Source of the DNA: a virus
Virus record (IMG/VR): IMGVR_UViG_3300005826_000005
Span: 1-42,541 of that record
Length of the DNA: 42,541 nucleotides
Strand: one strand, 5' to 3'
Part shown: piece by piece, positions 1 through 42,541 of the stretch
Layout of the letters: the number at the start of each line of letters is the position of its first letter
Numbering within the stretch: the first letter of the stretch is position 1
Position numbers and translations under genes: made by a program
Notes under the pieces: generated by a model
What the model was told of the DNA's origin: nothing
The model's database searches: none
What the model saw: the letters and a program-made list of their open reading frames with translations, nothing else

Positions 1-33
1 CGCCTCACCCAAATCGTCCAGGTTCGTAGTCAT
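1..33 (-). CDS. Start of a zinc-ribbon protein gene cut by the window edge
   Basis: Eleven codons (MTTNLDDLGEA) run off the left edge. The ATG at 33-31 has the start-associated sequence AGAAAGCGAGAAACATC directly before it and a CCACTA-type palindrome before that, so this is a genuine start. If the window is a circle, codon 11 ends at base 1 and the next codon is TAC at 42541, in frame with the open minus-strand gene that enters from the right edge. The joined product would be 330 aa with several CxxC pairs. Function unknown. Confidence 0.75.
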   Translation of the reverse strand, partial: MTTNLDDLGEA

Positions 34-50
34 GATGTTTCTCGCTTTCT

Positions 51-64
51 CCACTAGGTAGTGG
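51..64. promoter_or_regulatory. CCACTA palindrome, perfect copy
   Basis: CCACTAGGTAGTGG has 6-base arms around GG. It sits between the stop of the upstream gene (66-68) and the start-associated sequence of the gene at 33, on the minus strand. It is one of at least ten copies, mostly at minus-strand gene boundaries. Confidence 0.7.
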
Positions 65-65
65 C

Positions 66-608
66 TCAGTTGTCCTGGTCCTCGACCAGCACTTTGTTGC
101 AGTGATCGCAGGCCAGGAACTCGTCATAGTTCCCGCTGTAGTCGAACCCAATGACCGACCACTGTGCATCCCACGGGTTCTCAGCCTCGCCGTCTCCCCG
201 CCAATCCTTGACAGGGTTCTCAGGGTCGCACACACACTTCTCGCACAGTGTGCCGCCATCCTCCATGACAGCGACGAGCCAATACCCGCCCATCAAGTCA
301 GGAACCAACGACGGGTCGTCGGCAAAGTCGTTGTCGTTCGACCGATACTCCAAGTCGTGGAGACGAAAGTCACGCTCAGCATCCGCCACGCTGTCGAACT
401 TCTCCAGCGTCACAAAGCCCACTGTGTTAGTGAACATGATGCGCTTGCCGACCCGTGCCGCTTGATAGAACCAGTCGTTCGCGTCACCCGTCGTCTCATC
501 GGCCATGCCGTCGCCAACCATGCGGTAGACGTATTCGGCCATCGGATCGGCCCCGAACTTGTGCCGTGCCGTCTCATGGTTGATCCTGTCACCATCGGTG
601 GTAATCAT
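66..608 (-). CDS. Acidic zinc-ribbon protein of unknown function
   Basis: The product is 180 aa and rich in Asp and Glu. Near the C-terminus are CEKCVC and CDHC pairs separated by a Trp-rich stretch (residues about 124-173), consistent with one structural zinc site. I chose the ATG at 608 because GGAAAGCGAGAACAGAC lies directly upstream; the longer open frame to 641 would include this leader. The next gene (33) starts just after the stop, with a CCACTA palindrome between. The Cys/acidic composition resembles the proteins at 40625-41482 and at the right edge, suggesting a related set. I do not recognise the family. Confidence 0.8.
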   Translation of the reverse strand: MITTDGDRINHETARHKFGADPMAEYVYRMVGDGMADETTGDANDWFYQAARVGKRIMFTNTVGFVTLEKFDSVADAERDFRLHDLEYRSNDNDFADDPSLVPDLMGGYWLVAVMEDGGTLCEKCVCDPENPVKDWRGDGEAENPWDAQWSVIGFDYSGNYDEFLACDHCNKVLVEDQDN

Positions 609-637
609 GTCTGTTCTCGCTTTCCTAGTTGTGCCTG

Positions 638-652
638 CCACTAGGTTAGTGG
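638..652. promoter_or_regulatory. CCACTA palindrome, 15-base form
   Basis: CCACTAGGTTAGTGG has 6-base arms and a 3-base centre. It lies 30 bases upstream of the ATG at 608 and about 14 bases upstream of its start-associated sequence. Confidence 0.65.
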
Positions 653-673
653 ACAGGGGAACGTTAAACGCTC

Positions 674-707
674 CGAACTGCCCACACCGCAGAGTGTGGA
701 CAGTTCG
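674..707. terminator. Strong hairpin between small genes
   Basis: Fourteen-base arms (13 of 14 paired) flank the loop CGCAGA. It lies between the stop of the 49-aa gene (797) and the start at 608 on the minus strand. No clear T-run follows, so it could be a terminator, a processing site or a protein-binding site. Confidence 0.45.
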
Positions 708-747
708 CAGGATTCAAAGTTGTTAGGTGCTGGAGTCTGCCAAATAG

Positions 748-762
748 CCACTAGCCCAGTGG
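748..762. promoter_or_regulatory. CCACT palindrome, variant
   Basis: CCACTAGCCCAGTGG has 5-base arms and a 5-base centre. It lies 35 bases downstream of the stop of the 49-aa gene on the minus strand. Confidence 0.55.
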
Positions 763-796
763 ACGGACCAGTGACTATCCGACAGACACAGCAGCA

Positions 797-946
797 TCAG
801 GCTACGTGAGCGCGGGCCACGAGTCGGGCGGCGCGTTCGAGGTTGTGGCGTTCGCGTGCTTCGAAGGATCGCAGCATGGCGATGCGGCGCATCCGTTCGG
901 CTTCGATGTTCGCCACGGTCTTGTCGTAGGTGTATCGGTTCGGCAT
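797..946 (-). CDS. Small Arg-rich helical protein, first gene after LexA boxes
   Basis: A 49-aa basic protein, MPNRYTYDKTVANIEAERMR followed by Arg/Ala-rich helix to the stop. The sequence has no Gly and a single Pro, so it is predicted to be mainly helical; it could bind nucleic acid or a protein partner. The start is supported by GGAATGCGAGAAC 6 bases upstream, a variant of the start-associated sequence. It is the first gene downstream of two CCTAATCA palindromes and the tandem LexA boxes, so it is a candidate SOS-controlled switch gene. No family recognised. Confidence 0.7.
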   Translation of the reverse strand: MPNRYTYDKTVANIEAERMRRIAMLRSFEARERHNLERAARLVARAHVA

Positions 947-974
947 GGTCGTTGTTCTCGCATTCCTGGTCGGG

Positions 975-993
975 CCTAATCACCGTGATTAGG
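975..993. promoter_or_regulatory. CCTAATCA palindrome 1 (operator candidate)
   Basis: CCTAATCACCGTGATTAGG: perfect 8-base arms, 3-base centre. It lies 29 bases upstream of the ATG at 946 and 49 bases, centre to centre, from the copy at 1024. Confidence 0.7.
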
Positions 994-1023
994 TTCGGTC
1001 GGTCGGGGTCGGTTGTCGGTTGG

Positions 1024-1042
1024 CCTAATCAGCGTGATTAGG
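1024..1042. promoter_or_regulatory. CCTAATCA palindrome 2 (operator candidate)
   Basis: CCTAATCAGCGTGATTAGG. It is embedded in a 34-base sequence (1012-1045) found again exactly at 41524-41557, upstream of another minus-strand gene. Confidence 0.7.
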
Positions 1043-1050
1043 GTGAATGA

Positions 1051-1065
1051 TCGAACATACGTTCG
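1051..1065. promoter_or_regulatory. LexA (SOS) box 1
   Basis: TCGAACATACGTTCG matches CGAAC-N4-GTTCG, the box bound by LexA in mycobacteria and, in similar form, in Bacillus. The minus-strand reading also contains TATGTT, a possible -10 element, so LexA bound here could block it. Confidence 0.75.
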
Positions 1066-1076
1066 GATGACGTGAA

Positions 1077-1091
1077 TCGAACATACGTTCG
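1077..1091. promoter_or_regulatory. LexA (SOS) box 2
   Basis: A second identical TCGAACATACGTTCG, 26 bases from the first, about 2.5 helical turns. On the minus strand TTCGAT at its edge lies 16 bases before the TATGTT in box 1, so the two boxes could cover the -35 and -10 of one promoter driving the gene at 946. Confidence 0.75.
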
Positions 1092-1092
1092 G

Positions 1093-1338
1093 CGGTCCGA
1101 TGCTGGCACTAGAGGCCAGAGGCCACCAGGCCTGCCAGGCCAGAGGCCACTAGAGGCCCGCTAGAGGCCCGCTATCGGTTGCCCTGGTGTCAGGGTGCGG
1201 GCCGATCAATGCCAGGCCCACCAGAGGCCCTAGACAGGCCAGAGGCCCTAGGCCCGAACATGACGAACGGCCCGCACCCTGTCAGGGTGCGGGCCGTTGG
1301 CCTCTGGTGATAGTGCAGGCCCCTGGCCTGCCCTGGTG
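1093..1338. other. GGCC-rich non-coding stretch
   Basis: No gene is seen. The stretch is crowded with AGGCC words (CAGAGGCC several times, GCTAGAGGCCC twice). It also has a 16-base direct repeat of the type GTCAGGGTGCGGGCCG near 1189 and 1281, the second copy being one arm of the hairpin at 1266-1298. Confidence 0.5.
1266..1298 (-). terminator. Perfect GC-rich hairpin downstream of the 205-aa gene
   Basis: Sixteen-base perfectly complementary arms (AACGGCCCGCACCCTG and its complement) with one central base. It lies about 40 bases past the stop of the minus-strand gene at 1339. No T-run is obvious, but the strength and position suggest it ends that transcript. Confidence 0.6.
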
Positions 1339-1956
1339 TCACTTGCCTTGGCTCGCCTCTTCCTTCAGGGTCTGGGCCTGCTTGAGCAGAGCAGAGGCAA
1401 CCTTGACCATGCGGTCAGGATTATTCCCGACACTCTTCGCCACCGTGGCCGCAATTCTGCGAGCATTGAAGCGGGCCTTACTGGCCTTGCGGGCCTCGCT
1501 GGTCTGGCCGAAAGCGCGTCCGTTGGTGCACCAGGTCACCAGGCCCACCAGTGTCGGACTATCGTCGCGCTCACGGGCCTCGCTGACGTACGTTCCGACA
1601 TCGGCGGCCACGTCTCGGCCTTCAAAGGCCTTGAACAGAGTAACGGCCCTGGTGTACGTGGCGAGGCGGACAGGCTGACTCTTGCCAGTCTCGGCACACC
1701 AGGCCTGGAACGTGGCGCGGTCTCCATGCTCTGCGGCAATCGCGAATCCGCGAGCAGAGAGGCCTGACAAATGAACGTGACTGCCTGCCGATGCCAGGGC
1801 AGAGGCCACAGTCACCATGGAACGTGCCTCACTGGTCTCGGCCTTGCGGACATCGGCTCGGCCTGCCTTGACGTGCCGTTCCAGGGTCTCGGCCTTGCGG
1901 GCCTCTTCGACCTCACCTTGTGCCTTGATCGTAGTTGTATCGGGTGACTTTGCCAT
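1339..1956 (-). CDS. Unknown 205-aa Ala/Glu-rich protein
   Basis: The first ~60 residues are rich in Lys, Glu, Ala and Arg and likely coiled or disordered. The middle (about 60-150) has more globular composition with Trp and Cys, and the C-terminal ~50 residues are again basic and helical. The ATG at 1956 follows TGAAAGCGAGAGGCCAGTC, a start-associated sequence, and the CCTAATC palindrome at 1984-2003. It is monocistronic: own leader, and a strong hairpin after the stop. The DNA is unusually rich in GGCC words. No family recognised; a DNA-binding or partition role would be a guess. Confidence 0.7.
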   Translation of the reverse strand: MAKSPDTTTIKAQGEVEEARKAETLERHVKAGRADVRKAETSEARSMVTVASALASAGSHVHLSGLSARGFAIAAEHGDRATFQAWCAETGKSQPVRLATYTRAVTLFKAFEGRDVAADVGTYVSEARERDDSPTLVGLVTWCTNGRAFGQTSEARKASKARFNARRIAATVAKSVGNNPDRMVKVASALLKQAQTLKEEASQGK

Positions 1957-1983
1957 GACTGGCCTCTCGCTTTCATATTGGCC

Positions 1984-2003
1984 CCTAATCGCTGGTGATT
2001 AGG
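1984..2003. promoter_or_regulatory. CCTAATC palindrome 3, longer centre
   Basis: CCTAATCGCTGGTGATTAGG: 7-base arms, 6-base centre. It lies 27 bases upstream of the ATG at 1956, directly before the start-associated sequence. Confidence 0.6.
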
Positions 2004-2030
2004 TGCGGGATGGGTTTGCGATTGCGACCC

Positions 2031-2054
2031 TATATAACACCAGAAGCCTGTCAA
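2031..2054 (-). promoter_or_regulatory. Possible extended -10 promoter for the 205-aa gene
   Basis: The minus strand reads TTGACA (2054-2049) and TGTTATATA (extended -10 form). The TTGACA to TATATA gap is only about 12 bases, so the two cannot be used as a standard pair; the extended -10 alone is the plausible signal. The predicted start would be near 2024, upstream of the palindrome at 1984. Confidence 0.35.
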
Positions 2055-2070
2055 TACCCCGAGCCACTAT

Positions 2071-2089
2071 TGTAACATGACTGTAACAT
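2071..2089. repeat. Two TGTAACAT iterons
   Basis: TGTAACAT occurs at 2071-2078 and 2082-2089, 11 bases apart, one helical turn. They lie in the gene-free stretch that also has a DnaA box and a G-tract. Confidence 0.45.
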
Positions 2090-2277
2090 AACGTGCGGAC
2101 TATGGATGCACCAGGCCCGCAACTAAGGGTGACACCAGAGCCTAGGCATAGGCGGTCGTTTCACGTGCCCAATGGTCACCGCATCGCACTATGGGCGCGC
2201 TCTGTGCTCGCACTGTCCACGGTTGCGCTCGCTCCGTCTCCCCTGGTGAGGCTACATAATGGGGATTAGATAGCGAG

Positions 2278-2286
2278 TTATCCACA
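2278..2286 (+). promoter_or_regulatory. DnaA box
   Basis: TTATCCACA is a perfect consensus DnaA box. A one-mismatch copy, TTATCCAGA, lies at 2421-2429 inside a small coding region. Part of the origin candidate in 1957-2388. Confidence 0.55.
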
Positions 2287-2296
2287 GGCCGCCGCA

Positions 2297-2323
2297 GGGG
2301 GGTGGGGGTACGGGGGGGTGGGG
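2297..2323 (+). other. G-quadruplex-forming tract
   Basis: Four G-runs of 6, 5, 7 and 4 bases separated by T, TAC and T on the plus strand. This fits the strictest G-quadruplex pattern. It lies between a DnaA box and the terminator-like hairpin at 2371, in non-coding DNA. Confidence 0.6.
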
Positions 2324-2370
2324 TATAGATCATAGAAAGAGACGTAGAGGGACCCGTCTGTTTGTATATC

Positions 2371-2389
2371 GCCGCTTTAGTTTGGCGGC
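2371..2389 (-). terminator. Hairpin at the end of the 3155-2389 operon
   Basis: GCCGCtttagtttgGCGGC; it begins at the stop of the 24-aa gene and ends its operon on the minus strand. A-T-rich DNA (GATATACAAA) follows, fitting a weak intrinsic terminator. Confidence 0.45.
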
Positions 2390-2463
2390 TAGTCGTCGGG
2401 TTCTAGGACGATTAATGCTGTTATCCAGAGTGCGATGACTGCTATTAGGGCTAAATCATTCAT
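2389..2463 (-). CDS. 24-aa single-pass membrane micropeptide
   Basis: M-N-D is followed by about 17 almost uninterrupted hydrophobic residues (Leu, Ile, Ala, Val, Trp) and a short acidic tail EPDD. The ATG at 2463 overlaps the end of the upstream gene by 8 bases (GATGAATGA), so it is probably translated by coupling, and the hairpin terminator follows the stop directly. It closely resembles the 24-aa and 26-aa membrane peptides at 38997 and 28092 in length and layout. Function unknown: it may be a lysis-timing, superinfection-exclusion or envelope-sensing peptide. Confidence 0.55.
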   Translation of the reverse strand: MNDLALIAVIALWITALIVLEPDD

Positions 2464-2707
2464 CGGTGCCCCAGGATTCGGGCGTGGTGAAGTCTCCTGG
2501 GATGCGTCCCGCTTTGCGCCCTATGGTGAGGCATTCGGGGTGAATCATGTGGCGTGCCACTGGCCCTGTTGTGCGTTCCCATCCGTCTCCGATGGTGTGC
2601 CCGCACAGTGTGGTGTCATCGTCGTAGCAGGGGTGGAGGGTTCGGTGGCCTCGTTTGCGTACGAGCTGCCAGCCGTGCCACACGGCCTGCTTGTCCCACA
2701 GGCTCAT
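2456..2707 (-). CDS. Small unknown protein with Cys/His
   Basis: An 83-aa protein starting MSLWDKQAVWHGWQLVRKRG with scattered Cys and His (C27, C35, C58; several His), possibly a metal site but not a classical ribbon. The ATG overlaps the upstream stop as ATGA, typical of the coupled genes in this operon (3155 to 2389). No family recognised. Confidence 0.65.
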   Translation of the reverse strand: MSLWDKQAVWHGWQLVRKRGHRTLHPCYDDDTTLCGHTIGDGWERTTGPVARHMIHPECLTIGRKAGRIPGDFTTPESWGTDE

Positions 2708-2901
2708 GTGTCTGTGTCTGCCGCTGGCAGGTTGACGCGCACGTAGGCCCCGAAGATGGTGAGTGCTTCGCAGCGGTGACAGACTTCGAGGTCTGGGTCG
2801 GTGAGACGGACGGGCCGTCTGATTTGGAGTGCGCCGTCTATGTATTGGGCGTGTTGCGCGATCCAGCAGGCTTCACAGATGGGGGCGTTGATCCACGGCA
2901 T
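2704..2901 (-). CDS. 65-aa zinc-ribbon-like protein
   Basis: Starts MPWINAPICEACWIAQHAQY and later has CHRC, so two CxxC pairs about 30 residues apart, a short zinc-ribbon arrangement. The start at 2901 overlaps the upstream stop by one base (TGATG); a longer open frame to 3033 is not needed. The last codons GCAGACACAGACACATGA contain a copy of the GGCAGACACA word seen repeatedly upstream of genes here. Function unknown. Confidence 0.65.
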   Translation of the reverse strand: MPWINAPICEACWIAQHAQYIDGALQIRRPVRLTDPDLEVCHRCEALTIFGAYVRVNLPAADTDT

Positions 2902-3155
2902 CAGGGTGTGTCTTCTGTGTCTGCCGTGCGGACGATGCTGTAGCCCGCATCGCTGAGGGCGGTTTGGGCCATTGAGGCGACTCGGTACAGCATGCGTCGT
3001 GAGACGTGTGCTGTGATCTGATCGAGGTTCCATCCGCCTGCTTTGAGGTGTTCGTGGACGGCTCCCAGGTCTACTGGTTCGGGGAACACGTCGGTGGGGT
3101 ACACCTGGGCTGCGATGGACGCGATCACTTGGCGGGGTGTCGGCTGTTGGGGCAT
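2901..3155 (-). CDS. 84-aa unknown protein, first gene of the leftward operon at the divergent region
   Basis: Starts MPQQPTPRQVIASIAAQVYP; predicted mixed helical, with a likely helical C-terminal half. It is the first gene of a four-gene minus-strand operon diverging from the late genes at 3420. Two CGGCAGACACA words lie 18 and 78 bases upstream of the ATG and a third is within its 3' end. No start-associated sequence is present, so this operon is controlled differently from the SAS genes. No family recognised. Confidence 0.65.
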   Translation of the reverse strand: MPQQPTPRQVIASIAAQVYPTDVFPEPVDLGAVHEHLKAGGWNLDQITAHVSRRMLYRVASMAQTALSDAGYSIVRTADTEDTP

Positions 3156-3255
3156 GCCGTCACGTTACCGCGCTGTGTCTGCCGTGTGCTGAGGGGGGCG
3201 GGCCACTTTCGCTTCGCTGCGTGTCCCGCTCGCTGTGTCTGCCGATTGCTCGGTC

Positions 3256-3281
3256 GGGGAGCCTGGTGTGTTGGGCTCCCC
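3256..3281. terminator. Hairpin in the divergent region
   Basis: GGGGAGCC, 10-base loop, GGCTCCCC, followed on the plus strand by TCCCTCTTTACC. It could end readthrough or act as a binding site between the leftward and rightward transcripts. Confidence 0.4.
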
Positions 3282-3301
3282 TCCCTCTTTACCTTTCAGG
3301 T

Positions 3302-3320
3302 CGATTCGTTACACGAATCG
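3302..3320. promoter_or_regulatory. 19-base palindrome, operator candidate
   Basis: CGATTCGTTACACGAATCG has perfect 8-base arms around TAC. It lies in the gene-free stretch between the leftward start at 3155 and the rightward start at 3420. Confidence 0.5.
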
Positions 3321-3328
3321 CAGTAAGA

Positions 3329-3381
3329 GGCAGGGAACGTTTATCAACAGGGGTGTGGATAAACGCCTGGGATTCCCTGCC
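3329..3381. promoter_or_regulatory. Long imperfect palindrome containing paired DnaA boxes
   Basis: The outer arms are GGCAGGGAA and TTCCCTGCC, the inner arms CGTTTATC and GATAAACG. The inner part holds TTATCAACA at 3341-3349 (one mismatch) and, on the opposite strand, a perfect TTATCCACA at 3362-3354, as an inverted pair 4 bases apart. It is a candidate initiation or terS-proximal recognition site. Confidence 0.5.
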
Positions 3382-3396
3382 GTTTCCGCCGATCAC

Positions 3397-3422
3397 GTAA
3401 CAGTTCGCGCTTGATAAGTATG
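3397..3422 (+). promoter_or_regulatory. GTAAC-N16-GTATG box at the start of the late genes
   Basis: GTAAC (3397-3401) and GTATG (3418-3422) are 16 bases apart. Similar boxes with a 15-base gap lie at 8453, 24444 and, in degenerate form, 11765, all at breaks in the late gene order. The ATG of terS is part of the second element and no Shine-Dalgarno is present. Confidence 0.5.
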
Positions 3423-3857
3423 GACGATCGTGTGCTCGATGACCCGCGGCACCAGGCTGTTCTTGACTGGGTGACCACGGCCCCAGCTCAGCGAGACCCG
3501 AAGACGCAATCCGCCTTGGCGGATTCGTTGGGTGTCGCGCCCCGCACGATCCGTGATTGGCAGGCTCGTGACGATTTCAGGGCGGCATGGAAAGCGCGTG
3601 TTGATGCGCTGGCTGGCTCACCTGAGCGAACACAGATGCTGCTCGATCAGTTGTTCAGTGATGCGACCGACGTGTTCAACGACAAGCGCGTGCAGGCGGC
3701 AAAGCTGTATTTCGAGGTCACGAAGGCGATTTCGCCTCCTGACATCAACGTGAATGTGACGTCTCGGCGGGCACAGGACCTGACCGATGATGAGCTGAGC
3801 GCCATGATCGCTGGCGGTGCTTCCGAGCTGCTTTCGAAGCGCAGTGGGGACGTCTAA
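3420..3857 (+). CDS. terS: Terminase small subunit-like protein
   Basis: A 145-aa protein. The N-terminal half has a helix-turn-helix, with SLGVAPRTIRDWQ at about residues 33-45, followed by helical segments and an oligomerisation-type C-terminus (LTDDELSAMIAGG). This is the layout of phage small terminases that recognise the packaging site. It is the first late gene, but tail-fibre genes separate it from terL. I chose the ATG at 3420; a TTG at 3411 would add three residues. There is no ribosome-binding site, so a leaderless transcript is possible, or a start further in if the box at 3397 is a promoter. The next gene overlaps as TAATG. Confidence 0.75.
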   Translation: MDDRVLDDPRHQAVLDWVTTAPAQRDPKTQSALADSLGVAPRTIRDWQARDDFRAAWKARVDALAGSPERTQMLLDQLFSDATDVFNDKRVQAAKLYFEVTKAISPPDINVNVTSRRAQDLTDDELSAMIAGGASELLSKRSGDV

Positions 3858-4054
3858 TGACGGGCGTGAAGGCACGCGTCGGTGGGTTGGGTTTGCTCGA
3901 TCAGGCGACCCGTCGCTCAATACTGCTGCGTCCGTCGGCGGTTTGGGCGGATGAAGACGCAACGGCGGGTGGCGGGTTTGTGGGCGGACGCTGGATCACG
4001 GAGGGCGGGGATTATCTCGTCACCGAGGGCGGCGACTACATCAACTTCCTCTAG
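3857..4054 (+). CDS. 65-aa small structural or fibre-associated protein
   Basis: Gly-rich, ending with a doubled motif ITEGGDYLVTEGGDYINFL, a short beta-repeat seen in phage surface proteins. The start overlaps the terS stop (TAATG), and the fibre gene follows after 17 bases, so it is likely co-translated and part of the fibre module. The repeat recalls the tripled RLANGN motif ending the 6102 protein. Exact role unknown. Confidence 0.6.
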   Translation: MTGVKARVGGLGLLDQATRRSILLRPSAVWADEDATAGGGFVGGRWITEGGDYLVTEGGDYINFL

Positions 4055-4071
4055 GTAACTAAGGCGTACTA

Positions 4072-6102
4072 ATGGCAGATGTGGAAATCAGCGACCTCCC
4101 GTCGGGAACACCGACATCGGCCGATCTGGTCCCGATTCAGCAGAGCGGAGTGGCGAAGCGGTCGACCATTGCGTCGATCCTTGGGCTCCTTTCGGGCACA
4201 TATCATGCCGTCGGCGGCACAGATGTGCCATTGACCGATGGCGGTACTGGGGCGTCTACGGCGGCTGGTGCTCGCACAAATCTTGGTTTGGTGATCGGTA
4301 CGGACGTCCAAGCGTTCGACGCTGTTCTGGCTGGCACTACGGCGTCGTTCACGACGGCGGACGAGACCAAGCTGGATGCGATTGAGGCTGGTGCGACGGC
4401 CGATCAATCCGACGCAGAGATCGAAACCGCATACAACAACCAGGTCAGCGTTGTTTCCCAGGCGGAAGCCGAGGCTGGCGTGGCTACGACGCCTCGCCGA
4501 TGGACGGCTGAGCGTATTGCTCAGGCGATTGCGGCACTGGAAACTGCGGGTGGTGCCACGAACCTGACGTGGACGGCGAGTACCTCAACGGTGGCGTCCG
4601 ATACGGGCACGGATGCGGTCATTACCGCTGTGGACGGCGTGAACCCTGGGCTCATGTCGGTGGCTGACAAGTCGAAACTTGATGGGATCGAGGCGGCAGC
4701 CGATGTGACCGACGCCACGAATGTGGCGGCGGCAGGCGCATACATGACGGGCGGCACCGACGTGCCGATCACCGACGGTGGTACGGGAGCTTCCACAGCA
4801 TCTGGTGCGCGGACAAATCTTGGGGTCGCCATAGGTTCTGATGTCCAGGCGTGGGCCGCCGTGCTGGATTCCACCACGGCGTCATACACCACTGCGCTTA
4901 ACTCGAAACTGTCGGCCATCGAGGCTGGCGCTACAGCGGATCAGTCGGACGCAGAGATCGAGACGGCGTACAACAATCAGGTGTCGGTTGTTTCACAGGC
5001 GGAAGCTGAGGCGGGTGTGGCCACGACGCCTCGCAGATGGACGGCGCAGCGGGTGGCCCAGGCAATCGCAGCGCTCGAAACTGGGGGAGCGTCGGCGATC
5101 AACGACTTGTCGGACGTGGTGATTACCACCCCGTCAACAGGGCAGGTCATCAAGTACAACGGCACCACGTGGATCAATGATACCGACGCAACAGGCGGCG
5201 GTGGCGGCCCACTAGAGGACGCCACCGATGTGACGGTGACGTCGAAGGCGACGGGCGACATTCTGCGCTGGAACGGTACTGCGTGGGTTGATTACGCTGA
5301 TTCGAACTACGCAGCGGCTGGACACAACCACGCAGGCGTATATCAGCCTCTAGCGACGGTCCTGACGAACACAACTGCGTCGTTTACCACCGCACAGGAA
5401 ACGAAGCTGAGCGGGATCGAGGCCAGCGCTGACGTCACAGATACTGCGAATGTGACGGCGGCTGGCGCGTTGATGGATTCCGAGGTCGACGCCAATGTTA
5501 AGACGTTGACGCTTCCAGCGGCGACGACGATATCGGCGTTCGGTGCATCGTTGATTGACGATGCTTCTGCCGCCGCAGCCCGCACCACGCTCGACGTTGA
5601 CCAAAGCGGTACCGATAACAGCACTAATGTGACGTTGGCGGGCACGCCCGATTACATCACGATTGCTGGCCAGGTCATTACCCGCAATCCGATCGACTTG
5701 ACGACGGACGTGACGGGCGATTTGCCTCTTGCCGATGGTGGCACGGGTGCGTCGACCGCCGTGCAGGCGAGGACGAACCTGGGGCTCGGCTCGTTGTCGA
5801 CGGCGAGCACGATCAACGACGCGAACTGGTCGGGCACGGACCTGGCTATTGCGAATGGCGGTACGGGCGCTTCCACCGCTGCGGGGGCGCGTACCAATCT
5901 CGGCTTGGCGATCGGCACGAACGTCCAGGCGTACAACGCCGCTACGGCGCTCACGACGAATGTGGTCACGATGGTGAACCACGGAGCAACGGCGGGCACT
6001 GCCCGTCCAACTGGGTACGCAATGGTCATCTGGTACGGGTCGGTTGCGCCGACAAATGCGACGGCACCTGACATCGTGATCCGCACGGACGAGGCGGTCT
6101 AA
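4072..6102 (+). CDS. Repetitive tail fibre protein
   Basis: A 676-aa protein built of repeats. TDGGTGAST-x-x-x-ARTNLG, a very common phage fibre motif, recurs at least four times. A block of about 110 residues (about 50-160) is repeated with few changes at about 227-338, including AEIETAYNNQVSVVSQAEAE. The composition (Ala, Thr, Gly, Asp) and absence of Cys suit a trimeric beta/coiled fibre on the virion surface, probably for receptor binding. The C-terminus includes IVIRTDEAV before the TAATG overlap with the next gene. The position between terS and terL is unusual. Confidence 0.85.
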   Translation: MADVEISDLPSGTPTSADLVPIQQSGVAKRSTIASILGLLSGTYHAVGGTDVPLTDGGTGASTAAGARTNLGLVIGTDVQAFDAVLAGTTASFTTADETKLDAIEAGATADQSDAEIETAYNNQVSVVSQAEAEAGVATTPRRWTAERIAQAIAALETAGGATNLTWTASTSTVASDTGTDAVITAVDGVNPGLMSVADKSKLDGIEAAADVTDATNVAAAGAYMTGGTDVPITDGGTGASTASGARTNLGVAIGSDVQAWAAVLDSTTASYTTALNSKLSAIEAGATADQSDAEIETAYNNQVSVVSQAEAEAGVATTPRRWTAQRVAQAIAALETGGASAINDLSDVVITTPSTGQVIKYNGTTWINDTDATGGGGGPLEDATDVTVTSKATGDILRWNGTAWVDYADSNYAAAGHNHAGVYQPLATVLTNTTASFTTAQETKLSGIEASADVTDTANVTAAGALMDSEVDANVKTLTLPAATTISAFGASLIDDASAAAARTTLDVDQSGTDNSTNVTLAGTPDYITIAGQVITRNPIDLTTDVTGDLPLADGGTGASTAVQARTNLGLGSLSTASTINDANWSGTDLAIANGGTGASTAAGARTNLGLAIGTNVQAYNAATALTTNVVTMVNHGATAGTARPTGYAMVIWYGSVAPTNATAPDIVIRTDEAV

Positions 6103-6854
6103 TGGTTGCCCCCAACGTCGCAGGCACACCCACGTCTGGTGGTGGTGGGTTCGGTAACCAGTCGGTCAACTATCCCGCTAGTCACGCCGCTGGAGAGCTG
6201 TTCCTGCTGTATGTGGTGGGATTCCACTACGGCACCGTAGGCACGTTCGCAGCTAGCGGTTTCACCGAGTTGGGTACCCACGTTTGGACTGGTCCCGTCG
6301 ATGGCTCTGATTGGCGAATGAGCTGGTTCGGTCGTATTCGGACTGGCTCCGAAGGGTCAAGCGTTACGGTAACGCAATCACAGTCGGCATACATGAATGT
6401 CGGCATGCTGCGTATCGCTGATGCTGACGTGTCGGGGACGATAACTGCCGCGGTGGACGTCACGCCGACCGTGACTGGGAACGGTCGAGGCGCAACGGCG
6501 ACGATGGTGCAGACCACCACCGTGACAAATGATGCCACGTATTTCGCGCATGGCACACCATACGACAACGCTTTCAGTTCCACGCCGTCTGGTTTCACGC
6601 AAGAAGTGTCCGACTCAAATGCTCAGCGCATTTGGTCGAAGGAGATGGCAAGTGCGGGGGCTACTGGCACGCCCACGATGTCCCTGTCGGGCACCGATGA
6701 CTGGATGGTTCATGGTATTGCGATCAAACCTGCTGGCGGCGGCGGGGGCTGGGATGGTTCGTTTATTCGTCTCGCCAACGGAAACCTGGCTCGCGTCCGA
6801 ATGGCCAACGGTGACGCAGCGTCGGTGAGGCTCGCCAACGGCAATCGACTGTAA
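6102..6854 (+). CDS. Receptor-binding or fibre-tip protein candidate
   Basis: A 250-aa beta-rich protein (Thr, Val, Gly, Ser, Trp), with segments such as FTELGTHVWTGPVDGSDWRM typical of lectin-like phage surface domains. The C-terminus, after a Gly run, has three copies of a short motif: IRLANGN, VRMANGD, VRLANGN. It overlaps both neighbours as TAATG and so belongs to the fibre operon. It may bind host glycan; this is inferred from composition and position only. Confidence 0.6.
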   Translation: MVAPNVAGTPTSGGGGFGNQSVNYPASHAAGELFLLYVVGFHYGTVGTFAASGFTELGTHVWTGPVDGSDWRMSWFGRIRTGSEGSSVTVTQSQSAYMNVGMLRIADADVSGTITAAVDVTPTVTGNGRGATATMVQTTTVTNDATYFAHGTPYDNAFSSTPSGFTQEVSDSNAQRIWSKEMASAGATGTPTMSLSGTDDWMVHGIAIKPAGGGGGWDGSFIRLANGNLARVRMANGDAASVRLANGNRL

Positions 6855-8449
6855 TGACGATTCCGTTTGATGAGCTGTTGGAGGAACGTGAGTGGCGACG
6901 ATGTGCGCCCGACTGGGCGACGTCTACGTTGGCGGAGAAAGTCGAAGCGTTCGACTATTTCTGTCGGAAGTATTGGACCATTCGGCATCCCGAACGAGGC
7001 CGCATTTCGTTCGATCTGCGCGAAGCACAGTTAACGACCGTCGAGTCGTGGATCGCAAATCGCTATTCGATTGTGTTGAAGGCTCGGCAGATCGGTTTCT
7101 CGACGCTCGCAGCGGCGTACTCGGTGTGGCTTTCATGGTTCTATGAGGACCGCCATGTCATCATGCTTTCCCGCACAGAGCGTGATGCGATCAAGCTGCT
7201 GGAGAAATCGAAGTACGGGTTCAAGGCGTTGCCGTCGTGGTTTCGTGACCGTGGCCCGTTGTATGACATGAGACAAACTTCGATCACTTTCTCGAACGAG
7301 TCGAAGATCGAGTCACTACCTAGTGGGAATGACCCCGCTCGCGGCGAATCGGTGTTCCTGGTGATCGTTGACGAGTGGGCCTTCCTGCCGAACCCCGACG
7401 AGGCTTGGGCGTCCATCGAGCCCATCGCTGACGTCGGCGGTCGAGTCATAGGGCTGTCCACCGCAAATGGCGAAGGCAACATCTTCCATACGCTGTGGCA
7501 GGGCTCCAAAGGGTATGGCAATGGAACCAATCGGTTCCATTCCCTGTTCTTTCCGTGGTGGGCAGGCGACCGCGACGATGACTGGTACGAAGCCAAGAAG
7601 CTCGATTTGGCCGACTGGCAGTTGGCTCAAGAATACCCGTCTGATCCAGAAGAGGCGTTCCTACGTTCAGGCCGTCCCGTATTCAACATCGACACACTGC
7701 GTGAGATCGAGACCGTTGAGCCTCGCCGTGGCGACTTGTTGAGCGGCGAGTGGGTCGAGTCGAAAGACGGATCGCTCAGGGTGTGGGAGGAACCGCGTCC
7801 GAAGGCTGTGTATGTGATTGGCGCTGACGTAGCTGAGGGCTTGGAACATGGCGACTATTCGTCGGCGCACGTCATCGACGCCCGCAACAATCGTGTCGTG
7901 GCGCACTGGCACGGCAAAGTTGATCCAGACCAGTTCGGCTCTGTCGTGCTGGCCGAGTTGGGACGGTGGTACAACGATTGTTTGATCGGCGTGGAGTCCA
8001 ACAACCACGGGTTGACCACGTTGAAGTTCCTCCAGCTCGTCGGATATCGCAACATATATCGAGAGCGACGGCACACCCAACAGAACCCCGAGAAGTCCCA
8101 GGCGCTCGGTCATCGCACCACTCAAACGTCGAAGCCTTTAGTTGTAGATGCGCTTGGCGCAATGCTGCGTGACGGCGAACTGCAAGTCTGGTGTGCGGAC
8201 ACGATCCAGGAGTTGAAGACGTTTCGTCGTGACGGCAGGGGCCGCATGGAGGGCTCACCGTGGGACGATCGAACCATGTCTCTGGCCATCGCGGTGTGGA
8301 TGCTGCGGTATGTGTGGCTCCCCGAATACGCGTCGAAGCCTGAACCTGGTCCTGGGACGATGGGATGGCTGGAGAAACAGCTCTACGGCGACCCGAAACC
8401 ATCGAATCAGCGTCGAATCGGCGAGTATTCCGTCCGCATGACCCCATAA
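6854..8449 (+). CDS. terL: Terminase large subunit
   Basis: A 531-aa packaging motor. The ATPase domain has a Walker A-type KARQIGFST (76-84), Walker B VFLVIVDE (167-174) and coupling motif GLSTANG (200-206). The RNase H-like nuclease domain has acidic positions D325 (VIGADVAEG), E381 (GVESNNHG) and D471/D472 (PWDDRTMSLA). It translocates DNA into the prohead through the portal and cuts it. Length and motif order are normal. The ATG overlaps the upstream stop. Four bases after the TAA comes a GTAAC box, so a new transcription unit probably begins there. Confidence 0.95.
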   Translation: MTIPFDELLEEREWRRCAPDWATSTLAEKVEAFDYFCRKYWTIRHPERGRISFDLREAQLTTVESWIANRYSIVLKARQIGFSTLAAAYSVWLSWFYEDRHVIMLSRTERDAIKLLEKSKYGFKALPSWFRDRGPLYDMRQTSITFSNESKIESLPSGNDPARGESVFLVIVDEWAFLPNPDEAWASIEPIADVGGRVIGLSTANGEGNIFHTLWQGSKGYGNGTNRFHSLFFPWWAGDRDDDWYEAKKLDLADWQLAQEYPSDPEEAFLRSGRPVFNIDTLREIETVEPRRGDLLSGEWVESKDGSLRVWEEPRPKAVYVIGADVAEGLEHGDYSSAHVIDARNNRVVAHWHGKVDPDQFGSVVLAELGRWYNDCLIGVESNNHGLTTLKFLQLVGYRNIYRERRHTQQNPEKSQALGHRTTQTSKPLVVDALGAMLRDGELQVWCADTIQELKTFRRDGRGRMEGSPWDDRTMSLAIAVWMLRYVWLPEYASKPEPGPGTMGWLEKQLYGDPKPSNQRRIGEYSVRMTP

Positions 8450-8452
8450 CGG

Positions 8453-8477
8453 GTAACAAACCGCCCATATAAGTATG
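8453..8477 (+). promoter_or_regulatory. GTAAC-N15-GTATG box after terL
   Basis: GTAAC (8453-8457) and GTATG (8473-8477), with ATATAA just before the second element. The ATG of the next gene is inside GTATG and no Shine-Dalgarno is present. Confidence 0.5.
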
Positions 8478-8705
8478 GGGCCAGTTTGTTGCGCGTGTGG
8501 CGCGCTGATTGCCGACGCCGACGAGAACAGCCTGAGACACGGTGAATGCTTCAAATGCCGCATTCAGGGCATCCGTTTCACGTTTGTCGGTGGCGGCGGG
8601 TACGGGCGGGAAACATTCCACAACGGCACCACAGCCGAGTTCGATCGCAGCATACGCGATGGAGCGAAGGCGAATGGGATCGAGATAGATCGGGCACCCC
8701 GTTGA
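8475..8705 (+). CDS. 76-aa zinc-ribbon protein
   Basis: Starts MGPVCCACGALIADADENSL and continues to CFKC, so two CxxC pairs (C5-C6-x-C8 and C26-x2-C29) likely bind zinc, followed by a Gly-rich segment GIRFTFVGGGGYGRETFHNG. Similar zinc-ribbon proteins sit beside terminase or portal genes in other phages, so it may assist packaging or head assembly. No ribosome-binding site is visible. The stop overlaps the TTG start of the next gene (TTGA). Confidence 0.7.
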   Translation: MGPVCCACGALIADADENSLRHGECFKCRIQGIRFTFVGGGGYGRETFHNGTTAEFDRSIRDGAKANGIEIDRAPR

Positions 8706-9016
8706 TTCTCTGGACCAACATTATTCTTTCGGCAGCCGCTGCCACAGCCAACGCATGGGGCGCATACATGCTCACGGGAGTGGTGAGAGTCAAATATCTC
8801 CTGGTCTCCGTGCTCGCAACCACGTACTGCGCCGCCTACATCTGGCTTCATTTCAATCCAGACAGCGTAGCCGAATGGTCGGTCGCATTGCGGCCACTCA
8901 GCATCGTGACATGGATCGCAGCGTGGATAGTAGGCCCATTCATCATGGTGTTCTACGTGCACCGTGCGGCCCGTGGCATCGTGACCGTGATCGAGGACGT
9001 CGTGAGCGATGAATAA
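8702..9016 (+). CDS. Multi-pass membrane protein
   Basis: Starts at TTG (8702), overlapping the upstream stop; 104 aa. Hydrophobic stretches at about residues 3-22, 30-48 and 66-90 suggest three membrane spans, with a basic loop and an acidic C-terminus (VIEDVVSDE). The upstream extension of the frame to 8546 is a shadow of the zinc-ribbon gene. It may be a holin or part of a membrane complex with the next two genes; neither is proven. It overlaps the following gene by 8 bases. Confidence 0.65.
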   Translation: MILWTNIILSAAAATANAWGAYMLTGVVRVKYLLVSVLATTYCAAYIWLHFNPDSVAEWSVALRPLSIVTWIAAWIVGPFIMVFYVHRAARGIVTVIEDVVSDE

Positions 9017-9302
9017 CTACATCACTCTGCTAGCCGCGATCATTGGTTCTGGCGCGATCGCAACCGTGATCGTCGCCTACATGGGCAGAGACAAGACGAC
9101 GGCAGAAGCTCTGGTAGCTCACGCCCAATCGAAGGACATTCTCACCCAAGCAACGGAACGGGCAGTGTCGATCCTTTCAGATCAGCTTGAAGCAGCGCGT
9201 AAACGCATCGATGACCTAGAAGCTGAGGTTGCTGCGCTTCATCGCGAGATCGAACGGCTCATTCGACAGCTCGACGTGGTGACGAAAGGCAAGCGTGATT
9301 AA
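9009..9302 (+). CDS. Membrane-anchored coiled-coil protein
   Basis: A 97-aa protein with one N-terminal membrane span (about residues 6-24, IIGSGAIATVIVAYM). A long charged helix with heptad character follows (about 45-90, including LEAARKRIDDLEAEVAALHR). This N-anchor plus coiled-coil plan occurs in small phage membrane proteins near holin genes. It overlaps both neighbours and so is co-translated with them. Confidence 0.65.
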   Translation: MNNYITLLAAIIGSGAIATVIVAYMGRDKTTAEALVAHAQSKDILTQATERAVSILSDQLEAARKRIDDLEAEVAALHREIERLIRQLDVVTKGKRD

Positions 9303-9507
9303 GAACGTATGGCTCAACGCCCCTGGGCGCGTGATCGCATTCGTGGAAGCGGTCCTGGCGCTCGTGATTGCATTTGGTCTACAGCTCTCAGGCGAACAGG
9401 TCGCCGCAATCGTGGCTGTAACCACGATGGGGCTCGGCCTCCTGACCGACAAAGTTGCCGTCTCGCGAGAGGCGCTCAACGCATTGGCAGAAAGGGGCGA
9501 CCAATGA
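9295..9507 (+). CDS. Small holin-like membrane protein
   Basis: Starts at GTG (9295), 70 aa. Two hydrophobic segments (about 10-30 and 36-50) are joined by a short polar turn (LSGEQ), with a charged C-terminus. Size and topology fit class II holins of actinophages, but it lies 15 kb from the endolysin gene, so the holin call is tentative. It is the third member of the membrane cluster between terL and portal. Confidence 0.55.
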   Translation: MIKNVWLNAPGRVIAFVEAVLALVIAFGLQLSGEQVAAIVAVTTMGLGLLTDKVAVSREALNALAERGDQ

Positions 9508-9545
9508 AGCGCAGTTCGTCATGGGCGTAACGACAGGGGATAGGC

Positions 9546-11261
9546 ATGCCGAGACCTAAGAATGCCGACGTACTGTCGGCATACAAGAAAGAAGTCGGCC
9601 GCTCCATTAAGTGGCGGAAGCACGAAGATTACGACAAGCTGTGGCGGCGAATGATCGACCTGTATCGCGGTCGGCATTACGACGCAGCCACGAAGACTGA
9701 TCGAATCGTCGTCAACATGGCGTTCGCCACCATCAACGTGGTGTCGCCCGCCGTCGCAGTCAACCACCCGAAGATCGCGGTCAATGCTCGCAGGCCCGAC
9801 GACGCCCCCCAGGCCGTCATCGCCGAAGAGGTCCTCAACTACGAGTGGCGGCGCAACGAGTTCCAAGAGCAGGTCAGGCGCGCCGTCGATGACCAGCTCA
9901 TCATCGGCCACGGTTGGGTGAAGGTCGGCTACAAGTACGTCCAGTTACCCTCTGTGCCCGCCGTCGAGCCCGACGACAACGATCCTGAGATCGAGGTCGA
10001 AGGGAAAGAAGACAAGGCGGACCCCAGCACCGAAGTCACCCAAGTGGTGACGGAGGATCGGCCGACGTTGGAGCGGGTTTCACCATTCGATGTGTTTGTT
10101 GATCCCGACGCTCGAAACCAGCAGGAACTTCGGTGGATCGCGCAGCGAATCCGCCGACCGTTGGCCGACGTCAAGAAAGACAAGCGTTACAACGCCAAAG
10201 CACGCAAAGACGTGCAGGCCACCTTTGGGTCCAAATGGGAGGACGACGAGCGGCCGACACACGGGCAGGAGTCGTTGTCCGATCCTAATGGCTACGTTGA
10301 GGTTTGGGAATGGTGGGATTTGAAGACGGGGAGTGTGTGCACGTTCACCCGTGACGCTGAGCACTTCCTGATTGCCCCCCGTCCGTCGCCGTATCCGTTT
10401 ACGCATCCGTTCTTGATGTTGCGAAACTACGAAGTGCCCGACGAGTTCTACCCTATGGGTGAACTTGAGGCCATCGAAGTATTGCAGCACGAGTTGAATG
10501 CGACACGCACACAGATGTTGAACCACCGCAAGAGGTTCTCACGCAAGTGGGTGTATCGGCGCTCTGCGTTTGATGCTGACGGCATCGCTCAGTTGGAATC
10601 CGACGAAGACAACCTAATGGTGCCCATCGAGACTGACGATGACCCGAGCAAAGTCATTTCCCCGATGCCAGCGGTCATCACTCCGCCAGAGTTCTACAAC
10701 CAGTCCGAGATGATCCAGAACGACATCAACACGGTAACCGCCGTGTCGGAATATATGCGTGGCTCGATGCCCGACATTCGTCGCACAGCGACGGAAGCGG
10801 CCATGTTGCAGGACGCTCAGAATGCACGGTCGGCTGACAAGCTGGCAAAGGTCGAGCGAAGCTTGGGCCACATTGCCGAAAGAGTCATGCAGGTCCTCCA
10901 GACCTTCTTGACGGGTGAGCATGTCGTGCGCCTGGTGGGTCAGGGTGCGAGTCCGATGTGGGTGTATTACGACCGCGACTATTTGGCTGGCGAGTTCGAC
11001 TTTGAGGTCGAGGCGGGTTCCACTCAGCCGCAGAACGAGTCGTTCCGTCGCCAGTCCGCATTGCAGATGGTTGATGCCTTGGCACCGATGGCCGAAGTAA
11101 TCAATCTGCCGCAACTTGCCATGTATGTGTTGCGATACGGATTTGGCATTAAGAACCCTGATGCGTATGTGATGGAACCGCAGGCACCAGGACCAGAGGG
11201 CGTGGGTGGCCCAGTGGAGGAACCCGCTGGGCTGCCCGCGCTCCCGCCAGGGGTGGCGTAA
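9546..11261 (+). CDS. Portal protein
   Basis: A 571-aa protein. The N-terminal region (WRKHEDYDKLWRRMIDLYRG) and the following NMAFATINVVSPAVA are typical of portal proteins of podoviruses and related phages. An acidic loop (about 135-165), a central region with EAIEVLQHELNATRTQMLNH and the C-terminal stem/wing follow. It forms the dodecameric ring through which DNA enters and leaves. AGGGGAT precedes the ATG. The C-terminus is Pro/Gly-rich. Order terL-portal-scaffold-capsid is normal apart from the inserted small genes. Confidence 0.88.
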   Translation: MPRPKNADVLSAYKKEVGRSIKWRKHEDYDKLWRRMIDLYRGRHYDAATKTDRIVVNMAFATINVVSPAVAVNHPKIAVNARRPDDAPQAVIAEEVLNYEWRRNEFQEQVRRAVDDQLIIGHGWVKVGYKYVQLPSVPAVEPDDNDPEIEVEGKEDKADPSTEVTQVVTEDRPTLERVSPFDVFVDPDARNQQELRWIAQRIRRPLADVKKDKRYNAKARKDVQATFGSKWEDDERPTHGQESLSDPNGYVEVWEWWDLKTGSVCTFTRDAEHFLIAPRPSPYPFTHPFLMLRNYEVPDEFYPMGELEAIEVLQHELNATRTQMLNHRKRFSRKWVYRRSAFDADGIAQLESDEDNLMVPIETDDDPSKVISPMPAVITPPEFYNQSEMIQNDINTVTAVSEYMRGSMPDIRRTATEAAMLQDAQNARSADKLAKVERSLGHIAERVMQVLQTFLTGEHVVRLVGQGASPMWVYYDRDYLAGEFDFEVEAGSTQPQNESFRRQSALQMVDALAPMAEVINLPQLAMYVLRYGFGIKNPDAYVMEPQAPGPEGVGGPVEEPAGLPALPPGVA

Positions 11262-11735
11262 GTGACGATCGCCACCGTCACAGCGGACCAGAAGATCAGT
11301 GCGACGTGGGGTAACTCTGTTGCAGCCGCTATCAACGGGGCGTCGAGGATCGGCAGGTACACGGCGTCAGCTTTCGGCGTCCCAACCGCTTCAACTACGA
11401 ACATTGATTTGTCGGTCGATTACGACCCTAACTCGTGGTTTGCGAGTGGGGCGACCGTCACCCCGACCGTGGCAGGCTATTACCTTGTTTCGGGCGCGTT
11501 CACGTTCACTGGTGGTTTCGCAGCGACGGACAGGTTGGCGTGCTTCATCCGCAAGAACGGCACGCAGTTTGTGGGCGTGGAGGGCTATGCGGGATATTCC
11601 GCCCCGAGGCGCAATCTGGCCCATGTTGTCTACCTGGCTGGTACGGACACGGTGAGCCTGGCCGTGTATCAGGCGTCTGGCGCGTCTCGGACGGTTGATG
11701 CTTCCCTGGCGGTCGTGCAGATCACATTCGGTTAG
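11262..11735 (+). CDS. C1q-like jelly-roll virion protein
   Basis: Starts at GTG directly after the portal stop; 157 aa. The beta-rich pattern, with GYYLVSGAFTF, FIRKNGTQ and the terminal VVQITF, is that of C1q/TNF-like trimeric jelly-rolls used as head fibres or tail tips. It lies between portal and scaffold, so it may decorate the head or portal vertex. It has an overall plan like that of 16299-16967. Confidence 0.6.
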   Translation: MTIATVTADQKISATWGNSVAAAINGASRIGRYTASAFGVPTASTTNIDLSVDYDPNSWFASGATVTPTVAGYYLVSGAFTFTGGFAATDRLACFIRKNGTQFVGVEGYAGYSAPRRNLAHVVYLAGTDTVSLAVYQASGASRTVDASLAVVQITFG

Positions 11736-11764
11736 CCGTTTCCATGCGGGTTGGGCCGATTCGC

Positions 11765-11789
11765 GTAACAGATTGCACATATCTCATAG
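11765..11789 (+). promoter_or_regulatory. Degenerate GTAAC box before scaffold and capsid genes
   Basis: GTAAC (11765-11769), 15 bases, then CATAG (11785-11789) in place of GTATG. It is 31 bases upstream of the scaffold start. Here, unlike the other copies, a good ribosome-binding site follows. Confidence 0.35.
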
Positions 11790-11819
11790 AGGCCAAGAGC
11801 AACCGAAAGGACTCGACAG

Positions 11820-12665
11820 TTGCCTACGTTTGAAGAAGCCCTATCCGATGATGGGGCAAATACCCTCACAGAAGACCCCGCCGTTGACGGTGGACAAGTT
11901 GCAGATGAGGGAGCCACCGATAGTGGCGCAGAATCACCGAACTATCTCGACCTGGAAGCCAACCGAGACGCTTACGTCAAGGTCACGGTGGATGGGGAGG
12001 AACTGGACGTTCCGCTCAATGAGGCTCTTGCGGGGTATAGCCGTCAGGCTGATTACACCCGAAAGACGCAGGAGCTAGCACAGCAGCGGGAACAGTTGCA
12101 GTATGCGGAGGCGCTGGCGACAGCGTATGACCGTAATCCCGAAGAGACCGTTCGGTTGCTTGCTCAACAGGCTGGCATCACACTCAACCAGGCTCGCGCA
12201 CAGGTACAAGATGCACAGGAGCAGGTTGAACAGGATGATAGTTGGCTAGACGGAGCGGTCGATCCTCGTCTTTCGATGCTGGAGGAAAGAATCCAGCAGT
12301 TCGAAGTGGCGCAGGCTCGCACCGATCTTGAGCGCACTATCGGCACCTTGCAGGACCGCTACGGAGATGACTTCAATCCAAACGAAGTCGTAAACGCAGC
12401 GATCGCCGCAGGCTCAACTGACCTGGAAGCCGTTTACAAACAAATGGCGTTTGATCGTTTGTTTGCACGGACCGCCGCTCAAGGTGATGCCGAGGAAGCT
12501 CGACAAGCCGCAGAAGCGAGAGCCACCGCCGCTAAGGCTGCGGTCGGCGAGGTAGTCCAGTCGGGTGGTTCTGCGGCGGGAGCTGGGAGCGAGTCAGGCA
12601 CAACTCCCACAACTGTAGCGCAGGCGATAGCGATGGCTGAGGCCGAGCTGGGCCTGTCGCTCTAA
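11820..12665 (+). CDS. Scaffolding protein
   Basis: Starts at TTG (11820) after GAAAGGA; 281 aa. Acidic, Gln/Ala/Glu-rich and helical, with a long coiled-coil region (about 75-175) and a low-complexity Gly/Ser region near 255, directly upstream of the capsid gene. This matches phage scaffolds that direct prohead assembly and leave before maturation. An early LDLEANRDAYVKVTVDGEEL segment is common in scaffold-like capsid assembly proteins. Confidence 0.8.
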   Translation: MPTFEEALSDDGANTLTEDPAVDGGQVADEGATDSGAESPNYLDLEANRDAYVKVTVDGEELDVPLNEALAGYSRQADYTRKTQELAQQREQLQYAEALATAYDRNPEETVRLLAQQAGITLNQARAQVQDAQEQVEQDDSWLDGAVDPRLSMLEERIQQFEVAQARTDLERTIGTLQDRYGDDFNPNEVVNAAIAAGSTDLEAVYKQMAFDRLFARTAAQGDAEEARQAAEARATAAKAAVGEVVQSGGSAAGAGSESGTTPTTVAQAIAMAEAELGLSL

Positions 12666-12688
12666 GACGAAAGCCCTAAGGGGGGGCC

Positions 12689-13675
12689 GTGTCGAACGCA
12701 AACTTCACCACCATTCTGAGCACCACGCTCAACAACTATCGCAAGTCACTCACCGACAACGTATTCGCAGACCGCCCGCTCAGCCGTTGGCTGATGGAGA
12801 AGAAGCGGACTCGGATGCTGTCGGGCGGCGTCAAGATCGTAGAGCCGCTCATTTATGCGGCTGGCAGCTCTGGCTCGTACAGCGGCTACGACCAGATCAC
12901 GATTACGCCGCAGACTGGTTTGACCGCCGCCGAGTTTGACTGGCGTCAGCTCTATGCGACCATCGCCATTTCTGGTCTGGAAGAGGCACAGAACAACGGC
13001 AAGGAAGCGATCATCAACCTGCTTGAAGCGAAGATCATGCAGGCGGAAGAGACGCTCAAGGATGCTGTCAACGTCATGCTGTTCGGCGACGGCACGGGCA
13101 ATACCAACAAGGAATGGCTTGGGGTTGATGCCCTGATCGGTGACGCCACTACGGGCGTCACGACGGTCGGCAACATCGACGCCACGGCGCAGGCGTACTG
13201 GCGGTCGACGGTGCTAGCCAACGGCGGCACGCCCCGTGCTCTGACGCTCGACTTGATGCGTAATGCGTACAACTCGTCCAGCAAGGGCAACGACGTCATC
13301 GACGCCATCTTCTGCACGCAGGTCAACTTCGAGGATTATGAGGCGCTGCTCACGCCAAATGTCCGATATCAGGACGTGAAGTCGGCAAACTCGGGCTTCA
13401 TGAACCTGATGTTCAAGGGTGCACCTGTCTTCTATGACAACGATTGCACTGCGGGCAGCATGTACGGGATCAACTCCAAGTATCTGACTCTGGTCGGCCA
13501 CTCGGATCGCTGGTTCAAGAACAGTGGTTTCTCGGACAACCTGGCGTCGAACAACGCGTCGAGCGGTGCGTCCGTCGTGGCTGACGCTCGGTATGCGCTC
13601 ATCACGGCGTACGGCAACCTGACGGTCAGGAATCGTCAGCGCCAGTTCCGCATTGATGACCTGGTGACCACCTAG
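12689..13675 (+). CDS. Major capsid protein
   Basis: Starts at GTG (12689) after AAGGGGGGG, an unusually strong G-rich ribosome-binding site; 328 aa. The sequence fits HK97-fold capsid proteins of podovirus-like phages, with an N-arm MSNANFTTILSTTLNNYRKS, a TAAEFDWRQLYATIAISGLE region and a C-terminal YALITAYGNLTVRNRQRQF. It lies after the scaffold gene and before a strong terminator. Codon use looks optimised for high expression. Confidence 0.9.
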   Translation: MSNANFTTILSTTLNNYRKSLTDNVFADRPLSRWLMEKKRTRMLSGGVKIVEPLIYAAGSSGSYSGYDQITITPQTGLTAAEFDWRQLYATIAISGLEEAQNNGKEAIINLLEAKIMQAEETLKDAVNVMLFGDGTGNTNKEWLGVDALIGDATTGVTTVGNIDATAQAYWRSTVLANGGTPRALTLDLMRNAYNSSSKGNDVIDAIFCTQVNFEDYEALLTPNVRYQDVKSANSGFMNLMFKGAPVFYDNDCTAGSMYGINSKYLTLVGHSDRWFKNSGFSDNLASNNASSGASVVADARYALITAYGNLTVRNRQRQFRIDDLVTT

Positions 13676-13696
13676 TCAGTAGTAGGCGAAAGTTGA

Positions 13697-13741
13697 GAGC
13701 GGGGTCGGGGCAACGTGGCCCTGGCCCCGCTCTTGCTATTT
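13697..13741 (+). terminator. Terminator downstream of the major capsid gene
   Basis: GAGCGGGG and CCCCGCTC arms with further inner pairs, then TTGCTATTT. It is probably a partial terminator that raises capsid gene dosage over the tail genes. Confidence 0.75.
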
Positions 13742-13751
13742 GGAGGGAAGT

Positions 13752-14024
13752 ATGGCTTACGAGGCCGTTGAAACCGCACTGGTTAGTTCGTTCTACGGGG
13801 CTCCTGCCGACGTGACGACGCCGACTCAATCTGTCAACGGTATCGAGGTTGCACTTGTGAAGCTGTCCGACGCACCGCTGCCCTATGAGGGTGACAAGCG
13901 CAGTGAGAAGAAATGCGTAGCGGACGAGAACACGTGCGAGGGTTGGAAAGCGAAGGGCACGCCGTACTGCATGGGGCATTTGCGGGCGATGGCGAAAGAT
14001 CAGAAAGCCGCGAGGGGTGAATAG
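13752..14024 (+). CDS. 90-aa Cys-containing virion-region protein
   Basis: The ATG at 13752 follows GGAGGGAAGT. The C-terminal half has CVADENTC and YCMGH, so three Cys and a His that may bind a metal. It sits between the capsid and head-tail adaptor genes; it may be a head or completion protein, or an accessory protein. No family recognised. Confidence 0.6.
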   Translation: MAYEAVETALVSSFYGAPADVTTPTQSVNGIEVALVKLSDAPLPYEGDKRSEKKCVADENTCEGWKAKGTPYCMGHLRAMAKDQKAARGE

Positions 14025-14687
14025 GTGAACCTTCAAGAGTTACGAGACGCCGTAAGGAACCAGCTTGACACCGACGAGACGGAAGTCCCGAATACTCTGG
14101 TCGACTTGTTTCTGAGGGACGCTTACAACCGCACCATGCAGCTTGAGGAACGATGGCCCTTCTTTCAGTCATCGTGGTCGTTGGCGTCGTCGCCGCTGAA
14201 CAACGAATACGCCAGAGATAGCACGATTTCTAATCTGGTCCAGGTGTTTGATGCGACGGGCGACTTTGTGCTCGCCCAACTAGACCACGTGCTCGCCGCC
14301 CAAGCGTACGGTGATGGCACGACAATGAGTGGCACACCGCATTACTGGTCGGAGTGGGGCGGCAACATCTATTTGTGGCCGACACCTTCGGAGGCTCGTT
14401 CGTATTCGATGATCGGCTACCGCAGGCCGCAGGATTGGATCGCGTCGGGCGCATCGGCGGAAGTCGATGCGGACGAGCGCTTGCACCTTCCGTTGTTCTA
14501 CTACGCGACATCGCTCGTGTATGCACAGCAGGAAGATGAGCTGCTCGAAGCAATGTATATGACCCGCTATCAGCAGTCGGTGAACCAGGCACGCAATGAT
14601 ATCATGCGGGTGCCGCAGCATCGGCCACTAGTGATGAGTCGTGGTCGCCCGTATGTGTCGCAAACAGTGACGTTGGACGCTCCGTAA
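14025..14687 (+). CDS. Head-tail adaptor
   Basis: Starts at GTG right after the upstream stop; 220 aa. The N-terminus MNLQELRDAVRNQLDTDETE and then LVDLFLRDAYNRTMQLEERW resemble head-tail adaptors of podovirus-type phages, which sit below the portal; an IYLWPTPSEARSYSMIGYRR strand region follows. It is located between capsid and nozzle genes as expected. Confidence 0.78.
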   Translation: MNLQELRDAVRNQLDTDETEVPNTLVDLFLRDAYNRTMQLEERWPFFQSSWSLASSPLNNEYARDSTISNLVQVFDATGDFVLAQLDHVLAAQAYGDGTTMSGTPHYWSEWGGNIYLWPTPSEARSYSMIGYRRPQDWIASGASAEVDADERLHLPLFYYATSLVYAQQEDELLEAMYMTRYQQSVNQARNDIMRVPQHRPLVMSRGRPYVSQTVTLDAP

Positions 14688-14688
14688 T

Positions 14689-16299
14689 ATGGCCAACCGC
14701 TTGCAGCCTCTCAACTTGAGTGATTTCACGGGTGGCTTGAACTTGCGTTCCGATCCGTTCCAGATCGCAGAGAACGAGTCACCCGACATGCTGAACGTCG
14801 AGGTCGACCCTTCTGGTGGCGTTCGGTCTCGACGTGGGTGGACTCGGTGGAATACGACTGCGATCACGGGTGGAACGTGGGACCCGCGAGCGATGCATGT
14901 GTGGGAACAGTCCAGTGGTGTTCATCGAGTCTTGTTGGCGAATGACGGCGACGTCTACGCCGCGACGGCTGGCACGTTCGCTGTCCTTTCGAACGGCGTC
15001 GGCAACCTGGTAGCCGACGCAGCGCCTCATGGTGCTGCTTTCGCCGAATGGGGCGACACAATCTACATTGCGTGTGGTTCCGACAATCAGGCGGCGTCGT
15101 GGTCTGGTACTGGTTCGGCCACGCTTCTGGCGGCTTCTGGCCCAACCTGGCAGAACGACAAGACAGCTCCGATCGGTGGCTATTTCCCGCAAGCCGATCT
15201 TGCCGTGACGCACGTCAACTATATGTTCGTTGCGGGCACCGAAGAGGACGGGACCAAATACCCGAACAGGGTGCGGTTCTCGCATCCCAACGCTCCAACC
15301 GATTGGGCAGAGCTGGATTACGTCGACATCTTGGATGGTGGCGGGCGAATCACGGCATTGGTCTCGTTTCAAGACCATTTGTTGATCTTCAAACAGAATT
15401 CTGTTTGGGCGCTGTACGGTTACGACGACACGAACTTTCAGTTGGTTAACGTGACGCAGAGTCTCGGAGCGTGGTCGGCGCAAACTGTCGCCACGTCGGG
15501 GCAAGGTGCGTACTTCTTTAGTTGGCCAGAGGGTGTGTATGAGTACCGCCCATCCGAGGGCATCTTTGAACGATCGGTTCAGTTGAAACCGATCTTTCGG
15601 GATGGTTCGTTCAATCCGAGCGCGCTCGATGAGACGTGGCTCGGGTACATCAATAACAGACTTTGGTTCGGGGCTCCGTATTCGACGCTCACGTCGGCGG
15701 ACACAGCCAAGGTGGTGTTTGTGTGGGACCCGCTGCTGGATGCTTGGACGAAGTTCCAGTGTCCAAACGGGTGTGCCTTGGGGCCGTTTGGGCAGGGGCA
15801 TGGAGGGTTGGGTGAGTTTCCGCTGGCGGCTCATCGTGAGGTTGCGTTCGTTGTTTCTCTTGATGAGACCGCTTCGGCGTTGGATGATTTGAACGGGACG
15901 CCGACTGGATTCTCGACTCTTTATGCGACTCGCTGGTTGGATGCTGGTTGGCCGACCTCGAAGAAGTCGTGGAGACGTCCTGATTTCGTGGTGCGTGAGG
16001 CATCCGCTCAGTACGATTTGCAGGTTGATGTGTACCGTGATTACGACGAATCTGATCTGGATTCGTCGTATGTGATTACGGTTGACACTGGTTCGTCGGG
16101 CGTTACCTGGAACGATGGAGTCACTCTGTGGGGTGCTGCGGGGGTCACTTACGGAAGGGCTCCATCGGGTTCTCGTGTGACGCGGGGTAGAACGATTGGT
16201 TTGGCCCGCTCTGTTCAGGTCCAGTTTCGCGGCGAGGTTGGCAAGGTTTGGGCCGTGAATGCGGCCGTCATGAAGTACATCATGCGGAGGTTTCGATAA
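14689..16299 (+). CDS. Tail nozzle/stem-like protein
   Basis: A 536-aa protein. Its start MANRLQPLNLSDFTGGLNLR, followed by an NVEVDPSGGVRSRRGW segment, is characteristic of the beta-propeller tail nozzle proteins of short-tailed phages. Repeated beta motifs with VWALYGYDDTNF and VWDPLLDAWTKF are propeller blades. It would form the tube below the adaptor. It overlaps the next gene as TAATG. Confidence 0.75.
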   Translation: MANRLQPLNLSDFTGGLNLRSDPFQIAENESPDMLNVEVDPSGGVRSRRGWTRWNTTAITGGTWDPRAMHVWEQSSGVHRVLLANDGDVYAATAGTFAVLSNGVGNLVADAAPHGAAFAEWGDTIYIACGSDNQAASWSGTGSATLLAASGPTWQNDKTAPIGGYFPQADLAVTHVNYMFVAGTEEDGTKYPNRVRFSHPNAPTDWAELDYVDILDGGGRITALVSFQDHLLIFKQNSVWALYGYDDTNFQLVNVTQSLGAWSAQTVATSGQGAYFFSWPEGVYEYRPSEGIFERSVQLKPIFRDGSFNPSALDETWLGYINNRLWFGAPYSTLTSADTAKVVFVWDPLLDAWTKFQCPNGCALGPFGQGHGGLGEFPLAAHREVAFVVSLDETASALDDLNGTPTGFSTLYATRWLDAGWPTSKKSWRRPDFVVREASAQYDLQVDVYRDYDESDLDSSYVITVDTGSSGVTWNDGVTLWGAAGVTYGRAPSGSRVTRGRTIGLARSVQVQFRGEVGKVWAVNAAVMKYIMRRFR

Positions 16300-16967
16300 T
16301 GGCTATCCCATTGACAGGGTTGACTCAGATTTCGAATGGTGATGCGCTTGACGCTGTGCCTGTGGACGGAAACTTTGATGCGATCACGTCTCATATCAAC
16401 ACAGAGATGATTGCGCGCGACGGCAGTGTTGCAATGACGGGCCAGTTGTCGCTTGTCGGTGACCCGTCGTCGGATTCCGATGCGGCTCGGAAGGCGTATG
16501 TTGATGCTCAGGGTACGTCGAGCGTGACCGCTCGGTTCACCCGTGGCTCGAACTATGCGCTCACGAGTTCTGTCCGCTACGACGTGGAGTACGAGCTGGA
16601 GACGAATGACACGGATGGCTGGTGGTCGTTTCCAGGCACCACGTTGACGTGCCCCGCTGATGGCATTTATGCGGTGGTGCTGTATTTGGACACTAGTATT
16701 CCAGTCGGCGGAGATGTCGATTGTTGGTTGTATCCGTCGGATTCAGAGTTCACGCAGCAGCAGCCTGAGTCGTATTTGCTCTATGCAACTCAGCGCGACA
16801 ACGGTGTGTTCAGTTACCCGCAGATCGATCGCTCGTTGTATCAGCTTTCGAGTGGTGGCGTCTTCCGTATCAATGCTGGCAACGCATTCAAGTTGGGTGT
16901 TTACACGCCTGGTACGGCAACGGTTCAAGACGCTCAGGTAATCATCACGCGCATTGCGCTGCTGTAA
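16299..16967 (+). CDS. Second fibre or C1q-like protein
   Basis: A 222-aa protein. The N-terminal part has a fibre attachment-like segment with MTGQLSLVGDPSSDSDAARK, common in phage fibres. The C-terminal part is a beta-rich jelly-roll of the same plan as 11262-11735, ending VIITRIALL. I chose the ATG that overlaps the upstream stop; the longer frame to 16248 lies inside the nozzle gene. Probably a tail-attached fibre. Confidence 0.7.
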   Translation: MAIPLTGLTQISNGDALDAVPVDGNFDAITSHINTEMIARDGSVAMTGQLSLVGDPSSDSDAARKAYVDAQGTSSVTARFTRGSNYALTSSVRYDVEYELETNDTDGWWSFPGTTLTCPADGIYAVVLYLDTSIPVGGDVDCWLYPSDSEFTQQQPESYLLYATQRDNGVFSYPQIDRSLYQLSSGGVFRINAGNAFKLGVYTPGTATVQDAQVIITRIALL

Positions 16968-16987
16968 GAGATTCGGTAGGTGGGTAG

Positions 16988-17425
16988 ATGGCTGTAGATA
17001 CGAGCGTTTACGAACGAGCGAGGCGGGGCGTCAATGACCAGTACGCAGCGAACGCCTCAACTAATGCGTACGCGCGCACTCTTTCGCAGAAGCGGGGCTC
17101 TCGTCAGCTCGGAGACTATTCACGCCAGTTTGGGCGCAACACGCCACGGTTTGTTGCATCGTACGGGCGGCGTGGTTTGGCGGGTCCTGGTGTGCAATCG
17201 GGCGTGTACGAGCAAGCCATGCAACGTTACGTGTCGGACTATTCTCGGGGCCGCAACGACGTCGTGCAGGACTATGCCGATCAGAACAGGCAGTACGACA
17301 TGGCGGATGCGCGTTTCCAGTCTGAACGGCAGCGCGCGCTCGCTGACATTGAGATGGCGAAGCAACGTGAGATTGCGATGGCGGCCTTGAACATCAAGCA
17401 GTTGCGCCCATTGATCGGAGGATAA
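16988..17425 (+). CDS. 145-aa structural or ejection-type protein
   Basis: Basic, Arg/Tyr/Gln-rich, with RQFGRNTPRFVASYGRRG and a helical C-terminal half (MADARFQSERQRALADIEMA). GGTAGGTGGGTAG precedes the ATG. It opens a run of four proteins without enzymatic motifs ahead of the 1244-aa protein, the typical place of internal (ejected) proteins of podoviruses. Function inferred from position. Confidence 0.6.
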   Translation: MAVDTSVYERARRGVNDQYAANASTNAYARTLSQKRGSRQLGDYSRQFGRNTPRFVASYGRRGLAGPGVQSGVYEQAMQRYVSDYSRGRNDVVQDYADQNRQYDMADARFQSERQRALADIEMAKQREIAMAALNIKQLRPLIGG

Positions 17426-17428
17426 GAG

Positions 17429-18436
17429 ATGCCAGTCGAGTTTGGTAACTACGGGACTCAGCCGAAGAAGAAGAGGTCGAAACCAGCCGTATCACCCACG
17501 CGCAGCACGCGCTTTCGGGAGATCAATAATGCTGGCACAGATGTGGGCTTTCCGAGTCGTGAGAGTTTGGACGAGGCCACGAAGCTGACCCTCCAGTATG
17601 GTTTGGGTTCCAACCAGCCTAATCCGTTCACGAATCCCCAGCCCGCGGCGTCACCCGCGAGCGGCTACAGCTACGGCTATGGGCGTGGCGGCGGGGGTGG
17701 CGGTGGCGGCGGCGGGCCGTCGACCGACTTCAAGGGCCAGGTCGACTTCCTGACACAACTACTGAACAGCGGGGCGTATGACCCGTCGAAACTGGACTAC
17801 ACCGACAAGGCGAAGCGCCGCAAGTACGTTCGTGACAACGCCATTTATGGGCGTGTCGCCCAGGGTGTGTCCGCCGATCGTGCGAACGCTCGCTCAGCGT
17901 ATGACACGCTCGACCAGTACCTGGCCAACGTGGGTCCGAATCCGTATGTTGGGGCGAATCGCACGGCGGCCCCACGGGCCGACGTGTCTCTGTTGAATCT
18001 GTTGTCGTCTCAGGGTGTTGATCCGTCCGCATATCAGGCTGAGGCTTATTCTCTCCAGCGGCAGGGGCAGGGGTCGAGTGACGTGTTCGATCGCTTGCTT
18101 GCGACGTTGGCGATGAATGAGCGGTCATCGAGGCAATCCCGTCAGGCCGAGTCGCAGCAGGCTCGCACGTTCGCTGATCGTGAGCTGTCAGCGCAGAAGT
18201 TGGGCTTGGACACTGCGCTCGACTTGAGGGAGCAGGCACGTCGTCAGGCAATCGAGGATCAGAACTTTGGGATCGATCAGTCGGAGCTTGCGCGTCAGCG
18301 GCAAGTGCAGGACGCGAACGCACAGTTGGCGTTGCAGGCTCAGCAGGCGAAGTTGGCGCTCATTCAACAGTTGTCGACGTTGGCTGCTCAGGGGAGCGTC
18401 GATCAACCGACGCTTGAGGCATTGGGGATTCGGTAA
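17429..18436 (+). CDS. 335-aa structural or ejection-type protein
   Basis: An N-terminal basic segment (PKKKRSKP), a Gly run at about residues 88-97, then helical Gln/Ala/Arg-rich sequence with heptad-like periods to the end (RQVQDANAQLALQAQQAKLA). A flexible linker joining two helical domains suits an internal virion protein. It overlaps the next gene as TAATG. Confidence 0.6.
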   Translation: MPVEFGNYGTQPKKKRSKPAVSPTRSTRFREINNAGTDVGFPSRESLDEATKLTLQYGLGSNQPNPFTNPQPAASPASGYSYGYGRGGGGGGGGGGPSTDFKGQVDFLTQLLNSGAYDPSKLDYTDKAKRRKYVRDNAIYGRVAQGVSADRANARSAYDTLDQYLANVGPNPYVGANRTAAPRADVSLLNLLSSQGVDPSAYQAEAYSLQRQGQGSSDVFDRLLATLAMNERSSRQSRQAESQQARTFADRELSAQKLGLDTALDLREQARRQAIEDQNFGIDQSELARQRQVQDANAQLALQAQQAKLALIQQLSTLAAQGSVDQPTLEALGIR

Positions 18437-19665
18437 TGGATCAGGAACTGTTGATGAATCTTCTTGCACAGTTGTTGCAAGCACAGCCGAGCGTGAAGGA
18501 CGGCGAGGTCGAGCCGTACGATCTGGGCTACCAGAAGGACGTCGGCAACTATTTGCAGGATCAGTCCGATTTGCTTTCTGACCCGATCTTCTTGGCGATG
18601 TCGGAAGGCGGGTTTGATCCCGCTGCGTTCCAGGACGTTCCCGACGGCGAGGAAGTTGTCGAGCGTGAGATGCCGACGCGCCCGAAGTTGGACGCCTATC
18701 TGCGCGGCAATCCTGAGTCGTTGTCGACGCAGATTGCTAACGCCATTGCGGCTGGTGGCACGCCCGAAGGCGTGATTGAAGTGTTGAAGTCTCAGCGGGT
18801 GATTGATCCTGCCGACGTGGAGGCGGAACGATCAGCGCTGGATTTGGCGGGCACGTTGTTTGATGAGCAAACGTCGTTCGATGACGCGTTGGCGAAGATT
18901 CCGAAGGACGAGGACGGCCAGCCGATTCTGCGCGAGGTCAAGCAGAACTATAAGCCTTCGGCTGCGGCGCAAACGTTCCGTGATGCGGCGTTGCCGTTGC
19001 CAACTGATCCGTTTCTTGATACGGACTTTGCTCCGAACGTGGAGGACCGTCGTGCCGATTATCGGGGCGCAGTCAGCGAGCAGCGTGCGGCGTCGGATGC
19101 GTTGCGGGCCTTGCAGGCCCAGCAGCAGCGTGCGGCGGATGCGCCCGCACCATCGGCGCTCCCTGACTGGCTGACAAATCGGGCGGCAGCTCAGCCGCCG
19201 CCAGCAGCGCGCACAGCGCCCGCCGTTCCCGCACGCCCCGACGTCCTGGACGGCGTGCCACAGATGGAGCCCACGCCGTTGGCGACGTTCGGTGATTTCA
19301 CGAACGGTGCGTTTCAGGACACGGTTGAGGCACAGAACACACCGATGGTCGGCGGCCCGATTTCGCTTTCGTCTGCGCCACGTCAAAGCGGGATCGGTGG
19401 GGCGAGCGGTGACGCCCTCGCGGATCGCATTGGACGTATTGCCAACGCGAATCAGCGTGGCCAGGATGATCTTCCGCGACAACTGGCAGCGGCGCAGGCG
19501 GCATATGAGCGAGCGCAAGCTAACTCTTCGAAGGTGCTCGGCCAGGGCGCGCGCGATATGACGCGTGCGCGGGTGATGCAACGACTCATGGCGCAGCGCG
19601 GCGAAACGCCGTTCAAGCAAGCAATGCTTGCTCGGGCTGGCGGCCTCCGCAGTCTCGGCCTATAA
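18436..19665 (+). CDS. 409-aa structural or ejection-type protein
   Basis: Acidic N-terminal two-thirds, a Pro/Ala-rich linker at about 230-285 (AQPPPAARTAPAVPARPDV), then a helical basic C-terminus (about 330-409) similar in composition to the tail of the upstream protein. It is in the ejection-protein block; no catalytic motif seen. Confidence 0.6.
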   Translation: MDQELLMNLLAQLLQAQPSVKDGEVEPYDLGYQKDVGNYLQDQSDLLSDPIFLAMSEGGFDPAAFQDVPDGEEVVEREMPTRPKLDAYLRGNPESLSTQIANAIAAGGTPEGVIEVLKSQRVIDPADVEAERSALDLAGTLFDEQTSFDDALAKIPKDEDGQPILREVKQNYKPSAAAQTFRDAALPLPTDPFLDTDFAPNVEDRRADYRGAVSEQRAASDALRALQAQQQRAADAPAPSALPDWLTNRAAAQPPPAARTAPAVPARPDVLDGVPQMEPTPLATFGDFTNGAFQDTVEAQNTPMVGGPISLSSAPRQSGIGGASGDALADRIGRIANANQRGQDDLPRQLAAAQAAYERAQANSSKVLGQGARDMTRARVMQRLMAQRGETPFKQAMLARAGGLRSLGL

Positions 19666-19674
19666 GGGATTTCG

Positions 19675-22600
19675 ATGAACGCTCTTGCCCAGCGTCTAAA
19701 GAATATGCAACGTCTCGGCCTACTGGGGCCGCAGGCTGGTCGATCGCCGTCGGTTGTTTCGTACGATCCTGTCGCCCAGGTGAGTCAGGCGCAGCGCACG
19801 CAGCAGGCGCGAGAGCTGGCACGCCCGCAGGGCGATCCGTACGACGGCCTTCGGGCGTGGGCAGCGACTCGCCCGCAGCAGGGCAGTGGCGATGGTGGGG
19901 GTGTTCTCGGCACTATTCTCAACAACCCGCTCGGTAAGGCTGTCGGCGCAGGCTTGAGCGCTGTGGACGTGCCCCGCCGTGCCGTTATCTCGGGTTTGCG
20001 GGAAGGCATCGACGCGTTCGGTTCTGGCGATGCGTCGTTGTCGGATTTCTTTAGTCAGGTTGGCGACGAATCGTTCGGTTTCGGCTCGGTCGTCGGGAAC
20101 GCCACGGGCAACAAATGGTTGGACCGTGGCCTTGGGTTCCTGGGTGATGTTGCTCTCGACCCGCTGACCTATTTGACGTTCGGTGCGGGCAAGTTCGCTG
20201 GACAAGCGGGCCGAGTGGCGGCGACGACACGTTTGGCAGAGGCGGGCGGGGATGCTGCCGCTCTCCAGCGTGTCGGCCGCCTTGGCATCCTCGGGGCTCG
20301 GGGCGGCGAACGGGCGGCCATCTTCGATGGAATCAAGGGTGCGGAAAGTCTGGCCGAGCCTGGGCTGCGATTCGCTGGCAAGCGTATTCCTGGAACGGCG
20401 GGCGTTGCCCAATCGACGGGCGAAGGGCTGGCACGCTTGCGTGCCCGCATTGGGGACGCGATGCCTCGATCCGTTCGGGACACTCGGGTCCCGCTCGGAT
20501 TGGAGGACCAGTTCCAGACCTTACGGTCTGGCAGTGGCGACACTCGATCGGCTATTCAGGCCATTACGGGTACGAACACGATGCGCGGCACGGCCCAAAG
20601 ATTTGACGCTCGTTTCGCTAACGATGCCGACAGGTTGGCTCGGGTCATCAAGAAGGAAGATTCGACTGAGGTCTTCCGCATGCTCGACGGCGAGGTTCCA
20701 TTGCGGGGTCCGTTGGCGACGAAGGTGCGCGGCTTCTTTGACGAAGTGTTCGGCGAGGCATCGAAGACGGCGAAGGGCTTGAAGTACCGCGAGAACTTTG
20801 TTCCGCACCAGTGGACTCGGGAAGCTCGGGAGGCGTTGTCTACGGCTCCTGTTCGCATTGACGGTGTGTCTGTCGATTTGACGGAGGCGACGGGTTCGGG
20901 GTTGCAACGCAAGATTGGACCAGGGTCCAAGGTTGAGTTGCCCGATGGTTCAATCGTGAACATCGAGACGGGTTTCGCTTCGGAGATCAATCAGAAGTTG
21001 GCTCCGCTGCTTGGCGTTTCGAAGGTCATCGAGGATGATCTGACGCGAGTGTTGAAGCCGTTTGTTAACTCGATGGGCGAGACGGTTGGCCGCGCTCAGA
21101 TGCTCAAGCGCATCGAGCGCATCGGGACGCCTGGTGCTCAACTGGTCGATGAGATCGATGAGCGGGCAACGGACGCGTTGCGGGCTCGGCGTTTGAATGC
21201 CGCGGGGCAAACACAGCGGAGGGGTGGGCGGGACAGGGCCTTCCTGGAGCGCCAGCTCGATCAGGCCGCTCTCAAGGTGCGTAAAGAGGCTGTGGAGGCC
21301 GCAGAGAGCCGTACAGGGGCCGCTAAGGAGGCCCTGAGGGCGCTGGGGCTCGATGACGCACAGGCTGGTCGGGCCGAGCGTGGGCTGCGGAATCTGCGTA
21401 CCAAGGTGCCAGGCCAGTTCGATCAGGACGTGGCAGCGGCCGAGCGTCGTCTGGCCGACCTGGGGACGGAGCGCTCAGCGTCGTTGGCCGACGAGGTTGC
21501 CGAGCGGGAAGCGATCGCCCAGGGTCGACGCAGCGGCAAGCTGACAAGGGACCGTGAACGCATTGCAGCGAAGCGGGCGGGGAAGACCCCGCCGTCGGGT
21601 CCGATCCCTGAGACGGAGGCGGCTCGGGAAGCGGAGCGGCTGCTGAACGAGCGGGTGGCCCGTCGGGCCACTGAGTTCGATACCCGCTACGACTCGATCA
21701 AGGGCTCGATCAGCGAAGCGGAACGACGCGCAGCTCGCGAGGTTGAATCGATCGACGCCGCACGTCGGGTCACGAGGGAACGTGTCATCGGGAACGTTCA
21801 GCGTCGTGCTGACGCCGAAGCTGAACTTGAGAACGCTAAGGACCTGTTGAAGCGGGCGAAGAAGGCCAAGCCGTTGAAGTCGAAGCGGACGCCGAACGCG
21901 TACGATTCACTAGGTAGTGAACTTGAAGACGTGGCCCGCCAGGTAGGCACCTACGGTGGTTCGGAAACGACCCGCGACCTGTTGTCGTATTACGCCACAG
22001 GCGTGGCCAAGTTGACCCGCACCGACGAATCGGTGGCGACCGCTCAACGGCTCCAGAAGGCGTTGGAGTCGGGCGAAATGACACCAGTGCTCCGCCAGGT
22101 AGTAAAGGACGGTTTCGAGCGGATCGGTGAGTCGATCTTGGGTGAGGCCGACGCCCCGATCGTGAAGTCCGAGCTGGCTCGGATGCTCAAGAACTTCGAT
22201 AAGGCTACGCAACCCGACAGTGCTGCGGGGCTGTGGAAGGTGGTCGACAGCTACACCAAGTTCTTTAAGACGTACGCGACGGCGACCCCTGGTTTCCATT
22301 CCCGCAACGGCATGTCAGCTGCGTTCATGAACGCCTCGGACGGCGTGTCAGTGCGAAACATGCAGCGCGGTGTGGACCTGTGGTCTCGGTTCTCCAAGAA
22401 CCCGAAGGGTTACCTCGACAACCTTCCGAACGGCGTCACTCGCGAACAGGCCGAGAAAGCGCTAGAAGCAGTGTTTGAATCTGGTGGCGGCGGGGGCCAG
22501 TTCGGTCAAGCGGAACTGCGGCTTGGCAGGTCGAAGCTCACGAACAACCCTGTAACGAGGTTATCCCAATGGGCTGGCTCTCAAGTGGAGGGTTGGGTCC

Positions 22601-23409
22601 GTACGGGCATGGCGCTTGATTCAATCTTGGCTGGCGAGTCGGTCGAACAGGCTGCGGCCCGTATCACTCGCATTCATTTCGATTATTCACAGGTGTCAAG
22701 GCTCGACAAGAGCGCGAAGCGTTTGATCCCATTCTGGACGTTCATGTCTCGCAACGTGCCGTTGCAGTTGCAGCAGATGTTCTTGAAGCCACGCATGTAT
22801 CAGGCGTACAAGTCTCTGGTTCGGAACATGGGCGAAGATTACGAGGCTGATCTGGTGCCTAAGTATTGGCAGGATGCGGGCGCATTCAAGCTGACGGACG
22901 GCATCTATGCGGCACCCGATTTGCCGTTCACTAGGTTGACGGATGACCTGAACAAGTTGACGAAAGACCCGCAAGCGCTGTTCGCCGACGCGAACCCAAT
23001 CTTGAAGGTGCCACTCGAAACGCTCGTGGCAAAGCGACAGTTCTTCCAGGATCGTCCGTTCGAAGAGAACGGCATGGAAGCAGTCGATGATGAACTGGCG
23101 TTGTTCGGTCCGATCCTGAAACTGTTGGGCGCTACCAAGCAGTCTGGTTCGGGCGAGACGGTAATCGATGAGCGGCTCGCCTATGCGATCCGCAACATGC
23201 TGCCTCCCGTGTCACAGGGCGCACGCCTGGTGTCTCCCGACCCGTATTACGAGGATCGGCGGGCACAGTCGGTGGCGGGCTACACGGGTGTGCCGTTGAA
23301 GTTCTTGACGGACAAGCAGCAGCAGTCGGAGCAGCGTCGGAGGAACTATGAAGAGTACGAGCGCCGTGCTCGGGAGAAAGCTCTGGCCGAGTTCAGCTCG
23401 GAGCGTTAA
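19675..23409 (+). CDS. 1244-aa internal virion/ejection protein
   Basis: The longest gene. N-terminal part Gly/Ala-rich with amphipathic segments (about 80-165), a middle strongly helical, charged region (about 500-740, many Arg/Glu/Ala heptads), and a C-terminal globular region. The latter has FDYSQVSRLDKSAKRLIPFW and MSRNVPLQLQQM, a motif seen in large virion proteins of short-tailed phages. No lysozyme, peptidase or transglycosylase motif is apparent. Its size recalls a tape measure, but the absence of tail-tube genes argues for an ejection protein. Confidence 0.7.
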   Translation: MNALAQRLKNMQRLGLLGPQAGRSPSVVSYDPVAQVSQAQRTQQARELARPQGDPYDGLRAWAATRPQQGSGDGGGVLGTILNNPLGKAVGAGLSAVDVPRRAVISGLREGIDAFGSGDASLSDFFSQVGDESFGFGSVVGNATGNKWLDRGLGFLGDVALDPLTYLTFGAGKFAGQAGRVAATTRLAEAGGDAAALQRVGRLGILGARGGERAAIFDGIKGAESLAEPGLRFAGKRIPGTAGVAQSTGEGLARLRARIGDAMPRSVRDTRVPLGLEDQFQTLRSGSGDTRSAIQAITGTNTMRGTAQRFDARFANDADRLARVIKKEDSTEVFRMLDGEVPLRGPLATKVRGFFDEVFGEASKTAKGLKYRENFVPHQWTREAREALSTAPVRIDGVSVDLTEATGSGLQRKIGPGSKVELPDGSIVNIETGFASEINQKLAPLLGVSKVIEDDLTRVLKPFVNSMGETVGRAQMLKRIERIGTPGAQLVDEIDERATDALRARRLNAAGQTQRRGGRDRAFLERQLDQAALKVRKEAVEAAESRTGAAKEALRALGLDDAQAGRAERGLRNLRTKVPGQFDQDVAAAERRLADLGTERSASLADEVAEREAIAQGRRSGKLTRDRERIAAKRAGKTPPSGPIPETEAAREAERLLNERVARRATEFDTRYDSIKGSISEAERRAAREVESIDAARRVTRERVIGNVQRRADAEAELENAKDLLKRAKKAKPLKSKRTPNAYDSLGSELEDVARQVGTYGGSETTRDLLSYYATGVAKLTRTDESVATAQRLQKALESGEMTPVLRQVVKDGFERIGESILGEADAPIVKSELARMLKNFDKATQPDSAAGLWKVVDSYTKFFKTYATATPGFHSRNGMSAAFMNASDGVSVRNMQRGVDLWSRFSKNPKGYLDNLPNGVTREQAEKALEAVFESGGGGGQFGQAELRLGRSKLTNNPVTRLSQWAGSQVEGWVRTGMALDSILAGESVEQAAARITRIHFDYSQVSRLDKSAKRLIPFWTFMSRNVPLQLQQMFLKPRMYQAYKSLVRNMGEDYEADLVPKYWQDAGAFKLTDGIYAAPDLPFTRLTDDLNKLTKDPQALFADANPILKVPLETLVAKRQFFQDRPFEENGMEAVDDELALFGPILKLLGATKQSGSGETVIDERLAYAIRNMLPPVSQGARLVSPDPYYEDRRAQSVAGYTGVPLKFLTDKQQQSEQRRRNYEEYERRAREKALAEFSSER
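21906..21921. promoter_or_regulatory. CACTA palindrome inside the ejection-protein gene
   Basis: TTCACTAGGTAGTGAA, a 16-base palindrome with 7-base arms, shares the CACTA-GG-TAGTG core. It is the only copy inside the main virion protein genes besides the variant at 7314-7326 in terL; both may be incidental. Confidence 0.35.
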
Positions 23410-23462
23410 TGCTGAATATCTCCCACACGGGGACGCCCCGCGCGCGAGCCAGGCCAGGACTC

Positions 23463-24419
23463 TCATGATTGCCCGCTGATCTTGGCTATGTGCTCGGCAT
23501 GATTCAGGAACGAATGAGCGTCGTCCAACAGCTCGACGGGAACACCAGCGGGGAACATGGCCTTGACGGTGTGAATCGCAGCATTCGGTCGATGGCCTTC
23601 GGGCCTGAATCCATTGGGCGGATGCCCGACTGTGACATCACCGACGATGTACTGGGTGTCGCCGTCGAGGCGGACAGAGGCTTCCGCTTCGCGAACTGCG
23701 AGTGCTGCCGCGTATGCGGACATTTCACTCGGCCAAAGTTCGGGTTGGGCTTGGGGTTCCCCTGCTTGGCTGGCTGCCTTGGCCTCCTGAGCGAGTTGTC
23801 GACGTCGTTCGAGAGGAATCTGAGTGTGGGTGCGCCCCAGGTGCACTCCGAGACCTTGCGGAGACGGTGAGCGATGTTCGCAGTTCGGGATTGGGCACAG
23901 AAAGTCGGACGCTTGGTCCCGAACTGCGTCGTCATCATTGAAGATGAGAGACGCCACGGTCTCCGCTGCGGCCATCTGCTCGTCGTCAGGTCGGAACGAC
24001 GCGACTACCTGGTGCCATAGCTTTATCCGTTCGACGGGATCGATGATCTCATGGCCCCTCAACCAGTGTGATGATAGCGACATAGCGTTCTTGAGTGTCG
24101 CGTTACACACGGGGCATACAAGCGGACCTTTGATCTGTGCCGACGAAAGATAGAAGCGCGGCGCGCTCCAGGTCCCGAGACACCTTGAGTACGCGGCGGG
24201 ATCGATCGGAAAGTCATCCCACGGGATCGACACCGACATCACGGGTTTCGTCTGTTGGTCCTGCACTCCGCACTCACGGCGAGCAGCGTCGTCCATACCG
24301 TGCATCTCGGTGAGATGTCGTCCGCGTCCCTGTGGGTTGGGAGCGCCTGGATGGTGGCACCCCACTACGGGGCACTTGTAGATGAGTTCTGACGGGTCAG
24401 GTACACGTTGAAGTGGCAT
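23463..24419 (-). CDS. Protein with three C2H2 zinc fingers, antisense to the late operon
   Basis: A 318-aa protein. Finger 1 has C16, C21, H35, H40; finger 2 C102, C105, H118, H123 (C-x2-C-x12-H-x4-H); finger 3 C175, C180, H193, H198. Fingers 1 and 3 share a PQG-x-G-x-H-L core. A Gln/Ala-rich linker (about 210-235) and a C-terminal domain follow. It is the only minus-strand gene inside the late region, with its own start just left of a GTAAC box, and is convergent with the 1244-aa gene. Likely a DNA-binding regulator or lysogenically expressed extra gene. Three classical fingers in a phage protein are unusual. Confidence 0.75.
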   Translation of the reverse strand: MPLQRVPDPSELIYKCPVVGCHHPGAPNPQGRGRHLTEMHGMDDAARRECGVQDQQTKPVMSVSIPWDDFPIDPAAYSRCLGTWSAPRFYLSSAQIKGPLVCPVCNATLKNAMSLSSHWLRGHEIIDPVERIKLWHQVVASFRPDDEQMAAAETVASLIFNDDDAVRDQASDFLCPIPNCEHRSPSPQGLGVHLGRTHTQIPLERRRQLAQEAKAASQAGEPQAQPELWPSEMSAYAAALAVREAEASVRLDGDTQYIVGDVTVGHPPNGFRPEGHRPNAAIHTVKAMFPAGVPVELLDDAHSFLNHAEHIAKISGQS

Positions 24420-24443
24420 TCCCTAACGATACCACCAGAACAG

Positions 24444-24468
24444 GTAACGGATCGGGCTTGTAGGTATG
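24444..24468 (+). promoter_or_regulatory. GTAAC-N15-GTATG box before the endolysin gene
   Basis: GTAAC (24444-24448) and GTATG (24464-24468), 15 bases apart as at 8453. The endolysin ATG is within the second element, and there is no Shine-Dalgarno. It lies in the 46-base gap between divergent genes. Confidence 0.5.
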
Positions 24469-25356
24469 AGCGCAACGCGCCTCTCCGACCTCCCGATTCC
24501 CCCGCGGCCAGATTACTTCGGTCCTGACGGCGCACCGCCAGGTGTGCGGTTGCAGTTCGACGCCTTCGTCAACGCCAGTGGGAACCCCTGGTACCGCAAC
24601 CGACCGCTAATCAGGCCGCGGGTGGCTGTCGTCCACACGAACGCCGCTCAACGAGAAGGCACCCTCCAGTCTCAGATCAACTGGGGGAACAGCGCAGCCG
24701 ACCGCACGAAACCCCACTACGCAGTGAACTGGCCGCAGCCAACCAAGCTGGTGCCCTCCGATCGACGTGCGATCGGGAACGCCACACCGTTGTGGTTCGA
24801 AGAACACGAAGGCGAGAGGGACTGCTCGTATTGGACGCTGAACGTCGAGACTGCCGACTCGGGCACCCTCGCCGACCCTGGCATCTCCGACTTCCTGAGC
24901 GAATCGGTGCACGGCACCATCGAGGTTCGCCACGACGAGATCGTGGCTCGCATCCTCGCCTACGAATCCGTTGTGTGGGGGTTTCCTCTGGCTGTGCCTG
25001 TCAGATGGAACGCCACGGGTGTAACAACACACACGTGGCCCTACCCCTACCCTCATTACACCACGGTAAATGGGAAGACCTGCCCTGGTGACAAGAAGAA
25101 GGCCAAGTTTCGCGACGAGATCATCGGGCGGGCACAGCAGATTAAGGATGCGTGGTTGCGCCCGCACAAGGAGGACGACATGAAGTTCATTCGCATCAAG
25201 GGGTACGCCGACCAGTTCTTGGCCATCCCTGTGTCGGCTGAAACGAAGTCACGTATGCAGGCGAACAGTGCGCCTGTCATGCGTGTGCTGTCTGAGGTCC
25301 CGAAGGCTGAGCTGGAAGAGTTCTTCGGTTACCCGTTGACTGCGTACAAGGATTAG
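24466..25356 (+). CDS. Endolysin, N-acetylmuramoyl-L-alanine amidase
   Basis: A 296-aa protein of the amidase_2 zinc type. VVHTN with H57 opens the catalytic fold. Later residues THTWPYPYPHY with H189/H197 and KTCPG with C206 supply the remaining zinc ligands (H, C). It would cut between muramic acid and the stem peptide. The C-terminal ~65 residues, beginning DDMKFIRIKGYADQF, may bind the wall. No signal peptide, so a holin is needed. Its stop overlaps the convergent gene by 4 bases. Confidence 0.85.
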   Translation: MSATRLSDLPIPPRPDYFGPDGAPPGVRLQFDAFVNASGNPWYRNRPLIRPRVAVVHTNAAQREGTLQSQINWGNSAADRTKPHYAVNWPQPTKLVPSDRRAIGNATPLWFEEHEGERDCSYWTLNVETADSGTLADPGISDFLSESVHGTIEVRHDEIVARILAYESVVWGFPLAVPVRWNATGVTTHTWPYPYPHYTTVNGKTCPGDKKKAKFRDEIIGRAQQIKDAWLRPHKEDDMKFIRIKGYADQFLAIPVSAETKSRMQANSAPVMRVLSEVPKAELEEFFGYPLTAYKD

Positions 25357-25646
25357 CTCGCCATCCCGTGGCGTTTCATCCAACGCAACCGCCAGTCGGT
25401 GCGTGATGGTGCCTCTTCGCCTTCGGCTCGGCTGTACTGATAGCCAGTCGGGTAATCGTAGCGTCGACGTAGGAAGTTGCCGTGGCGGTCTACGTTGTCG
25501 AGGCGCTCGGCCGAACAACGGTCGCACCTGAGGGCGATGAAGACCCCGAAGTCGGGACGCTTGTCCGTGGATGATGAGTACCAGGCGTGTCCGAACGTGC
25601 GGCACGTCTCGTGGACTTCCTCAATGTTTCGCCGCCTTGTTGCCAT
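25353..25646 (-). CDS. 97-aa zinc-binding protein, last gene of the leftward operon
   Basis: Has TCRTFGHAW, then RCDRC and SAERLDNVDRHGNFLRRRYD. The C-x4-H-x-W plus CxxC pattern followed by Tyr-Pro-Gly-Tyr is widespread in actinophage small proteins of unknown role. The ATG lies after GGAGCAACG and overlaps the upstream membrane gene by 26 bases. It meets the endolysin gene tail to tail. Confidence 0.75.
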   Translation of the reverse strand: MATRRRNIEEVHETCRTFGHAWYSSSTDKRPDFGVFIALRCDRCSAERLDNVDRHGNFLRRRYDYPTGYQYSRAEGEEAPSRTDWRLRWMKRHGMAS

Positions 25647-25776
25647 CGTTGCTCCAGTCGTAGATGTGGGTTCCGACTAGCGCGATGTACGCCAGCCCTC
25701 CGAGAGCATAGCCAGCTAACACTGCTCCGAGCGCGAATCCCACCACGACGGGCCCTCGCCGTCTAACACGGCTCAC
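25621..25776 (-). CDS. 51-aa single-pass membrane protein
   Basis: Starts at GTG (25776) overlapping the upstream stop; VSRVRRRGP is followed by a hydrophobic span of about 25 residues (VVVGFALGAVLAGYALGGLA) and a polar tail. The positive N-terminus suggests it faces the cytoplasm. Longer frame starts lie inside the zinc-ribbon gene. One of at least six very small membrane proteins in this genome. Confidence 0.6.
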   Translation of the reverse strand: MSRVRRRGPVVVGFALGAVLAGYALGGLAYIALVGTHIYDWSNDGNKAAKH

Positions 25777-25904
25777 TGCGGTTCCCCCTCGCAGCACGAC
25801 TCTTTCCATCCGCAGTTCGGGCACCACCAGTGGGTGTCCTCAGGCTTGTACGGCTGGGAACAGGCGGGGCACCAGATGGTGCCCTCGCCAGGTTGGGTGT
25901 CCAC
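25773..25904 (-). CDS. 43-aa double CxxC zinc ribbon
   Basis: Starts at GTG (25904), overlapping the upstream TAG as TAGTG. The protein carries WCPACSQPY and WWCPNCGWKE, a textbook zinc ribbon with 12 residues between the pairs, ending CCEGEPQ. Its stop overlaps the GTG of the membrane gene. Likely a small protein-protein or nucleic-acid binding module. Confidence 0.65.
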   Translation of the reverse strand: MDTQPGEGTIWCPACSQPYKPEDTHWWCPNCGWKESCCEGEPQ

Positions 25905-26158
25905 TACTGTCCAGCGGTGGTGCGGAAGGCGGCGGAGCGGCCTTCGAAACGCCCCACGACCTCATCGGCCAGGTTGTCGGGCAGCATCTCGATGAGGACC
26001 TCCAGGGCGGTGACGGCGGCGGCCGCGATGTCTGCGAGGTCGAGCGTCGGGGCGGGTTCGTCGGCGGGGGACGCCGACGCCTCACCCCGTTCGGGCATGC
26101 CTGGAAGCTCGACGTCTTCGGGGATCGGCTGTGGGTTATCAATGTTCAGTTCGGGCAT
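25904..26158 (-). CDS. 84-aa acidic protein
   Basis: Starts MPELNIDNPQPIPEDVELPG after GAGGAATACTGAC, a good ribosome-binding site inside the end of the upstream gene. A disordered acidic/Pro N-terminus, then an amphipathic helix-rich region LADIAAAAVTALEVLIEMLP and a short basic tail. Function unknown. Confidence 0.65.
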   Translation of the reverse strand: MPELNIDNPQPIPEDVELPGMPERGEASASPADEPAPTLDLADIAAAAVTALEVLIEMLPDNLADEVVGRFEGRSAAFRTTAGQ

Positions 26159-26159
26159 G

Positions 26160-26384
26160 TCAGTATTCCTCATCGTATTGGTCGAGCAGCCACGCATCGA
26201 ACGCTTCGTTGTATTCGGCTGATTGTTGGAAGATTTCGTGCTGTCGGTCGTCGCATTCTGCTGATTCTTGGAACATTTCTTGCAGTCGGTCGTCGTATTC
26301 GGCCGATTCTTGGAAGATTTCGTGCAGTCGGTCATCTTCGGCCGCTGCGATATACGGGGCTTCCAACCACGTGTCGTAACTCAT
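26160..26384 (-). CDS. 74-aa acidic protein with three 14-residue repeats
   Basis: Residues 17-58 are three tandem copies of DDR-x-x-E-(I/M)-FQ-(E/Q)-SAE-(Y/C), encoded by 42-base DNA repeats at 26211-26336. Flanking segments have Trp (DTWLEAP, DAWLLDQY) in mirrored positions. The charge is strongly negative. Such a protein could be a helical adaptor or DNA mimic, but no homologue is recognised. It overlaps the upstream gene as ATGA. Confidence 0.65.
   Translation of the reverse strand: MSYDTWLEAPYIAAAEDDRLHEIFQESAEYDDRLQEMFQESAECDDRQHEIFQQSAEYNEAFDAWLLDQYDEEY
26211..26336 (-). repeat. Three 42-base tandem coding repeats
   Basis: In-frame repeats with a 14-codon period, diverged at a few bases, all inside the 74-aa gene. 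Confidence 0.7.
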
Positions 26385-27223
26385 GCGGCCACGTCCATGA
26401 ACAATGCGTCCTCGGGTCCTGCGAGTTCCAGTTCGAATGTTTCCGCTTTCAACATTCGGGCGATTACGGCGTAACCGATGATGTCTCGGAACGAATCGAG
26501 TAGCGATTCGTTACGGGGGCGTGTTCCCGCTGCCGTCAGATTCTTGATCCGTTCCAACTTGTCGGAGGATCGAATCACGACGCCAATCATCCCGAACTTC
26601 AAGATGTTGCCGTGCCCGTAGTCCTCTTGCTTCGAGACGAGCAGCTCGTGCATGCCGATGAACGACCATTTGCCGACCGAGCGGAGGTAGTCGACGGCGT
26701 AGCGGGCGGCTGCGGTCAGGCACTTTGAAGCGTCGTTCTCTCGTTCCTCGTGGATCGCTTCGACTGCGCCGAAGATGTTGTAGGAGATTGCCAGCATTGC
26801 CCGCTTCGCATTCAACGGTTTCGTGGGTTCATCGTCATCGAACATTGAGCCAGCTATGACCAACAGCTCGGACATGGCTTCACTGTTCCAGGTTGGTTGC
26901 ATTCCGATCCTTTCACGGACAGGTCGATGGTTGAGGGAAAGGTAGCGGAGACGATCGACGGCTTGCTTGTGGAGACGCCAGGCGTGTGTGCGGCTCACGC
27001 CCAGGCGGTCGCCCAGTTCTTGATAGCCGATCTGCTCGAACGCGATGGCGTCAACGATGTACGTCTCTTCGGGGGTCATCATTTCGGAGACGTAAGCGAC
27101 CACATCGAGTAGCGGCTGGACTTCTTCGATGGACACCTGGTCGGCTTCGTTGGGGCCGCTCTGCATCAAAGCCTGGTATAGCGTCTCGGGTCTAATGTCC
27201 TCAGTTGTGTAGTCCGTCGGCAC
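26381..27223 (-). CDS. Sigma-region-4-like HTH fused to a DUF1599-like domain
   Basis: I chose the GTG at 27223, preceded by AGCGAGGACAATC; 280 aa. Residues about 50-95 (TPEETYIVDAIAFEQIGYQE then LGDRLGVSRTHAWRLHKQAV) look like sigma-70 region 4. Residues about 190-258, with KQEDYGHGNILKFG, DKLERIKN and ESLLDSFRDIIGYA, match the DUF1599 (Nmad1-like) pattern linked to modified nucleotides in phages. A fusion of the two is unusual. It could be a regulator of late transcription or a modification-linked factor. It overlaps the upstream gene by 23 bases. Confidence 0.7.
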   Translation of the reverse strand: MPTDYTTEDIRPETLYQALMQSGPNEADQVSIEEVQPLLDVVAYVSEMMTPEETYIVDAIAFEQIGYQELGDRLGVSRTHAWRLHKQAVDRLRYLSLNHRPVRERIGMQPTWNSEAMSELLVIAGSMFDDDEPTKPLNAKRAMLAISYNIFGAVEAIHEERENDASKCLTAAARYAVDYLRSVGKWSFIGMHELLVSKQEDYGHGNILKFGMIGVVIRSSDKLERIKNLTAAGTRPRNESLLDSFRDIIGYAVIARMLKAETFELELAGPEDALFMDVAA

Positions 27224-27695
27224 GATTGTCCTCGCTCTGTAGGGCGACGTCGGGGACGGAGATCGGATCGCTCGGGAAGTGTTCGGCATGCAGCTTCCAA
27301 TACTGTTTCTTGTTGTCGGGGAAGTGGTCGGTCGACGCGTGCTCTATGCACTGCTCAATCCATTCCCAAATCGACGCTTGCCATGCCCGCTTACGTTTGG
27401 AATCGAACACGAACAGGTCGGTGGGATGCACGTCGTCCCACACGATCAGCGTCAAGGCTTTCTCGGTCTTGAGCTTGAGGGTTTGGTCTGCGCCCACGCC
27501 CATGCACTCCACGTAGCGGTCCTGAGCGAGACGATCGGGCGTGTATCGGATGAGGCGGGGGAGCTGGGCGACGTTCAGCGGCGGTCGGTTGAGCCCCAAC
27601 TTGTGATTCTTGGGGTTAAGGGTGTCGAATGCTTCCTCGGCTGGGTCTCCCATCAACCCAAGTCGGGACGCAAACGTTCCATCCTTATAACCCAC
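27201..27695 (-). CDS. 164-aa protein, possible nuclease
   Basis: Starts at GTG overlapping the upstream TAG (TAGTG). Contains YVECMGVGADQTLKLKTEK, LIVWDDVHPTDLFVFDSKRK and WIEQCIEH. Spaced E, D and K residues could form a PD-(D/E)xK-like site, but I cannot confirm the fold. It lies among replication genes between the RusA block and the sigma-like gene. Confidence 0.65.
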   Translation of the reverse strand: MGYKDGTFASRLGLMGDPAEEAFDTLNPKNHKLGLNRPPLNVAQLPRLIRYTPDRLAQDRYVECMGVGADQTLKLKTEKALTLIVWDDVHPTDLFVFDSKRKRAWQASIWEWIEQCIEHASTDHFPDNKKQYWKLHAEHFPSDPISVPDVALQSEDNRADGLHN

Positions 27696-27928
27696 TAGCT
27701 CGTAACTTCCCAGCGGCCTTCGAACGTGGATGACGTCAGAGCTTTCGACAGATTATCCATCAAACGGCCCGCCTGAGTGTATGTAAGGGGCACGGAGAGT
27801 CGGTCGTTGCCGAGCACCATCGTGAACACCAGTCCATCCCTGGTGTCCGTCACAAAGAGCGCCGTTTCTGGATCGTTCTGGTAGAGGACATCGCCACTGA
27901 TGTTGAACTTGTGTGGCCAAGCATTCAT
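27695..27928 (-). CDS. 77-aa unknown protein
   Basis: MNAWPHKFNISGDVLYQNDP followed by beta-strand rich sequence (ALFVTDTRDGLVFTMVLGND) and a C-terminal helix. It overlaps its neighbours by 4 and 1 bases and is part of the continuous replication operon. No family recognised. Confidence 0.65.
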   Translation of the reverse strand: MNAWPHKFNISGDVLYQNDPETALFVTDTRDGLVFTMVLGNDRLSVPLTYTQAGRLMDNLSKALTSSTFEGRWEVTS

Positions 27929-28095
27929 GCTGCTTCATCCAACTGCCACGCTTGAGGCTCAGGGAACTTGCAATGTCCAATACACTGGGCACGGCCTGGG
28001 CGTGTGACGTGGAGGTCACAATCTTCTGCTTCGCACTTGAACCAGTAGTTGCCGTGGCCATCTTCGATGACATCGAGGGTTTGGTTCCTATTCAA
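27925..28095 (-). CDS. 56-aa zinc-ribbon protein
   Basis: Starts at TTG overlapping the upstream TGA (TTGA). A strand pair (LDVIEDGHGNYWFKC) leads into FKCEAEDCDLHV and, 11 residues later, QCIGHCKF, a four-Cys ribbon. ATGA overlap with the next gene. Confidence 0.6.
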   Translation of the reverse strand: MNRNQTLDVIEDGHGNYWFKCEAEDCDLHVTRPGRAQCIGHCKFPEPQAWQLDEAA

Positions 28096-28172
28096 CGCGA
28101 TTCTCGTTTCTTGAAGTAGATGAGGACGGCGGCGCTGCCTAGCACCCATCCCGCAACGGTGATGAGATTCAT
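28092..28172 (-). CDS. 26-aa single-pass membrane micropeptide
   Basis: MNLITVAGWVLGSAAVLIYF followed by the basic tail KKRESR. The ATG overlaps the RusA stop as ATGA and the stop overlaps the TTG of the zinc-ribbon gene, so both ends are stitched into the operon. This supports it as real despite its size. Confidence 0.6.
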   Translation of the reverse strand: MNLITVAGWVLGSAAVLIYFKKRESR

Positions 28173-28513
28173 GTCTTCCTGACTTTCAGCTCAACGATCT
28201 GGCTGTCATCTTCGAAAGCCACACCGTTGAGGGCGTCCAAGATCATCTTGGCGTAGTTGTCAACGTCGGCCCGTAGCCGACGATGCTTGTAGTCATCACA
28301 CGATGAAATCGTGATGCCAACCGTGTCGTTAGCCAATACAAGTTCAACGGCCAACGGTCCTTCGGCGGGAGGTCCGTTCCACTGTGCGGCCAACGCGTTC
28401 TGAGCATCGACGGTTCCTTTCGATGTGTATGTGACGACGGACTTACCTACTCGACGGAAACGTGGTCGCTCTTTCGACTTCGGCTTCCAAGCGAGGATTT
28501 GTGTGTCACCCAT
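28169..28513 (-). CDS. rusA: RusA-type Holliday junction resolvase
   Basis: A 114-aa protein from the ATG at 28513. The N-terminal PKSKERPRFR binds junction DNA. The catalytic region has D83, D85 (RADVDNYAKMILDALNGVAF), D93 and EDDSQIVEL (D102, D103), the acid-rich pattern of RusA. It resolves branched DNA from recombination-dependent replication or before packaging. It overlaps the primase gene by 8 bases. Longer starts lie within the primase gene. Confidence 0.85.
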   Translation of the reverse strand: MGDTQILAWKPKSKERPRFRRVGKSVVTYTSKGTVDAQNALAAQWNGPPAEGPLAVELVLANDTVGITISSCDDYKHRRLRADVDNYAKMILDALNGVAFEDDSQIVELKVRKT

Positions 28514-29402
28514 AAACCATGCCCATGATCCGATGTAGTTGTTCCATGCGGTCATCCCGTCCTGTGAACTTGCCGAGTTTCATGTCGAAAGCGAGCAGCA
28601 TGGTGAACGTCGCTTGCGGCGTCCACCCGTCGTCCCGTAGCAGCACCACGAGTTTGACCAGCGCGGCAGAGCGATCACCGTCGAGGGGTCCCTCCGTCCA
28701 CACCGTGTACGCGAGGTTCGGGAGTAAAGGCACCAGGTTGACGTGTGATTGACTGGCGTCCAGCTCTAGTGTGTCTGCCGTTTCGGGTGGTGTCCAAAGG
28801 CGCGCCATTTGCTGTAATGATGACACCGACGTGGGCTGTTCCCTTGCCAGCGGAAGGAACTCTTCGAGGTCGAGGTCATCGTCTTCATAGACGATGACTC
28901 GATCTTCTGGCATCCCGTCTACGAGATAGCCGTAGTAGGGAAGACGCACGTAGTTGCCATAGGTCCCAGGTGGGACCGATTCTTGCTTCGGGTTGACTTC
29001 CTTAGGGCGGTAGTCGATTGCAGCGCAAGCGGCGAGCAGCGCCCTTCGCATCGTGGCGGCAGGCACATCGAGGGCGGGGAACACCCACACGTGGAGACCG
29101 TTGGCGGTGCGTTCGATCCACGGGGTTGCACCCTTGTATCGGAGGGCTGCCACTAGCCTAGTGGCGATGGGCCAGAGGGCGTCCCAGTCGGGGTTACCTT
29201 TGGTTCCGTCGATGTCGATGCAGCCCCATGCACAACGCTCGCCCCACGCTGGGTAGGTGCCGATGAATGGCCCGTAGGTAAGGTGCTGTTCGAAGTGGGT
29301 GATGGTCGGGGATTCTTTGACGCAGCCGCCAGCCCAGGACCCGTACGCGGCTTGGTTGCCAGCGAAGAGGTCCTTGAACTCGGCGACGATGGTCTCGGTC
29401 AC
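28506..29402 (-). CDS. Archaeo-eukaryotic-type primase (PrimPol-like)
   Basis: A 298-aa protein. The metal site CIDIDG (D63, D65) is followed by WIERTANGLHVWVF (E97, H104, W106) and NPKQ with GTYGNYVRLPYYG (137-158), the motif set of AEP primases such as the TOTE-system and phage PrimPol families. A C-terminal helical region (about 230-298) could contact the helicase. It makes primers, possibly also extends DNA. Two tiny genes separate it from the helicase. A copy of the CGGCAGACACA word and a CCACTA palindrome (29150-29164) lie within the gene. Confidence 0.8.
   Translation of the reverse strand: MTETIVAEFKDLFAGNQAAYGSWAGGCVKESPTITHFEQHLTYGPFIGTYPAWGERCAWGCIDIDGTKGNPDWDALWPIATRLVAALRYKGATPWIERTANGLHVWVFPALDVPAATMRRALLAACAAIDYRPKEVNPKQESVPPGTYGNYVRLPYYGYLVDGMPEDRVIVYEDDDLDLEEFLPLAREQPTSVSSLQQMARLWTPPETADTLELDASQSHVNLVPLLPNLAYTVWTEGPLDGDRSAALVKLVVLLRDDGWTPQATFTMLLAFDMKLGKFTGRDDRMEQLHRIMGMVYG
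29150..29164. promoter_or_regulatory. CCACTA palindrome inside the primase gene
   Basis: CCACTAGCCTAGTGG, with perfect 6-base arms, in frame as A-T-R-L-V-A. It could act as an internal roadblock site if a phage protein binds these palindromes. Confidence 0.45.
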
Positions 29403-29575
29403 TCTTCGGGCCTCCGAAAGAAGGTGTGTAGCTGTGACTCAACTACCGACCATTTACCGAGCGGGTAGCTGGTGTGTTCCCACAGAATGATGTCGTGATC
29501 GGTCGGTGTGAGGTCGGTGCGTCCGTATTGTTCTGCTATTTGGCGGACTCTCCCTCGTGGCGTGAGGGGGCTCAT
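29399..29575 (-). CDS. 58-aa unknown protein between primase and helicase
   Basis: MSPLTPRGRVRQIAEQYGRT then DHDIILWEHTSYPLGKW and HTFFRRPEE. Small, with a Trp-containing core; ATGA overlap on both sides. It may be an adaptor of the replication complex. No family recognised. Confidence 0.6.
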   Translation of the reverse strand: MSPLTPRGRVRQIAEQYGRTDLTPTDHDIILWEHTSYPLGKWSVVESQLHTFFRRPEE

Positions 29576-29760
29576 GCGCTGGCCCTCAGGTCTGTGTGGA
29601 ATCCTGCGTACTGGTCGTTTGGACCCCAGGATCGGGAGCGGTGTGTGTGGTCGGGATGCCATGTGATCGGGTGCTGCGCGTTCTCCACCATGCGGTCGTG
29701 TTGCAAGCGCGTGATGGCGAGGTCGGTCATGGCGTCAGGAACGGTGACGTAGTGGGGCAT
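29572..29760 (-). CDS. 62-aa His-rich protein
   Basis: MPHYVTVPDAMTDLAITRLQ followed by HPITWHPDHTHRSRSWGPND. It has seven His residues and a WGPNDQYAGF segment, but no Cys. The start overlaps the helicase stop (TAATG). Function unknown; metal binding is possible. Confidence 0.6.
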   Translation of the reverse strand: MPHYVTVPDAMTDLAITRLQHDRMVENAQHPITWHPDHTHRSRSWGPNDQYAGFHTDLRASA

Positions 29761-30881
29761 TAGGTGTCCTCGTATGGGTTGAACCATTCGTCGTCGTAGA
29801 CCCGTGTTTGAACCCAAGACGGGGTGCTTGCTGACGGCTGAACGGGGGTGACGTGGCGGGCCAGATATTGTGCGGGCAGCGTCCCGTTTGGAAGGTAGGT
29901 GATCTGACCTGTGTCGCCGAACAGTTCGAAGTCGATCTCATCAACGAGCGATCCGCCTGGGCGTTTGTTCTTGTTGAGGTTTGCGGACAGCGTGTACGTG
30001 TGGATCGCCAGGTCATATCGCAATGAGTCGAGGCGATCCTGCGCTTGTTGGCTGCCTGATCGGACGACGCGTTCTTCAAGGTCTTCGATCTCGGCGAGCA
30101 GCATGTTCTTCTTTCGCCGCACTCCTATCTGGAATGTGGCGTACGCTTCGCCGCCTTGAGCGCCTGAATCAATGTTGATCTTGCGTCCTTCTGCCCCAGC
30201 GGAACGGGACGTTTGATGAAGTACGATCATTGGGACTTCGTTGCTTGAACCAAACCCTTTGACGAACTCCATCTTCTGCTGAACGGTCTCGCCCGCCTGC
30301 ACTAGATCGAGGAAGTCGACCACTACCAGGTCGGCTTTCGCTTCCCACACATCTTCGGCTTCTTTGAGCGCGGCGTGCATGTCTCCTGGCACCATCGGCT
30401 TGTCGAACACGATCAGGTTGGGGAACTCGATGGCTGCGGTTTCCCGCAGCACTCGGATGGCGTCTTCGTCGCCGCTGGCGACTCGTCGTTCAAGCTCGAC
30501 GGCTGATACGCCTGACTGGATCGAGGCGAGCTTGGCGAGCACGAGCGCCTGGGGCTCGTCGGGGATGAACATGGCGACCCGCTTGTCTCGGTTGTGTCGC
30601 AACACGTGTAGCAATAGGAGGGTCTTGCCCGAATGGTTGTAGCCGACGACGAGACACAGATGACCTCTGCCGATGCCACGCATCTCTCTGTCGAATGGCT
30701 CGATGCCGAGGAAGATGCGGTCGGTGTCTTGAGCCTCTCTGACGAATCGTCCTACGGCGTCGGCAAGCGGGCGGTAGTGGCGGTATAGTGTCGGCACGGG
30801 CGGGGGGGCCACTTTACTCGGGTGTGGGGGCCCCCCCGCCTTGGCTTCCAGCGCTGCCCACCCTTGCGCGATGTCGCTCAT
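29760..30881 (-). CDS. DnaB/RadA-like replicative helicase ATPase
   Basis: A 373-aa RecA-fold ATPase. Walker A is GYNHSGKT (80-87), Walker B DLVVVD (184-189) and a sensor-like LHQTSR (221-226) follows. The N-terminal ~70 residues are short compared with DnaB, so it resembles phage or RadA-like ring helicases without the full DnaB N-domain. A strong hairpin (30799-30840) lies in codons 14-28. It probably unwinds phage DNA together with the primase. No separate helicase loader is seen. Confidence 0.85.
   Translation of the reverse strand: MSDIAQGWAALEAKAGGPPHPSKVAPPPVPTLYRHYRPLADAVGRFVREAQDTDRIFLGIEPFDREMRGIGRGHLCLVVGYNHSGKTLLLLHVLRHNRDKRVAMFIPDEPQALVLAKLASIQSGVSAVELERRVASGDEDAIRVLRETAAIEFPNLIVFDKPMVPGDMHAALKEAEDVWEAKADLVVVDFLDLVQAGETVQQKMEFVKGFGSSNEVPMIVLHQTSRSAGAEGRKINIDSGAQGGEAYATFQIGVRRKKNMLLAEIEDLEERVVRSGSQQAQDRLDSLRYDLAIHTYTLSANLNKNKRPGGSLVDEIDFELFGDTGQITYLPNGTLPAQYLARHVTPVQPSASTPSWVQTRVYDDEWFNPYEDT
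30799..30840 (-). promoter_or_regulatory. Very strong hairpin in the 5' end of the helicase mRNA
   Basis: Perfect 12-base arms (GGCGGGGGGGCC and complement) separated by 18 bases, 42-83 bases after the start codon. It may slow ribosomes or polymerase early in the gene. Confidence 0.6.
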
Positions 30882-30889
30882 GCGTGCTG

Positions 30890-31351
30890 CTAGATGAGAC
30901 CCGCTAGGCGGAACTGTTCGACGGGGCTGCCGCCGTCTTCCACGATGTCGGCGGCGATGAGCCCTGCGATTTCAACGACCCTGGCAGGACTTATCGACTC
31001 ACCCGTGCACTGGCGGCGCGTGCCGTCAGCGAGCAAGTCGATGAGTCGCTTCTGCCGAGCCTCGTCGTTGACGGGGTTGAGCATTGTCTCGCAGATGCCG
31101 AGTGCGCCCGTCAGCCCATCCAGGAGCGTTTCCCCTTCCACGTCGGTGAGGGTGATGACGTCGATTTCCTTAGTCTTCTCACCGTGGACGCATGCTTCGC
31201 CGAACCAGAGGTTGATTCGGCCGTCCGACGTGACAGATAGCGAGAGAATGGGACGGTCGTTCCAGGGCTCGCACGTGTCGGGAAAGTCGCCCTCGTATTC
31301 ACCGACGTCGCAAAGCCAGATGGTTCCCTCTTCGGTCTCAATGGGTTCCAT
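30890..31351 (-). CDS. 153-aa acidic unknown protein
   Basis: Starts MEPIETEEGTIWLCDVGEYE, overlapping the upstream stop by one base (TAATG). N-terminal half with alternating beta-type residues (ILSLSVTSDGRINLWFGEAC), C-terminal half helical. Located between the nuclease-associated protein and the helicase. Function unknown. Confidence 0.7.
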   Translation of the reverse strand: MEPIETEEGTIWLCDVGEYEGDFPDTCEPWNDRPILSLSVTSDGRINLWFGEACVHGEKTKEIDVITLTDVEGETLLDGLTGALGICETMLNPVNDEARQKRLIDLLADGTRRQCTGESISPARVVEIAGLIAADIVEDGGSPVEQFRLAGLI

Positions 31352-31854
31352 TATCGGCCCGCCTTCGGCGGCCAGAATGCCTTGTCGATGTGGTTGTGGG
31401 CGGAGCGGAACCACGGCCAGTTCTTGCCCTTCTGCTGGGCTTCGGGGAGGCGGTTGCGGTTGTCGTACACTTCGGTGACGCCAACGGCGGCGGCCTGCTC
31501 GTACAGCCAATCAGGCAGCGGCCCCTGCTGTTCATCGGCGTTCCGAACGGTGACGCTCGGCATGGTCGTGGTGCCAGGGAACGACGTTGCAATCTGCTCG
31601 TAAACCTGCTGCGGTTGCGGCGGGCTGGGGGCTGGGGGTGGCGGGGTGGTCGTCGATCGCGTCGGGATCAGGTGATCGTGTGCGAACGGGGTTGCCCCGC
31701 TCTGCACCTGGTCGAACAACACGTCCTTAAGGAACGAGAAGTTCACGCCAAACTCGGCCTGGCCTTCGGCGGTATCAAGGGGCTTCGACTGTGCGTCAAC
31801 AGCACCCTTGAACGCCACCTGAGTGATGATTGATACATCCTTATCGGTGAGCAA
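31351..31854 (-). CDS. 167-aa two-domain protein next to the Cas4-like nuclease
   Basis: TTG start with AAGGA 7 bases upstream. The N-terminal ~65 residues (TDKDVSIITQVAFKGAVDAQ) are joined by a Pro-rich linker (about 72-83) to a C-terminal domain with LPDWLYEQAAAVGVTEVYDN and a basic Trp-containing end (GKNWPWFRS). Genes beside phage Cas4/RecB nucleases often encode DNA-annealing or ssDNA-binding partners, but no RecT or SSB fold is recognised here. Confidence 0.65.
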   Translation of the reverse strand: MLTDKDVSIITQVAFKGAVDAQSKPLDTAEGQAEFGVNFSFLKDVLFDQVQSGATPFAHDHLIPTRSTTTPPPPAPSPPQPQQVYEQIATSFPGTTTMPSVTVRNADEQQGPLPDWLYEQAAAVGVTEVYDNRNRLPEAQQKGKNWPWFRSAHNHIDKAFWPPKAGR

Positions 31855-31881
31855 AGGACAATCCTTTCATTGGTTTGTTGG

Positions 31882-32742
31882 TTACGCAGCGGGCGTATAT
31901 CCGTAAAGGTCGTGGTCCGCTGTGAGGTGTTCGCCGCGACACAAGTCGTACCACGGGCACCATTTCTTTGAACACAAGAAATGGTCGTCAAGGGCTGGCC
32001 ATTGTCTCTCCAACCCAAGATCAAGGAACAAGTCCACGAACTGCCGCACCCGACGCTCTACCCAACGGGCATGATCGGCTGTGCGCTGAACTGTGACAAC
32101 GTGTCCCTGAGCTGGCCCCTTGCGGCGCACCATCACGCCAAAGTGGAACTCCATAGGCCAGTAGAAATCCTCACGACCGAAACAGCCATTCATCGCTGCG
32201 AGTGCGTAGATCGTTGCTTGAACGTCGACACGCTGTTTGTCTCGCTGCTTCCACGCCGACCCCGATGACTTCCAATCCCACAGCGTGTTTGAGTGGGCGG
32301 GCACCAGATCGACGGTCCCTTCGAACTCAATCGTCCAGCCTCGATAATCGAAAGCGGGGAAGTTGAACTTCGCCTCTGTCTCAGCCACACCCAACGGCCT
32401 GACCGTGGGCCACACGTCAGTAGCCCACGCCTCAGCGCAGTTGCCTGCGTGGTGGATCAGCTCGTCGGCCCCACTGAACGACTTGAACTCGATACGTTCC
32501 CTGTCGAGCAGTTCAACAGCGTGTAGCTGAGCCCAGGTTCGGATGGCGGGCACGTCGATACACCCGTTCAGCACGTCCTCGATCGCTGAGTGCATCGCCG
32601 TGCCCGCCGCTGCTGCGTCTCCCGTTGCCTCGTCGTACTCGGGTGCGACGATGGCAAGCCGCCCCCGTTCGGGGCAACGGAGCGCTGTCGAGAGCCACGA
32701 CTGACGGACCGAAAGCGTCTGACGGGCGTGGTCGATGAGCAC
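31882..32742 (-). CDS. Cas4/RecB-type PD-(D/E)xK exonuclease with Fe-S cysteines
   Basis: A 286-aa protein starting at GTG. GTAMH (47-51) starts the nuclease core; D145 (EGTVDLVP), D156 and K158 (LWDWKSS) form the PD-(D/E)xK site, and QATIYALA follows as in motif IV. Four Cys, C23 and C257/C262/C268 (CSKKWCPWYDLC), are placed for a 4Fe-4S cluster, the Cas4/AddB arrangement. It likely processes DNA ends for recombination. No CRISPR array is present. The weak start context leaves the exact N-terminus uncertain. Confidence 0.85.
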   Translation of the reverse strand: MLIDHARQTLSVRQSWLSTALRCPERGRLAIVAPEYDEATGDAAAAGTAMHSAIEDVLNGCIDVPAIRTWAQLHAVELLDRERIEFKSFSGADELIHHAGNCAEAWATDVWPTVRPLGVAETEAKFNFPAFDYRGWTIEFEGTVDLVPAHSNTLWDWKSSGSAWKQRDKQRVDVQATIYALAAMNGCFGREDFYWPMEFHFGVMVRRKGPAQGHVVTVQRTADHARWVERRVRQFVDLFLDLGLERQWPALDDHFLCSKKWCPWYDLCRGEHLTADHDLYGYTPAA

Positions 32743-32808
32743 GTCTACAACTACATCAAACGGCCTCCCGCTTCCCCTCCCACGGGAAGGTGACCCGTAA
32801 ACGACAGA

Positions 32809-32836
32809 GAGCCCCCCGACCGAAGTCGGGGGGCTC
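32809..32836 (-). terminator. Strong terminator hairpin with UUCG loop
   Basis: Twelve perfect GC-rich pairs (GAGCCCCCCGAC and complement). Read on the minus strand the loop is TTCG closed by C-G, the exceptionally stable tetraloop, which indicates minus-strand use after the 235-aa gene. A CTCTCTGT tail follows instead of a pure T-run. Confidence 0.8.
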
Positions 32837-32876
32837 CCTCACTGGGTTGTGGGTGTGGCCCGCCGAGTGAGCAGCC

Positions 32877-32890
32877 AGAAAGCGAGAAAC
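32877..32890 (+). promoter_or_regulatory. Orphan start-associated sequence on the plus strand
   Basis: AGAAAGCGAGAAAC, identical to the twelve gene-linked copies but on the opposite strand and without an ATG in the normal window downstream. Confidence 0.5.
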
Positions 32891-32917
32891 AATCTGCTCG
32901 CCAACCCGACGGGCCGC

Positions 32918-33625
32918 TCAGGATGCTACCGCATCCAAGTTGCGAACGGGTGGCATCTCGCGATCAAGTTCCCCCCGCTCCACCATCTTGTAGCGCATCT
33001 GGAGACACTGGTTGTAGGTCGCCTCGTACCCGTCGACAGCCACGGCGGCCGACACGTCGTGAGGGTGGAGCCCCGCTAGCAGGTGCTCACGCATTGATGC
33101 CAGGCGGTCGTTCGCGTCGGCGTTCGGGACGACACCGTACAGATGACACAACGTCTGCACCATGTGGTGATTCACACCCAATCTGCGCCCGATCTCACGG
33201 GCGCTCATCTTGCGGGCCTCGTCATACAGCACGCCCTCCGCCGTCAGCCAGTCGACCTCCGACCAGCCGACCACCACCGAGTGGCGATCTTTGAACACAG
33301 CGGCGACGACATCTTCCAACTGCTCACCGAGCAAGCGGGGGACGTCGACCATCGATGTCCCCGCCCGCAACAAGTTCATGACCGACTCGCGCAAGTTCGG
33401 AGCGTCATCGATCGCCCGCCACGAGTCGTACGCCCCCAAGAGCGCCTCACCGAAGTCAGCGACGTCGGCGGAGGACTCGATCCCGCCGAGCATGCCAACG
33501 GCGTTCATGATCTCTCGGCTGTGCCACACGTCCTCCAATCCGAATCTGATCGGCGTGAGCGTCGTGACGCTCACGTCGCACATGCACTCGGTCCCGTGGC
33601 CCTGCTGCCCGCAGTTCGGATTCAT
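32918..33625 (-). CDS. 235-aa HTH regulator candidate
   Basis: I chose MNPNCGQQGHGTECMC at 33625, after AGGGGAAACCGCCATC; the open frame to 33757 passes through palindromes and is probably leader. The Cys/His cluster at 5-16 may bind a metal. Residues 140-162 (MSAREIGRRLGVNHHMVQTL) are a clear helix-turn-helix, and a second helical pair (HPHDVSAAVAVDGY) follows. It has its own long leader with several palindromes and a strong terminator, hence independent control. Possible repressor or replication regulator. Confidence 0.7.
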   Translation of the reverse strand: MNPNCGQQGHGTECMCDVSVTTLTPIRFGLEDVWHSREIMNAVGMLGGIESSADVADFGEALLGAYDSWRAIDDAPNLRESVMNLLRAGTSMVDVPRLLGEQLEDVVAAVFKDRHSVVVGWSEVDWLTAEGVLYDEARKMSAREIGRRLGVNHHMVQTLCHLYGVVPNADANDRLASMREHLLAGLHPHDVSAAVAVDGYEATYNQCLQMRYKMVERGELDREMPPVRNLDAVAS

Positions 33626-33714
33626 GATGGCGGTTTCCCCTGATCTCGTGGTTGTGTGGCTGGCACTCACGTCCCTGCCCCGACCGCCATCGGAGCAGGG
33701 CCACCGATCCTTTC

Positions 33715-33755
33715 GGCAGACACACCACGGTGCTTGAGCACTTTCTGTGTCTGCC
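33715..33755. promoter_or_regulatory. Nested inverted repeats in the leader of the HTH gene
   Basis: GGCAGACACA (33715-33724) and its complement (33746-33755) flank an inner palindrome GTGCTTGAGCAC (33730-33741). The outer arms are two copies of a word repeated across the genome, and the right arm runs into the next palindrome. Confidence 0.6.
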
Positions 33756-33768
33756 ACTAGGCCAGTGG
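33754..33768. promoter_or_regulatory. CCACT palindrome beside nested repeats
   Basis: CCACTAGGCCAGTGG; shares two bases with the end of the nested repeat at 33715-33755. Confidence 0.55.
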
Positions 33769-33838
33769 CTCGGGGCGGCTGGTGACGCCGCCGCCCCTCT
33801 CGTCAGGAGCAGGGTATTCTCGGGGTGTGGCCATCCCG

Positions 33839-33889
33839 TCCCACGGGAAGGCCACACGCGAGCGAGGGACGAAACCGTCCCACGGGAGG
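33839..33889. repeat. Two TCCCACGGGA(A)GG repeats
   Basis: Copies at 33839-33851 and 33878-33889 in the leader of the 235-aa gene; the same word occurs at 32778-32790 and 37695-37707. Between them GGGACGAAACCGTCCC forms another palindrome. Confidence 0.5.
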
Positions 33890-33989
33890 AAACCAAACCG
33901 CCTAGCGGAAGGTCCACCCCGATGGCGGTCGGGGAAGACAAGGCGGGTCGGAGGGCCTGGAGTGGGAGGGTTTCGTCCCTCTGGTTAGA

Positions 33990-34019
33990 AAGCTACCATT
34001 CGGCAGCGCGTGTTATCAA
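33990..34019 (-). promoter_or_regulatory. Candidate promoter for the HTH gene
   Basis: TTGATA (34019-34014), 18 bases, TAGCTT (33995-33990) on the minus strand. It lies just past the recombinase operon and would give a leader of about 360 bases with all the palindromes of this stretch. Confidence 0.4.
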
Positions 34020-34258
34020 CCCCGACGGGGAAGTCGTGTTGAGGCGAGCCGAGCGAGTCGGCTCCACGGGGTGTCGTCGGCGGGCGGGGTGCCCGACTCG
34101 ATGATCTGCGCGACCTGCGTGCGAGACAGCTCGAACACCCAACAGATGTCTTCGATGAGCAGGCCCTCGCGGTAACAGGCGAGCACGGCGGCAGACACGT
34201 CCGTAGATACGGCTCCAGGGCCGCGTGAGACGTCTCGCTGGACTGGCTGGTCGGTCAT
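34016..34258 (-). CDS. 80-aa HTH protein co-translated with a recombinase
   Basis: Residues about 22-52 (VSAAVLACYREGLLIEDICW then VFELSRTQVAQIIESG) form a helix-turn-helix. The start overlaps the recombinase stop as ATGA, so it is made in fixed ratio with it. It could be a recombination directionality factor or a small repressor; the sequence does not decide. Confidence 0.7.
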   Translation of the reverse strand: MTDQPVQRDVSRGPGAVSTDVSAAVLACYREGLLIEDICWVFELSRTQVAQIIESGTPPADDTPWSRLARLASTRLPRRG

Positions 34259-35244
34259 GCCGCGGCCCCCTCGTCATCGAACCACGCGTCCGTGGCGACG
34301 TACCGCATCGTCGTGGACAGATCAGCATGTGACATCTGGTCCGCCATGACAATCGGTGGCATCCCGATCCGTAGGCAGTTCGTTGCGAACGAGTGCCGAA
34401 GTTGATGCGGGGTGAACGTGTCCATGATTCCAGCCTGGTGTTGCACCCGTTCGACCGTCCTGTTCACGGCGTGGGCGTCGACGCTGCCGCTGACGCCTTC
34501 GAACGCTGCGATGAGTCGCACTGCCTCCATCCTACGGCGGTAGTTGACCTGGGAGCCGATGAGGCGGATGAAATCGTGCGTCTCGGCCGTCACGCACGGG
34601 AGTCCCTTGCGTTCCATCTTGTCGATGATGGAGCCGTAGTAGACGACACCACCCTCTTTGCCTCCCTTGCGATCGAACCACTGGATGGTTCGATCGGAGG
34701 GGCTCACGTGCTCGACGCCGAGCAGCGCAACCTCGTGGCGGCGCAACCCTGCGTAGTACATGAACCCCAACGTGAGCCGATCCTCGATGCCCAGGTCTGA
34801 CGTCCAGACCTTGAGCCACTGTGCGTCCGTCACAGGCCGCGGGTTCCGTCGCGACCCGCGAGGGGCAACGACCTCCTTTGCGGGGTTGTGGTCGCACACG
34901 CCACGACCGTTCAGGTAGCCGAACAGCAGCCGCAGTGCGGCAACTCGGATGCGGAAACCCGACGCCGAAGGGTTGTCGATCTCGGCGAACGTTTCGACCT
35001 GCTCGACGGTGACGGTCGACCAGTCAAGGTCGCTGGTCGTCTCCCCACGGCGGGAGTGCGGGGAGAACTCGTGCGGTTCCTCCCACGTGTCAGGTTCGAT
35101 GCCTTGGTAGCCGACGAACTTCTCGACGGCATCGCCATAGGCACGCACGGTTGAATCGGACAGTCGTCGGTGGACTTTCATCCATCTCACGAACTTGATC
35201 GTTGTGGGCGTGGCAACGCGCGCCCTGAATGTTCGATGACTCAT
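34255..35244 (-). CDS. Tyrosine recombinase A
   Basis: A 329-aa protein with a SAM-like N-terminal core-binding domain (about 12-110) and a catalytic domain. Residues: R168 (AGLRRHE), K193 or K196, H280-x-x-R283 (HQLRHSFAT), H306 (QMSHADLS) and nucleophile Y315 (TTMRYVA), all present. The start at 35244 follows AGAAAGCGAGAACAACTGAA. It is 1.9 kb from attP, whereas recombinase B is adjacent, so its substrate may differ, for example dimer resolution or a second site. Confidence 0.88.
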   Translation of the reverse strand: MSHRTFRARVATPTTIKFVRWMKVHRRLSDSTVRAYGDAVEKFVGYQGIEPDTWEEPHEFSPHSRRGETTSDLDWSTVTVEQVETFAEIDNPSASGFRIRVAALRLLFGYLNGRGVCDHNPAKEVVAPRGSRRNPRPVTDAQWLKVWTSDLGIEDRLTLGFMYYAGLRRHEVALLGVEHVSPSDRTIQWFDRKGGKEGGVVYYGSIIDKMERKGLPCVTAETHDFIRLIGSQVNYRRRMEAVRLIAAFEGVSGSVDAHAVNRTVERVQHQAGIMDTFTPHQLRHSFATNCLRIGMPPIVMADQMSHADLSTTMRYVATDAWFDDEGAAA

Positions 35245-35292
35245 TTCAGTTGTTCTCGCTTTCTTGATTTGGGTTGGTGTGTTCGGACTTGC

Positions 35293-35472
35293 TCAGTCGG
35301 GCCAGTCAGGATGCACTACCGCCATATATGCCTCAACGACACTCGGTGGCAGTAGGCCGAGTATGGCCGCTTCCGCTAGTGCGGAAGCGGCCGCGGTCTC
35401 GTCATGATTGACGAGACCTTGGAGCAGCTCGACTGCTTGGGCTACGTCGTCGTCGTGTACTTGGTGCGTCAT
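35293..35472 (-). CDS. 59-aa acidic helical protein
   Basis: MTHQVHDDDVAQAVELLQGL then NHDETAAASALAEAAILGLL and a C-terminal VVHPDWPD. The ATG overlaps the upstream stop (ATGA). The codons for AAASALAEAA form a perfect 11-base-arm hairpin (35366-35391). Function unknown. Confidence 0.6.
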   Translation of the reverse strand: MTHQVHDDDVAQAVELLQGLVNHDETAAASALAEAAILGLLPPSVVEAYMAVVHPDWPD

Positions 35473-35675
35473 GACTCGACCCTTTCTGGCCACTTGCTTG
35501 TCGGTTGGACCTCGATGCCGTGGGCGTCGAGAACCTCACGGCCCCCTGGGGGACGCCCGTACCCGTAGGCCGAGCCCAACCCCTCGTGGTCGTGGAACCG
35601 AATCGTTGGCCCGTGGTCGTGAGCGATTTGCTTCAAGGTCCCTCGAATGTCGTGGCAGTGCACGGTGGGGCTCAT
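35469..35675 (-). CDS. 68-aa His-containing protein
   Basis: MSPTVHCHDIRGTLKQIAHD followed by HGPTIRFHDHEGLGSAYGYG. His/Asp-rich first half, Gly/Pro-rich second half. ATGA overlaps at both ends in a four-gene operon read from the promoter at 36030-36058. No family recognised. Confidence 0.6.
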   Translation of the reverse strand: MSPTVHCHDIRGTLKQIAHDHGPTIRFHDHEGLGSAYGYGRPPGGREVLDAHGIEVQPTSKWPERVES

Positions 35676-35863
35676 AGCAGCTTGTGCTTTCTCTCATGCT
35701 GGCGATCGAAGTATTTGCGTGTCGCCTTTGCGTCGCGTCGGAGCTGCTTCTTGGCCTCGCGTCGTTCTTGCGCTCGACGCTCAGCGCTTGCTTGACGCCG
35801 CTTGCGGTCGCGCTTGTCTTCCTGCTTGCGCCACTCGCGTTTCTCGGCCCTGCTCATACCCAT
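35672..35863 (-). CDS. 63-aa strongly basic helical protein
   Basis: Almost entirely Lys, Arg, Glu, Gln, Ala with no Pro or Gly after residue 2, for example SRAEKREWRKQEDKRDRKRR. A single charged helix is likely, as in DNA- or RNA-binding or protein-capping peptides. I chose the ATG overlapping the upstream TGA (TGATG). Confidence 0.6.
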   Translation of the reverse strand: MGMSRAEKREWRKQEDKRDRKRRQASAERRAQERREAKKQLRRDAKATRKYFDRQHERKHKLL

Positions 35864-35997
35864 CACCGAGTCCACCAGTAGCGCGGCTCGGGGCCGCCCT
35901 TGGAAACCCAACGATGCTCACGACGTAGGACCATGACGAGCCAGAGGAATCCTCCGACGGACGTCACAGTCGCTGTGGATTGGAACAGTGTGTTCAT
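35863..35997 (-). CDS. 44-aa single-pass membrane protein
   Basis: Residues about 9-24 are hydrophobic (VTSVGGFLWLVMVL), followed by a basic segment RREHRW and a Trp-rich C-terminus. The start is fixed by AGAAAGCGAGAATGCT directly upstream, and a promoter lies 30-60 bases upstream. It is the first gene of the operon to 35293. Confidence 0.65.
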   Translation of the reverse strand: MNTLFQSTATVTSVGGFLWLVMVLRREHRWVSKGGPEPRYWWTR

Positions 35998-36029
35998 AGC
36001 ATTCTCGCTTTCTCTTGGTTGTCTGTTAG

Positions 36030-36058
36030 ATAGTAGTCGCTTCCGAGGCGTCTGTCAC
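36030..36058 (-). promoter_or_regulatory. Sigma-70-type promoter
   Basis: GTGACA (36058-36053), 17 bases, TACTAT (36035-36030). The predicted transcript starts near 36023, 10 bases before the start-associated sequence of the 44-aa membrane gene. The same CTACTATCTAAC -10 region recurs at 39494-39483 before another SAS gene. Confidence 0.6.
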
Positions 36059-36085
36059 GGAAGGTAACCGATAACACGTGCAATC

Positions 36086-36979
36086 TCACGCAGCGTCGAA
36101 CAGTCGGTGAGCGTGTTCAACAGCCTGAACGGCCTGGACAGCCTGCGTGTACCGTCGCACCATCTCAGGATGACGCCAGCCACACACGACCCGCAGATAC
36201 GTCTCCGAGCCGCCCGCCTCCAGCCAGCGAACAGCGAATCCCCGACGCAGCGAATGAGCAGACACATGCACACCCGCCAACTTCGCACGCCGAGTCACCA
36301 TCTGCGACACGCCGCTCGCCTCCAGATGCTCCTGAGGACGGCAACGCTGAACGGCATGCCACAACCAACCGTTCGGCACGTCAGGTCGAACGATCAGGTA
36401 GCGCTCCAACAACAGCACCGCCTCATCCGACATCACCGTCCGCCGCTCATCGCCGTTCTTGGTCTCACGCAGCAGCACCGTCCGATCAGCCAAACTCACG
36501 TCCTCACGGAGCAGGTTGGCACACTCGCCAGCCCGCATCCCCGACGACGCCAACATCGAAATCAGCGCAGCATCTCGACGGCCCAACAACGACGTGTTGC
36601 ACGTCGCCAGCAGAGCCTCCACGTCGGCGGCCGACGCGACCGTCGTCCGCTCGTCCGAAGGCTTCGGGTCCTCAGGCGTCCCGCCCAGCCGCTTCGGCAA
36701 CCGAGCCAACGGATCATCAACCTCCAGCCGCTCAGCCCGCCACCGAGAGAACGCCCGCAACGCACGGAACCTCATCTTCACCTGACACTGTGACACGCCG
36801 TCCAACACGAACGTTTCAGCATCCTCGATGTCGATAACCCAACCGAACGCCTCCCCATACTCACGGACCCTCGCAACATACTGCGAGCCCATCCGAGCAT
36901 TACCAGGGCGACCCTTCCGACCGCCCGCCCGCTCATACCATTTCTGGTACTGCGTCAAGTTCCTATCCGTGAAATCCAT
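36086..36979 (-). CDS. int: Tyrosine integrase B, adjacent to attP
   Basis: A 297-aa protein. Core-binding domain about 5-100; catalytic R149 (SGMRAGE), K174 (ETKNGDERR), H242-x-x-R245 (HSLRRGFA), H270 (GWRHPEM) and nucleophile Y277 (RRYTQAV). All six positions are intact. The start at 36979 follows AGAAAGCGAGACATC. The attP with tRNA-Gly sequence lies about 190 bases upstream, the usual int-attP arrangement, so this is the probable integrase. A conserved promoter for the next operon begins after its stop. Confidence 0.9.
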   Translation of the reverse strand: MDFTDRNLTQYQKWYERAGGRKGRPGNARMGSQYVARVREYGEAFGWVIDIEDAETFVLDGVSQCQVKMRFRALRAFSRWRAERLEVDDPLARLPKRLGGTPEDPKPSDERTTVASAADVEALLATCNTSLLGRRDAALISMLASSGMRAGECANLLREDVSLADRTVLLRETKNGDERRTVMSDEAVLLLERYLIVRPDVPNGWLWHAVQRCRPQEHLEASGVSQMVTRRAKLAGVHVSAHSLRRGFAVRWLEAGGSETYLRVVCGWRHPEMVRRYTQAVQAVQAVEHAHRLFDAA

Positions 36980-37107
36980 GATGTCTCGCTTTCTAGTAAG
37001 GCCACAGAGAGTGACCGATTCGGTGTGCCCGCCGAATGGCGAGCCGTAAACAGGGTGAAGCTCTAAACCAACGAAGGTGACGCTCTAACGATCTCCGACC
37101 AGGACGT

Positions 37108-37135
37108 TTGCACCGCCAGGTGCACGCTGTAAGAT
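37108..37135 (+). promoter_or_regulatory. Promoter upstream of the attP tRNA segment
   Basis: TTGCAC (37108-37113), 16 bases, TAAGAT (37130-37135), facing the tRNA segment that starts at 37166. After integration it could drive the hybrid host tRNA gene. Confidence 0.55.
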
Positions 37136-37165
37136 GCCGCAGACCAGGAAACCCCTGGACAAGCT

Positions 37166-37203
37166 GCGGACGTGGCTCAGTTGGTAGAGCATCACCTTGC
37201 CAA
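37166..37203 (+). other. attP: attP core: 5' half of tRNA-Gly(GCC)
   Basis: Thirty-eight bases read as a tRNA from the acceptor 5' strand (GCGGACG) through the D-arm (GCTCAGTTGGTAGAGC) and anticodon 5' stem (TCACC) to the loop TTGCCAA with anticodon GCC. The matching 3' half (GGTGA stem, T-arm, acceptor 3' strand) is absent, so this is not a functional tRNA alone. It sits beside integrase B and therefore marks the probable attP. Confidence 0.85.
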
Positions 37204-37230
37204 CGGGACTGGAGAACCTGTCCCGTTGGC
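37199..37230. repeat. Perfect inverted repeat starting in the anticodon loop
   Basis: GCCAACGGGAC, 10-base loop, GTCCCGTTGGC. The left arm begins with GCCAA of the anticodon loop. It may be an integrase core-site or a terminator that ends transcription from the tRNA promoter in the free phage. Confidence 0.6.
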
Positions 37231-37291
37231 CGCAACCCTTCGGGATGCGAGCCAATGCAATCGGCAGACACAGAACGCGGAGAGTGGCAGG

Positions 37292-37426
37292 TTACCGTCG
37301 GCCTTCGCGTCGGTCGATGAAGTAGTTGGCGATGACTGCCACGACGTAGATGGCGACCCATAGTGCGATGAGCAGCACGCCGCCGTTTACGTTGTCTTCC
37401 AGTTGGTCAGGTATCCAGTTGTTCAT
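37292..37426 (-). CDS. 44-aa single-pass membrane protein beside attP
   Basis: Acidic N-terminus (MNNWIPDQLEDNVNGG), a hydrophobic span of about 18 residues (VLLIALWVAIYVVAVIAN) and a basic C-terminus (YFIDRREGRR). The ATG follows AGAAAGCGAGACAACGA, which lies inside the last codons of the upstream gene. It is next to attP, a place where lysogenically expressed genes are often found. Confidence 0.65.
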   Translation of the reverse strand: MNNWIPDQLEDNVNGGVLLIALWVAIYVVAVIANYFIDRREGRR

Positions 37427-37658
37427 TCGTTGTCTCGCTTTCTGGGTTGTCGAGCGCTTCGGTGAGCGCCATGTTGATTTCGTCTCGTGCGCTCACCATC
37501 GTGGCGAGCTGTTGGGTTTCGTGTCGGTAGGTGGCGGAGTCGGGATTGGCTCGGACGAGTCGGCGGTGGTTCCTGTCGATGGAGATGTTCAGCGCCTTGG
37601 CGGCCTCGACCATCTCGTCCATCGTCAGTTCCAGTGGGTAGCTCGGTTGGTTGTTCAC
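37407..37658 (-). CDS. 83-aa helical acidic protein
   Basis: The GTG at 37658 is within the 3' arm of a long hairpin; an alternative ATG start (MDEMVEAAKALNISIDRNHR) downstream has GGAA at a better spacing. The sequence is largely helical. Its last residues NPESETTNEQLDT are encoded by the start-associated sequence of the next gene. Function unknown. Confidence 0.6.
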   Translation of the reverse strand: MNNQPSYPLELTMDEMVEAAKALNISIDRNHRRLVRANPDSATYRHETQQLATMVSARDEINMALTEALDNPESETTNEQLDT

Positions 37659-37690
37659 GGTCGGACACCATGACAGTGCCCGACCGTGAA
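37654..37690 (-). promoter_or_regulatory. Long hairpin overlapping a start codon
   Basis: Sixteen-base arms with one or two mismatches (TTCACGGTCGG and complement at the ends). The GTG at 37658 is inside the 3' arm on the mRNA. It could terminate the upstream transcript or mask the start. Confidence 0.5.
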
Positions 37691-37707
37691 CGCTTCCCAC
37701 GGGAAGG

Positions 37708-37851
37708 TCAGCCCTTCCGCTCTTTCTGTTGTTGTCTCCGCTTCTGTTCTGCCTCGCACGCCTTCACGACCTTGAGGTCACCATCGGCGCACAGTTGGCG
37801 TGTCTTCCGCCAGCTCTCCAGCTCTTTGTCGGTGAGGTTCGCCAGGCTCAT
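37708..37851 (-). CDS. 47-aa basic protein
   Basis: MSLANLTDKELESWRKTRQL, a short helix, then CEAEQKRRQQQKERKG, a basic tail. The start overlaps the upstream stop (ATGA). A TCCCACGGGAAGG repeat follows the stop directly. Confidence 0.6.
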   Translation of the reverse strand: MSLANLTDKELESWRKTRQLCADGDLKVVKACEAEQKRRQQQKERKG

Positions 37852-38270
37852 CGCTTGATTCCCGCTCTGCGGAGCACGTCGGCAGGGACTCCAACCTCTC
37901 GCCACGCCGAGTAGCTGATCCCCTGTCGCCCGCTGTAGTTGACGGCGATGTCGATGAACGGCTGTTCGTACTCGTCCAGCGTGACGCTGTTCCGTAGTTG
38001 CTCCAGCTCTTGGGCGAGGTCCTGGCGCTCCTGGATCAGCTTCAACTCACGCAGGGGTTCGGGGTTGTCGCGGAGCTGGGTGTCGACATCTTGCATCTGT
38101 CGCTGCACGGTTTCTTCGGTGCGCCGACGGCCCCGCTTCGGCCGTGCGTCTCGGAGGGCGGCGAGGTAGTCGCCGACGATGCGGGCCTCTCGTCGTCCGA
38201 CGGCCATTGCTTGCTTGTGTTCGTCGGTGACTTCCTTCGGCCCCGTCTTGCTTGTCTTCTTCATTGGCAT
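37848..38270 (-). CDS. 140-aa basic protein with helical middle
   Basis: Basic N-terminus with KKTSKTGPKEVTDEHKQAMA, a PKRGRRR segment (residues about 44-50), a coiled-coil-like middle (about 55-95) and a C-terminal SYSAWREVGVPADVLRRAGI. The latter form recurs in actinophage DNA-binding-like proteins, so nucleic-acid binding is likely but unproven. The start at 38270 follows GGAAAGCGAGACAACACA, placed inside the end of the 35-aa gene. Confidence 0.7.
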   Translation of the reverse strand: MPMKKTSKTGPKEVTDEHKQAMAVGRREARIVGDYLAALRDARPKRGRRRTEETVQRQMQDVDTQLRDNPEPLRELKLIQERQDLAQELEQLRNSVTLDEYEQPFIDIAVNYSGRQGISYSAWREVGVPADVLRRAGIKR

Positions 38271-38368
38271 TGTGTTGTCTCGCTTTCCTCTGTCAGTTCC
38301 TTACGGAACGGGTTTGGGTTTGGGTGGTACAACCAGGGTGTGGGTGACTGATCCCACCAGTCTGCCAT
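38261..38368 (-). CDS. 35-aa microprotein with strong ribosome-binding site
   Basis: MADWWDQSPTPWLYHPNPNP then a short charged end EESETTQCQ. GGGAGGAAAGT precedes the ATG, and CTCCCCGAAAGGGAG can fold over it. The end encodes the start-associated sequence of the next gene and overlaps it by 10 bases. Trp/Pro-rich, unlike a chance frame. Confidence 0.55.
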   Translation of the reverse strand: MADWWDQSPTPWLYHPNPNPFRKELTEESETTQCQ

Positions 38369-38435
38369 ACTTTCCTCCCTTTCGGGGAGATCGCGAACGC
38401 CGACCGTTCGCTGTGGCTAATGCGGCTATGCGGTA

Positions 38436-38561
38436 TCACCATTCAATATACTCCTGCTCTGGGAAGCCGCCAGGTCGACGGCGACCACTTCTGGGGTTTC
38501 GGTACCAGCCTTCGGGCTCTGCGTCTGTCGGGTCGTTCACCCATTTGAGTAGAGCGCTCAC
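38436..38561 (-). CDS. 41-aa microprotein
   Basis: Starts at GTG (38561) after ACGGAGCGCC. ALLKWVNDPTDAEPEGWYRN, then a basic patch RSGRRRPGG and FPEQEYIEW. Probably small and globular or partner-bound. It fills most of the gap between 38368 and 38583. Unknown family. Confidence 0.5.
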   Translation of the reverse strand: MSALLKWVNDPTDAEPEGWYRNPRSGRRRPGGFPEQEYIEW

Positions 38562-38582
38562 GGCGCTCCGTTCACCTTCGTA

Positions 38583-38750
38583 TCAATATCCGTCAAGGAC
38601 TTGGCCATCTCGGTCGAGCACGTAGAGCCTCCACTTGCCGAACGTCATCTTTCCGATCGCTGCAAGGCGGTCTGGTCGGTGCTCGTGTGGGGCGATCATC
38701 GGCCAGCCGTCTCGCAATGCGATTTGTCCTGGCCGCAGTTTCTTGTTCAT
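38583..38750 (-). CDS. 55-aa basic beta-type protein
   Basis: MNKKLRPGQIALRDGWPMIA then GKMTFGKWRLYVLDRDGQVL. The ATG overlaps the upstream stop (ATGA) and follows GCGAGG. The longer frame is upstream coding. Function unknown. Confidence 0.6.
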   Translation of the reverse strand: MNKKLRPGQIALRDGWPMIAPHEHRPDRLAAIGKMTFGKWRLYVLDRDGQVLDGY

Positions 38751-39010
38751 AGATACCTCGCGTTCACTGTGACGTCTTCCCATAGGGGCCAATAGTCCTG
38801 GTGTCCCATCATATAGTCGGTTGCTTCCTCGTAGCAGGTTGGTTCCATGAGTCCGTCTGTGATCGCTGCGAGTGCGGGTTCGATGCCCGATAGGTCGTCT
38901 GGCCCGTGGCAGTAGCGAACACCGTCAATCTCGGCGAACCCCGCGGCTGGCGTCGTGCCGCACCAGCCGCAGGTGTCGGGGTCCGTGTCGGTCTCGTCAG
39001 TCATCTTCAT
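38747..39010 (-). CDS. 87-aa acidic zinc-ribbon protein
   Basis: MKMTDETDTDPDTCGWCGTT followed by RYCHGPDD; three Cys and a His make a likely zinc knuckle, then an acidic helical second half. Two possible ATGs at 39010 and 39004 overlap the membrane micropeptide gene; neither has a clear ribosome-binding site, so translation is probably coupled. Confidence 0.6.
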   Translation of the reverse strand: MKMTDETDTDPDTCGWCGTTPAAGFAEIDGVRYCHGPDDLSGIEPALAAITDGLMEPTCYEEATDYMMGHQDYWPLWEDVTVNARYL

Positions 39011-39071
39011 GTCGCAGCAGGTAGGCAACCACCAGCACGATGACAGCCCATGCGACCAATGCTTGGATCAT
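38997..39071 (-). CDS. 24-aa single-pass membrane micropeptide
   Basis: MIQALVAWAVIVLVVAYLL followed by RHEDD. The start overlaps the upstream stop as ATGA (39068-39071) and its end overlaps the next gene. Same length and acidic tail as the peptide at 2389-2463. Confidence 0.55.
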   Translation of the reverse strand: MIQALVAWAVIVLVVAYLLRHEDD

Positions 39072-39460
39072 GTCGCCTTCATCACCTTCGGCCAGTGTTC
39101 GGGGAACGTCTCCGCTCGGTACCAGGCGAGCGAGTGGAACTCGCCGTCCTCGGTGGCGTCGTAGGCGAGGCTCGTGCATTCACGGCACGGGCAGGCCCAC
39201 AGGTCGGCGTCGGGGTAGTGCGGCGGGTTGACCCGCTTCCAGTGCCGCAGGCAGTGGATCACCGCGTCGTGGATCGTGTCGAAATGTTGCCTCTCTTGAA
39301 CGACATGATCGTCAACGGTGAATCGCAACAGCCGCCCGTTGGGGTCCACGACCTCGTACACGATCTGTTCGTTGATTACGCAATAGCCCTGCCCGTAGAT
39401 CGGGAAGCGGGCAACGATCGTGTAGCGGTCGGTCTCTCGGTGCTTGTGTTCGGTGCTCAT
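39068..39460 (-). CDS. 130-aa zinc-binding protein
   Basis: An N-terminal beta-rich half (YTIVARFPIYGQGYCVINEQ) and a C-terminal segment with WACPCRECTSLAY, a C-x-C-x2-C cluster, then HSLAWYRAETFPEHW. The start at 39460 follows AGAAAGCGAGACACC, and a CTACTATCTAAC -10 region lies just upstream. Unknown function. Confidence 0.7.
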   Translation of the reverse strand: MSTEHKHRETDRYTIVARFPIYGQGYCVINEQIVYEVVDPNGRLLRFTVDDHVVQERQHFDTIHDAVIHCLRHWKRVNPPHYPDADLWACPCRECTSLAYDATEDGEFHSLAWYRAETFPEHWPKVMKAT

Positions 39461-39494
39461 GGTGTCTCGCTTTCTGTTGTGGTGTTAGATAGTA

Positions 39495-39528
39495 GCCCAC
39501 GGTACCACTAGGTAGTGGCACCGTGGGC
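39495..39528. promoter_or_regulatory. Nested 34-base palindrome around a CCACTA site
   Basis: CCACTAGGTAGTGG (39505-39518) is extended on both sides by GCCCACGGT and its near complement, giving 16-base arms with one mismatch and only GG in the centre. It covers the -35 position of the promoter implied by the -10 at 39494-39483, so a bound protein would block it. Confidence 0.65.
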
Positions 39529-39540
39529 GGGCTCGTTCGG

Positions 39541-39906
39541 TCACCTGGTGGTGACGGCCATGTGGTAGTGCTCGGACATCACCGACAGTGACGCCACGTA
39601 GTAGGCAGCGTGGCGACGGGACCAACCCAACCGCTCGACCAGCAGTTCGGTCAGCTCGTCGGACTTGATGCCGTAGCTGCCCGTCTTGCCCCATGCCGTT
39701 TCGGGTCGTGCGTCGGCGGTCGGCACGTCGACGCAGTGAAACAGGTCGTAGTGGAACCGACCCGACATACCGTCGCAGCGCATCGTCCACACAGGGGTCA
39801 CGTCGATGACAACCAACGTGATGTCGGTCTCGCCGTTCAGCTTCTGGTGGGGGAGGGATTGGCCGACGAGTCGGATGACGGGGTGGTGTGTTTCGAGGGT
39901 TCTCAT
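39541..39906 (-). CDS. 121-aa unknown protein
   Basis: MRTLETHHPVIRLVGQSLPH, a beta-rich middle (ITLVVIDVTPVWTMRCDGMS) and a helical C-terminal part (SDELTELLVERLGWSRRHAA). The ATG overlaps the upstream stop (ATGA). A longer frame to 40293 is a shadow of the upstream gene. Confidence 0.7.
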   Translation of the reverse strand: MRTLETHHPVIRLVGQSLPHQKLNGETDITLVVIDVTPVWTMRCDGMSGRFHYDLFHCVDVPTADARPETAWGKTGSYGIKSDELTELLVERLGWSRRHAAYYVASLSVMSEHYHMAVTTR

Positions 39907-40508
39907 GACAGAACCTCCGTGACGTTCCTCTTGGCGGAGTCGGCGTGGACGCCGTATCCGCTGAGCTTGCCGACCGACTCTCGGGCGATGCCGTACGCCT
40001 TGATGAACGGCACGGTGGCGTTCACGTGCTCGACGGTTGCGCCGATCGAGTCCATGAACGGCAGCAGGAACTGCCCGACCCGTTCCCGTGCGGCGTCGGT
40101 GAAGTTCTCGCCGTAGTGGTCGTGGGTGAATGCCCAATACTCGGGCACTTCTTTGCCCTTGGACCAGCCGACACGGTACGCCCTGACACGGAACGACTGG
40201 TCGCCGCCGTAGCCACGATATTCGCGGCCGTTGATGTCGGCTTTCAGCCAGAACGTGTACCCGCCTTTGCCGTTCTCGATGCTGGCGCTGCACTTCTCGA
40301 CGGTCACCATGTCCGACTTGCGCCCGTTGCCAGGGTGTGGCAGTTCCAGGCCCTCGTCATCACGGAACAGTTCCGTGAATGTGTCGGGGAACTCGACGGT
40401 CAGCCCGTCGATGAGCTTGGCGATGCGATCGGCTTCGTCAAGCACGTCGATGAGGGCGTGCAGGTAGTTGGCCCGATCCTCCACCGTGGGTGTGTGCGTG
40501 GTGTTCAT
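39903..40508 (-). CDS. 201-aa unknown protein
   Basis: An acidic, helical N-terminal part (ALIDVLDEADRIAKLIDGLT), then a region with KGGYTFWLKADINGREYRGY and EYWAFTHDHYGENFTDAARE, and a helical C-terminal part. The start at 40508 follows AGAAAGCGAGAAAGAC. The frame to 40625 crosses palindromes and is leader. It may be cytoplasmic and enzyme-like but has no known motif. Confidence 0.7.
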   Translation of the reverse strand: MNTTHTPTVEDRANYLHALIDVLDEADRIAKLIDGLTVEFPDTFTELFRDDEGLELPHPGNGRKSDMVTVEKCSASIENGKGGYTFWLKADINGREYRGYGGDQSFRVRAYRVGWSKGKEVPEYWAFTHDHYGENFTDAARERVGQFLLPFMDSIGATVEHVNATVPFIKAYGIARESVGKLSGYGVHADSAKRNVTEVLS

Positions 40509-40536
40509 GTCTTTCTCGCTTTCTTCGTGTGACCCG

Positions 40537-40550
40537 CCACTAGGTAGTGA
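40537..40550. promoter_or_regulatory. CCACTA palindrome, one mismatch
   Basis: CCACTAGGTAGTGA, extended by CCCG and CGGG on the two sides. It is 13 bases upstream of the start-associated sequence of the 201-aa gene. Confidence 0.6.
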
Positions 40551-40574
40551 CGGGGGTGACCTATGGGCACCAGG

Positions 40575-40612
40575 CACACCACAAACGGAACGATTGTTCC
40601 GCTTATGGTGTG
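40575..40612. terminator. Long hairpin between SAS genes
   Basis: Seventeen-base arms with two mismatches (CACACCA..CGGAAC and complement) and loop GATT. It is placed between the stop at 40625 and the palindrome at 40537, as terminator or structured leader. Confidence 0.5.
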
Positions 40613-40621
40613 ATGTGCTGT

Positions 40622-40635
40622 CCACTAGTCAGTGG
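40622..40635. promoter_or_regulatory. CCACT palindrome overlapping a stop codon
   Basis: CCACTAGTCAGTGG; the TAG stop of the 285-aa gene (40627-40625) is inside it. Confidence 0.55.
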
Positions 40636-41482
40636 TGGGGAAGTGGTCGGCCAGACCGCTTTCGGCGTGTTCACGTCCGATGAATCCCCACACCGATTCG
40701 TCTTCGGTGGGCTCCCAGCAGTCGTGGGTGTCGTCATCGAACAGGATGACGCCCTTGCCGCACACCGAACACTGCGGGATGCCTTCACCGATGATCGGAT
40801 GGTGACGCACCAGTCGTGCCCGCTGATAGGTGACGTGGACGATGCCGTACATGTTGCCGTTGCACCAGTCCGTGTAGGTCTGGAGCGTGTTGCGGGCAGC
40901 GTCGGCCAGGTCAACGTCGTCGCCCCAGTCGCCGTCAGCGACCATGACACCGATGGCACCCGACACGTCCCACTGGCGGTCCACGGCGGACGATTCACCG
41001 ATCAGTGCGTAGCGCACCAGTCCGTGTTCGTACTTCTCGATCAGGAACGCTCGGCCCTCTTCGATCGCAACACGGGTCATGTTCTGCCACTTGTGGTCGA
41101 CCTCGTGCCCGCCGTCGTGCTCGTAGCACTCGTCCTGCACTTCTGCGATCACTTCCTCGCAGTGCTTGCAGTAGTCGTGCCACTTGTCGTCGGGCTCATC
41201 GCACGTCGTGCAGTCGTTGAGCTTGCGTTCCATCTGCTCCAGGTCACGTCGGGACTCGATGAGCAACACGTCCCAACCCTGGAACAGTTCTTCACGGGTC
41301 CACGACGATGCGCCGTCGTCATCGGAGACGAGATACACCGCCTCGGCGGTGCCGTCGTCGTTCCATCGGACCTTGAACGAGTCCTCGATGGTGTAGTTGT
41401 CGAACGGATCGGTGACGGGCAACTCCCACGAGTTGCCGTCGTCGTCCGTGTAGTAGGTGGTCGTGGTTCGTGTGATGTTCAT
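40625..41482 (-). CDS. 285-aa acidic protein with three Cys clusters
   Basis: Asp/Glu-rich N-terminal part (TYYTDDDGNSWELPVTDPFD). CTTC and CKHC pairs at about 91-109 form one zinc site; CSVC with a later C (about 238-254) may form another. The region between (about 120-215) looks globular. The start at 41482 follows AGAAAGCGAGAACATC. It resembles the 66-608 and right-edge proteins in composition and may be a paralogue set with a host-takeover role; function unknown. Confidence 0.75.
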   Translation of the reverse strand: MNITRTTTTYYTDDDGNSWELPVTDPFDNYTIEDSFKVRWNDDGTAEAVYLVSDDDGASSWTREELFQGWDVLLIESRRDLEQMERKLNDCTTCDEPDDKWHDYCKHCEEVIAEVQDECYEHDGGHEVDHKWQNMTRVAIEEGRAFLIEKYEHGLVRYALIGESSAVDRQWDVSGAIGVMVADGDWGDDVDLADAARNTLQTYTDWCNGNMYGIVHVTYQRARLVRHHPIIGEGIPQCSVCGKGVILFDDDTHDCWEPTEDESVWGFIGREHAESGLADHFPTTD

Positions 41483-41523
41483 GATGTTCTCGCTTTCTGG
41501 TTAATATTGCTCGGTTTGTGAAT

Positions 41524-41557
41524 GTTGTCGGTTGGCCTAATCAGCGTGATTAGGGTG
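41524..41557. repeat. 34-base exact repeat with CCTAATCA palindrome
   Basis: Identical to 1012-1045 and contains CCTAATCAGCGTGATTAGG at 41536-41554. It lies 42-75 bases upstream of the ATG at 41482, with weak promoter elements CCGACA and AATATT in and beyond it. Confidence 0.75.
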
Positions 41558-41559
41558 TT

Positions 41560-41572
41560 CACTAGGTAGTGG
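41560..41572. promoter_or_regulatory. CCACTA-family palindrome next to the 34-base repeat
   Basis: CACTAGGTAGTGG, three bases from the end of the repeat, so both palindrome families are present upstream of one gene. Confidence 0.6.
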
Positions 41573-41581
41573 TCAGTCTGG

Positions 41582-42541
41582 TCATCCGTCCTCGATGGTG
41601 AAACCGTGGTCGTTGTAGTTGAAGATCGACCAACCATCGGCGTCACGGACGAGAACCTCCATGTCCAGGTCGACCTCGGCGTCGAACGTGCCAGCACGCA
41701 GCGCCTCGCCTTCCTCGTCGGTCGGCTCCCGCCACCCAGCGGGCATCGCATGGGCCGAACCGTAGACCTTCGCAGCGTCGGACAGTCGGTCGCCAGCCTC
41801 GCCAAGTCCACGATCCCAGAACCCCGTGCCGTGACCGTTGCGGGTCAGCCAGAAGTCATGGCCGACCTGTTCCCACGTCAGCTTGCCGCTGTTGACCAGC
41901 GCACCCAGGGTGCGGCACGCCTCACCCTTGAGGAAGTCCTCGACCTCGTTGAACACGTCGTCATCGTTCTCGCAGTCATCGGGGTCGAAGTAGTCGTCCA
42001 TCATCCCGTTGCCGTCGCCCGAACCCATGCAGTCGTCGGGGGCCGACTCTGACCAGAGCGCCGCCACTAGGTAGTGGTGCATGACGTTGGTCACGATGTC
42101 ATCGGTGATCGGATGCGGCCACACTGCCAGCCGTTCACGGGAACCGCCGAGCGTCGAGCCGCAACCGTGGCACGACCGCCACGTGAACTCCTCGTGACCA
42201 TCGCCGTGCACGGTGGCACTGTTCGGGGTCGCCCAGTCACGCCACCAGCCAGGGGTGCCGACAGCCTTGCAGGTCAAACGACCGTTCGCATGAGCCCATT
42301 CGATGCCGACATCATCCAGGTCATAGTCGACATGCCACGACGCCATGATCCCCTCTTCGCAGTGTTCACACCTGCCGACCTCGGACGGGTCGTAGGTCCA
42401 GTCCGACAGGTCGTAGGCGTCATCGAGCAGACCGAGCGGTTCCTGGTCGCATGGCGTGTCGGATTCACCCGAATACCATGCGGCCCCGTCGTGTTCGCAG
42501 TTCTCGACGTTGCACTCTTCGCAGTGCCAATGGGCACCGTA
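41582..42541 (-). CDS. Acidic multi-CxxC protein, open at the right edge
   Basis: At least 319 aa, open to base 42541 with no start of its own required. CEECNVENC and, later, RCEHCEEG form a first zinc region; SCHGCGSTLGG a second. The rest is acidic with Asp-rich runs (near DYFDPDDCENDDDVF). The frame continues into codons 11 to 1 at 33-1 if the map is circular. An internal ATG at 42346 is a possible but less likely start. A perfect CCACTA palindrome lies inside (42064-42077). Confidence 0.75.
   Translation of the reverse strand, partial: YGAHWHCEECNVENCEHDGAAWYSGESDTPCDQEPLGLLDDAYDLSDWTYDPSEVGRCEHCEEGIMASWHVDYDLDDVGIEWAHANGRLTCKAVGTPGWWRDWATPNSATVHGDGHEEFTWRSCHGCGSTLGGSRERLAVWPHPITDDIVTNVMHHYLVAALWSESAPDDCMGSGDGNGMMDDYFDPDDCENDDDVFNEVEDFLKGEACRTLGALVNSGKLTWEQVGHDFWLTRNGHGTGFWDRGLGEAGDRLSDAAKVYGSAHAMPAGWREPTDEEGEALRAGTFDAEVDLDMEVLVRDADGWSIFNYNDHGFTIEDG
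42064..42077. promoter_or_regulatory. CCACTA palindrome inside a coding region
   Basis: CCACTAGGTAGTGG, read as H-Y-L-V in the acidic multi-CxxC gene. Perfect copy. Confidence 0.45.

What the first reader, a model, noticed from the sequence alone, without database searches (positions are those of the whole stretch)
1051..1091. Tandem LexA boxes suggest the phage is switched by the host SOS system
Two identical TCGAACATACGTTCG sites 26 bases apart match the actinobacterial/Gram-positive LexA box and overlap possible -35/-10 elements of the promoter for the genes at 946 and 608. Phages such as GIL01 and CTX use host LexA directly as a repressor. No CI-type cleavable repressor is seen here, so LexA could be part of the lysogeny switch.
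Basis: partly seen in the sequence, partly recalled or inferred. Interest (0 to 1): 0.75.

Follow-up and report, generated by a model that had tools for sequence, protein, structure and literature searches.

The report
Host LexA operators in phage promoter
A temperate phage of an uncultured actinobacterium carries two near-perfect copies of the host's DNA-damage (LexA) operator in front of one of its early gene blocks, so host DNA damage probably turns that block on; this is a known type of phage control, here in a new phage.

Summary
Two identical 17-bp copies (ATCGAACATACGTTCGG) lie at 1050-1066 and 1076-1092, 26 bp apart, the only CGAACN4GTTCG sites in the 42,541-bp record. With a matrix built from actinobacterial lexA-promoter boxes both score 22.0 bits (known boxes: mean 18.8, maximum 22.8); the next window site scores 16.0, and none of 300 simulated windows has two sites this good. 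They sit in non-coding DNA between a strong hairpin (1266-1298) after the preceding gene and the leader of the 49-aa gene 797-946(-), as a LexA-controlled promoter would. A diverged relative (contig binned with an Acidimicrobiia MAG) has one such box (21.5 bits) at its early/late junction; other related contigs do not. No Peptidase_S24 or HTH_3 repressor was found. The phage is probably temperate: two tyrosine integrases, and half a tRNA-Gly gene beside one. Best reading: host LexA represses the unit starting at 946(-), and SOS relieves it. Whether this is the lysogeny switch or SOS control of an accessory early unit cannot be told from sequence. LexA-run phages, including tandem boxes (GIL01) and LexA-bound prophage genes in Streptomyces, are known: a new member of a known kind.

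The parts
1077..1092 (.). LexA (SOS) box, promoter-distal copy: TCGAACATACGTTCGG
   Evidence: 22.0 bits with lexA-promoter matrix
1051..1066 (.). LexA (SOS) box, gene-proximal copy: TCGAACATACGTTCGG
   Evidence: 22.0 bits
1080..1109 (-). weak candidate promoter: GTGCCA-18-TATGTT, -10 inside the distal box (inferred)
   Evidence: not found by the consensus scan
1266..1298 (-). strong hairpin between the 1339-1956 gene and the boxes, 15-16 bp stem (terminator-like, no U tract); suggests the boxes start a separate unit
   Evidence: -36 kcal/mol, z -6
975..1042 (-). two palindromes (CCTAATCACCGTGATTAGG 975-993, CCTAATCAGCGTGATTAGG 1024-1042) in the leader of the unit
797..946 (-). 49-aa ORF, first gene downstream of the boxes; no family match
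   Evidence: GC3 0.76
66..608 (-). 180-aa ORF, second gene downstream; no family match
1339..1956 (-). 205-aa ORF, first leftward gene, upstream of the boxes
36086..36979 (-). tyrosine integrase
   Evidence: Pfam PF00589 E 4.7e-26, phrog_1
34255..35244 (-). second tyrosine recombinase/integrase
   Evidence: Pfam PF00589 E 6.4e-19, phrog_1
37166..37203 (+). attP-like 38 nt identical to the 5' half of actinobacterial tRNA-Gly(GCC)

Best explanation
The two sites are true operators for the host LexA repressor. In a lysogen, or soon after infection of an undamaged cell, LexA dimers sit on both boxes and block the promoter of a separate leftward transcription unit that begins at gene 946(-) and continues through 608(-). 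When host DNA damage activates RecA, LexA cleaves itself and the unit is switched on, feeding early functions that favour lytic growth or excision. Shown: the sites, their fit to the host-type LexA motif, their position, and the lack of a detectable S24 or HTH_3 repressor. Inferred: LexA binding, promoter position, and effect on lytic growth.
For: Exact tandem boxes found nowhere else in the record. Both score 22.0 bits with a matrix from 34 actinobacterial lexA-promoter boxes (training mean 18.8), and no simulated window has two such sites. lexA promoters of Acidimicrobiia and other Actinomycetota carry arrays of the same box, e.g. CGAACAGACGTTCG and GGAACATACGTTCG. The ChIP-derived Streptomyces LexA consensus tCGAAC-N4-GNNCGa matches (PMC9380542). 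The boxes lie in non-coding DNA just after a -36 kcal/mol hairpin and before a leader, RBS-like sequence and ORF. A related phage contig in an Acidimicrobiia MAG carries one box, TCGAACAGACGTTCGG (21.5 bits), in its early/late junction. Host type actinobacterial: 38 nt of tRNA-Gly next to an integrase. No Peptidase_S24 and no HTH_3 in the record. As a class, tandem CGAACN4GTTCG pairs occur on at least 119 stretches of IMG/VR against 10 for the reversed control pattern.
Against: No convincing sigma-70 promoter is seen at the boxes. Most related phages with the same junction region have no box, nor does MW202803 in the equivalent place. The MAG that carries the related phage contig shows no such box upstream of its own lexA (L401), so that contig may be mis-binned. 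The host is not identified, so its own LexA motif was not tested. The genes downstream have no known function.
Confidence: 0.72

Rival explanations
1. LexA is the main or only lysogeny repressor, as in GIL01: it holds the early region off and SOS cleavage is the switch, perhaps with the 49-aa product as co-regulator. (A stronger version of the best explanation.)
For: No S24 or HTH_3 repressor found; two strong tandem boxes, as at GIL01 P3 (PMC6182141); a small ORF directly downstream.
Against: The boxes are behind the first early gene and a hairpin. Many early genes have their own leader palindromes, which could belong to a separate phage control. HTH-bearing unknowns exist (32918-33628; 26381-27289). 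Relatives lack the box.
Confidence: 0.25
2. The boxes control an accessory, damage-induced early gene (for example an antirepressor of the Tum/Gifsy type or a host-modifying small protein), while lysogeny is kept by an unrecognised phage repressor. (A weaker version of the best explanation.)
For: The boxes precede a separate unit starting with a 49-aa and a 180-aa ORF of unknown function; not conserved across relatives.
Against: No phage repressor or antirepressor family was recognised.
Confidence: 0.45
3. The palindromes are operators of a phage-encoded DNA-binding protein that merely resemble LexA boxes.
For: Phage repressors have their own palindromic operators; unknown HTH proteins are present.
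Against: The fit to lexA-promoter boxes is as good as that of the real ones. Only one place in the genome carries them, whereas this phage's other repeated palindromes occur at many early genes.
Confidence: 0.1
4. Chance occurrence or neutral duplication without function.
For: A single CGAACN4GTTCG is expected 0.12 times per window, and the second copy could be a duplication.
Against: The score is reached in 0.3% of simulated windows and never twice; non-coding promoter-like position; a box at a similar place in a relative.
Confidence: 0.05

Closest known systems
Bacillus phage GIL01 (Betatectivirus), LexA-gp7 control of P1 and P3
   Same: Host LexA boxes of the Gram-positive CGAAC...GTTCG type in phage promoters, tandem at P3, no dedicated phage repressor (PMC6182141, PMC4551915).
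   Different: GIL01 is a tectivirus of Bacillus that does not integrate; here an integrase-bearing phage of an actinobacterium with tailed-phage terminase genes. The LexA cofactor gp7 and LexA-like gp6 were not identified here.
LexA-bound prophage genes of Streptomyces venezuelae
   Same: Actinobacterial LexA motif tCGAAC-N4-GNNCGa; a predicted prophage cluster is among the most induced LexA targets after mitomycin C (PMC9380542).
   Different: Shown there by ChIP-seq and RNA-seq; here sequence only, in an uncultured phage.
SOS-dependent prophages as classified by PSOSP
   Same: Prediction based on LexA-box quality in prophage promoters (PMC12527982).
   Different: That survey reads boxes against the lysogen's own genome; the host is unknown here.
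Coliphage 186 Tum and Gifsy antirepressors (own knowledge, not looked up)
   Same: A LexA-controlled phage gene triggers induction while another protein holds lysogeny.
   Different: No antirepressor or repressor was identified here.

Membership tests
Phages directly controlled by host LexA (GIL01/CTX type) | LexA box matching host consensus in a phage promoter region | tested here: met
   22.0 bits twice against lexA-promoter boxes of Actinomycetota; exact host unknown
Phages directly controlled by host LexA (GIL01/CTX type) | Boxes overlap a recognisable promoter | tested here: inconclusive
   only TATGTT with a weak -35; scan negative
Phages directly controlled by host LexA (GIL01/CTX type) | LexA binds the site | not testable with these tools
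   needs EMSA or footprint
Phages directly controlled by host LexA (GIL01/CTX type) | Transcription or induction responds to DNA damage through LexA | not testable with these tools
   needs reporter or lysogen
GIL01-like (LexA as sole lysogeny repressor) | No dedicated phage repressor | tested here: inconclusive
   no Peptidase_S24 or HTH_3 hit in six frames; a repressor of another family is not excluded
GIL01-like (LexA as sole lysogeny repressor) | Small LexA cofactor gp7 / LexA-like gp6 | tested here: inconclusive
   49-aa ORF downstream has no family match; gp7 itself was not compared
Temperate phage | Integrase and attachment site | tested here: met
   two tyrosine integrases; 38-nt tRNA-Gly identity next to one; an attB junction was not observed

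The most novel reading that the evidence does not exclude
An integrating tailed phage of an uncultured actinobacterium (perhaps Acidimicrobiia) has no repressor of its own and uses host LexA on a tandem operator as its lysogeny switch, with the 49-aa product of the first gene as a LexA co-regulator.
Probability: 0.15. Interest if true: 0.6.

Novelty: new member of a known kind. Interest (0 to 1): 0.36.

Why it matters
It ties prophage behaviour in uncultured actinobacteria to the host SOS response and offers a sequence-only handle for predicting induction. At least 119 IMG/VR stretches hold similar tandem boxes against 10 for the control pattern, so direct LexA control may be common among environmental phages and could be surveyed.

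Tried and rejected
Conservation across terminase relatives: about 35 loci, no box at the junction; the near-box in L142 (5141) lies in a coding ORF and was set aside, as were boxes far downstream of the terminase in L134 and L150. Relatives of the 205-aa and 180-aa early proteins: none found in IMG/VR. Integrase in genome contigs: none confirmed; in Acidimicrobiia only generic matches of about 40% or less, and none of the twelve loci checked lies next to tRNA-Gly(GCC). The tRNA-Gly 38-mer is too widespread in Actinomycetota to name the host. MW202803, the nearest named phage genome by terminase (49%), has no comparable box at its junction. Query 41582-42346 gave only a widespread short domain. 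Homology of the first early genes of the window and of the G147 phage: none by BLASTP.

Full report
Observation. The exact repeat is 17 bp, ATCGAACATACGTTCGG. No other CGAACN4GTTCG site exists in the record. Under a first-order model 0.12 such sites are expected per window. The record is an IMG/VR virus record of 42,541 bp. A reading frame stays open across the two contig ends (MTTNLDDLGEA|YGAHWHCEEC...), so the map is probably circular and complete; this is an inference from one frame.

Is it a LexA box? A LexA DNA-binding-domain search gave lexA genes in Acidimicrobiia and other Actinomycetota genomes. In most of them one to several CGAACN4GTTCG-type sites lie within about 300 bp upstream, e.g. 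GCGAACAGACGTTCGG and CGGAACATACGTTCGA upstream of one lexA. A matrix from 34 of these sites gives the two window sites 22.0 bits each, against a training mean of 18.8 and maximum of 22.8; the third-best window site has 16.0. In 300 simulated windows the best site reached 22.0 in a fraction of 0.003, and the second-best never did. The published Streptomyces consensus from ChIP-seq is tCGAAC-N4-GNNCGa (PMC9380542). The matrix was built from sites chosen for resemblance to the consensus, so it is a test of fit to the family, not an independent discovery of the motif.

Position. The window carries a leftward early block (about 1956 through 1, probably continuing from 42,541 down to about 23,463) and a rightward late block from 3411. 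The boxes lie between gene 1339-1956(-) and gene 797-946(-). A 15-16 bp hairpin at 1266-1298 (-36 kcal/mol, z -6) separates the boxes from the gene before; it lacks a U tract, so it is terminator-like rather than a proven terminator. After the boxes come two CCTAATCA(C/G)CGTGATTAGG palindromes, an RBS-like GCGAGAAC and the 49-aa ORF. No good sigma-70 promoter is visible; TATGTT within each box is the only -10 candidate. If the distal TATGTT is the -10, the proximal box lies just downstream of the start of transcription, as in GIL01 P1, where LexA binds downstream of the start (PMC4551915); this is inference.

Lifestyle and host. Two tyrosine integrases (34255-35244, 36086-36979) and a 38-nt identity to the 5' half of actinobacterial tRNA-Gly(GCC) at 37166-37203, close to the second integrase, indicate a temperate phage of an actinobacterium. 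The exact host cannot be named. Peptidase_S24 and HTH_3 searches of the whole record found nothing, while the controls rang. HTH-like unknown proteins at 32918-33628 and 26381-27289 remain possible repressors.

Relatives. Terminase relatives at about 60% identity lack a box at the corresponding junction. One relative, contig C16 of an Acidimicrobiia-class MAG (terminase 53-57% in its better half), shares the structural and several replication genes and has exactly one full box, TCGAACAGACGTTCGG, 21.5 bits, at 25232-25247 in the junction between its leftward and rightward blocks. That MAG's own lexA has no detected box, so the host link of this contig is uncertain. Conservation is therefore suggestive and narrow.

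Wider context. Pairs of CGAACN4GTTCG 5-25 bp apart are found on at least 119 stretches of IMG/VR (the scan stopped at its limit), against 10 for the reversed control. 45 of 156 pairs fall outside ORFs of 80 aa or more against 0 of 9 control pairs, and many of their N4 cores have the purine-first, pyrimidine-last form of LexA boxes. Some of these pairs are coding repeats, so not all are operators.

Mechanism. Shown: sites, fit, place, lack of a detected S24 or HTH_3 repressor. Inferred: LexA dimers occupy both boxes and block the unit starting at 946(-), and SOS relieves the block. Whether this unit decides lysis versus lysogeny, or is an SOS-responsive accessory (antirepressor or host-modifying protein), is open. 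GIL01 shows that LexA can be the lysogeny repressor, with tandem boxes at P3 and a small cofactor (PMC6182141, PMC4551915); S. venezuelae shows LexA-bound prophage genes in an actinobacterium (PMC9380542). The finding is therefore a new member of a known kind. The confidences of the first two rivals are for refinements of the best explanation, not for alternatives that exclude it.

Noticed in passing
39-49, 614-624, 955-965, 1964-1974, 35253-35263, 36002-36012, 36983-36993, 37432-37442, 38277-38287, 39464-39474, 40513-40523, 41487-41497: A repeated RBS-like sequence (GAAAGCGAGAA on the - strand) precedes the start codons of most early genes, reminiscent of the start-associated sequences of cluster K mycobacteriophages (PMC3203893).
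   Followed up: partly
51-64, 39505-39518, 40537-40550, 40622-40635, 41559-41572, 42064-42077; 975-993, 1024-1042, 41536-41554: Two families of palindromes (CCACTAGGTAGTGG and CCTAATCACCGTGATTAGG) sit mostly in early-gene leaders, far above chance; variable loop length suggests RNA hairpins, but they could be phage repressor operators.
   Followed up: partly
37166-37236: 38 nt identical to the 5' half of tRNA-Gly(GCC) followed by an inverted repeat (CCAACGGGAC...GTCCCGTTGG): likely attP, unusual in carrying the 5' rather than the 3' half of the tRNA.
   Followed up: partly
34255-35244 and 36086-36979: Two different tyrosine integrases in one phage.
   Followed up: no
26381-27289: Protein with a sigma-70 region 4-like part and a DUF1599 (nucleotide modification associated) part.
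   Followed up: no
1-33 and 42274-42541: A reading frame stays open across the contig ends, suggesting a circularly permuted complete genome.
   Followed up: partly

Follow-up and report, generated by a model that had tools for sequence, protein, structure and literature searches.

Half tRNA gene, integrases and neighbouring genes

The virus record IMGVR_UViG_3300005826_000005 comprises 42541 bases with a GC content of 60% and was analysed over its whole length, which is called the window in the following. At positions 37166-37203 of the plus strand it carries a stretch which is identical in 38 of 38 positions to bases 1-38 of tRNA-Gly(GCC) (E 6e-14). The identity extends to the final base of the anticodon loop, and from base 39 onwards the window diverges, going on into CGGGACTGG and not into GGTGAGGG. 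No tRNA was called by ARAGORN in the whole window. The preliminary description had placed a phage attachment site (attP) with the 5' half of tRNA-Gly(GCC) here, which is borne out by the complete match and by the lack of a 3' half. An acceptor-like pairing GCGG/CCGC that would close the RNA of the half tRNA was noticed as well, and is too short to be claimed.

At least 120 genome stretches contain the exact 38-mer, and according to the record titles all of the matches listed are from Actinomycetota. Wherever these listed matches could be read through they are complete tRNA genes which continue into GGTGAGGG; the exceptions are two matches cut by the end of the locus and two with runs of N. The 38-mer points to a host among the Actinomycetota, and the 38 bases would then be the stretch common to attP and the bacterial attB. 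In some of the candidate hosts a single retrieved locus contains two copies of tRNA-Gly(GCC). As the shared stretch ends with the anticodon loop TTGCCAA (37197-37203, plus strand), this loop is a candidate for the 7-bp crossover (overlap) region, by analogy with integrases that recombine within anticodon loops. Actinobacteriophage L5, for instance, has its crossover in the anticodon loop.

The half tRNA lies 186 bp upstream of a gene for a tyrosine integrase of 297 amino acids, P0001 (36086-36979, minus strand; Pfam PF00589, 4.7e-26). The two are divergent, and the 5' end of the tRNA faces the integrase gene. The catalytic residues R149, K174, H242, R245, W268 and Y277 are all present in P0001 and are invariant in an alignment of 15 relatives. 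A second tyrosine recombinase of 329 amino acids is encoded at 34255-35244 on the minus strand and is 26% identical to P0001. Viral contig G820 contains a relative of it (E 2e-32), and the second recombinase could be the integrating enzyme. In that case the half tRNA might be left over from a former integration or from a phage tRNA gene that has decayed, with the phage now integrating elsewhere. Apart from the presence of the second recombinase, one related virus which has kept a relative of it and shows no match to P0001 speaks for this possibility. A relic is expected to show mutations, however, while the half tRNA matches perfectly and stops exactly at the anticodon loop; it also adjoins the gene of an integrase that has all of its catalytic residues, and the neighbouring arm repeats the core half-site twice (see below). 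We regard a relic as improbable.

The window contains a repeated box, AGAAAGCGAGA(C/A)A, for which 11 sites with at most two mismatches were counted in comparison to 1.1 expected in the window. Sites are located at 35252-35264, 36001-36013, 36982-36994, 37431-37443, 38276-38288, 39463-39475, 40512-40524 and 41486-41498 on the minus strand, and also at 38-50; nearly all of the sites are on the minus strand. In 10 of the 11 cases the box precedes an ATG by 0-7 nt, although some of the reading frames are short. The position of the box resembles that of the Start-Associated Sequences of Cluster K mycobacteriophages (PMC3203893), whereas its sequence differs. The box is absent from the terminase relatives examined.

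Relatives of the phage and junctions in related elements

Peptide patterns revealed no close relatives of P0001 among viral contigs or genome contigs, and neither the exact 38-mer nor a truncated tRNA-Gly pattern was found in viral contigs, where each of the 21 tRNA-Gly matches is either a complete gene or truncated at the end of the contig. With these searches no lysogen or prophage of the window phage was detected. The att region has no DNA similarity to named phages. Relatives of the terminase mostly matched at 58-68%. One is located on a contig in an Acidimicrobiia bin, and none was found among 395 Actinomycetes genomes. The terminase relatives have neither a tRNA half nor a relative of P0001, so that no junction could be obtained from them.

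More distant relatives of P0001 were sought in 395 Acidimicrobiia and 395 Actinomycetes genomes and in viral contigs, and they often adjoin a tRNA or a half tRNA. The preliminary description had suggested prophage junctions in host genomes as a check of the polarity, and such junctions were found for these relatives in three genomes, G644, G197 and G078, several of the genomes compared being draft bins. In all three, host upstream DNA is followed by a 5' fragment and element upstream DNA by an intact tRNA gene. The integrases with proven junctions are distant from P0001 (25-32% identity).

The clearest example is the tRNA-Lys(TTT) gene of G644, a complete chromosome in one 6.1-Mb contig. A 5' half of this tRNA is located at 6128823 with a first upstream flank. 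In G805, which belongs to the same genus, this flank directly precedes an uninterrupted tRNA-Lys gene, which identifies it as host upstream DNA. A second 5' half at 11694 has a second flank derived from the element, and the same element flank is found again before the intact tRNA-Lys at 48199; its two copies are near-identical for more than 400 bp. Relatives of the integrase are encoded immediately left of 11694 and left of 48199, and portal and capsid genes lie between these two positions. Provided that the contig is circular, two elements, about 25 kb and 36.5 kb long, sit in tandem at a single tRNA-Lys(TTT) of G644 and reach from 6128823 via the contig end to 48199 (loci L254-L256 and L259-L261), and the 36.5-kb element is recognisably a prophage. 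The junctions of G644 together with the uninterrupted site of G805 show that the native upstream region has been displaced and that the intact tRNA-Lys now begins in element DNA.

In G197 and G078 the target is tRNA-Arg(ACG). The intact gene adjoins the integrase gene, and a fragment comprising bases 1-39 or 1-38 is located on another contig, where a different flank precedes it. The two fragments break off at the final base of the anticodon loop, as does the half tRNA of the window. The tRNA-Arg genes of G078 and G551 both have a D-loop of deviating length. The far end of a tRNA-Arg element in G197 (contig C75, locus L252, 3644-4789) encodes a large serine recombinase, and the tyrosine integrase is at the other end.

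The junction of two tandem elements looks like an attP, as seen at 11694 in G644, and no end repeats are noted for the window record. One could ask if the site is a junction of tandem prophages, or an assembly error that joined a host tRNA fragment to phage DNA, and not the attP of a free phage. Against this, phage genes are encoded on both sides, the integrase and a helicase to the left and a gene with a PHROG match (41582-42346) to the right, and minus-strand genes with the start-associated box are likewise present on either side of the site. Even a tandem junction would have this polarity. We consider an artefact or tandem junction very improbable.

The junctions of the three relatives are the reason to regard the polarity as real. 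For the window phage itself, the presence of bases 1-38 without any 3' half means that, wherever the crossover falls within the 38 bases, the 3' half of the host is joined to upstream DNA of the phage, which, together with the same layout at the junctions of the relatives, agrees with the earlier proposal that the phage supplies the 5' half and the host the 3' half. It is very likely that the site is the attP of a temperate Actinomycetota phage with 5'-half polarity, at which P0001 recombines with a host tRNA-Gly(GCC) within the anticodon loop. The product on the integrase side would consist of upstream DNA of the phage with the weak candidate promoter, bases 1-38 from the phage and the 3' half from the host, giving a complete tRNA gene that is read away from the integrase gene. 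The sequence expected there is 37100-37203 of the window followed by GGTGAGGGTCGC. At the far end of the prophage, the host promoter and the host 5' half (the 38-mer) would be followed by CGGGACTGG.

Polarity among the integrase relatives

Forty integrase loci, the window included, could be classed. The 3' side of the tRNA is directed towards the integrase gene in 30 of them and the 5' side in ten; the resulting 25% for the 5' polarity is no rate, because the sample is not unbiased. Judging from the layouts, the tRNA would be transcribed away from the integrase gene in the 5' polarity and towards it in the 3' polarity. Viral contigs with a 3' half include L172, L179, L181, L184, L199, L207 and L210. 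The viral contig IMGVR_UViG_3300049142_000060 (L178) carries the 5' half of tRNA-Met(CAT) in its attP, about 9.6 kb into the locus. Its layout is the same as in the window phage, which makes it a second virus with a 5' half in the attP.

In the integrase tree the 5' label needs three changes, which correspond to a group of seven loci, to the pair of L178 and L242 (from G644), and to the window, whose integrase sits on a long branch with an unsure placement. Holding all ten 5' loci together is not rejected (AU p 0.31), and since a single origin is compatible with the data we do not claim three origins. Both polarities occur among related integrases, so that the choice of polarity can be studied within one family.

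Core half-site and arm copies

Next to the anticodon loop of the window lies the left core half-site TAGAGCATCACCTT (37185-37198, plus strand), a candidate binding site of the integrase. In the arm on the integrase side two inverted copies of it are found on the minus strand, one with 13 of 14 matches at 37074-37087, at a distance of 109 nt, and 22 bp further out a second with 12 of 14 matches at 37052-37065, at 131 nt. The core site and these two copies are the only matches to TAGAGCATCACCTT with at least 12 of 14 positions in the whole window, and in 60 shuffles of the whole window no match with at least 13 of 14 was obtained. The arm copies probably serve as additional sites of integrase binding.

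For the relatives, the best inverted copy of each element's own core half-site was determined in the arm on the integrase side, together with its distance from the loop; the geometry was mirrored for the 3' elements. A copy at 98-102 nt is present in 14 of 30 relatives (7/9 of the 5' elements and 7/21 of the 3' elements), a count which is inflated by kinship within the 5' group, although L178 and G644 from outside that group and the seven 3' elements agree. In 300 rounds with shuffled arms, this distance gave a mean of 1.1 and a maximum of 4, and no direct copy of the core half-site was found at 98-102 nt in the arms of the 30 relatives. The copies of the window, at 109 and 131 nt, fall outside this range.

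It is tempting to see in the inverted copy about 100 nt out the arm site of this integrase family. The 5' and 3' polarities would then share one att complex, simply turned round on the palindromic anticodon stem, and capture of the promoter (5' half) and its retention (3' half) would be two orientations of one machine, with the window phage as the clearest case. We put this forward tentatively, as a reading whose chances fall a little short of even. In the very likely reading given above, by contrast, it is already included that elements of the P0001 family carry the tRNA half on the integrase side of the crossover, that the orientation of the attP sets the polarity, and that the site is usable either way round because the anticodon stem is a palindrome. 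The mirrored arm site offers a concrete and testable reason for the choice of polarity. Nothing was found on such arm sites in a limited literature search, which shows little, and the mirrored architecture may be new.

Comparison with known integration systems

The host promoter is nearly always preserved when an element integrates into a tRNA gene. According to the Islander data, 159 of 3919 islands leave a 5' fragment of the tRNA gene and 3760 a 3' fragment (PMC4383910), so that the preliminary description was right to call this polarity uncommon, though it is not new. Like the 5'-fragment islands, the system described here combines a tyrosine integrase, a tRNA target, an element with the 5' part and a displaced 5' fragment; Islander also lists a crossover in the anticodon region, as here, as one of two classes of sites (PMC4383910). 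The differences are that the window is a phage genome with an attP and not a chromosomal island, and that its integrase is distant from those tested in the relatives.

Archaeal pTN3-like integrases regularly use the 5' half. In the part of PMC8371274 that cites Cossu 2017, attB is described as the 5' half of a tRNA gene and the rebuilt tRNA as expressed from DNA of the element; the passage citing Williams 2002 calls a similar situation seldom encountered in bacteria. The att site of the pTN3-like elements is internal to the integrase gene, and integration splits this gene; the tRNA is transcribed from the integrase promoter. The window differs in that the integrase gene is intact, divergent and beside the attP, the half tRNA being located 186 bp outside of its reading frame.

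Among actinobacteriophages, L5, Omega and others likewise rely on a tyrosine integrase, and the tRNA gene is restored by a long stretch common to both att sites (PMC10865867, Table 2). In this canonical type the 3' half is carried and the host promoter is kept, whereas the window contains bases 1-38 only. A further parallel is tRNA-dependent lysogeny (PMC10865867), in which the phage also takes responsibility for a tRNA that integration would break. There, however, the sequence shared by attP is only about 8-17 bp long and the phage genome includes an entire tRNA gene, while in the window the stretch is 38 bp long and the gene would be rebuilt from two halves. As no tRNA is encoded in the window, we rejected this system.

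The window thus has the 5' part of a tRNA gene without the 3' part and an intact integrase gene next to the attP, as found in 5'-half integration. Since the polarity has been documented for Islander elements and pTN3-like integrases, the phage is a new case of a rare but known kind.

The promoter-like site and the hairpin

Upstream of the half tRNA, the plus strand contains TTGCAC (37108-37113) and TAAGAT (37130-37135), separated by 16 nt, and 30 nt lie between the -10-like hexamer and base 1 of the tRNA. A two-block model, built on 121 regions upstream of host tRNA genes, has this very pair as its best site (p = 0.019). The score is 5.7 in comparison to a host median of 11.9 and a first quartile of 7.8. 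No support was given by a -10-only model from 91 upstream regions of host tRNA-Gly genes (p = 0.33), and a strict sigma-70 scan reported no site. Of random stretches of 100 nt, 0.7% contain a pair of TTG and TAnnnT that matches at 7 or more of 12 positions, a criterion which was chosen after the site had been seen. The hexamers, spacer and distance given in the preliminary description are correct, while as a promoter the site is weak. The similarity to host promoters is better than that of most chance stretches and makes it a candidate promoter.

Integration might also proceed as proposed and leave the rebuilt tRNA silent or read through from elsewhere, the need being covered by other tRNA-Gly copies. 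The low score of the site and its p values of 0.33 and 0.019 fit this, as do the element-side upstream regions of several relatives, which score poorly in the two-block model; phages can break a host tRNA gene if its function is supplied otherwise, as in tRNA-dependent lysogeny (PMC10865867). On the other hand, the model trained on host genes picks this very site, the element side in G644 scores 14.6, like a good host promoter and above the host median, and the window encodes no tRNA of its own. We regard a rebuilt tRNA that is not transcribed from a phage promoter as less likely than not. If the candidate promoter is active, transcription of a housekeeping tRNA would pass to the phage, and the tRNA would fall silent if the upstream region of the prophage were lost. 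Such a takeover is a possible route to dependence of the host on its prophage.

Directly after the half tRNA, an inverted repeat of 14 bp (13/14 paired, loop of 4) starts inside the anticodon loop (37199-37230, plus strand; fold z -5.1). No U run is present at this hairpin. A strong hairpin (z -3.4) occupies a similar position in L178, where a T-rich stretch comes after it, and none was found after the half tRNA in three related elements, so that among five sites only the window and L178 have one. The minus-strand genes at 37.4-42.5 kb are antisense to any read-through from the promoter of the half tRNA. In the free phage the hairpin is probably a terminator, which would stop the short half-tRNA transcript before it runs antisense into these genes, or it might instead be a structured right arm of the core.
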